DNA from: Sulfurovum sp.
GTDB taxonomy: Bacteria > Campylobacterota > Campylobacteria > Campylobacterales > Sulfurovaceae
Reading direction: 5' to 3'
Assembly: GCF_015493435.1 (NCBI RefSeq)
Contig: NZ_WGDD01000012.1
Coordinates: 1-34,012 of the forward strand
Length of the DNA: 34,012 bases
Below the pieces are notes generated by a model. That model did not search any database, was not told where the DNA came from, and saw only the letters and a program-made list of their open reading frames with translations. The position numbers and the translations under genes are program-made. Positions 1 to 34,012 of this stretch are shown piece after piece (within the stretch, counting starts at the first letter, position 1; every line of letters begins with the position of its first letter).

Positions 1-2007
1 CCGCTTAACGGCATTGTCGGATTTACGCAGCTTCTCAAGTCGACAGAACTGAACGATGAGCAGGCAGAGTTCATTACTGTGATAGAAACCAGTTCGGAGA
101 ACCTTTTAACGATCGTGAATGATATTCTTGACCTTTCAAAGATCAAGGCAGACAAGATAGAACTTGAAAATATCGCTTTTGATCCTGTAGAGAAATTTGA
201 ATCGGCCATAGAATCCTATGCCGCAAGAGCAGATGAAAAAGAGATAGAACTGAGTGTGTATTCCGATCCGGATCTGCCGTCAGAAGTAATGGGAGATCCT
301 ACAAAGATCTCTCAGATCCTCGTCAACCTTATCAGCAATGCCATCAAGTTCACTCCGACACACGGTATGATCAACGTACGTATTGAACAGCTTGCTTCCG
401 ACAATAGCGATGTTACCATGAAGTTCTCCGTAGAAGACAGCGGCATTGGGATTACGGAAGAGCAAAGAAGTAAAATTTTTGATGCATTTTCACAGGCCGA
501 TGTCAGTACCAGCCGAAAATTCGGCGGAACAGGTCTGGGTCTGGCTATTTCAGGCAAACTGGTCAAATTTATGGGAGGAGAGCTTGAAATAGAAAGTGAA
601 GAGGAAAAAGGCTCTACCTTCTTTTTTACCCTGACACTTCAAAAAGCAGAAGGTGCAGAAGCGCGCAAAAAGCCGAACATGAGCGGATTTGTGATCGGTA
701 CGGTTATTTCAGAAGAGATCGGCACACAGGCATATGACAGGAATCTGGAAGCGTATGCTCTGGCATGCGGTGCGAAGTTCAAGTCTTATGATAAAGATGG
801 CATTCTCAAACTGCCTGCATCCGAGCAGCCTGACATGCTGTTCGTCAATCATGTCTTCTTTCAAAGACAGGAAGAACTTGAACCGTATCTGGCACTGAAA
901 AGCCGTATGGTCCTGATGACGACACTGAAAATGTTCAATACGGTCAAAGCGCTTGAAGACCAGATAGGAAAAATCATTTACAAACCATTGAACCTAAGCA
1001 AGGCTTATAAAGCATTTGAAAGTATGTATGAAGATACTATCCCAGGTAAAAAATCCGTTTCAGAGGAAGAAAAAAGCAGTGCATCCTATTTTAAAAACCT
1101 TCATGTGCTTGTTGCGGAAGACAATGAGATCAATCAGAAACTGATCAAAAATGTATTGAATGGGCTGGGTATCAATGTGACCCTTGCCGACAATGGTGAA
1201 GAAGCCCTGAATCTCCGGATGCAGCATGAATACGATATGATTTTTATGGATATTCAAATGCCTGTTATGGGTGGGATCGAAGCAACGAGGGAGATACTGG
1301 CGTATGAAGAAAAATATCGAAAACACCATATTCCCATTGTGGCATTGACCGCCAATGCACTTTCCGGAGATAAAGAGCATTATATCGCGGAAGGGATGGA
1401 TGACTATCTTTCCAAACCGATCGAACTGGGGGCTTTGAGAAAGATCCTTGAATTATACCATTCCCATAAAATCGTATACCCTGAAGTCCAGCAGGCCATT
1501 TTGGAAGATACGGAAGAAAAAGAGAACAGGGAGAAAGTACCCGCATCTTTGAATAATATCGCAGCAGAAGAAGAAAAACCTGCGGAAAATACAAAGGAGC
1601 AGTTGAAAAATACAGTGCCCGAAACCAAGGCTGTGCATCATGAAGAAACGAAAGAGAGTGTAGCGGAAAAGAAACAAACGGATGTGCTCTTTTATCATGA
1701 AATTCCCATGATCGCCAGGCTGTATGAGCGTATGCTGAACAACCTGGGGTATAAAACAGATATTGCAAAAGACGCAGAAGAATTCATGGACAGGCTGGAA
1801 GATACGCAATACAAATTTGTCATATGCGAGATCGAACCGTTTGCCAAGATACGGGGACTGATAGCGGACCTTATCAAGAGCAGCGGTGCCAAACCGTTTG
1901 CACTGGTAGGCAAACTGGAAGATTTTGATGAGTACTACTGTGATGTACTGGCGGAAAACGGTACGATAGAAGAACTCGAGCGAAAACTAAAATCGTTCAG
2001 TCAATAA
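1..2007 (+). CDS. Hybrid sensor histidine kinase, 5'-truncated by window edge
   Basis: The frame is open from base 1, so the true start, sensor region and phospho-accepting His lie upstream; the first codons read PLNGIVGF, which directly follows the H-box HEIRT in this family. In order the sequence shows the rest of HisKA, a HATPase domain (NLISNAIKF at codons 109-117, DSGIG at 146-150, GGTGLGL at 175-181), a degenerate receiver (about 225-345), a canonical receiver (about 367-486) with phospho-acceptor D417 in FMDIQMPVMGG, a Glu/Lys-rich linker and a second degenerate receiver-like domain at the C terminus. It is a clear paralog of the complete kinase at 7903-11115, which predicts a membrane-anchored sensor upstream. 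The stop overlaps the convergent truA stop by 7 bp. The GTG at 79 is internal, not a real start. Input signal unknown. Confidence 0.93.
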   Translation, partial: PLNGIVGFTQLLKSTELNDEQAEFITVIETSSENLLTIVNDILDLSKIKADKIELENIAFDPVEKFESAIESYAARADEKEIELSVYSDPDLPSEVMGDPTKISQILVNLISNAIKFTPTHGMINVRIEQLASDNSDVTMKFSVEDSGIGITEEQRSKIFDAFSQADVSTSRKFGGTGLGLAISGKLVKFMGGELEIESEEEKGSTFFFTLTLQKAEGAEARKKPNMSGFVIGTVISEEIGTQAYDRNLEAYALACGAKFKSYDKDGILKLPASEQPDMLFVNHVFFQRQEELEPYLALKSRMVLMTTLKMFNTVKALEDQIGKIIYKPLNLSKAYKAFESMYEDTIPGKKSVSEEEKSSASYFKNLHVLVAEDNEINQKLIKNVLNGLGINVTLADNGEEALNLRMQHEYDMIFMDIQMPVMGGIEATREILAYEEKYRKHHIPIVALTANALSGDKEHYIAEGMDDYLSKPIELGALRKILELYHSHKIVYPEVQQAILEDTEEKENREKVPASLNNIAAEEEKPAENTKEQLKNTVPETKAVHHEETKESVAEKKQTDVLFYHEIPMIARLYERMLNNLGYKTDIAKDAEEFMDRLEDTQYKFVICEIEPFAKIRGLIADLIKSSGAKPFALVGKLEDFDEYYCDVLAENGTIEELERKLKSFSQ

Positions 2008-2723
2008 ATGATACGTGCCAGGTAGAGCCCCTCTGAGGGGGCCAGGCATGTAGTATGGCGTGTTTGGGCATGCAGCTGTGTATCGAGCTGTTCAAGTGTA
2101 AGCTTTTGCTGGGCACACAGCATGGCTGAGGCTACCATCATTCTTACCTGCGAACGTAAAAAACCGTTTGCAGTGAAATAAATAAAATGGTACTTTCCGG
2201 ATGATCTGTAGTTTGCGCTATAGATCTCTCTTATCGTTGTGTGGATATCCGATCCTGTTTTATGAAAATGGGTGAAATCATGCTCTCCCACAAACATCGA
2301 CAGTGCTTTCTGAAGAAGGCGGGTATCGAAACTATGGTAGTGTGAGATATATTTTCTTTCAAATACAGAGGGTTCATTCTCTGTAAAAACATATCGGTAG
2401 ATACGCTGTTTAGCAGAGAATCGTGCATGAAAGTCATCGGGAACGGGCATGATATGCTTGAAGTATACCGATGTGAGTTTCCGGTTGAGGTTGTTTCGCA
2501 GCTTCTCCAGGTCGGACCAGTATTCAGGCAGGTCAATATGGATGACCTGTCCGCTGGCATGTACACCGGCGTCAGTACGTCCGCTGCCTGTAATGCCTGA
2601 AGTGATCTGAAGGTCTTTAAGGATATTTTCTATGGCTGTGGTCACAGTATTTTTTGTACGGGTCTGTTTCTGAAACCCGTGAAAGGTACTTCCATCATAG
2701 GCTACCACGGCTTTCACTCTCAT
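2001..2723 (-). CDS. truA: tRNA pseudouridine(38-40) synthase TruA
   Basis: Converts uridines 38-40 of the tRNA anticodon arm to pseudouridine. The catalytic Asp lies in GSGRTDAGVHA (about residue 51), and the RYVF and FLRSQVRMM segments are typical TruA core. The length of 240 residues is normal. An ATG at 2729 is also in frame, but AAAAGGA sits directly against it and is correctly spaced from the ATG at 2723, which I prefer. It is the last gene of the glmU-to-truA operon, starting about 10 bp after lptF/G ends. It converges on, and overlaps by 7 bp, the kinase at 1-2007. Confidence 0.95.
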   Translation of the reverse strand: MRVKAVVAYDGSTFHGFQKQTRTKNTVTTAIENILKDLQITSGITGSGRTDAGVHASGQVIHIDLPEYWSDLEKLRNNLNRKLTSVYFKHIMPVPDDFHARFSAKQRIYRYVFTENEPSVFERKYISHYHSFDTRLLQKALSMFVGEHDFTHFHKTGSDIHTTIREIYSANYRSSGKYHFIYFTANGFLRSQVRMMVASAMLCAQQKLTLEQLDTQLHAQTRHTTCLAPSEGLYLARIIY

Positions 2724-2733
2724 TGTCATCCTT

Positions 2734-3759
2734 TTAAAAATACTTTGCTACACGTTTTTCAAATAGTATTCTGCCAAAGACAAAAACCAGAAGGGCTGAC
2801 ACGATGAGTATCGGGATATTTCCCCACTTCTCCAGAGAAGAAGCAACGAGATAGAGAAAAAAAGTGCTTGCAAAGATAATGATAAATGAATAATTTCCCT
2901 GATATCTCGGATTGATCATGGCAAAAGCAGCTACAAGATAGACTGACAGCAGAGGAATAAGACTTACAAAAAGATAGAAAAGCGCTTTTCCCATACGACC
3001 CCTATCCGTTTTTGTCAGGGCCCAGTAGGCAATAATGTCCTGGAAATGAAAACGGTATTTCTGTGATGTGTCAAAAACTTCGAGGGTTTTGTACTTTACC
3101 TGCTGCAGTTTTTCCTCGGTATAGGTATAGCCGTACCCTTTTTTAAGCAGCAGAGAGGAAGAACGGCCGTTTCGTTTGAGTTTCCCTTCCCTTGCCGAAA
3201 AGAACTGCTCTTCGTTTTTTTTGGTCCTGTTATAGATGACCATCGTGTGGAACATATCATTTTTGTCATCTTTCTTTTTGACATAAATGTAATACTCGCC
3301 AAACTTCTGTCCGAGTTTTCCCGGAATAATGTTGAGTGTCGCTTCTGCTTTCTTCTTCGCTTTAAAAGCATTGTAGAGCTGTTTGCTCATCGGGATACCC
3401 AGAAAAGAGATCGTACCGAGCAGAACAGAAAAAAGAATACCGAGCAGCAGAATACTTCGAAGAACTTTCTTGGCTTTGAGTCCCAGGGCATAGAGTGCAA
3501 TCAGTTCATTGTCCTGTGAAAGTTTCATCAAGGTGTTTGTCACTGCGGCAATAAAAGAGAGAGGAATGGTATAAAAAATGATATTGGGAAGGGAATAACT
3601 GTAAAGCAGCAGCAATTCTGAAAAATCAATCTGCACCTGCTTGGTCAGAGCAGATATCTTAACGAGATAGACGAGTGAGATAATAAGAAAAAAGGGTAGA
3701 AAAACAGTCAAAAATGATTTTGTGAAGTTTGACGAGATGTACCCTCTGACATTAACCAT
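2734..3759 (-). CDS. LptF/LptG family permease (YjgP/YjgQ)
   Basis: Inner-membrane component of the LptB2FG lipopolysaccharide transporter, which extracts LPS from the inner membrane for delivery to the outer membrane. Three hydrophobic segments occur in the first about 125 residues, then a roughly 130-residue polar domain rich in beta-type sequence (the periplasmic jellyroll), then three further hydrophobic segments to residue 341. This is the standard LptF/LptG layout, and the length fits. Sequence alone does not tell me whether it is LptF or LptG. GGAGAAG lies 8 nt before the ATG. The start overlaps the end of the prepilin peptidase gene by 8 bp, indicating translational coupling. The operon also contains other envelope genes (glmU, uppS). 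Confidence 0.88.
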   Translation of the reverse strand: MVNVRGYISSNFTKSFLTVFLPFFLIISLVYLVKISALTKQVQIDFSELLLLYSYSLPNIIFYTIPLSFIAAVTNTLMKLSQDNELIALYALGLKAKKVLRSILLLGILFSVLLGTISFLGIPMSKQLYNAFKAKKKAEATLNIIPGKLGQKFGEYYIYVKKKDDKNDMFHTMVIYNRTKKNEEQFFSAREGKLKRNGRSSSLLLKKGYGYTYTEEKLQQVKYKTLEVFDTSQKYRFHFQDIIAYWALTKTDRGRMGKALFYLFVSLIPLLSVYLVAAFAMINPRYQGNYSFIIIFASTFFLYLVASSLEKWGNIPILIVSALLVFVFGRILFEKRVAKYF

Positions 3760-4492
3760 AAATGAGCTTCTCCAGCAGTTGTGTCGCCTGTGTGCTGTAG
3801 AGATAGACTATCAGTGTTGCCAGAGCAAGAAAAGGGACGAACGGCACGCCTTTTTCACGGTTGACCAGCGAGGGGATCATTGCAAGCAGTGCCGAGAGGA
3901 AGAGGGCAACGAAAAAATTGGGGAAACCCAGAAGTGCGCCCATGGTACCGGCAACGATGACATCTGCACCGCCCATCGCTTCTCTTCTGGCGATGACCGA
4001 AGAGAGCAGTCCTATGAGATAAAGGCCTCCTGCCGCAATAGCGGCGTACATGGCTGCATGTATAAAATCGGGTTGGATCAGGGCAAAAAGAAGTGCGGCA
4101 ATATTGACACTGTCCGGAACAGCCATATATTTGAAGTCGATCATGACAAGTGCAAAGAGTGCGGCGAACGAGAAAGCGACAAAAGGAAAGTACCAGACGA
4201 TTCCGAGCTTGAAGTAGAGTACAGTGAAGATAAGACCGGTCATGAATTCGACCATCGGATACTGTATGGCAATGGAGGCATCACAAAAAGCACATTTTCC
4301 TTTCAGGAAGATCCAGGAAAAAATGGGAATGTTGTGGTACCACTTCAGCGGTGTCTTGCAGCTTTGACACCGGGAAGCAGGAAAAACAATGCTTTCTCCC
4401 TTGGGAATGCGGTAGATAACGACATTCAAAAAGGAACCGATCATTGCTCCAAATATAAAAACCAATAAAATAACGGCAAATGTTCCTGTCAT
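3752..4492 (-). CDS. Type IV prepilin peptidase / N-methyltransferase (A24 family)
   Basis: Cleaves the leader of type IV prepilins or pseudopilins at the inner membrane and usually N-methylates the new N terminus. The methyltransferase part has the paired cysteines C42-x2-C45 and C67-x2-C70 and the GSFLNVVIYRIP segment. The aspartyl protease part has D119 (VMIDFKYMAVPD) and D177. The usual GGGD around the second Asp reads GGAD here and the following Lys is Ile, but the Asp is kept. About eight hydrophobic segments and 246 residues fit PilD/GspO. Its ATG overlaps the uppS stop as ATGA, with GGAGG upstream in uppS. No pilin genes are visible nearby, so the substrate is unknown. Confidence 0.92.
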   Translation of the reverse strand: MTGTFAVILLVFIFGAMIGSFLNVVIYRIPKGESIVFPASRCQSCKTPLKWYHNIPIFSWIFLKGKCAFCDASIAIQYPMVEFMTGLIFTVLYFKLGIVWYFPFVAFSFAALFALVMIDFKYMAVPDSVNIAALLFALIQPDFIHAAMYAAIAAGGLYLIGLLSSVIARREAMGGADVIVAGTMGALLGFPNFFVALFLSALLAMIPSLVNREKGVPFVPFLALATLIVYLYSTQATQLLEKLIYG

Positions 4493-5178
4493 GATAATCC
4501 TCCAAATCGTCTGGTGCGCCCCTCGAAATCTTCAATGATCTCATCGAGCTCCTCTATGGTAAAATCGGGCCAAAGTGTTTCTGTAAAGTAAAATTCCGCA
4601 TAGCTTATCTGCCACAAAAGATAGTTTGAAACACGTTCTTCCCCGCTGGTGCGTACAAGCAGATCAATATCGCTGTACGGTGTTTGCAGTGCAGAAGAGA
4701 TGTCTGCCTCCGTAACTGCTTTTTTCCCTTTGGCCATGAGTGTGTTCACTGCATGAGTTATTTCTGCCCTTCCCCCGTAGTTCAGAGCAAGAATGTGTTT
4801 CAGGTCACTGTTTCTGGATGTTGCTTTTTCTGTGATCCTGATGCGTTCCTGCAATTTGGGAGAAAAGGCTTTGATGTCACCGATAGCCATGAACCGAACG
4901 TTGTTCTTCTGATAGGTTTCCAGTTCTTTCTGCAAATACCGGTCAAGCAGTTTCATGAGAAATTCTACTTCAAGTTTGGGACGTTTCCAGTTCTCGGTAC
5001 TGAAGGCATAAAAAGTCACTGTTTCTATGCTGGGATGTTTGGCACAGTATGTCGTGATGTCACGGATGACTTCAGCACCCTTTTCATGTCCCTTGGTCCG
5101 GTTGAGGCCACGCTGTTTGGCCCAGCGTCCGTTGCCGTCCATGATGATAGCAAGGTTTTTGAGTGTCTGTTTAGTCAT
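4489..5178 (-). CDS. uppS: Isoprenyl (undecaprenyl) diphosphate synthase
   Basis: Cis-prenyltransferase that adds isopentenyl diphosphate units to farnesyl diphosphate, making the C55 lipid carrier for peptidoglycan and O-antigen. IIMDGNGRWAKQRG holds catalytic D14, and RTSGEERVSNYLLWQ plus FYFTETLWPDF are the family's C-terminal signatures. A longer reading frame begins at a TTG at 5217, but the ATG at 5178 gives the normal length (229 residues) and overlaps the coaBC stop as ATGACTAA, so I chose it; no strong ribosome-binding site is seen, which fits translational coupling. It shares the operon with glmU and prepilin peptidase. Confidence 0.96.
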   Translation of the reverse strand: MTKQTLKNLAIIMDGNGRWAKQRGLNRTKGHEKGAEVIRDITTYCAKHPSIETVTFYAFSTENWKRPKLEVEFLMKLLDRYLQKELETYQKNNVRFMAIGDIKAFSPKLQERIRITEKATSRNSDLKHILALNYGGRAEITHAVNTLMAKGKKAVTEADISSALQTPYSDIDLLVRTSGEERVSNYLLWQISYAEFYFTETLWPDFTIEELDEIIEDFEGRTRRFGGLS

Positions 5179-6439
5179 GAACAAGGCTTTTTGAATGTTC
5201 AAGAATCGCTTCGGCAAGGGTAAATTTGTCTGCTTTTCCCAAAGGGATGGAGTGTTCCTGTGTCAAAAAAGTGATCTCATGCACATCGGTACCGAAACTG
5301 TCACTGTTTTGAAGCAGATTGTAGCAAACGGCATCAACCGCTTTTTCTTCAAGCAGTTTTCTGGCAGATTCAAGGCCGTTTTGGACATCCATTTCTGCTT
5401 TGAATGCAACGGTTTTGATGCCGTCTTTGCGCAGTGCCGAAAGGATATCTGCCGTTTGAACAAGTTCGAGGTTCCATGTCTCCCCAAGCATTGCCTTTTT
5501 CAGTTTTCCTGCCTGTGGGAACTTCGGTGTGTAGTCGGCTACGGCAGCTGCCATGAAAAGGTACGGTTCCTTCTGTATGAGGTGTACCGGTTCGCTGCTG
5601 TTCATACTGGCGGTACTCATCTTCCCTTTTTTGGCAACGCGTACGGCATCTTGTGTATAGTCAAGCATCTCTTTGGCACTCTCCACTTCGATCGTGTAGA
5701 TACTGTGCGGCATGCCTTCGTTCCCGGTCGTGGTGATGTAGCATACATCCGCGCCTTTCAAATAGAGGGCAAGACAGAGAGCCTGCGCCATTTTACCCGA
5801 AGAATAGTTGGAAAGATAGCGTACTTCATCGATCTTTTCCCGGGTGCCTCCGCCGGTGACAACGATACGCCGGTCATCCCAGAAAGATTCTCTGAAAAGA
5901 GCTTTGGCTGTTTCAAAAAAGATTTCCTGCGGGTCCGCGAGTGCACCGCTTCCGACATCGCCGCAGGCAAGCTGTTTCTCCTGGGGTTCGATGATCGTGT
6001 AGTCGTTCACCGCCAGCATTTTGAGCGAGCCGGCAGTATAGTGGTTTTTGAGCATTTGTGTATTGGCAGCCGGCGCGACCAGCATAGGACCGGCATAGGC
6101 AAGGGCTGTTTGCAGCAGGAGGTTGTCGGCAATTCCCTTGCTTATTTTGTTCAGGCTGTTGGCTGTGGCAGGTGCGATGACGAAAGCATCGCATTTCTTG
6201 CCGATCTCGATATGGTTGAGTTCCGAACTCCAGCTCTCCGAGTTCTCTGTCAGTACAGGGTTGCGTGTCAGGGCTTCAAAGGTCAACGCGGAGACAAAAC
6301 GTTCGGCACTCGGGCTCATCACAACATGTACCCGGGCTCCTGCTTTGACGAAAAGTCTTGCCAGGTCACAGGCCTTGTAGGCTGAAATACTTCCGGTCAC
6401 ACCCAGAAGAATGGTTTTGCCGTTGAGGTTGATCTGCAT
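5171..6439 (-). CDS. coaBC: Bifunctional phosphopantothenoylcysteine decarboxylase / phosphopantothenate-cysteine ligase
   Basis: Carries out two consecutive steps of coenzyme A synthesis. The N-terminal flavoprotein half (about 1-185) has GVTGSISAYKA, the active-site His in NHIEIGK, and the substrate-clamp segment, which reads PAAN where many homologs have PAMN; the key Asn is kept. The C-terminal CoaB half has VTGGGTREKIDEVRYLSN and SSGKMAQAL for nucleotide binding, then AAAVADYTP and FKAE. Length 422 is slightly longer than usual; an insertion around KKGKMSTASMNSSEP seems to account for some of it. GGAG at the end of glmU serves as ribosome-binding site; the ATG follows the glmU stop by one base. 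Confidence 0.96.
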   Translation of the reverse strand: MQINLNGKTILLGVTGSISAYKACDLARLFVKAGARVHVVMSPSAERFVSALTFEALTRNPVLTENSESWSSELNHIEIGKKCDAFVIAPATANSLNKISKGIADNLLLQTALAYAGPMLVAPAANTQMLKNHYTAGSLKMLAVNDYTIIEPQEKQLACGDVGSGALADPQEIFFETAKALFRESFWDDRRIVVTGGGTREKIDEVRYLSNYSSGKMAQALCLALYLKGADVCYITTTGNEGMPHSIYTIEVESAKEMLDYTQDAVRVAKKGKMSTASMNSSEPVHLIQKEPYLFMAAAVADYTPKFPQAGKLKKAMLGETWNLELVQTADILSALRKDGIKTVAFKAEMDVQNGLESARKLLEEKAVDAVCYNLLQNSDSFGTDVHEITFLTQEHSIPLGKADKFTLAEAILEHSKSLVHD

Positions 6440-6440
6440 A

Positions 6441-7733
6441 TTATTTATCTCCGAAAAATTTATAGAAAAAGTTTTTAACCGTTCTCATAGGGGTTCTGGA
6501 AATCGCCAATACACCTTTTTCCACATTTTTGTTCACTGTCGTTCCCGCCGCGATCATGACATCGTCTTCGATGCATACGGGGGCCACGAGCTGTGTATCC
6601 GAACCGACAAAAACATTCTTGCCGATGATGGTTTTGAATTTGTTCTTTCCGTCATAGTTACACGTGATGACCCCGGCACCAATGTTGGAACCTTCACCGA
6701 TCTGGGCATCGCCGATATAGGCGAGATGGCCTGCCTTGACACCGTTGAGTACAGATTTTTTGATCTCTACGAAGTTTCCGATGTGTGTATTAACAAGTCT
6801 GGAACCCGGTCTGATCCTTCCCATGGGTCCTACATCGGAATGCTCTATATGCGAATCCTCGATGACGGAGTGTGCTTTGATATGTGCATTGAAAAGATGT
6901 GCCGCTCCCTCAATGCGTACGCCGTTCTCAAGTTCGCACTCGCCCTCGAATGTGGCACGGCAGTCGATGTAGATGGTCTCCGGCAGGCGCATGGTCACGC
7001 CGGCCAGCATGAGTGCTTTTTTGATGCGCCGCTGCATGATCTCTTCTGCGTGGGCGAGGTCCAGTTTGGAATTGACACCCTTGAATTCTTCTTCTGACAC
7101 ATAGACAGGATGTACGGTTCTGCCGTCATCTACAGCCATTTTTACGATGTCTGTCAGATAATATTCCGCCTGGGCATTATCATTGTCCAGTTGCGGAATA
7201 TAGCGTTCCAGAAGGGCAGTATCGACGGCATAGATCCCTGCATTGACCGTTTGGGTACAAAGCTGTGCTTCATTGCAGTCTTTCTGTTCAACGATCTCTA
7301 TGACATTCCCTTCACTGATGATGACACGGCCGTAGCCGGAAGGGTCTTCGAGTTCGATGACGGACATGTTGATGTCAGCATCTCCGGAAGTGAGTGCTTC
7401 AAGGGAGGTTTTGGTAATGAGCGGCATGTCACCGTTGAGTATAAGGGTACGGCTGTGCCTGGTGTGTACCCCTTTCATCGCACCTCCGGTACCGGGAAAG
7501 TTTTTGGCATCCTGTCTGTGGAAGATGATGTTTTCATAGGTACTTTCCACCTCTTCCCTGATACGCTCAGCCTGATGATGGAGTACCACGGTAATATCAT
7601 CCGAAATCTCTTTGGCTGCATCGATAGCATGGAAGAGCATCGGTTTTCCGGAAATGGTATGCAGGACTTTGGGCATAGCGGATTTCATTCTTGTTCCCTG
7701 GCCGGCAGCAAGGATCACAACAGAGATGGACAT
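6441..7733 (-). CDS. glmU: Bifunctional GlmU: N-acetylglucosamine-1-P uridyltransferase / glucosamine-1-P acetyltransferase
   Basis: Makes UDP-GlcNAc, precursor of peptidoglycan and lipid A. The N-terminal pyrophosphorylase domain (about 1-225) shows LAAGQGTRMKS..PKVLH, NGDMPL and GYGRV. The C-terminal left-handed beta-helix carries KAGHLAYIGDA with the acetyltransferase catalytic His, then NIGAGVITCNYDG and FVGSDTQLVAPV. 430 residues is within the normal range for short-tailed GlmU. It is the first gene of a six-gene minus-strand operon. AAAGG precedes the ATG, and a TATAAT box lies about 50 bp upstream. Confidence 0.97.
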   Translation of the reverse strand: MSISVVILAAGQGTRMKSAMPKVLHTISGKPMLFHAIDAAKEISDDITVVLHHQAERIREEVESTYENIIFHRQDAKNFPGTGGAMKGVHTRHSRTLILNGDMPLITKTSLEALTSGDADINMSVIELEDPSGYGRVIISEGNVIEIVEQKDCNEAQLCTQTVNAGIYAVDTALLERYIPQLDNDNAQAEYYLTDIVKMAVDDGRTVHPVYVSEEEFKGVNSKLDLAHAEEIMQRRIKKALMLAGVTMRLPETIYIDCRATFEGECELENGVRIEGAAHLFNAHIKAHSVIEDSHIEHSDVGPMGRIRPGSRLVNTHIGNFVEIKKSVLNGVKAGHLAYIGDAQIGEGSNIGAGVITCNYDGKNKFKTIIGKNVFVGSDTQLVAPVCIEDDVMIAAGTTVNKNVEKGVLAISRTPMRTVKNFFYKFFGDK

Positions 7734-7781
7734 TTTTTGTACCTTTTGGATGAAATTGTATTTACCATAATAGTTTTCGTG

Positions 7782-7787
7782 ATTATA
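7782..7787 (-). promoter_or_regulatory. Probable -10 box of the glmU-truA operon
   Basis: Reading leftward on the minus strand, GATATAATC gives a consensus TATAAT about 50 bp before the glmU start; no clear -35 is seen, as is common in Campylobacterota. The rest of the 169-bp gap between glmU and the kinase gene at 7903 holds no other reading frame I trust. Confidence 0.55.
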
Positions 7788-7887
7788 TCGAATTGAAATT
7801 AAGTGAGCAGATTGTATGCAGCCGAAAAAGCCGAATACTGCATCAAGAAAAGGGAATCACAGGCGGCCCTCTCCCTGAACAGCTGTT

Positions 7888-7906
7888 ATGATCCGCAGCG
7901 GATCAT
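7888..7906. terminator. Short GC hairpin at the 3' end of the signalling block
   Basis: ATGATCCG / CGGATCAT forms a perfect 8-bp stem with a CAG loop, and it includes the stop codon of the kinase gene (7903-7905). The T-run (TTTTT) follows the stem on the plus strand. On the minus strand, where the upstream gene is read, no U-run follows, so this may be a 3'-end stabilising stem rather than a strong intrinsic terminator. A 10-bp palindrome AACAGCTGTT lies beside it at 7878-7887. Confidence 0.4.
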
Positions 7907-10900
7907 TTTTGCAGTTTTTCACTTACTTCTGAAACATGGACACCTTCTCTGAGTACTTCGCAGCAAAAATCAACATGTTTGTTTGGTGAAAGAATTACGA
8001 ACGGCTTCGCCCCTGTATCTCTGATGGTATCGCTGATGAGGCATTTTATCGATTTGAAGGGTCTGCCGTCAAACAGAACGAACTGATATCGGGTATCTTC
8101 GATCCGGTTCATAAAATCATCTTCCGACGTGACTTTGTCAACACTGTAGCCGAGGTTTATCAGCATTTTTGCATAAATGTTCGCAATCATCGGAAATGAA
8201 TGATACAGCAAAATGTCCCGCGAGGGTTTCTTTTGTTCTGTTTGTGCAGGTGATGCCACCTGTGCCTCTTTTGCCTGCATCTGTGTTTCTTTTGCGTTAA
8301 CAGACACTTCTTTTGGAACAGGTGCCTCACTGTTTTGTGCCGTGGTTTCTTCAGGTATGGGCGCTGCTTCTTTTAACGTTTCCTCTTTGACTGAATTGTC
8401 ACTGGGGGATACCTCTGCAGGGCTTGTTGTCTCATCAGAATCGTGGGTGCTGACAGTCTCCTGCTCTTCTCCTGTCTTTTTCGGTGTGATACAGGTGGGG
8501 AAATACTCCTGAAGCAGGGTGTTGAGTTTATCCAGATCAAGCGGTTTGGAAAGGTAGTTGTCCATTCCGGCTTCTATGTATTTTTCTCTGTCCCCATGCA
8601 GGGCATTGGCTGTCAGTGCAACAATAGGTATATGCTTGATGCGGTTGAGCTTTTCAAAACGAATCATTTCTTTCGTAGCTTCAATACCTCCCATGACAGG
8701 CATTTGAATATCCATAAAAATCATATCATATTCATTTTGCTTACGGAGGTCAAACGCTTCCTCTCCGTTGTCTGCCACCGTGACCTGCAGACCAAAATCA
8801 TTTAAAATCCTTTTGATCAATTTCTGATTGATCAGGTTGTCTTCTGCGATCAATGCATGAATATTGTCAAAATGACAGTATGCGGCTGTATGTGCCTTTT
8901 CAACCTTTTGGTTCTCTTCTTTCTGTTGGCACAATTCAAGTACAGTGATGATTTTGGTAAAGTTGACAGGTTTATAGACAATTTTCCTCACTTTATCGCT
9001 GGGGACATTAAAGTCGCGCTGCAACTCTCCCGTCGTAAGCAATACAAGCTGGGTCGGAAGTTCGAGATAACGCTCAAGTTCACCCTTGTGTCTTGTATAT
9101 TCCTGTGAGAAAAATACCACATCCGGCAATGCAGACTGGTCTAAAGCAAAAATTTCATCACCGTAATACACTTTGAAACTTACCCCAAGGTAGTCAAAAT
9201 AGGCGATCAGGTTAATATCTATCTGTCTGTAAATATCCTGGGAAGGCAGAACAAGTGCAATACTCATGCCCTTGTATTTCTGTGCATAATTCTCCTCTTC
9301 CTCTTCGGATTTGTTGAAATGGAGGGTAAAGAAGAATGTGGAACCCTCTCCTTCTTCACTGTCCACATCCAGTTCTCCTCCCATAAAGGAAATGATCCGG
9401 CTGGAGATGGAAAGTCCGAGTCCTGTACCTCCGTATTTCCTGCTTGTCGAACTGTCTGCCTGGGAAAATGCCTCAAAGATCTTTGCTTTCTGCTCTTTGG
9501 AAATACCGATACCTGTATCGCTAATGGAAAAATGGAGGGTAACATCGTCTTCTGTTTCAGCAACCTGGGAAATATTGACATTGATCGCTCCGTGTACATT
9601 GGTAAATTTCGTTGCATTGCTGATAAGGTTGATGATGACTTGAGACACTTTTGTCGGATCGCCTATCAGCGTATGCGGAATGGTCGGATCGATATAGATA
9701 CCCAGTTCAATATCTTTTGAAAAGGCTTTTGCCGCATAGGACTCTACCGCTGTTTCAAATGTTTCAAATGTCTTAAACGGGATCGATTCAATTTCAAATT
9801 TGCCTGATCCCATTTTTGAATAATCAAGTATATCATTGATGATTCCGACCAGGTGATGTGAACTTGTATCAATAATATCAACGAATTCTTTTTGCTCTAT
9901 ATCCAGTGCTGTAGCTTTCAGCAGATCGGTAAAGCCTATGATGCCGTTCAGCGGAGTACGGATCTCATGTGACATATTGGCAAGAAAGGTTTCTTTGTTG
10001 GCTTCATTGGCTTCATTGATCGTTTGTGCCAAAAATTTATAGATCTTCCTGTTGTCTCTTGTAGCAATGATCTCTTTGAGTTCTTTGTTCTTCTTCGGTG
10101 TCAACCCTATTTCAATACTTTTAAGTGTGTCTTCGAGCATCTGTTTCTCTTTGTGCATCATTCTAAAAAGATATAAAAGGAAGAAAAAGAGGAATAGCAA
10201 GAAGAGACTGACATACAGGTACTGCATCATGTTTTTTTGTTTTTGGGCACTCTCAACACTCAGTAAATGGCTTATCTGCTTCAGGATAGCATTCTGAATG
10301 CTCTGGACAAAAGCAATTTTCTGCCCATATACAGTCTTGATCCGGGGGAGGGTAACGGTGTAAAGACCGTTAGCTGATTCTGCGTAGATCATTACCGTTT
10401 CATTTAACCCGAGATTCTCAAACTGTGTTACGGAAAGTCCGGTGTGAATATGGGAAATATCGTATTTTGGAAAGTTGTTTTCTATATGGAGCCTGTCCCA
10501 TGCCACAAGATCTTTTTTTCCCATGACTAACGATTTTTCTACGATAAATGAAAGATAGGATTTCTCAAGCGCCAAATGGTATTTCAATGTTTCGAGTGCA
10601 ATAAACTGTTTGAGTGCCTCATCGTTCCTGATCTTCACAGTTTTGCGGGAAACATCTTTGAGCATCATGATCATCTGCTGAAAAATATTGTCATCATATT
10701 CATCAAAAAAGATATTGTTGTAGTCTTTGCTCAGCGTATCGACTTTTGAATGGACAAAACCGAGATTTTTTGCAATATCCGAGAGATAAGTCAGATAATG
10801 GTTAAATTCGGCATGGGTACCGATCCAGCTTTTTAGATCATTTATGGCTGCTGAAACTTTTTGGCGGTCAGATTTCAGTAGTTTGGCATTTTGGCTGTTC

Positions 10901-11115
10901 TCTTTGCCCAGATAGACGGCACTTGCATAGACTTCATCGGTCAGCCGGTCTATGATCCTGTCTGTTTTGGTGAAAAATTCGACCTGCTGTGTATTGTTCT
11001 GTGAAATCCTATAGGCACGGTACAGTCCATAGGTATAGTATGCCGAGAAGAGAAAAGCGGAAAAGACAGTCAAAAATAAAAGAAAAAAGACTGATTTGCT
11101 GTTGAATATTTTCAT
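7903..11115 (-). CDS. Membrane hybrid histidine kinase with NIT-like periplasmic sensor and three receiver-type domains
   Basis: Residues 8-30 and about 296-318 are membrane spans that bracket a helical periplasmic domain (about 40-290). This domain resembles the NIT (nitrate/nitrite-sensing) family: DEVYASAVYLGKE in its first half and LKYHLALEKSYLSFIV in its second match the ER/KE helices of that family. The cytoplasmic part has HisKA with H383 (SHEIRTPLN), HATPase (NLISNATKF, SDTGIGI, GGTGLGL), a degenerate receiver (about 616-730), a canonical receiver (about 751-870, phospho-acceptor D802 in MDIQMPVMGG), a Glu/Thr/Pro-rich linker (about 872-960) and a C-terminal degenerate receiver. It is the last gene of the block, 18 bp after the third exported PilJ-like gene, with AGGAAC before the ATG. 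The domain order matches the kinase at 1-2007. Kinase call certain; NIT call moderate. Confidence 0.95.
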   Translation of the reverse strand: MKIFNSKSVFFLLFLTVFSAFLFSAYYTYGLYRAYRISQNNTQQVEFFTKTDRIIDRLTDEVYASAVYLGKENSQNAKLLKSDRQKVSAAINDLKSWIGTHAEFNHYLTYLSDIAKNLGFVHSKVDTLSKDYNNIFFDEYDDNIFQQMIMMLKDVSRKTVKIRNDEALKQFIALETLKYHLALEKSYLSFIVEKSLVMGKKDLVAWDRLHIENNFPKYDISHIHTGLSVTQFENLGLNETVMIYAESANGLYTVTLPRIKTVYGQKIAFVQSIQNAILKQISHLLSVESAQKQKNMMQYLYVSLFLLFLFFFLLYLFRMMHKEKQMLEDTLKSIEIGLTPKKNKELKEIIATRDNRKIYKFLAQTINEANEANKETFLANMSHEIRTPLNGIIGFTDLLKATALDIEQKEFVDIIDTSSHHLVGIINDILDYSKMGSGKFEIESIPFKTFETFETAVESYAAKAFSKDIELGIYIDPTIPHTLIGDPTKVSQVIINLISNATKFTNVHGAINVNISQVAETEDDVTLHFSISDTGIGISKEQKAKIFEAFSQADSSTSRKYGGTGLGLSISSRIISFMGGELDVDSEEGEGSTFFFTLHFNKSEEEEENYAQKYKGMSIALVLPSQDIYRQIDINLIAYFDYLGVSFKVYYGDEIFALDQSALPDVVFFSQEYTRHKGELERYLELPTQLVLLTTGELQRDFNVPSDKVRKIVYKPVNFTKIITVLELCQQKEENQKVEKAHTAAYCHFDNIHALIAEDNLINQKLIKRILNDFGLQVTVADNGEEAFDLRKQNEYDMIFMDIQMPVMGGIEATKEMIRFEKLNRIKHIPIVALTANALHGDREKYIEAGMDNYLSKPLDLDKLNTLLQEYFPTCITPKKTGEEQETVSTHDSDETTSPAEVSPSDNSVKEETLKEAAPIPEETTAQNSEAPVPKEVSVNAKETQMQAKEAQVASPAQTEQKKPSRDILLYHSFPMIANIYAKMLINLGYSVDKVTSEDDFMNRIEDTRYQFVLFDGRPFKSIKCLISDTIRDTGAKPFVILSPNKHVDFCCEVLREGVHVSEVSEKLQK

Positions 11116-11133
11116 AATTGTTCCTACGCTTTC

Positions 11134-11979
11134 TTAAAGGTTTTTGCTGTGATATGCTGATATTGCATCTGTTTTTCTTTCCAGATATACCACTGAATCC
11201 GACAGCAGGTTCGGAATAAAATACTGATCAATATTTTTCAGGACCTGGTCATCTCTGTGCCAGACTTTATCGATATGCTGCCGAATATCCTGAAGGTTCC
11301 CGGGGTAGGGGTAGGCATTGATCTCGGCTAAATACTGTTTCAGACCACTGATCGACTTTTGAAGGTTCATTCTGTTGTTCTGTGTGTCATAGCCCCGGTA
11401 AAGTGCCATATAGTATTTGGTAATACGTTCCAGCAAATACTTGATATTCTTGGTTGCAACCAGCATTTTCTCCTCTTTGGAAAAGGTATAGGCATAGGTT
11501 CTGCCGATGGAATCTGCACCTTCAAGCAGAGTTTCACTGTAATCCAGCATCAAGAGGGCATCTGCACTTGTCGGCTTCTGCTTGATGATAGACAGTATTT
11601 CTTCTTTGCTGTAAGCCAGAAATTCCAAAATATTCTGCGTATCTTCATCTTTTGTCACTGACGAGATAATTTTCAGGTTTTCTTCCAGTTTTTTCAAGGT
11701 TGCATAAAGATTTTTCTGCATTTTTGCATTGTTCGGATAGGTATAGTAAAATAGATATTCCTTGGCTATTTTTTGACTTAGATAACGTATGTTTTCTGTC
11801 GCTTCAATGATCTTTACGTCACCTCTTGTCATTTCTGTCTTTTTGATTTTTTTTGTTTTTTCTGCCTTTTTCTTTTGCACAGTATGCATCCTGGCAGCGT
11901 GTGTATGTTTTTTTACGCTTCCCGAAGCATACATACTGCTTGCGCCCAGGAACAGACAGCACCAAAAGAGCTTCTTCAT
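11134..11979 (-). CDS. Exported PilJ-like helical protein with eroded P-box motifs (third of three)
   Basis: Signal peptide at the N terminus (KKLFWCCLFLGASS), a Lys-rich linker, then two related helical repeats. The usual AGRQRMLSQR motif has decayed to TENIRYLSQKIAKEY in repeat one and TKNIKYLLERITKYY in repeat two; the AG pair is missing and the key Arg is altered in the second. No membrane span follows the signal peptide and there is no output domain, so the protein should be free in the periplasm. An ATG at 11994 overlaps the upstream stop, but AAAAGG is properly spaced for the ATG at 11979, which starts the signal peptide; I chose that. It may have lost ligand binding and become a partner or scaffold. 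Function unknown. Confidence 0.85.
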   Translation of the reverse strand: MKKLFWCCLFLGASSMYASGSVKKHTHAARMHTVQKKKAEKTKKIKKTEMTRGDVKIIEATENIRYLSQKIAKEYLFYYTYPNNAKMQKNLYATLKKLEENLKIISSVTKDEDTQNILEFLAYSKEEILSIIKQKPTSADALLMLDYSETLLEGADSIGRTYAYTFSKEEKMLVATKNIKYLLERITKYYMALYRGYDTQNNRMNLQKSISGLKQYLAEINAYPYPGNLQDIRQHIDKVWHRDDQVLKNIDQYFIPNLLSDSVVYLERKTDAISAYHSKNL

Positions 11980-11994
11980 GTCAAACCTTTTCAT

Positions 11995-12828
11995 TTATTT
12001 GGATAATGCAACATACAATTCAGTGATCTGATTCATTTTGTTGGTAATGTCATCGGTCGTATTAAATACGATCAGCGGCAATCCGCCTTTTTCAATATTG
12101 AGATAGAATTTATAGACGATCTTCCAGAGTCTGTTTATCTTGTTGAGTTTCCGGTTGATTTCCGGTGTATTGGAAGGATTGTTCATTAATGCTTTATGCG
12201 CATCGCTGAATTCTTTTACAGCCTCTTTCATCTGATCGACGGTATTTTTATCTCTTATTCCTGCCTGATAGGCAATGTAGTATTTGGCAATACGCTGTGC
12301 CAGCATTCTCTGTCTCCCCGCTTTTCCCACGAGAGCAGATTCTTTCAGGTTTGCTTTCTTCTTCAGCGAATTGACAACATACTGACTTCCCTCGAGCATA
12401 GATTCACTCAAGTCGATAATTAGCTGTGCATTGTCAAGGTTGAATGGTTCATTGGCTGTACTTTTGAAGTCTTCCATGCTCAGTTCGACAAATGCAAGCA
12501 GGTTCTTGATCTCCGGGTCATTGATGGAATTGACCAGTGTTTTATGTGTTGCTACCATGGATTTAAGGGAGGCAGCCAACTGTTTTTGTGCTTTGGATAC
12601 TGCGATCTTTTCGCCTGCATACAGATAATCTTTTGCAATTCTCTGGGAAAGCATTCTCTGTCTGCCTGCAATATCGATCAGCTGGAGAACATCATGTGTC
12701 TGTGTTGTTGTCTCCTTCACTGTGCTGCTTTTTGGGGATGTATTGTTGTCTGCACAGAGCGCAGTACCCATAAGTGCGGTTGCCGCTGCTGCTGCCAAAG
12801 TGATTTGTTTTATCCATTGTGTTTTCAT
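11995..12828 (-). CDS. Exported tandem PilJ/NarX-like sensor-domain protein (second of three)
   Basis: A signal peptide (about 1-26) precedes two copies of the PilJ N-terminal domain (type IV pili methyl-accepting chemotaxis transducer N-term family). The motif IAGRQRMLSQRIAKDY is at about 53-68 and KAGRQRMLAQRIAKYY at about 169-184; each is followed by a helical hairpin. The motif resembles the P-box of NarX/NarQ, which binds nitrate and nitrite at a helical dimer interface. In PilJ or NarX the domain is joined to a membrane and signalling module, but this 277-residue protein ends after the second repeat. AGAAGGAG precedes the ATG. Spacing to the upstream gene is 18 bp. I infer a soluble periplasmic binding protein; the ligand is unknown. 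Confidence 0.9.
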   Translation of the reverse strand: MKTQWIKQITLAAAAATALMGTALCADNNTSPKSSTVKETTTQTHDVLQLIDIAGRQRMLSQRIAKDYLYAGEKIAVSKAQKQLAASLKSMVATHKTLVNSINDPEIKNLLAFVELSMEDFKSTANEPFNLDNAQLIIDLSESMLEGSQYVVNSLKKKANLKESALVGKAGRQRMLAQRIAKYYIAYQAGIRDKNTVDQMKEAVKEFSDAHKALMNNPSNTPEINRKLNKINRLWKIVYKFYLNIEKGGLPLIVFNTTDDITNKMNQITELYVALSK

Positions 12829-12846
12829 CTTTCTTCTCCTTCTGGT

Positions 12847-13626
12847 TTATTTTTCCTGTGCGGCATACAGTCCGGTTGCCGTATTCATGTTCTTTAAAAT
12901 ATCGTTGGATTTTTTATAGATCAGTGCCGGAATGAATTTGGACTGTGAACGGTTCATGATTTCAAAGAACATGAAAGACCTTTGAGCTTTGTTCAACAGT
13001 GCTGTAATTTCCGGTGTGTTCATCTTTGACGCTTTCAAGCGTTCGAGTGATGTTTTGAAGAGTTTCATGGCCTGATCCATTTTTTCCTTGAACTTGGGAT
13101 CATTAATGCCCCATACTTTCAGCATGTACAAACTCGCCATTCTCTGGGAAAGCATACGCTGACGGCCTGAAATGTTAATGATCTCTCCTGATTCCTTGCC
13201 TGTCTGTTTGGCAAAAAGTCCGACTGCCTCATTGGACTGCTTCAGCAGGGCTTCAAGATCTTCCTGCATTTTGGCTGCCTTTTCTTTGCGCGGTGTTTCT
13301 TTCAGTGCGGCTTTTACTGGCGTCCACATCTTTTTTACTTTCATAAGACTTGCATCGGTTTTCGGATCTTTGTTGAACGCGATCAGCGCATCAAGATGGT
13401 CTTCAAAGTCTGTCATGGTCTTCTGAAGGTCTTTTTTGGGGTTTCCAAACGGGTTTTCCAAGCCTATCATGGCATAATCTTTGAGCATTCTCTGGGTAAA
13501 CATCCGCTGTTTCCCTGCCACATCCACGGCCTGTGACAGATTTTTGATCTCGGCTGCTTCTGCCGCACATAGTACAATCAGCAGTGTCAGTACGATTTTC
13601 ACTGCAACATATAACGGTTTTCTCAT
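12847..13626 (-). CDS. Exported tandem PilJ/NarX-like sensor-domain protein (first of three)
   Basis: The signal peptide MRKPLYVAVKIVLTLLIV ends near AAEA (about residue 24). Two PilJ-type repeats follow, with VAGKQRMFTQRMLKDY at about 36-51 and ISGRQRMLSQRMASLY at about 152-167. No second membrane span or output domain is present. A longer frame reaches 13665, but AAGGAG 7 nt before the ATG at 13626 and the signal peptide there decide the start, giving 259 residues. It sits 14 bp after the HPt-like gene. The repeats are diverged from those of the next two genes, so the three look like old tandem duplicates rather than recent copies. Confidence 0.9.
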   Translation of the reverse strand: MRKPLYVAVKIVLTLLIVLCAAEAAEIKNLSQAVDVAGKQRMFTQRMLKDYAMIGLENPFGNPKKDLQKTMTDFEDHLDALIAFNKDPKTDASLMKVKKMWTPVKAALKETPRKEKAAKMQEDLEALLKQSNEAVGLFAKQTGKESGEIINISGRQRMLSQRMASLYMLKVWGINDPKFKEKMDQAMKLFKTSLERLKASKMNTPEITALLNKAQRSFMFFEIMNRSQSKFIPALIYKKSNDILKNMNTATGLYAAQEK

Positions 13627-13640
13627 TTTTTGACTCCTTT

Positions 13641-13952
13641 TTATAATCGGGAACGTTCCAGCCATGCCAGCATCTTCTGTCTGTCAAGATGCTCTCTCAG
13701 TGCTTCGGTTTCCTCTGCTTTTTCTTTATTGCCCATCTGTGCGAGCAAACCTTTTAATGCATGCAAAATACTGTCTGCCTCGTCATGACTGTATGCTTCC
13801 GGCAGAGAAAGCATCTGCTCAAAATTTTTGAGTGTCGTTTCAAGGTTTCGTTTGCCCTTTGCCACGATCGGTACAATTTCATCTTCTTCAAAGCCGAATT
13901 CTTTTAAAAAAACATAGGCTTTTGCTTCTGTTTCATCAAGCAGTTTTTGCAT
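13641..13952 (-). CDS. Small HPt-like phosphotransfer protein
   Basis: A 103-residue all-helical soluble protein. The segment SILHALKGLLAQMGN at about 61-75 matches the HPt signature (AHxLKGxxxxxG), with H64 as the predicted phospho-acceptor, followed by the typical Leu/Glu-rich helix. The gene overlaps the end of the upstream hybrid kinase by 17 bp, so the two are translationally coupled. This suggests that it accepts phosphate from receiver D550 of that kinase or one of the other receivers in the operon. It is short and most of the sequence is poorly conserved, so the call rests on the motif and the context. Confidence 0.75.
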   Translation of the reverse strand: MQKLLDETEAKAYVFLKEFGFEEDEIVPIVAKGKRNLETTLKNFEQMLSLPEAYSHDEADSILHALKGLLAQMGNKEKAEETEALREHLDRQKMLAWLERSRL

Positions 13953-15801
13953 GTCCGATCCTTTTCAAGATTTCATACAAGGTTTCAGGGTTTAACGGTT
14001 TTTCAAGGATCCCGGCAAACCCGTACTCTTCCACTTTTTCGTAAGTGGACTTATAGACATCGGCGGTAAAAGCATAAACTGTCGGTAAGGAGCCATGAAG
14101 TGTTTTGAGCTTGTTCATGACTTCAAATCCGTTCATTCCCGGCATTTTCAGGTCGAGGAAGATCACATCATATGTTTTGATCTTGCACATACCGATCCCT
14201 TCATAGCCTCCGCCTGCCAGATCGACGCTGGCATCGGGATATTGTTTTTTGATGAAAAGCTGGAAAATATCCAAATTGGTTTCTGTATCATCGATGACAA
14301 GGACCGACAGCGCAAGCTCTTCTCCGCTCTCGCGGAGCAAAGCATGTTGATTGCGTAAGAGTTTTTTGTAGAGTGACAGCGGTGCGCAGTATTCATACAG
14401 CTCATCAAAATACTTTAACGAAAGATGCTGCTGCATATTTTCGGCAATGAATGCAGTATGGTTAAACTGCTTTGCACTTCTGAGATAATAAATCAGTGCG
14501 TCAAATTTGGCATAGGCTTCCGGTTGTGCCATGATGGAAATAATGTCAGGCATATCCTCTTTCTCATTTAAAAGATAATTGATCAGGGCACTCTCTTTTT
14601 TAAAATGTGTTATCTCGGCACCGCATGCTTTCAGAAAATGGATCTTTTCCTTCAAGTGTGCAGTGATTTCGGCTTCTTCCACATAAAAACAGATTTTTTT
14701 CCCTTCAAAATGTAGTTCTATGGGGCGATACTTTTCAAAACTGCAGGTAAAAGAGAAAGTTGTTCCCTGCTTAAAAGTGCTTTGGACATTCAGTGTGCCG
14801 CCCAGTTTCTCTGCGAGTTGTTTGGTGATGTGCATGCCCAGTCCAAGCCCCTCTTTCTCTTTTTGGTAACGGCTGTACGGAGAAAAAACATCTTCTACCT
14901 GCTCCGGTGTCATACCGCTACCGCTGTCTGAAACACTGAATGTTGCCTGTACCCCGTCTGTTTCTATGCTGTAATCCATAGAGAGTGTAATAAAACCTGT
15001 TTTGGTATATTTAAAAGCATTGCTGAGAAAGTTGATGAGAATTTCCATAATGTGCATTTTGTCGCCATAGACACTCAGGGGCATAAATTTGGACTGGAAC
15101 TGAAAATCGATATGGGGCCGGTTTTTTATTTCGATGGAGAGATGGTCAATACACTCCAAAAGCATTTCCTGTATCGTAAAAAATTCTTTTTTTATCTCCA
15201 ACTGGCCGCTGTTGAGTTTGGTTATATTTAAAATATCTTTGACAAGAGACTGAAGGCTTGCCGCACCGTTCAAGGCTTTTTTCAAATGAAACTTTTCTTC
15301 TCCCTGTATGGCTTTGCTCTCTTCAAGTATGGTTAGATAACCCGTAATGGCATTGAGTGATGTACGCATTTCATGTGAAAGATTGGCGATCATACGCTCC
15401 TGTGTTTTGAGTACGGTATTGAGCTGGCTGCTCACATTTTTTAAAATATGCTGTGCGGCAACCGACTGTGTTTCCATCTGTTTGGCATACATGCACCGGT
15501 CAATGAACAGAAAGTCAAAGAGTTTGCTGACGCCTTCCTGAAGCCTCTGTTTCTCTTCTTTGTTCTGTGCTGTATCATACAGGTAGGAGAAGCCCTGAAA
15601 AAGAAACTGCACCAACATGCGGGTATAACGAGGGTCATTTTCTGTAAAGATTTTATATTGCAGATCATAAATGATTTTTTCATCCTGACGGAAGATCATA
15701 GCTTCAAGCTCATTTACAGTTCTTTGCGCTTCTTCTTTTGAGCGCCCGAATTTTTGCATGATCCCTGCTTCTAAATACGCATGCTGTACGGCATTCATCA
15801 T
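13936..15801 (-). CDS. Soluble hybrid histidine kinase, partner of the FIST protein
   Basis: 621 residues with no membrane span. The N-terminal about 130 residues are helical and unrecognised, ending in a coiled coil. HisKA follows with H143 in LSHEMRTSLN (the usual Pro after T is Ser), HATPase with N257/N261 (NFLSNAFKY), DSGSG at 292-296 and GLGLGM, a degenerate receiver-like region (about 368-490), and a canonical receiver (about 498-617) with phospho-acceptor D550 in FLDLKMPGMNG. The ATG overlaps the FIST gene stop by 4 bp and GGGAGG lies inside the FIST gene. FIST proteins of the NosP type are often encoded directly beside such kinases (NahK) and control their autophosphorylation, which I infer here. 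Confidence 0.93.
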   Translation of the reverse strand: MMNAVQHAYLEAGIMQKFGRSKEEAQRTVNELEAMIFRQDEKIIYDLQYKIFTENDPRYTRMLVQFLFQGFSYLYDTAQNKEEKQRLQEGVSKLFDFLFIDRCMYAKQMETQSVAAQHILKNVSSQLNTVLKTQERMIANLSHEMRTSLNAITGYLTILEESKAIQGEEKFHLKKALNGAASLQSLVKDILNITKLNSGQLEIKKEFFTIQEMLLECIDHLSIEIKNRPHIDFQFQSKFMPLSVYGDKMHIMEILINFLSNAFKYTKTGFITLSMDYSIETDGVQATFSVSDSGSGMTPEQVEDVFSPYSRYQKEKEGLGLGMHITKQLAEKLGGTLNVQSTFKQGTTFSFTCSFEKYRPIELHFEGKKICFYVEEAEITAHLKEKIHFLKACGAEITHFKKESALINYLLNEKEDMPDIISIMAQPEAYAKFDALIYYLRSAKQFNHTAFIAENMQQHLSLKYFDELYEYCAPLSLYKKLLRNQHALLRESGEELALSVLVIDDTETNLDIFQLFIKKQYPDASVDLAGGGYEGIGMCKIKTYDVIFLDLKMPGMNGFEVMNKLKTLHGSLPTVYAFTADVYKSTYEKVEEYGFAGILEKPLNPETLYEILKRIGHAKTA

Positions 15802-16913
15802 GATGACACCTCCCTTTCGGTAATCAGTGCAATGGTCATTGTCTGGTTGTGGAGCACTGTGCCGCTGTGTTTTTTTGAAGTGGCGGGAGGACCTATTTCT
15901 CCAAAGGTATGACCGCCGACAAATGTAATGTCAAGATGTCTTTTAACGTCTTCAAGGTACAGGTATTCCATCATGGAAAGGTTTTTTTCTATACCTATGC
16001 AGTTGAACAGAAGTGCCGCACTCTTTGGCGGGGCAAAGGAATAAAGCCGACGGAGACGTTTCAACTGGTCCTGCTGACTGACCATAATACCTAATTTTAC
16101 ATATTTGTTGTTACACACATTTCTGTAAAGCAGTATGCTTTTGTCTTTTCTGTTTATACCGATCATCGAAGCCAGCGGCGCACTTTCCCAATGACCTTCT
16201 GCCTCTTTTTGCAGGAAAAGAGGGTAGGCAAACGTACCGATAGCCGATTCATCCAGTTCTCCGGCCAGGGCTTCGAGTACCTCCATTGCCGGCTGATTGT
16301 TGAGTTCATAAATTTTGTTTCCTTTGGCGCTGGTTATTTTGAGGGGAAGTCCTGCCGGACGGAAAAGATGCATGCTCATACCGTCTATCCTGTATCTGCT
16401 CTCATCGATCATCCATAACAGTACATGCCGATCATAGAATACACCGTTATAAAACACTTCTGCCTCCTCCTCCATGGCCGGGGCGTCCACACCTGCGACA
16501 GCACCGAAGATTCGCTGTGTACCTACGACAGAAGGGAGAGGTGAGAGCATATCTTCCAATTCGAAAGAAGTAAAGGCGCTGAAAAGAATAAGCTGATATT
16601 TTTTCTCTTTATCCAGTGTTGGAGTGATTTTGTCATCTTTATGGAATACCTCTACAGTAAAAGCCTCTTTGTCCATTTTCAGACAGAGATAGACACAGGG
16701 GAACTGATGGCGGGATTCTATGTAGGGGAGTTCATTGGCAATGTTGCCGGCACTGCTGCATCCGATAATATCTGCCTGTGGGAAACGCTTTTTCAGTATC
16801 TGGTATTCGGCAGAAAAAAGTGTCTTTTCGCTTTTTCTGTAAAATCCGATGATCACTGTTGGAATAAAATCAATGGTATCCAATGATACACTTGTCACTG
16901 CTATTTGCTTCAT
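15798..16913 (-). CDS. FIST-domain sensor protein (NosP-like)
   Basis: 371 residues, cytoplasmic, no signal peptide. FIST_N features are VIIGFYRKSEK and FPQADIIGCSSAGNIAN; FIST_C features are GLPLKITSAKGNKIYELNNQPA and, near the end, FVGGHTFGEIGPP..HNQTMTIALI. FIST domains bind small ligands, and the NosP subgroup binds haem and senses nitric oxide, silencing an adjacent kinase. The next gene is a hybrid kinase with a 4-bp overlap, the same pairing as nosP-nahK. Whether this member binds haem cannot be judged from sequence alone; a metabolite ligand is the alternative. It begins 28 bp after the receiver gene. Confidence 0.9.
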   Translation of the reverse strand: MKQIAVTSVSLDTIDFIPTVIIGFYRKSEKTLFSAEYQILKKRFPQADIIGCSSAGNIANELPYIESRHQFPCVYLCLKMDKEAFTVEVFHKDDKITPTLDKEKKYQLILFSAFTSFELEDMLSPLPSVVGTQRIFGAVAGVDAPAMEEEAEVFYNGVFYDRHVLLWMIDESRYRIDGMSMHLFRPAGLPLKITSAKGNKIYELNNQPAMEVLEALAGELDESAIGTFAYPLFLQKEAEGHWESAPLASMIGINRKDKSILLYRNVCNNKYVKLGIMVSQQDQLKRLRRLYSFAPPKSAALLFNCIGIEKNLSMMEYLYLEDVKRHLDITFVGGHTFGEIGPPATSKKHSGTVLHNQTMTIALITEREVSS

Positions 16914-16941
16914 GATCGTTATTCCTCCCTTCTTTTTTTCT

Positions 16942-17322
16942 TCAACCCTCTAAATTCAAAAGTTGTTTGAAATTTTTTTTATAATCCATGGGCATGATCG
17001 GTTTTCGCAGGAACAGATCGAAAAGTGCATGGGAATTTTCATACTCTTCAGGATAAAGCGTCAGTGCGGCAATTTTGGTTGTTTTGTTTTTTTTCAGCGC
17101 TTCTTTCGCGATAGCACTGCCCGAACCGTCAGGAAGGTTCATGTCTATTACCATTGCATCATAAACGGCATTTTGGGAAATTTTTGTTAATGCCTCTGCC
17201 ACATTGAGTGCTACATCCACATGGATAGAAACATTGCCTTCTTTGGTTAAAGATTTGATTACTTTTTCCTCGAATTCCAAATTGTATTCGAAATCATCGA
17301 CAATTAAAACCCTTCTTACCAT
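16942..17322 (-). CDS. Stand-alone response regulator receiver
   Basis: 126 residues made of one receiver domain: acidic pair D9-D10 (LIVDD), phospho-acceptor D60 (MVIDMNLPDGSG), a Thr in AALTL and the Lys in FLRKP. No output domain, so it probably relays phosphate or acts by protein contact, like CheY or the middle receivers of phosphorelays. An in-frame ATG at 17355 exists, but AAGGAG lies 6 nt before the ATG at 17322, which begins the receiver proper. It is separated from the upstream EAL gene by 61 bp with a hairpin and a TATAAT box, so it may begin its own transcript with the FIST, kinase and HPt genes. Confidence 0.92.
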   Translation of the reverse strand: MVRRVLIVDDFEYNLEFEEKVIKSLTKEGNVSIHVDVALNVAEALTKISQNAVYDAMVIDMNLPDGSGSAIAKEALKKNKTTKIAALTLYPEEYENSHALFDLFLRKPIMPMDYKKNFKQLLNLEG

Positions 17323-17343
17323 TTTTATCTCCTTGATTGGGTT

Positions 17344-17349
17344 ATTATA
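17344..17349 (-). promoter_or_regulatory. Possible internal promoter before the receiver-FIST-kinase genes
   Basis: Minus-strand TTTTATAATAACC contains TATAAT 22 bp before the receiver start. No convincing -35 at normal distance. Together with the hairpin just upstream it suggests a second transcription unit inside the block. Confidence 0.45.
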
Positions 17350-17368
17350 AAACAATCACAGTCAAAAG

Positions 17369-17390
17369 GCTATAAGACTTTTCTTATAGC
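17369..17390 (-). terminator. Hairpin over the stop codon of the EAL gene
   Basis: GCTATAAGA and TCTTATAGC form a perfect 9-bp stem with a 4-nt loop; the TAA of the EAL gene (17384-17386) is inside the stem. On the minus strand CTTTTG follows, a short U-run. This could be a weak terminator or an RNA-processing or stability element that sets apart the regulator/EAL genes from the genes downstream. Confidence 0.5.
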
Positions 17391-18721
17391 GTGTTTCCGT
17401 TTCCTGCTGAAAGTTTTTGTATCTTTTCAACCAGCGCTTCAAGCTGTACCGGTTTTGCATAAAGATACCCCTGTATCGTCAGGGGAGCAAACTGCTGCAG
17501 TACGGTTGCTTCTTCCTGTTTTTCTATGCCTTCTGCTATGACTTTCATATTCAGGGCTTCAGCCATTGAGACAATAGCTTTCAGCAGGTCATGTTTCTTT
17601 TTATCGGTATCGATACCCTGTATAAAGGATTTGTCAATCTTCAGTATATCGATCGGAAGGTCGGCAAGCTGTCTAATAGAAGTGTATCCTGTCCCAAAAT
17701 CATCTACTTCTATGCATATGCCCAAATTTTTTATTTTGTGCAGAATATCCAAAAGATAATCGGTATGTTCCAGCAGCATTTCTTCTGTAATTTCGAAATG
17801 CAGGTTTCTTTCATTCAATTCATATTCCTGAAGCAGAAACTGAAGTGTTTTGTAGAAATGTGCTGTAAGCAGAAAAACCGGTGAAATATTGACAGAAAGG
17901 GAAAAGTCATCAATGTGTGCATGGTCCAAAACAATAAATGCTTTTGAAGCGGCAACAAGTGTTTTGATACTCAGTGAAGCGATCATGCCATTCTGTTCGG
18001 CCAGCGGTATAAAAATTTCCGGAGAGATCTCTCCGTAAGCAGGATGTTTCCATCTTGCTAACATTTCAGCCCCGGTAAAACGCTGATGTACCTGTGAATA
18101 CTGTGCCTGGTAAAGAAAATAGATTTCACCGTTCTCTATGGCGGCAGGAAGCGCCTGTTTTAATTCCATCTGTCTTTCTGTCAGCAGTATGGAGCTGTCC
18201 TGGACGGTACTGATCAGGTTCTTTCCGTTCTTCTGGACTTTTTTCATTTTATTTTCGGCTACTTTGATAAGTGCATAGAGGTCTGTGCCTTCATCTGGAT
18301 AAAAACTGATACCAATGGAGGTATAAATGTAAAACATATCTCCGTTGATCATGCACGGTTCAGAAAAAAGATGCATGATCTGTCTTGCCAGTTCGGATGA
18401 AACACGTTCCGGTATATCTGCCTGTACTACAATATACTGATAATCTCCGACTCTGACAAGCATATCGTTTTCTGTCAAAGCAGAACTGAGTTTCTTCCCT
18501 ATTTTACTGATCAGGAGCTGATCCCGTTCCAGTAGATTTTCGTTATAGCCATAAAACTGATTGAAGCCGTAAAATTCTATGAAAAGTATTGAAAAACGGA
18601 TATGCTCAGGGTCGGTTTGAAAAAAATTTCTTTGAAGAAGTTCCATCAACGCAGCGTAGTCAAGCGCAGACGAACAGGAATCATGGTGAAGGACATGGAG
18701 TATCTCGACAGGTTTTTTCAT
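17384..18721 (-). CDS. Degenerate GGDEF / intact EAL protein, predicted c-di-GMP phosphodiesterase
   Basis: 445 residues, soluble. The GGDEF domain (about 40-170) has GDYQY at residues 92-96 in place of GGDEF, so cyclase activity is not expected; it may bind GTP or be structural. The EAL domain (about 180-440) keeps the metal and catalytic residues: E219 (EML in place of EAL), N278 (SVNIS), E310 (FEITEE), D340-D341 (VDDFGTGYTS), K361 (ILKID), E397/E400 (AEGIE) and Q417. It should therefore hydrolyse c-di-GMP, linking the block to biofilm or motility control. No receiver domain is attached, so coupling to the phosphorelay must be indirect. It lies 41 bp after the NarL-like gene, with a poor ribosome-binding site (AAGG about 15 nt upstream). 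Confidence 0.93.
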   Translation of the reverse strand: MKKPVEILHVLHHDSCSSALDYAALMELLQRNFFQTDPEHIRFSILFIEFYGFNQFYGYNENLLERDQLLISKIGKKLSSALTENDMLVRVGDYQYIVVQADIPERVSSELARQIMHLFSEPCMINGDMFYIYTSIGISFYPDEGTDLYALIKVAENKMKKVQKNGKNLISTVQDSSILLTERQMELKQALPAAIENGEIYFLYQAQYSQVHQRFTGAEMLARWKHPAYGEISPEIFIPLAEQNGMIASLSIKTLVAASKAFIVLDHAHIDDFSLSVNISPVFLLTAHFYKTLQFLLQEYELNERNLHFEITEEMLLEHTDYLLDILHKIKNLGICIEVDDFGTGYTSIRQLADLPIDILKIDKSFIQGIDTDKKKHDLLKAIVSMAEALNMKVIAEGIEKQEEATVLQQFAPLTIQGYLYAKPVQLEALVEKIQKLSAGNGNTL

Positions 18722-18762
18722 GATAGGATGTTGCCTTTCTTTTCAGCTAATAACAGTTTCAT

Positions 18763-19416
18763 CTAAGGATTCTTTGTCTGCTGTAATGAAAAATGGATCA
18801 GCTGTGCAGTCGAGGACAAACTGAGTTTTTGAAGTATGTGTGTATGATGGGCAGAAACAGTTTTGGCAGAAATATTCAGAGTTGAAGCGATCTCTTTAAA
18901 ACTGATACCCGAAACGATCATGCTGTATATTTCAAATTCTCTCGGCGAAAGTGTTGAAAGAGAAGGTTTTTCTTTTTTTAAAAGTTCCATACCGTAGGAT
19001 AACGTTTCTCTGTATTTGGAGGAAATATAGATACGATTGTCCATGACAGCTTCAATCGCCGGTATCAATTCGTGCTGTACATGTGTTTTCATCACATAGC
19101 CGGATGCCCCTTCATGGATACACTGCATTGCGTACGGATCTTCCGGGTACATACTCAAAACCAGTATTTTCATCAGGGGAAACTGTTCTGAAAGGTACCG
19201 TATGTCATGCATAGTGTGATGATTGCCCAGATTCAGATCAAGAATTAAAAGCTGGTATTTCTTTTGATTCAGGCATTGCATAAGTGCATCATGGTTCAAT
19301 GCCTGGTCAATAACATCAAATGCGGGCTGTTCCTGCAATAAAAACTTTACACCTGTACACACAATATCATGATCATCGGCTATGAGGACCGAACACCTGT
19401 CCTGGCACTTTTCCAT
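18763..19416 (-). CDS. NarL/FixJ-family response regulator
   Basis: Receiver domain (1-about 120): D14-D15 (LIADDHD), phospho-acceptor D60 (LLILDLNLG), Ser in VLSMYPEDP and Lys in VMKTHV. A LuxR-type helix-turn-helix follows (about 150-210: LSPREFEIYSMIVSGISFKEIA, NISAKTVSAHHTHILQKL). DNA-binding transcription factor, 217 residues, the normal size. It is the first gene of the signalling block, preceded by a GGGGGCGGGG stretch as ribosome-binding site and a TATAAT box. NarL-type regulators commonly pair with NarX-type sensors; the PilJ-like and NIT-like proteins downstream make this pairing attractive, but the cognate kinase is not proven. Confidence 0.95.
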   Translation of the reverse strand: MEKCQDRCSVLIADDHDIVCTGVKFLLQEQPAFDVIDQALNHDALMQCLNQKKYQLLILDLNLGNHHTMHDIRYLSEQFPLMKILVLSMYPEDPYAMQCIHEGASGYVMKTHVQHELIPAIEAVMDNRIYISSKYRETLSYGMELLKKEKPSLSTLSPREFEIYSMIVSGISFKEIASTLNISAKTVSAHHTHILQKLSLSSTAQLIHFSLQQTKNP

Positions 19417-19448
19417 TTCCCCGCCCCCTGGTTTTTTGAGAAGGTTCT

Positions 19449-19454
19449 ATTATA
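19449..19454 (-). promoter_or_regulatory. Probable -10 box of the signalling block
   Basis: Minus-strand ATATATAATAG has a consensus TATAAT about 33 bp before the NarL-like gene start. The 140-bp gap up to trmA is AT-rich and must also hold the trmA promoter, for which TAAAAT-like boxes exist around 19520-19535. Confidence 0.5.
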
Positions 19455-19556
19455 TATTGTTTTTCAACAGAAAATGCTTGATATAAAACAAGAAAATAGA
19501 AGTTTTCCTTATTTTATTTAAGATAAAATATGTAATAACAACAAAGGGGAATCATT

Positions 19557-20672
19557 TTGGATTGTAAACATTTTGGAATTTGCGGCTCCTGCGGTCTGTA
19601 TATGCTCTCGTATGCAGAGCAGCTGAAGCAGAAAGAAGAGAAGGTTTCTGCACTGCTGACACCGTTCTGGCAGGGAAAACTTGAAGTATTCGATTCGCCT
19701 GATGCCCATTACCGGGCCAGAGCGGAATTTCGTATTTGGCATGAGGATGAACGATGCGACTATGCGATGGGGAACATTGAAAAGAAAGGTGCTGTCACCA
19801 TAAAAGAGTGCCCGAAGGTTATTGAATCCATAGAAGAACGTATGTGGAAGCTGCTTGAAAAGATCAATGCATCACAGGATGTATTAAAACAGCGTCTTTT
19901 TTCTGTTGAATTTCTGGCAACGACGACCGATGAGTGTCTTGTTACCCTGCTGTATCACCGAAAACTGGATAATACCTGGTCGCAGGAGGCAAAATTACTG
20001 GAAACCGAACTGAACTGTAAAATCATGGGGAGAAGCCGCAAGCAGAAGGTGATCCTCTCTGATGAATTCGTGACTGAAAAACTGGATATCGATGGAAAGA
20101 CTTTCACCTATCTCCAATATGAAAGCGGGTTTACCCAGCCCAACCCGGCAGTCAATGTCAAAATGATAGAGTGGGCAGTTGTCCAGGCCAAAAAAGTAGG
20201 GCACGGTGATTTTCTGGAAAGCTACTGCGGTCTGGGGAACTTTACGCTGCCGCTGTCACACTATTTCGATAAAGTGCTGGCCACGGAGATCTCCAAGCGT
20301 TCCATACATGCGGCGCTGCAAAACTGTAAGCTCAACGATATAAACAATATCACCTTTGCCAGGCTGGCATCAGAAGAGATGACGGAAGCATTGAACGGTG
20401 TACGGGAGTTCAGCCGCCTTAAAGATATCGACTTAAAGAGCTATGATTTTTCTACGGTACTGGTGGACCCGCCAAGAGCCGGACTGGATGAAGGCACCAT
20501 AGCACTCATTTCCAACATAGACCATATTATCTATATATCCTGCAATCCCGAAACGCTGGCAAGAGATCTTGAAACGCTGACAAAGACCCATGTCGTGCTC
20601 GAAGCCGCCGTTTACGACCAGTTCCCGCATACGGAGCATGTGGAAAGCGGTGTGTTTCTGCAGAAAAGATAA
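19557..20672 (+). CDS. trmA: tRNA (uracil-5-)-methyltransferase TrmA-like, with Fe-S-type cysteines
   Basis: SAM-dependent enzyme making m5U54 in the tRNA T-loop. YRARAEFRIWHED is typical of TrmA, FLESYCGLGNFTLPLS is the SAM-binding motif, DPPRAGLD follows, YISCNPETL carries nucleophile C329, and HTEHVE gives the general base E360. Unlike E. coli TrmA, the N terminus has C3, C9 and C12 (C-x5-C-x2-C) and C85, the 4Fe-4S pattern of RlmD-type relatives. The TTG start follows AAAGGGG at normal spacing, and no in-frame ATG lies before the cysteine motif. It converges with the next gene, 21 bp apart. Confidence 0.9.
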   Translation: MDCKHFGICGSCGLYMLSYAEQLKQKEEKVSALLTPFWQGKLEVFDSPDAHYRARAEFRIWHEDERCDYAMGNIEKKGAVTIKECPKVIESIEERMWKLLEKINASQDVLKQRLFSVEFLATTTDECLVTLLYHRKLDNTWSQEAKLLETELNCKIMGRSRKQKVILSDEFVTEKLDIDGKTFTYLQYESGFTQPNPAVNVKMIEWAVVQAKKVGHGDFLESYCGLGNFTLPLSHYFDKVLATEISKRSIHAALQNCKLNDINNITFARLASEEMTEALNGVREFSRLKDIDLKSYDFSTVLVDPPRAGLDEGTIALISNIDHIIYISCNPETLARDLETLTKTHVVLEAAVYDQFPHTEHVESGVFLQKR

Positions 20673-20693
20673 AAGAAGATTTTCCGCTAATTG

Positions 20694-21122
20694 TTACATC
20701 ATATTTCTGTGTTCCACCATTGCGCAGAGGTTCTGAACTACGGTCATGCCTGCTTCTTTTGCCTTTTGTGCAGCGGCATTGTTGACCAGTCCCTGCTGTC
20801 CCCAGAATACTTTGATATCACCTCTTTCTATACAGGCATCGGCAATGGCATCAAAGGCTGCCGGTTTTCTGAAAATATCTACCATATCGATCTCAAAAGG
20901 GATCTCAGCGAGTGAACGGTATACTTTTTCTCCCAGGATGGTCTCTTCTTTGGGGTAGACCGGTACGATCTTGTATCCTGCTTCCTGCAGGTATTTGGCA
21001 ACACGGTGGCTGGCTTTGCCCGGATCGGGGGAAAGCCCGAGAACCGCGATGGTTTTGACATTGTTGAAAATGTTTCTGATCTCTTCTTTGTTTGAGTTTA
21101 CTGTTGGGAATTCGCACTCCAT
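20694..21122 (-). CDS. CoA-binding domain protein (YccU family)
   Basis: 142 residues forming one Rossmann-like CoA-binding domain: IAVLGLSPDPGKASHRVAKYL is the nucleotide-binding turn, then VPVYPKEETILGEKVYRSLAEIP, MVDIFRKPAAFDAI and FWGQQGLVN, all typical. These proteins resemble the CoA-binding part of succinyl-CoA synthetase; their physiological role is not established. AAGGAT lies 6 nt before the ATG. Transcribed divergently from ilvA with only 54 bp between. Confidence 0.9.
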   Translation of the reverse strand: MECEFPTVNSNKEEIRNIFNNVKTIAVLGLSPDPGKASHRVAKYLQEAGYKIVPVYPKEETILGEKVYRSLAEIPFEIDMVDIFRKPAAFDAIADACIERGDIKVFWGQQGLVNNAAAQKAKEAGMTVVQNLCAMVEHRNMM

Positions 21123-21141
21123 GTTTTATCCTTTATTTGGC

Positions 21142-21159
21142 TATAATTTCTCCATTATA
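21142..21159. promoter_or_regulatory. Back-to-back -10 boxes between the CoA-binding gene and ilvA
   Basis: TATAAT on the plus strand at 21142-21147 faces ilvA, and TATAAT on the minus strand at 21154-21159 faces the CoA-binding gene. They are 6 bp apart, so the two promoters overlap and could not both be filled at once. Leaders would be only about 20-25 nt on each side. Confidence 0.6.
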
Positions 21160-21176
21160 ATACTTAGGAAAGATTA

Positions 21177-22388
21177 ATGTTGGACTTAAACCGGATCAAA
21201 AAAGCATCTGAAAGACTCGAAGGAGTGGTACATCACACGCCTTTTTCCTATGCTCCCATACTGAGTGAAATGAGCGGATATGAAGTGTACCTGAAAAAAG
21301 AGAATCTTCAGCGTACCGGTGCATTCAAACTGCGCGGTGCGTTCAACAAGATCGCTACACTCGTTGAAGAGGGAAAAAAAGGCGGTGTTGTAGCTGCTTC
21401 TGCGGGCAATCATGCACAGGGAGTGGCATTTGCGGCAAATTATTTCGGTATCGAAGCAACTATTGTTATGCCCGAATCAACACCGCTGACCAAAGTGCAG
21501 GGGGTCAAGGTATTTGGTGCCAATGTGATCCTTCACGGAAGCAATTATGATGAGGCATATGCCTACGCGGTCACTTTTGGAGAAGAGAAGGGCTTTGACT
21601 TTGTGCACCCTTTCACCGATGAAGAAGTGATGGCAGGTCAGGGAACGGTGGCTCTGGAAATGCTGAAGGAAGAGCCGGAGCTCGATGCCATGGTCGTACC
21701 TGTAGGCGGCGGCGGACTTATTTCCGGTATGGCAACAGCAGCCAAAGCACTGAAGCCCGACATCAAAATAATCGCTGTTTCGGCCCAGGGCGCACCGGCA
21801 ATGAAAAATTCCTACGATGCCGGACAGCCTCTTGATACGACATCGGTACGTACGATTGCCGACGGGATCGCGGTACGTGATACCTCTGCGATCACGCTGA
21901 AATATATTTTGAAGTATGTGGACGGCTTTGAATCTGTCTGCGAAGATGAGATCGCTTCGGCCATCCTCTTTTTGCTCGAAAAGCAGAAAGTACTGGTGGA
22001 AGGTGCCGGATCGGTCGGAGTGGCTGCGCTGATGCACGGCAAGATCAATCTTCCGAAAGGCAGTAAAATAGGTATTGTGCTCAGCGGCGGGAATATTGAT
22101 GTCACGATGCTTTCGCTTATTATTGAAAAAGGTTTGATGAAGTCGGCAAGGAAAATGAAACTGATGGTGACACTGATGGACAAACCCGGAGCACTTCAGT
22201 CTTTTACCCAGATACTGACCGATACCGATGCCAATATTGTACAAATTGGTTATGACAGAACATCCATCGATCTCGAATTTGGAGATGCACATGTTTCCGT
22301 CGCACTGGAAACCAAAGGAGAAGAACATCAGGAGCTTATTCGCAAAAAGCTCAGAGAAGGCGGTTTTGCTTTCAGGGAAGAACACTGA
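21177..22388 (+). CDS. ilvA: Threonine dehydratase (threonine ammonia-lyase)
   Basis: PLP enzyme converting threonine to 2-oxobutanoate, first step of isoleucine synthesis. PLP lysine K51 is in TGAFKLRGAFN, SAGNHAQGVAFAA and the phosphate-binding PVGGGGLISG follow, and a C-terminal ACT-like segment (about 325-400: LMVTLMDKPGALQSFTQIL) is a probable allosteric site. 403 residues matches the shorter, single-ACT type. AGGAAAG precedes the ATG. ilvB-ilvN lie about 3.5 kb downstream on the same strand, so three isoleucine-pathway genes are close by. Confidence 0.95.
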   Translation: MLDLNRIKKASERLEGVVHHTPFSYAPILSEMSGYEVYLKKENLQRTGAFKLRGAFNKIATLVEEGKKGGVVAASAGNHAQGVAFAANYFGIEATIVMPESTPLTKVQGVKVFGANVILHGSNYDEAYAYAVTFGEEKGFDFVHPFTDEEVMAGQGTVALEMLKEEPELDAMVVPVGGGGLISGMATAAKALKPDIKIIAVSAQGAPAMKNSYDAGQPLDTTSVRTIADGIAVRDTSAITLKYILKYVDGFESVCEDEIASAILFLLEKQKVLVEGAGSVGVAALMHGKINLPKGSKIGIVLSGGNIDVTMLSLIIEKGLMKSARKMKLMVTLMDKPGALQSFTQILTDTDANIVQIGYDRTSIDLEFGDAHVSVALETKGEEHQELIRKKLREGGFAFREEH

Positions 22389-22467
22389 TAAAATAAGCTG
22401 TATCGTCTGGGCCTGAAGCAGGGGTGAGTGGGCAGATATTTAATGGTACATTCAGGAGGGGGAAGAA

Positions 22468-23379
22468 GTGCAACAACCATATATAGTCGCGATCGATCTG
22501 GGGTCGAACACACTGCGGGTACTGGCGTATGATTGTCGCAACCAAAGGGCAGAAACGGAGTTTGAAAAGGTCGTCAAAACTGCAGATATGCTTGAAAGTA
22601 CAGGCGTGATCCACCATGGAGCGGTGGACCGTGTGATCTATGCACTAAAAGAAGCACAAAAAAAAATCGATTTTTCCGGTGCCGTGATCAAAGCTGTGAC
22701 GACGGAAGCAGTACGCCAGGCACGCAACAGTGCTGATGTGCTTGCACGCATTTACAAAGAAACCGGTGTGCGTTTTGAAATTATTTCGGGAAAAGAAGAG
22801 GCAGAACTTACCCTGTCTGCCGTGAAGCACCGGCTGAAGAAACTGCATCTTGCCGCCCGGAATTTCGTACTTGTCGACATTGGCGGCGGCTCGACTGAAC
22901 TTATTTTTTCTTTTGGTACCGAAACTTTTTCCAAAAGCTTCCCTGTAGGTATCGTGACGATCGCACAGCGCTATGAAACACTTGCCGCCATAGAAGCTGC
23001 GCTTTCCCGCGAGATGCTTGATATGCAAATGTACTGTGCGGAGATTTATGCGACCCGGGGCACAGTAGATGCATTCATTGCCACTGCAGGTACCCCAACC
23101 ACGGTAGCAGCTATGAAGCTGGGACAGAATTATGCAGGCTATGATGCCAGAAAGGTCAATGGAACAGTACTTGAAAAACAGGAACTGGATATCTATCTGG
23201 AAAAACTGCTTGCCATGCCTTTTGAAATGCGTGAAGAGACGGTAGGCACAGGCAGAAGCGACCTTATTGCTGCGGGTATACTTATCTTCAAGCAGCTTTA
23301 CAGCATTGTCGAGTTTGAAAAGTGCGTAGTGATTGATGACGGTCTGCGAGAAGGTGTTGCCCTGAAAGCATGCCGGTAA
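22468..23379 (+). CDS. ppx: Ppx/GppA-family phosphatase (exopolyphosphatase / pppGpp hydrolase)
   Basis: ASKHA-fold enzyme that removes terminal phosphate from polyphosphate or pppGpp. The first phosphate motif is AIDLGSNTLRVLAYD (about 8-22), TTEAVRQARN is the catalytic-Glu segment, VDIGGGSTELI is the second phosphate loop, and ATAGTPTTVAAM is the adenosine-type motif. At 303 residues it is the short form, lacking the C-terminal HD-like domain of E. coli Ppx. GTG start with GGAGGGGG 6-8 nt upstream. It follows ilvA by 79 bp; that gap contains no other feature I can identify. Confidence 0.9.
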   Translation: MQQPYIVAIDLGSNTLRVLAYDCRNQRAETEFEKVVKTADMLESTGVIHHGAVDRVIYALKEAQKKIDFSGAVIKAVTTEAVRQARNSADVLARIYKETGVRFEIISGKEEAELTLSAVKHRLKKLHLAARNFVLVDIGGGSTELIFSFGTETFSKSFPVGIVTIAQRYETLAAIEAALSREMLDMQMYCAEIYATRGTVDAFIATAGTPTTVAAMKLGQNYAGYDARKVNGTVLEKQELDIYLEKLLAMPFEMREETVGTGRSDLIAAGILIFKQLYSIVEFEKCVVIDDGLREGVALKACR

Positions 23380-23590
23380 AATCTCCACACTTTCCGGAGA
23401 CGAACTAAAGGAACAAGAATAGAAGTCAGTGTATGTCAACTCTATTACTCAGGTTGGTCAGTGTGGTAATTCAGAGGCTTAGTATAGTATATAAGAATAC
23501 AAGGGGGAGAAATATACTTTCACCTCTTAAAACGTATTATAAACAAAGAATATGTCAAAGTTTGTCAAAATAGAAAAAAAATGGAATTTT

Positions 23591-24280
23591 TCAGTTTGTC
23601 TGTAAAATATATCCGACCCCATAGGCTGTTTTGATCGTTTCCTGGGGGAGTTTCTGTCTCAAGCGTTTCATTAAGGAAGTAATGGCATGGGCGGAAAAAT
23701 CTCTTTCGGGCTGATCTTCGTACAAATGATTGTAGATATCTATAGCGGAAACGGTCTGGTTCGGACGGGTACAGAGCAGTGCAAGGGTTTTTTGTTCTTT
23801 GGGCTTCAGCAGAACCTCTTCTCCTTTATGATAGAGCCTTTTCTTCCCTTTGTGCCACTGAAAAGAGGCTTTGAGATCGAGTATGTTCTTTTGTTGTCTC
23901 AGCCCGTCCGCCAGTGAAAAAAGAAGTGTTTTCAGTGTATCGCTCTGTACAGGCTTGATAAGGTATTTGACCAGATGCAGTTCTATGGCTTGCATGAGCT
24001 TTTCTTTGTCGGAATGGGCAGAAGTGATGATGATCTTGGTCTCCTGGTCATTCCTGCGTATTTTTTCTATCATCGAAAGGCCGTCCAGACGGGGCATGTT
24101 GATATCGGCAATGATAATATCGGGATGGCAGTCATTGTATATGCGAAACGCTTCTATGCCGTCTCTGGCCCGGTACACTGTTTCAAAAAAAAGTTCCAGA
24201 TATTCTGACATGGAATGCAGAAGGTCTTTTTCATCTTCGGCGATCAGTATGCTGACAGGGTTCATTTTAGTATGCTGCAT
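23591..24280 (-). CDS. OmpR/PhoB-family response regulator, partner of the ODP kinase
   Basis: Receiver (about 8-125): E15-D16 (LIAEDE), phospho-acceptor D59 (IIIADINMPRLDG), Thr/Ser in IITSAH and Lys in YLIKP. The C terminus is a winged-helix DNA-binding domain (about 145-229: LLKPKEQKTLALLC, SAHAITSLMKRLRQKL, GVGYIL). The ATG at 24280 has GGAG 7 nt upstream and overlaps the end of the kinase gene by 14 bp, so the pair is translationally coupled. A second ATG at 24265 lacks a ribosome-binding site. No target gene is evident; the pair is followed by a 211-bp gap up to ppx with no gene I can support. Confidence 0.95.
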   Translation of the reverse strand: MQHTKMNPVSILIAEDEKDLLHSMSEYLELFFETVYRARDGIEAFRIYNDCHPDIIIADINMPRLDGLSMIEKIRRNDQETKIIITSAHSDKEKLMQAIELHLVKYLIKPVQSDTLKTLLFSLADGLRQQKNILDLKASFQWHKGKKRLYHKGEEVLLKPKEQKTLALLCTRPNQTVSAIDIYNHLYEDQPERDFSAHAITSLMKRLRQKLPQETIKTAYGVGYILQTN

Positions 24281-25790
24281 CCGGGTTCTCCATTTTTATT
24301 GTAAACTGTGCACCCTCACGGGTATTGGAAACACTGAGCGAACCGTTCATGTTCTTTTCGATGATCATCTTGGCCGTATAAAGTCCCAGTCCTGTACCGA
24401 GTGACTTGTGTTTGGTGGTAAAGTACGGGTCGAAAATGCGGTGCAGATTTTCTGCTTCAACTCCTCCGGCATTGTCTTTTACGGTGAGAATGACATTGCC
24501 TTCTGATGCATAAAGCATAAGGTTGATCATCGGTTCAGATATGTCTCTTTTCTTCAGCATATCCTTCGCATTGTTCAGGATGGAAATGAGTACCTGCATA
24601 TATTCGTTCATATAGCCGTCTATGTAAAGTGCCTGATCTCTGTCGGCAGTTACGGAAATACCTGCTTTATGCAGCATCGGGCGTGTGATCTCGAGCGCAT
24701 GTTCAATAACCTCCGAAACGCAAAAACGGCTTTTTTCTTTGCGGGGATGATAGAAGTGCATGAAGTCATCGATGGTTTTTGACATATACTGGATATTCTT
24801 TTCCATTTCCTGAAGCTTTACAGCGAGTTCATCATGGGACAGGATCTCTCTGTCGTTTTTTTCTTTCAGAATGGAAATAAGGGTATTGTTGAGAGCAAGG
24901 GGCTGACGCCACTGGTGGGCGATATTGGCGACCATCTCCCCCATATCGGCCATTTTTGTCTTCTGAAAAAGCAGCTCCTCTTTCATTTTGATCTCCTGAA
25001 GAGAAGTTCGCAGTGCAAGGTCTTTTTCTTTCAGTTCTTCAATGGTATGAATAAGACGGTCCTTGTATTCTCTTTCAATGTAGAGTCCGCATTCGAGTGC
25101 CTTCATCTGTCCGATCAGCGGGGCGATCCTGCTCTTGGGAATGATCGATCCATGCTGCGGGGCGATGAGGTTGACATCCAGTGCTTCTATTTTGGTGAGT
25201 GAATAATTGAAAATGTCTCTGCTTGGCATATATTCGGCATGGAACTGTTTGGCTTTTTCAAAATAGTCATCTTCGGCATAAAATTCCCAGGATTCCTCTA
25301 TGCCGCCGAAGATATCTCCTGAGAAAAGAGTCTTGGTTGAGGGTTCATAGGTGACGAATGCCCCCGGCGAATGGCAGTAGGGTGTGGTAATGAAGTGCAG
25401 ATGGAGATCTCTGCTGTGCAGCTGGTGTTCATGCTTGTCAATTTCATAATAGTCGGACTGAATAAGGTAATGTTTGACAAGCGGTACCATTCTGCTATGT
25501 GTAATGATGCGCAGATCACTGCGGCCGATCAGTTTTTCCATTTCGGGGACCGAGGCGGCAAGGTCCGGGTCCTGGTGGTGCAGGATGATATATTTGATCT
25601 GTTTCATATCGGTGACAGTATTGACTTTTTTGACAACGGCATCGAATTCCAGCATGGAACCGGGGTCAATAAGGATCGATTCATTGCCGTTTTCTATCAG
25701 ATAGGGATGGCATTGGAACGGATCATGTTTTAAATACATTCCCACCCAGTAAATACGGTTTGATATTTCAATAGCCTCTGTAAAATCCAT
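24267..25790 (-). CDS. Histidine kinase with N-terminal ODP (diiron metallo-beta-lactamase) sensor domain
   Basis: The first about 240 residues form a metallo-beta-lactamase fold of the flavodiiron/ODP type. The diiron ligands are all present: H72-x-D74-x-D76 (HHQDPD), H140 (PYCHSPG), D159 (FSGDIFGG) and H213 (APQHGS), spaced nearly as in flavodiiron proteins. A coiled coil leads to HisKA with H292 in ANIAHQWRQPL and HATPase (ILNNAKDM, DNAGGV, GTGLGLY). There is no flavodoxin domain and no membrane span. ODP domains are known to bind O2 or NO at diiron and act as sensors in some chemotaxis proteins, so cytoplasmic O2 or NO sensing is inferred. A TTG at 25838 would add 16 residues, but the ATG at 25790 begins where the family fold begins. 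Confidence 0.93.
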   Translation of the reverse strand: MDFTEAIEISNRIYWVGMYLKHDPFQCHPYLIENGNESILIDPGSMLEFDAVVKKVNTVTDMKQIKYIILHHQDPDLAASVPEMEKLIGRSDLRIITHSRMVPLVKHYLIQSDYYEIDKHEHQLHSRDLHLHFITTPYCHSPGAFVTYEPSTKTLFSGDIFGGIEESWEFYAEDDYFEKAKQFHAEYMPSRDIFNYSLTKIEALDVNLIAPQHGSIIPKSRIAPLIGQMKALECGLYIEREYKDRLIHTIEELKEKDLALRTSLQEIKMKEELLFQKTKMADMGEMVANIAHQWRQPLALNNTLISILKEKNDREILSHDELAVKLQEMEKNIQYMSKTIDDFMHFYHPRKEKSRFCVSEVIEHALEITRPMLHKAGISVTADRDQALYIDGYMNEYMQVLISILNNAKDMLKKRDISEPMINLMLYASEGNVILTVKDNAGGVEAENLHRIFDPYFTTKHKSLGTGLGLYTAKMIIEKNMNGSLSVSNTREGAQFTIKMENPDAAY

Positions 25791-25901
25791 ACTGGGAGTA
25801 TAATAAAAAAAGTATATTCTTTTAATGATACCGATCAAGTAAAAAGAATTTTTTTCTCCTATTTTTTATTTTTTATGCCATACTCTCTAATCTTATTTTG
25901 C

Positions 25902-25907
25902 TATAAT
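25902..25907 (+). promoter_or_regulatory. Probable extended -10 box of ilvB-ilvN
   Basis: TTTTGCTATAATCAG gives TGC-TATAAT, an extended -10, 34 bp before the ilvB ATG. The upstream stretch is T-rich as in Campylobacterota sigma-70 promoters. Confidence 0.65.
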
Positions 25908-25941
25908 CAGACTAAAATTAATACAATACGGAGTGTAAACC

Positions 25942-27651
25942 ATGCAGATGAATGGTGCACAGATGGTGTGTGAAGCGATCATTGCTGAGGGTGTCAAGAC
26001 TGTTTTCGGTTATCCTGGCGGTGCGATCATGCACGTTTATGACGAAATATACAAGCAGAACGGTTTTGAGCATATTCTCAACCGTCATGAACAGGCAGCG
26101 GTACATGCCGCAGACGGATATGCAAGAGCGACCGGTGAAGTAGGTGTTGCCATGGTCACGAGCGGACCGGGGTTTACCAATGCGGTGACAGGACTGGCAA
26201 CCGCCTATATGGATTCTATTCCCATGGTTGTTATTTCAGGACAGGTACCTTTGTCTCTTATCGGTACGGACGGTTTTCAGGAAATCGATGCAGTAGGTAT
26301 TTCGAGACCGTGTACGAAGCATAATTTCCTGGTACGTTCGCTTGAAGAACTTCCCCGTGTTCTCAAAGAAGCGTTTTACATTGCAAGAAGCGGAAGACCC
26401 GGACCGGTACTTGTTGACGTTCCCAAAGATATTACTGTAGAAATAGGAAAGTTCAAATACCCTGATACGGTCAGTATCCCAAGCTACAAACCGACATACA
26501 AGGGGAACAAACGTCAGATTGAAAAAGCGGTAGAAGCGATCAAAAGGGCCAAGAAACCGCTGCTTTATCTTGGCGGCGGCGTTGTACTCTCCAATGCTTA
26601 TGAACTGGTACGGAAACTTGCAGAAAAGACACAGATACCTGCGGTTGAAACACTGATGGCACGGGGGGTTATGGGTGCGAAAAATCCGCTCTTGCTCGGT
26701 ATGCTCGGTATGCACGGCAATTATGCTTCCAACATGGCAATGTCGGAGACTGACCTTGTCATTTCTCTGGGTGCACGATTTGACGACAGGGTGACGGGAA
26801 AGCTTTCAGAGTTTGCCAAGTATGCCGATGTGATCCATGTAGATATTGATGCAGCGAATATCGGCAAACTGGTAGAGGTGGATTACCCGATCGTCGGAGA
26901 TGTCAAAAGAGTACTTGAAGAGATGATCCCGCTGCTGGAGGGAGTCGAGACGGACCGATACCGCGCCTGGAGAGAAATACTCAAGCGTTACAATGAACTG
27001 CATCCGCAGTCCTATATTGACAGTGATGAAGTGATCAAGCCCCAATGGGCGATCGAGCGTATCGGTGAACTCATCGGTGAAGATGCTATCATTACTTCGG
27101 ATGTCGGGCAGCACCAGATGTGGGCGGCGCAGCACTATCCGTTCGACAGACCGAGACAATGGATCAACTCCGGCGGTCTGGGAACCATGGGATTCGGTTT
27201 CCCTGCTGCGATCGGTGCCAAAAGGGCTTTTCCCGAAAAAACAGTGGTGAATGTTACGGGTGACGGTTCCATCCTGATGAATATGCAGGAGCTTGTCACA
27301 GCAGCAGAATATAAAATACCGGTGATCAATATGATCCTGAACAACCATTTTCTCGGGATGGTCAGACAGTGGCAGACCTTCTTCTACGAGAAGCGCTACT
27401 CAGAGACCGACTTGACCTTCCAGCCCAACTGGAAAGCGCTTGCGGAAGCCTGCGGCGGTATCGGGTACGATGTGACGACCAAAGTGGAATTTGATGCCGC
27501 GGTCAAAGATGCAATGGAACAGAACAAAGTCTGTTTTATGAATGTTGCTGTGAACCGTTTTGAAGATGTACTGCCAATGGTACCATCAGGAGGCGCATTG
27601 TTCAATATGATGCTGCCGCCAAAAAGTGAAACAGACGGGGAGGAGAAATAA
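25942..27651 (+). CDS. ilvB: Acetolactate synthase, large (catalytic) subunit
   Basis: ThDP enzyme condensing pyruvate with pyruvate or 2-oxobutanoate for valine, leucine and isoleucine synthesis. VFGYPGGAIMHVYDE and the catalytic Glu in NRHEQAAVHAADGYAR lie at the N terminus; GARFDDRVTGK belongs to the central FAD-binding domain. GDGSILMNMQELVTAAEYKIPV with NNHFLGMVRQWQ is the ThDP/Mg motif. 569 residues is normal. CGGAGTG precedes the ATG. The stop overlaps the ilvN start as TAATG. Confidence 0.97.
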   Translation: MQMNGAQMVCEAIIAEGVKTVFGYPGGAIMHVYDEIYKQNGFEHILNRHEQAAVHAADGYARATGEVGVAMVTSGPGFTNAVTGLATAYMDSIPMVVISGQVPLSLIGTDGFQEIDAVGISRPCTKHNFLVRSLEELPRVLKEAFYIARSGRPGPVLVDVPKDITVEIGKFKYPDTVSIPSYKPTYKGNKRQIEKAVEAIKRAKKPLLYLGGGVVLSNAYELVRKLAEKTQIPAVETLMARGVMGAKNPLLLGMLGMHGNYASNMAMSETDLVISLGARFDDRVTGKLSEFAKYADVIHVDIDAANIGKLVEVDYPIVGDVKRVLEEMIPLLEGVETDRYRAWREILKRYNELHPQSYIDSDEVIKPQWAIERIGELIGEDAIITSDVGQHQMWAAQHYPFDRPRQWINSGGLGTMGFGFPAAIGAKRAFPEKTVVNVTGDGSILMNMQELVTAAEYKIPVINMILNNHFLGMVRQWQTFFYEKRYSETDLTFQPNWKALAEACGGIGYDVTTKVEFDAAVKDAMEQNKVCFMNVAVNRFEDVLPMVPSGGALFNMMLPPKSETDGEEK

Positions 27652-28130
27652 TGGCCAAGACAATGAATGAAAGACGTGTGATCTCCGTGGTTGTAATGAA
27701 TGAAAGTTCGGTACTTGCAAGGGTGACAGCGCTTTTTGCAGGACGGGGCTACAATATCGAGTCTTTGACGGTTGCACCCATCCCGAACAGTGAAATGTCG
27801 CATATTACCATCGAGACCAAGGGAAATGCCCGAGTCATGGAACAGATCACCAAACAGCTGCATAAACTGATCCCGGTCTATAAGGTCATTGAACACGAAG
27901 AGATGGTGGAAAAAGAAATGGTATTGGTAAAATTTCCTATTGCCGAAAACTTGAGTGATATTGCGTCATTGGCTGCGGCATATAACGGCGGTATCGTCAA
28001 CGTAGGAAGAGAAATGGTCATTGCGCAGGTCGCAGATGAACCAAAGCGTATCAAACATTTTATTGAAGCGGCGCAGCGTTACAACCCCTGTGAAACTGTA
28101 CGCAGCGGCGTAGTTGCCATAGAACGGTAA
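27651..28130 (+). CDS. ilvN: Acetolactate synthase, small (regulatory) subunit
   Basis: Confers valine feedback inhibition and activates the large subunit. The N-terminal ACT domain reads VISVVVMNESSVLARVTALFAGRGYNIESLTVAP, followed by a ferredoxin-like C-terminal domain (MVLVKFPI, VGREMVIAQV). 159 residues is the normal length of the short form. GAGGAG at the end of ilvB acts as ribosome-binding site. Confidence 0.96.
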   Translation: MAKTMNERRVISVVVMNESSVLARVTALFAGRGYNIESLTVAPIPNSEMSHITIETKGNARVMEQITKQLHKLIPVYKVIEHEEMVEKEMVLVKFPIAENLSDIASLAAAYNGGIVNVGREMVIAQVADEPKRIKHFIEAAQRYNPCETVRSGVVAIER

Positions 28131-28146
28131 ACGATAACCACTGTAG

Positions 28147-28166
28147 AGGTCCCCTGGCGGGTACCT
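28147..28166 (+). other. Imperfect hairpin between ilvN and lpxD
   Basis: AGGT/ACCT and CCC/GGG pair around a TGGC loop with one mismatch, 16 bp after ilvN. The TCCCCTT that follows is a poor U-run, so it is only a weak candidate terminator. TATATATA at about 28174-28181 may be a -10 for lpxD. Confidence 0.3.
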
Positions 28167-28193
28167 TCCCCTTATATATAAAGGATTCTCTTT

Positions 28194-29156
28194 ATGACTT
28201 ACACACTCTCTCAAATTACAAAAACGATCGGCCTGGCTTATCAGGGCAAAGATATCGAGATCGACGGTATTCATACGCTCAGTGAAGCATCTCCTTCCCA
28301 GCTCAGCTTTTTTAACGATGCAAAGTATGCTTCGCAACTGCCGGAGACCAAGGCAGGTGCGGTCTTGATAGATGCCGAACATGCAGATTTGCTGCCTGAA
28401 ACAAGTATCGCACTTGTTACGGATGAACCTTACCTTAAACTTGCACTGGCATCCAGACTTTTTGCCCACAAGATCGAGACAAGGGGAGAAGACCCTGAAA
28501 CAGGTAAAGGATGCGATATAGACGAACAGGTACGTTTTGGAAAAAATGTTACTCTGGGTGACAATGTGACCCTGTTGGCAGGCTGTTATCTCGGAGACAA
28601 TGTGACGGTTGGTTCGGATACGCTTTTGCATCCCAATGTAACCCTGTACCACGGTACGCAGCTGGGAAAACGCTGTATTGTGCACAGTGGTACGGTCATC
28701 GGCTCTGACGGGTACGGTTTTGCCCATACGCGAACAGGGGAGCATGTCAAGATATACCAGAACGGCAATGTGGTCATTGAAGATGATGTAGAGATCGGTG
28801 CGAACTGTACGGTAGACAGAGCGGTATTCGGGACGACGTACGTACGAAAAGGCACCAAGATAGACAATCTTATACAGATCGCACATAACTGCGATGTGGG
28901 AGAATACTGCCTTTTCGCTTCCCAGGTCGGTCTTTCGGGTTCGACCACCCTGGGCAGAAATGTCGTTATGGGGGGACAGAGTGCAACCACGGGGCATTTG
29001 AAGATCGGTGATTTTGCCACATTGGCAGGGAGATGCGTCGCTACAAAATCACTTGAAGGCGGTAAAACATATGGCGGTTTTCCTGCTATAGAGCACCGTT
29101 TATGGTTGAGACTGCAGGCAAAAATATCAGCTTTGCTGAAACGTAAACCCTCATAA
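28194..29156 (+). CDS. lpxD: UDP-3-O-(3-hydroxyacyl)glucosamine N-acyltransferase
   Basis: Third step of lipid A synthesis, transferring a 3-hydroxyacyl chain from acyl-ACP. The N-terminal uridine-binding part (about 1-100: LSFFNDAKYASQL) is followed by hexapeptide repeats (LGDNVTLLAGCYLGDNVTVG, FGKNVT) forming a left-handed beta-helix. Catalytic H231 is in IQIAHNCDVG, and GSDGYGFAH and GGQSATTGHLKIGD are typical LpxD. AAGGA lies 9-13 nt before the ATG. 320 residues is normal. It is one of several lipid A or envelope genes in the window (glmU, lptF/G). Confidence 0.96.
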   Translation: MTYTLSQITKTIGLAYQGKDIEIDGIHTLSEASPSQLSFFNDAKYASQLPETKAGAVLIDAEHADLLPETSIALVTDEPYLKLALASRLFAHKIETRGEDPETGKGCDIDEQVRFGKNVTLGDNVTLLAGCYLGDNVTVGSDTLLHPNVTLYHGTQLGKRCIVHSGTVIGSDGYGFAHTRTGEHVKIYQNGNVVIEDDVEIGANCTVDRAVFGTTYVRKGTKIDNLIQIAHNCDVGEYCLFASQVGLSGSTTLGRNVVMGGQSATTGHLKIGDFATLAGRCVATKSLEGGKTYGGFPAIEHRLWLRLQAKISALLKRKPS

Positions 29157-29179
29157 AAGGTTCGCTTAACAATTTGTGT

Positions 29180-29185
29180 TATAAT
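29180..29185 (+). promoter_or_regulatory. Probable extended -10 box before the small protein gene
   Basis: TGTGTTATAATGG gives TGT-TATAAT, 33 bp before the start at 29218. Its presence suggests that the small gene is transcribed on its own, apart from lpxD. Confidence 0.6.
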
Positions 29186-29217
29186 GGTCACATATATATT
29201 ATTATTAAGGAGTTATG

Positions 29218-29448
29218 ATGAGTGGAACAATGACAGCAATAGATGAAATTGCACTGAGTGGAACAAAAGACGGTAAAATAACAGTGTCTACGATCAGTGA
29301 ACCTTACGGCAAGGAGAGCGGGAGTGTGGCAAGTATCGGTATCTCACTTCAGGGCAGAGCAGAGGAACCGGACTGGAAAGTCCATATCCCCAAAGCGAAT
29401 ATCGATGCAGTTATCGCAGCACTGCAGGAAGCTAAAAAAAGTCTGTAG
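29218..29448 (+). CDS. Small conserved-looking protein of unknown function (76 aa)
   Basis: I do not recognise a family. The protein is soluble and has no signal peptide or cysteines. The sequence reads as beta-strands (GKITVSTISE, SVASIGISLQG, WKVHIPK) ending in an amphipathic helix (IDAVIAALQEAKKSL), a compact single fold that slightly recalls the small PC4-like nucleic acid-binding proteins, but I cannot support that assignment. AAGGAG is 5 nt before the ATG at 29218; a preceding ATG at 29215 is too close to it. A good promoter and ribosome-binding site suggest strong expression. It converges with the PAS gene, 11 bp apart. Confidence 0.8.
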   Translation: MSGTMTAIDEIALSGTKDGKITVSTISEPYGKESGSVASIGISLQGRAEEPDWKVHIPKANIDAVIAALQEAKKSL

Positions 29449-29459
29449 TCTCAAAGCTG

Positions 29460-29915
29460 CTATGACGCTTCAGCGGCTTTCATCTCTTTATATTGCGCAA
29501 GCGCTCTGTTCATGGCGTCTGGATCGGGGACTTTACGGCCGGCAATATAGCCTGTAATCTTTCCGTCTTCATCAACTTTCGGCTTGATCCACACGACGAC
29601 AAGATAGTATTTGCCTTCATTGGTCATATTTTTGACATAGCCTTCCCAGTAGTTGCCGTTTTTGATGGTGTCCCACATACCGGCAAAAGCTGCCTTGGGC
29701 ATATCGGGATGCCTGTTGATACTGTGAGGGGAGCCTATGAGCTCTTCCTTGGTATATCCGGTCAGTTCCCTGAATTTACGGTTGGCATAGGTAATGATGC
29801 CAGCGGTATCTGTCTCTGTGATCATGACACCGCCGTCAAAGGGTACCTCTGTATCCACCGGTTCAGGTTTGGTGATCGTCTTTCCCGTAATAATGTTTTT
29901 GATTGTTTTTCCCAT
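29460..29915 (-). CDS. Stand-alone Aer/CetB-like PAS domain protein
   Basis: 151 residues with one PAS domain (about 28-130) of the redox-sensing Aer type: ITETDTAGIITYANRKFRELTGY, then INRHPDMPKAAFAGMWDTIKNGNYWEGYVKN, and GKYYLVVVWIKP. In Aer this domain binds FAD and senses electron-transport state. In Campylobacter the homologous domain is the separate protein CetB, which signals through the chemoreceptor CetA. No membrane span or output domain is present, so it needs a partner, and no chemoreceptor gene is in this window. Energy taxis is therefore inferred. GAAGGG precedes the ATG by about 8 nt. A long leader with possible RNA structure lies upstream. Confidence 0.88.
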   Translation of the reverse strand: MGKTIKNIITGKTITKPEPVDTEVPFDGGVMITETDTAGIITYANRKFRELTGYTKEELIGSPHSINRHPDMPKAAFAGMWDTIKNGNYWEGYVKNMTNEGKYYLVVVWIKPKVDEDGKITGYIAGRKVPDPDAMNRALAQYKEMKAAEAS

Positions 29916-29984
29916 CTTCGTTACCCTTCACTATGCGTAGAGAAAAAGCTGATATAACTGTTGAAAGAAAACAATATATTACAG

Positions 29985-30052
29985 TCTGGCAAGCTGGTGA
30001 TCTTTGCTCCCGGACCATGGCTTTGCATTCTTGCTTCACAACAGATTTGGCT
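29985..30052 (-). ncRNA. Candidate structured 5' leader of the PAS gene
   Basis: Read on the minus strand, nested pairings are possible: TCTG with CAGA, then GCAAG with CTTGC, then TGGT with ACCA, around a conserved-looking core AATGCAAAGCCA. The core and the CAGCTTGCC end recall the c-di-GMP-I (GEMM) riboswitch, but the first GNRA hairpin of that family is missing, so I do not call it one. It sits between a likely promoter at 30086-30091 and the PAS start. The remainder of 29916-30224 (309 bp) contains this leader and the metH promoter and no further gene. Confidence 0.3.
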
Positions 30053-30085
30053 TTTTCAAAACATTAATTATAATTATTTTAGTAG

Positions 30086-30091
30086 ATTATA
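30086..30091 (-). promoter_or_regulatory. Probable extended -10 box of the PAS gene
   Basis: Minus-strand AAAGTGCTATAATC gives TGC-TATAAT about 170 bp before the PAS start, predicting a leader of about 165 nt. A second TATAAT without the TG lies at 30067-30072. Confidence 0.5.
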
Positions 30092-30189
30092 GCACTTTAG
30101 ACTTTATAGATTCAAGAATATCTGCAAAACATGCCGAATACCAAACCTAATTCGGGTTTAACGATACTTTGATACAATGGCAAATATAT

Positions 30190-30195
30190 TATAAT
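30190..30195 (+). promoter_or_regulatory. Probable -10 box of metH
   Basis: ATATATTATAATTGG holds TATAAT 30 bp before the metH start, with TTGATA 15 bp further upstream as a possible but close-set -35. No cobalamin or SAM riboswitch consensus is visible in this short leader. Confidence 0.55.
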
Positions 30196-30224
30196 TGGGG
30201 TAAATCCCATGAAGAAGGAATGAG

Positions 30225-33200
30225 TTGTCTATTACAGAAACCATCAAATCACTTTTAGAAGAACGTATACTTGTCATCGACGGAGCCATGGGTACGCAGA
30301 TACAGGACCTTGAAGTACCCGAGGAAGCCTGGATCGATGACAAGGGTGTTTCGCAGGAAGGATGCAACGAATTGCTTAATGATACAGCTCCCGAACTGAT
30401 CGGACGTATTCACAAGCGTTATGCCATGGCAGGTGCCGACCTTATTAAAACCAATACGTTCGGAACAATGCCGTGGGTACTTGATGAATACCAGATGGGT
30501 GAACGTGCCTATGAACTTTCCAAAAAAGGTGCCGAGCTTGTCAGTGCTGTATGCCGGGAGTACAGTACTCCCGAACAGCCCCGTTTTGTGCTTGGTTCCA
30601 TCGGTCCGGGGACCAAACTGCCTTCTCTGGGCCACATCCAGTATGATGAAATGTATGCAGGGTACAAACGGTGCGCGCTGGGCCTCATAGATGGCGGATG
30701 TGATGTTTTCCTTCTGGAAACCTGCCAGGACCCGCTTCAGATCAAAGCGGCACTGCATGCCTGCCAGGATGCAAACAAGGAGCGTGAAACCCAACTGCCT
30801 GTGATGATCTCTGTCACCATCGAACTGAGCGGTTCCATGCTCATCGGTACGGATGCTACCACCATTGTAACAATATTGGAACCTTTCGATATTCTCTCGC
30901 TTGGATTCAACTGCGGTACCGGTCCCGACCAGGTAAAGAAGCATCTCAAGACGCTGAGCGAACTGTGCCGTATTCCCATTTCCATCCATGCCAATGCCGG
31001 TTTGCCGCAAAACAGGGGCGGGTACACCTATTATCCGATGGGACCGGATGAATTCACACAGAAACAGCTGGAATTTACCGAATTTGACGGTGTAAGTTTT
31101 CTGGGCGGATGCTGCGGTACGACACCGCAGCATATACAGGCATTGAAAAAAGCGGTAGGGAACATAAGGCCAAAGAAGCCGACAGGCTCCATAGAACCCT
31201 CCATCGCTTCGCTGTTCAATACGACCGAACTCTTCCAGGAACCTGCTCCGCTGCTCATAGGTGAAAGAAGCAATGCTACCGGTTCCAAAGCGTTCCGGGA
31301 ACTCATCATTGCCGGTGACTACGAAGGTACACTGACCGTAGGGCAGGCACAGGTACGCGACGGAGCACACTGCCTCGATGTAAATGTCGAATTTGCCGGA
31401 CGGGACGGTGCCACGGACATGGCTGCGGTTATGGAACTCTACAACCAGAAGATCCCGCTGCCTCTCATGCCTGATGCCACGCGTGTCAATACGATGGAGT
31501 CGGCACTCAAGTGCATTGGTGGAAAGCCTATCATCAACTCGGTCAACCTGGAAGACGGGGAAGCCAAACTCGATGCCATTTGTCAGCTGGCCAAAAAATT
31601 CGGTGCTGCGCTGGTCTGTCTGACCATAGATGAAACCGGTATGGCAAAGACGACAGAGACGAAGCTGGCAATGGCAGAGCGTATTTACGATCTTTGTGTG
31701 AACCGACACGGGATCGATCCGCGAAACCTTATTTTTGATATGCTGACTTTTACCGTAGGCTCGGGTGACCTTGAGTACCGGGATGCTGCCATTCAGACGC
31801 TCGAAGCAATCAGGGAACTGCATACACGGCATCCCGAAGTGGGTTCTACACTCGGACTTTCAAACATTTCTTTCGGACTGGACAAAAATGCCAGAGTCTA
31901 CCTGAATTCTGTTTTTCTGCACCACTGCATACAGGCAGGCATGACTTCTGTCATCATCAATGTCAAACATATTGTGCCTATGGCAAAAATGAGCCGGGAA
32001 GATATCGATATCTGTGAAGAACTGCTTTTTCATCCGGATGATACGTCACTTTTCAAATTCATAGAACATTTTTCTGACAAAACGCTCGATGAGGGCGCTA
32101 CAGATGAAGAGTACGAAGCGATGAACAATGAAGAAAAAATTGCCAAACTTCTGCTTGACGGTGACAAAGAAAGAATGATCCCTCTGGTAGAAGAGGCAAG
32201 AAAAGAGATTGAAGCAGACCGCATTGTCAACGAAATTCTTATCGATGCCATGAAAGTGGTCGGTGAGCTTTTCGGTTCGGGGCAGATGCAGCTTCCTTTC
32301 GTGCTGCAATCTGCGGAAACCATGAAAGCGACGGTTGACTACCTGAACCCCTACCTGACCAAGCAGGAAAAGGAGACCGATACCACGCTGGTCATCGGAA
32401 CAGTGAAAGGAGACGTGCATGATGTCGGGAAGAACCTTGTAGATATCATCCTTTCCAACAATGGCTTCAAAGTGATCAATGTGGGGATCAAAACGGAATT
32501 GCAGGCATACCTGGATGTCATGAATGAAAAGTCCATCCAGGCTATAGGAATGAGCGGCCTGCTGGTCAAATCAACGGCTGTTATGAAAGACAACCTTGAA
32601 ACAATGGCGGAAATGGGACTGGAAATACCGGTCATGCTCGGCGGTGCGGCTCTGACACGCTCGTTTGTCGACGATTTCTGCCGACCTGTCTATAAAGGCC
32701 CCATTTTTTACTGTCGTGATGCCTTTGACGGTGTGATCGCCATGAGCCGGATCGAAAAGTACAATGAAGACCCTGCTGCCGGACTCGATACACGCCTTGC
32801 GGGGGATATGGTCGAAAGAGCAGAGAAAAAAAAGAAGAAAAAAGTGGTGATCCCGCCATTTGAAGAAATTGCCATGCCCGAACCGGTCGATATCCCGACA
32901 CCGCCGTTCTGGGGAAGGAGGGTACTGCAAAAAGCCGACCTTGATCTGAATATGGTTTTTGACTGGGTCAACCAGAAAACCGTCATTAAAATGCACTGGG
33001 GATACAAAAAAGGAAAAATGGACAGAGCAGAGTATGAGAAGATGCTGGAAGAAAAGGTCTATCCTGCCTATGACAGGCTCAAAAGAGAATTTTTGGAGAA
33101 AGACCTTTTTGATCCGACGATCATTTACGGCTATTTCCCTGTACGCAGCAATGACAGGGAACTTTTGGTCTTTCCCGAATCAGAAGGCTGGAATGTCGAT

Positions 33201-33734
33201 GAAAATGCAGACAGAGAACCGTTTCAAGAGGTAGTGGGGCGTGCAGAATATGTTTTTTCCTTTCCGAGACAGGGCAGAAAACCCTACAGGGCATTGAGTG
33301 ACTTTTTCAGACATGAACGGCACGATGTTCTGGGGATCACCTGTGTAAGCGCAGGCTCAAAGTTCTCCGCTTACGAGAAAGAGCTGTACGATGCGGGTAA
33401 ATACCTCGAATACAATATGGTCCACGGTTTTTCTGTAGAGCTTGCCGAAGCCCTGGCGGAAGTGGCCCATAAACAAATACGTATGGATCTGGGCATTTTA
33501 AGGGAAGACGAAGGTGCCACACTGAGGGATGTCCGTATGAACCGTTACCACGGTGCGAGATACTCTTTTGGCTATCCGGCCTGTCCCGATCTCGAACAAA
33601 GCCGTATTATCTTCGATCTGCTTAAACCCGAAGCGTTCGGCATTGAGTTGAGCGAAACCTTCCAGATACACCCGGAACAGAGTACAACGGCTTTGGTGGT
33701 ACACCATCCCAAAGCTACGTATTACGCGGTATAG
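30225..33734 (+). CDS. metH: Cobalamin-dependent methionine synthase
   Basis: Transfers the methyl group of 5-methyltetrahydrofolate through B12 to homocysteine. Domains in order: homocysteine-binding barrel (about 1-315) with zinc ligands C230 (FNCGTG) and C296-C297 (GGCCGT); pterin-binding barrel (about 335-600: IGERSNATGSKAF, DVNVEFAGRDG); helical cap (about 620-710); B12 domain with axial ligand H732 (GDVHDVGKN) and MSGLLVKST; a lysine-rich linker near 870; and the SAM-binding reactivation domain (about 890-1169: MHWGYKKGK, RYSFGYPACPD). Full-length at 1169 residues, slightly shorter than E. coli MetH. TTG start, with AAGGA about 5 nt upstream; no in-frame ATG fits better. A four-codon frame (ATGAAGAAGGAATGA, 30209-30223) lies just before it. 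Confidence 0.97.
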   Translation: MSITETIKSLLEERILVIDGAMGTQIQDLEVPEEAWIDDKGVSQEGCNELLNDTAPELIGRIHKRYAMAGADLIKTNTFGTMPWVLDEYQMGERAYELSKKGAELVSAVCREYSTPEQPRFVLGSIGPGTKLPSLGHIQYDEMYAGYKRCALGLIDGGCDVFLLETCQDPLQIKAALHACQDANKERETQLPVMISVTIELSGSMLIGTDATTIVTILEPFDILSLGFNCGTGPDQVKKHLKTLSELCRIPISIHANAGLPQNRGGYTYYPMGPDEFTQKQLEFTEFDGVSFLGGCCGTTPQHIQALKKAVGNIRPKKPTGSIEPSIASLFNTTELFQEPAPLLIGERSNATGSKAFRELIIAGDYEGTLTVGQAQVRDGAHCLDVNVEFAGRDGATDMAAVMELYNQKIPLPLMPDATRVNTMESALKCIGGKPIINSVNLEDGEAKLDAICQLAKKFGAALVCLTIDETGMAKTTETKLAMAERIYDLCVNRHGIDPRNLIFDMLTFTVGSGDLEYRDAAIQTLEAIRELHTRHPEVGSTLGLSNISFGLDKNARVYLNSVFLHHCIQAGMTSVIINVKHIVPMAKMSREDIDICEELLFHPDDTSLFKFIEHFSDKTLDEGATDEEYEAMNNEEKIAKLLLDGDKERMIPLVEEARKEIEADRIVNEILIDAMKVVGELFGSGQMQLPFVLQSAETMKATVDYLNPYLTKQEKETDTTLVIGTVKGDVHDVGKNLVDIILSNNGFKVINVGIKTELQAYLDVMNEKSIQAIGMSGLLVKSTAVMKDNLETMAEMGLEIPVMLGGAALTRSFVDDFCRPVYKGPIFYCRDAFDGVIAMSRIEKYNEDPAAGLDTRLAGDMVERAEKKKKKKVVIPPFEEIAMPEPVDIPTPPFWGRRVLQKADLDLNMVFDWVNQKTVIKMHWGYKKGKMDRAEYEKMLEEKVYPAYDRLKREFLEKDLFDPTIIYGYFPVRSNDRELLVFPESEGWNVDENADREPFQEVVGRAEYVFSFPRQGRKPYRALSDFFRHERHDVLGITCVSAGSKFSAYEKELYDAGKYLEYNMVHGFSVELAEALAEVAHKQIRMDLGILREDEGATLRDVRMNRYHGARYSFGYPACPDLEQSRIIFDLLKPEAFGIELSETFQIHPEQSTTALVVHHPKATYYAV

Positions 33735-33737
33735 CGG

Positions 33738-33917
33738 ATGTCAAAAAAACAGATACCCTGCCGCTACTGCAAACAGGAGGTGGATGACGGTGTCAAAAGA
33801 TGTCCGCACTGTGGAACGCACAATCCTACTATCGGGGTAAAAAAAGCAATGGTATGGACGGTAGGTGCAATCATAGCATTCTACCTGATAGGGTTTGTTT
33901 TGCAAATGCTGCATTAG
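33738..33917 (+). CDS. Small zinc-ribbon membrane protein (59 aa)
   Basis: An ATG three bases after the metH stop opens a 59-codon frame ending in TAG at 33915-33917. The N terminus has two Cys pairs, C8-x2-C11 (PCRYCKQ) and C23-x2-C26 (RCPHCGT), the pattern of a zinc ribbon. After a short linker a hydrophobic stretch (about 36-57: AMVWTVGAIIAFYLIGFVLQ) forms one membrane span. Such proteins are frequent in Campylobacterota but have no established role. Possible ribosome-binding sequence AGCGG is poor, and coupling with metH is likely. Confidence 0.82.
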   Translation: MSKKQIPCRYCKQEVDDGVKRCPHCGTHNPTIGVKKAMVWTVGAIIAFYLIGFVLQMLH

Positions 33918-33979
33918 TCGACCCAATCTATCATTTTCCCCTTAATACCCTCCTATGTTTACATTGAGTTAATGTTGCG

Positions 33980-33988
33980 TGCTATAAT
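33980..33988 (+). promoter_or_regulatory. Extended -10 promoter for a gene beyond the window
   Basis: TGCTATAAT is a perfect extended -10; TTTACA at 33958-33963 is a possible -35 with a 19-bp spacer. It points to a plus-strand gene starting just past the window end. Bases 33918-33957 show nothing else. Confidence 0.6.
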
Positions 33989-34012
33989 TCGTGTGAGATA
34001 AATATCTCCAAA

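Follow-up and report, generated by a model that had tools for sequence, protein, structure and literature searches.

What do three adjacent genes for exported PilJ-type proteins do directly in front of a hybrid histidine kinase? We addressed this question for a locus of Sulfurovum sp. in a window of 34,012 nucleotides, the whole stretch of DNA that was analysed. A sequence-only reading had placed three adjacent genes, here called A, B and C, before a kinase with a NIT-like periplasmic domain, had described each product as a signal peptide plus two PilJ domains, and had proposed that all three act as soluble partners of that kinase. The three genes lie as described, on the minus strand (Table 1). 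However, their products do not look equivalent: A and B resemble ligand receptors, while C looks like a kinase-specific adaptor.

The gene row and a second cassette

The trio is part of a tight minus-strand row that comprises, in order, genes for a LuxR-type regulator, a GGDEF-EAL protein, a single receiver, a FIST protein, a hybrid kinase, an Hpt-like protein, A, B, C and a further hybrid kinase. As the intergenic distances range from small overlaps to 41 bp (18, 0 and 18 bp after A, B and C, respectively), the whole row is likely a single operon. Promoter and terminator scans over the row gave nothing better than shuffled sequence. The GGDEF signature of the GGDEF-EAL protein is degenerate, and this protein is a probable c-di-GMP phosphodiesterase. 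The FIST protein reaches 35.5 bits with the NosP equivalog NF041558, which has a cut-off of 450, and the Hpt-like protein matches Pfam Hpt with an E of 0.0039, under the cut-off. The FIST unit adjoins the module in part of the genomes only, lying upstream in L044 and L050 and divergently, whole or in part, in L084, L086, L087, L089, L090 and L096.

Table 1. Features of the window, with strand and the evidence on which each assignment is based.
Feature	Coordinates	Strand	Evidence
LuxR-type response regulator, first gene of the row	18763..19416	-	Pfam Response_reg and GerE
GGDEF-EAL protein	17384..18721	-	Pfam EAL (E 3.5e-61) and GGDEF (E 3.4e-14)
Single-domain response regulator	16942..17355	-	Pfam Response_reg
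FIST-domain protein, same family as NosP	15798..16913	-	Profile match
Cytoplasmic hybrid histidine kinase of the upstream FIST unit	13936..15801	-	Pfam HisKA, HATPase, receiver
Hpt-like phosphotransfer protein, upstream in the same row	13641..13952	-	HxxKG motif, read directly; weak Pfam Hpt
Protein A: signal peptide and two PilJ domains; proposed soluble anion (nitrate) receptor	12847..13626	-	Pfam PilJ, N-box core
Protein B: signal peptide and two PilJ domains; proposed main nitrate receptor	11995..12828	-	Pfam PilJ, AF2 model, NasR match
Protein B, first-half N-box IDIAGRQRMLSQ, residues 51-62	12643..12678	-	Full match to the pattern published in PMC6381276
Protein B, second-half N-box-like VGKAGRQRMLAQ	12295..12330	-	GxxR kept, two deviations from the pattern
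Protein C: exported, degenerate tandem PilJ protein that lacks the N-box; putative adaptor to the NIT ectodomain	11134..11994	-	
Hybrid histidine kinase, 1070 residues: TM, NIT ectodomain, TM, HisKA, HATPase, receiver, C-terminal region	7903..11115	-	
Periplasmic NIT ectodomain of this kinase, residues 32-298	10222..11022	-	AF2 model, NasR match
C-terminal part of the second NIT kinase (probable)	1..2007	+	151-bp contig overlap and similarity to kinase core

The same genome carries a second copy of the module, with the order A-A-B-C-kinase, on contig C23 (L012), which stops inside the kinase. The last 151 bases of this contig (L012:12330-12480) are identical to positions 1-151 of the window. 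Based on this exact overlap, positions 1-2007 of the plus strand probably encode the remainder of the second NIT kinase, which makes it likely that the two modules adjoin each other in the genome.

Export, PilJ domains and the putative ligand

At their N-termini, A, B and C each have an n-region with positive charge, followed by a hydrophobic stretch and an AXA-like site. With a simple sequence rule, such a signal is detected in 69 of 77 A, 60 of 65 B and 59 of 60 C orthologs, in agreement with the export that had been claimed, and a lipobox is almost absent among these orthologs. All three look like plain Sec-exported soluble proteins. For A, a Shine-Dalgarno-like aaggag precedes the ATG at 13626, and a second in-frame ATG is found at 13665.

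The claim of two PilJ domains per protein holds for A and B only. Pfam PilJ (PF13675, cut-off 26.6 bits) matches A in two stretches (E 2.3e-21, 76.4 bits) and B likewise (E 2e-19, 70.2 bits), whereas C is degenerate, with one stretch below the cut-off (E 4.8e-4, 20.6 bits). C nevertheless aligns over its length with A, with B and with its own paralog in the second cassette, and it is on this alignment that we place it among the PilJ relatives. A Pfam search of A, B and C returned no further credible domain.

The N-box of nitrate-binding PilJ domains reads [IVL]-[ND]-x-A-G-x-Q-R-M-L-[ST]-Q (PMC6381276). Protein A has one core per half (AGKQRM and SGRQRM), each half differing from the full pattern by one residue, and 67 of 77 A orthologs have the core in both. 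Among the B orthologs, 61/65 have at least one strict match and 59/65 have the core in both halves. The core was found in none of the 60 C orthologs, and both halves of the window C fail the pattern.

Relatives of B were present in 69 of the 150 genomes of the family. Among the 90 genomes with a completeness of at least 90%, the periplasmic nitrate reductase NapA was found in 38 of the 42 with relatives of B, leaving four module-bearing genomes without it, versus 26 of the 48 without such relatives (Fisher p 1.5e-4; p 0.012 in the window's own genus alone; p 0.0025 when stratified by genus), a correlation for part of which a general respiratory lifestyle could account. The retained N-box, together with this co-occurrence, supports a nitrate-like ligand for A and B.

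Membership in these families does not in itself fix the ligand, as one NIT domain and one double-PilJ domain of P. aeruginosa gave no nitrate binding (PMC6381276). In an alternative reading, A, B, C and the NIT protein would form a receptor complex whose ligand is a different oxyanion (nitrite, sulfite or a chlorine oxyanion, for instance) or a small organic anion. The existence of such PilJ-type and NIT domains without nitrate binding is in line with this alternative, as is the fact that NarX and NarQ also bind nitrite and sulfite, McpN being restricted to nitrate (PMC6381276). The relatedness of the organisms to sulfur oxidisers and the slight departures from the N-box pattern in the second half of B and in both halves of A point the same way. 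Nevertheless, the strict N-box in nearly all B proteins and the co-occurrence of the module with NapA argue against it, and we regard a ligand other than nitrate as unlikely.

The NIT ectodomain, protein C and the distribution of the module

In the kinase encoded after C, HisKA spans residues 374-438, HATPase residues 485-600 and the receiver residues 755-868. Structure prediction, which had been suggested as a check and was run singly for the ectodomain and for B, gave NIT-like models in both cases. The ectodomain model (pLDDT 93.3) has NasR as its best match (Z 23.2, rmsd 3.0, 253 residues; next entry 14.7), and the ectodomain is thus predicted to be a NasR-type double four-helix bundle. The window kinase has no Pfam NIT (PF08376) match up to an E of 1, and a search of solved structures by sequence with the ectodomain gave no real match. 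The paralogous kinase, which is 34% identical, passes Pfam NIT (E 6.2e-15, 56.7 bits against a cut-off of 24.9). The earlier assignment of a NIT-like periplasmic domain is therefore upheld by the fold and by the paralog.

The model of B (mean pLDDT 90.6) also has NasR as its best match in the PDB, over its whole length (Z 19.8 over 246 residues; next 13.1). The McpN structure matches one half of the model, and roughly half of B is covered by the alignment with the PilJ structure of P. aeruginosa. B is predicted to be all-helical, a NIT-like double four-helix bundle in which the two bundles lie next to each other as in NIT, an arrangement that would bring both N-boxes together within one chain. 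As NasR matches both models, the ectodomain and B are predicted to have one common architecture. The likeness between NIT ectodomains and tandem PilJ proteins is one of fold only, since a profile comparison detected no sequence homology between them (probability 0.2%).

In the window kinase, the arginines of the ER motifs on helix 1 and helix 5 are replaced, by V62 and K185; the equivalence of these positions to the nitrate-pocket residues of NasR is by motif. Both arginines are retained in 23 of 27 NIT kinases without the trio versus 10 of 57 with it, a difference that independent contrasts cannot link to the trio, because the trio-bearing NIT domains form nearly one clade. On the tree, the two arginines changed 11 and 8 times, mostly within the trio clade, and the trio was gained or lost only twice, which leaves two contrast pairs only.

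In 34 complete modules, the pairwise divergence of C correlates with that of the ectodomain (r 0.90; partial 0.63 when A, B and the kinase core are controlled for) more closely than the divergence of the ectodomain does with that of its own kinase core, although these two belong to one chain (r 0.80; partial 0.19). Rate differences and shared inheritance could contribute to these correlations. In five genomes with both cassette types, C tracks the type, with 66/60% identity within a type across genomes versus 46% across types, and so does the ectodomain (45/41% versus 24%). B is not sorted by type (82/80% versus 79%; 76-89% within a genome). Gene conversion was considered as the cause of the conservation of B and rejected, the third-position identity of the two B genes being at background (0.52). 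The A genes of the two cassettes exhibit a tract with third-position identity of up to 0.90. On these identities, we read A as partly homogenised between the cassettes and B as simply constrained. The simplest reading of the cassettes is that B, and probably A, are common receptors and that C is a kinase-specific link.

The common architecture of B and the ectodomain also suggests another role, in which the soluble proteins would compete in homotypic NIT-NIT pairing and deliver no ligand, C being, for example, a decoy half-receptor. This would suit a protein such as C, which has no ligand site yet is strongly retained and co-diverges with the ectodomain. As it leaves the retention of the N-box in A and B unexplained, we consider it improbable.

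Of the 68 B genes from Sulfurovaceae and near relatives, 58 have C as the next gene and the NIT protein after it, and the median gaps within the module are 9-11 bp. This synteny set comprises 62 named loci, the window and L012, and was collected via B, so that it cannot gauge the frequency of lone NIT proteins. Ten B genes depart from this order, owing to contig ends, duplications, a broken copy or one divergent C or, at the two loci L051 and L099, because A and B occur with neither C nor the NIT protein. A search with the ectodomain revealed many NIT kinases in other families. Among 29 chosen loci with a clear ectodomain match, A, B and C were absent within several kb upstream in 27; the other two, L123 and L133, carry the trio and come from a different family of the order, which extends the module beyond a single family.

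Several other gene arrangements were encountered. Two Sulfurovum-type NIT kinases (L132:921-3575, minus strand, and L134:6635-9271) are nested in the trio clade and have no adjoining A-B-C; their soluble partners were likely lost. The widespread NIT kinases without A-B-C (L115-L131, L135-L143) often lie beside a gene of about 600 residues and one of 400-640 residues, which form a separate conserved neighbourhood. Exported proteins of about 555 residues with four PilJ units, and with N-box-like motifs in all or most of them, are found in other Campylobacterota with no adjoining kinase (L168:3627-5288, L169:3333-5015, L170:510-2195 and L171:2658-4343, both on the minus strand, and L172:3587-5317), and a recurring exported protein of about 210 residues (PYVDVDVNGK..RIQDT.HKL) flanks four of these five. 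Single A-like exported proteins of about 260 residues are scattered (L158, L159, L160, L161, L163, L164, L165), with no N-box and no adjoining NIT kinase, and those of L159 and L163 begin with a twin-arginine-like signal. A Cupriavidus megaplasmid carries two adjacent soluble PilJ-type genes (L157:8097-9693), so free PilJ proteins exist beyond Campylobacterota; a search of the plasmid collection gave only two matches, both distant and from Cupriavidus.

The NIT proteins of one clade, 14 sequences in all, lack both a receiver and a phospho-acceptor domain. The members that were read out have only a degenerate HATPase-like region on the cytoplasmic side, or almost nothing; the L100 protein ends about 20 residues past the second membrane helix, and an unrelated gene comes next. 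The clade consists of metagenome assemblies, of which single cases may hold errors, but it is consistent overall, and A, B and C are still present in order. The trio stays where the kinase part is lost, and no other observation indicates as clearly that A, B and C go with the NIT ectodomain, as opposed to the kinase in general. A role of A and B as a periplasmic anion buffer or delivery system, for example feeding Nap, that is merely co-regulated and leaves C alone or nothing to contact the kinase, would fit the unsorted B and the multi-PilJ proteins exported elsewhere without an adjoining kinase, but is quite improbable given that A and B are locked to C and the NIT protein at about 10 bp spacing in dozens of genomes, even where the kinase part has been lost.

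Proposed mechanism and relation to known systems

The proposal of soluble partners for the NIT kinase is well supported, on comparative grounds, by the strict synteny, the retention without a kinase and the co-divergence of C with the ectodomain, and has to be amended in that the three proteins are not equivalent. The reading that we favour, with a probability of roughly 0.55, is that A and B are soluble nitrate receptors and C an adaptor, which form one sensory unit with the NIT kinase. Counting against it are the NIT kinases of other families that do without the trio, the four module-bearing genomes without NapA, the A-B-only loci L051 and L099, and the one-residue departures of the A N-boxes. 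From the observed gene order, folds, motifs, conservation, co-divergence and NapA co-occurrence, we infer the following ligand, docking, role of C, signal direction and phosphate path. After export, A and B would each have two PilJ four-helix bundles in the same paired arrangement as the NIT domain of NasR, and the two N-boxes of one chain would form a single anion site, the likely ligand being nitrate. C, which probably has the same ancestry as A and B and has lost the site, would be a cassette-specific adaptor that brings ligand-loaded A or B to the NIT ectodomain, itself apparently largely without the nitrate arginines. Docking via C would alter kinase activity, and phosphate would pass to the Hpt protein, which the neighbouring FIST kinase may also use, and from there to the LuxR-type regulator, the single receiver and the c-di-GMP phosphodiesterase arm.

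At least two soluble motif-bearing proteins plus one altered relative nearly always precede a membrane sensor of the same fold; nitrate sensing has therefore probably passed from the membrane sensor to a soluble multi-part receptor in Sulfurovum-type bacteria. A more far-reaching version, which we put forward tentatively and with more doubt than confidence, is that sensing has moved onto a diffusible multi-protein assembly of NIT fold, with A and B interchangeable between paralogous kinases and C kinase-specific, and that in one lineage this assembly functions with no active kinase, as a new kind of receptor complex.

Searches of the open-access literature revealed no account of a NIT kinase with soluble PilJ partners. 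The module resembles TorT-TorS and LuxP-LuxQ in that a separate exported protein would bind the ligand and signal via the ectodomain of the adjacently encoded hybrid kinase. TorT and LuxP are single proteins with a periplasmic-binding-protein fold, whereas the module comprises at least three all-helical proteins that share the general architecture of the kinase ectodomain, with the ligand site missing from one of the three, and B is predicted to be NIT-like. NasR (NIT-ANTAR), the top structural match of both B and the ectodomain, is in contrast one cytoplasmic protein with its own output domain, and the ectodomains here mostly lack the ER arginines. McpN, NarX and NarQ exhibit an N-box or P-box motif and a four-helix bundle, with the nitrate site between two bundle copies (PMC6381276). 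A and B are similar in motif and bundle, but those proteins are covalent membrane receptors that dimerise, whereas A and B have two bundles in one soluble chain with no anchor or output domain. QseG, an envelope accessory protein encoded with the kinase QseE, binds and activates this kinase (PMC12691602); it is an outer-membrane lipoprotein, in contrast to A, B and C, which resemble Sec-exported soluble proteins. NosP/FIST units likewise have a FIST protein adjoining a hybrid kinase and c-di-GMP enzymes, as in the row described here, but the FIST protein of this row is far under the NosP cut-off, and its unit accompanies the module in part of the genomes only.

To our knowledge, known nitrate sensors are single chains (NarX, NarQ, McpN, NasR) or cytoplasmic helpers. 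A set of soluble nitrate receptors in the periplasm, served by an adaptor of its own, would, if true, be a new sensor design, and it would help to account for NIT domains without nitrate binding. The module would also provide a compact four-protein system for testing the split between ligand capture and signalling. Nitrate serves as a main electron acceptor in the Campylobacterota in which the module is found, relatives of sulfur oxidisers, and the linked FIST and c-di-GMP genes suggest that nitrogen oxides may be tied to surface life.
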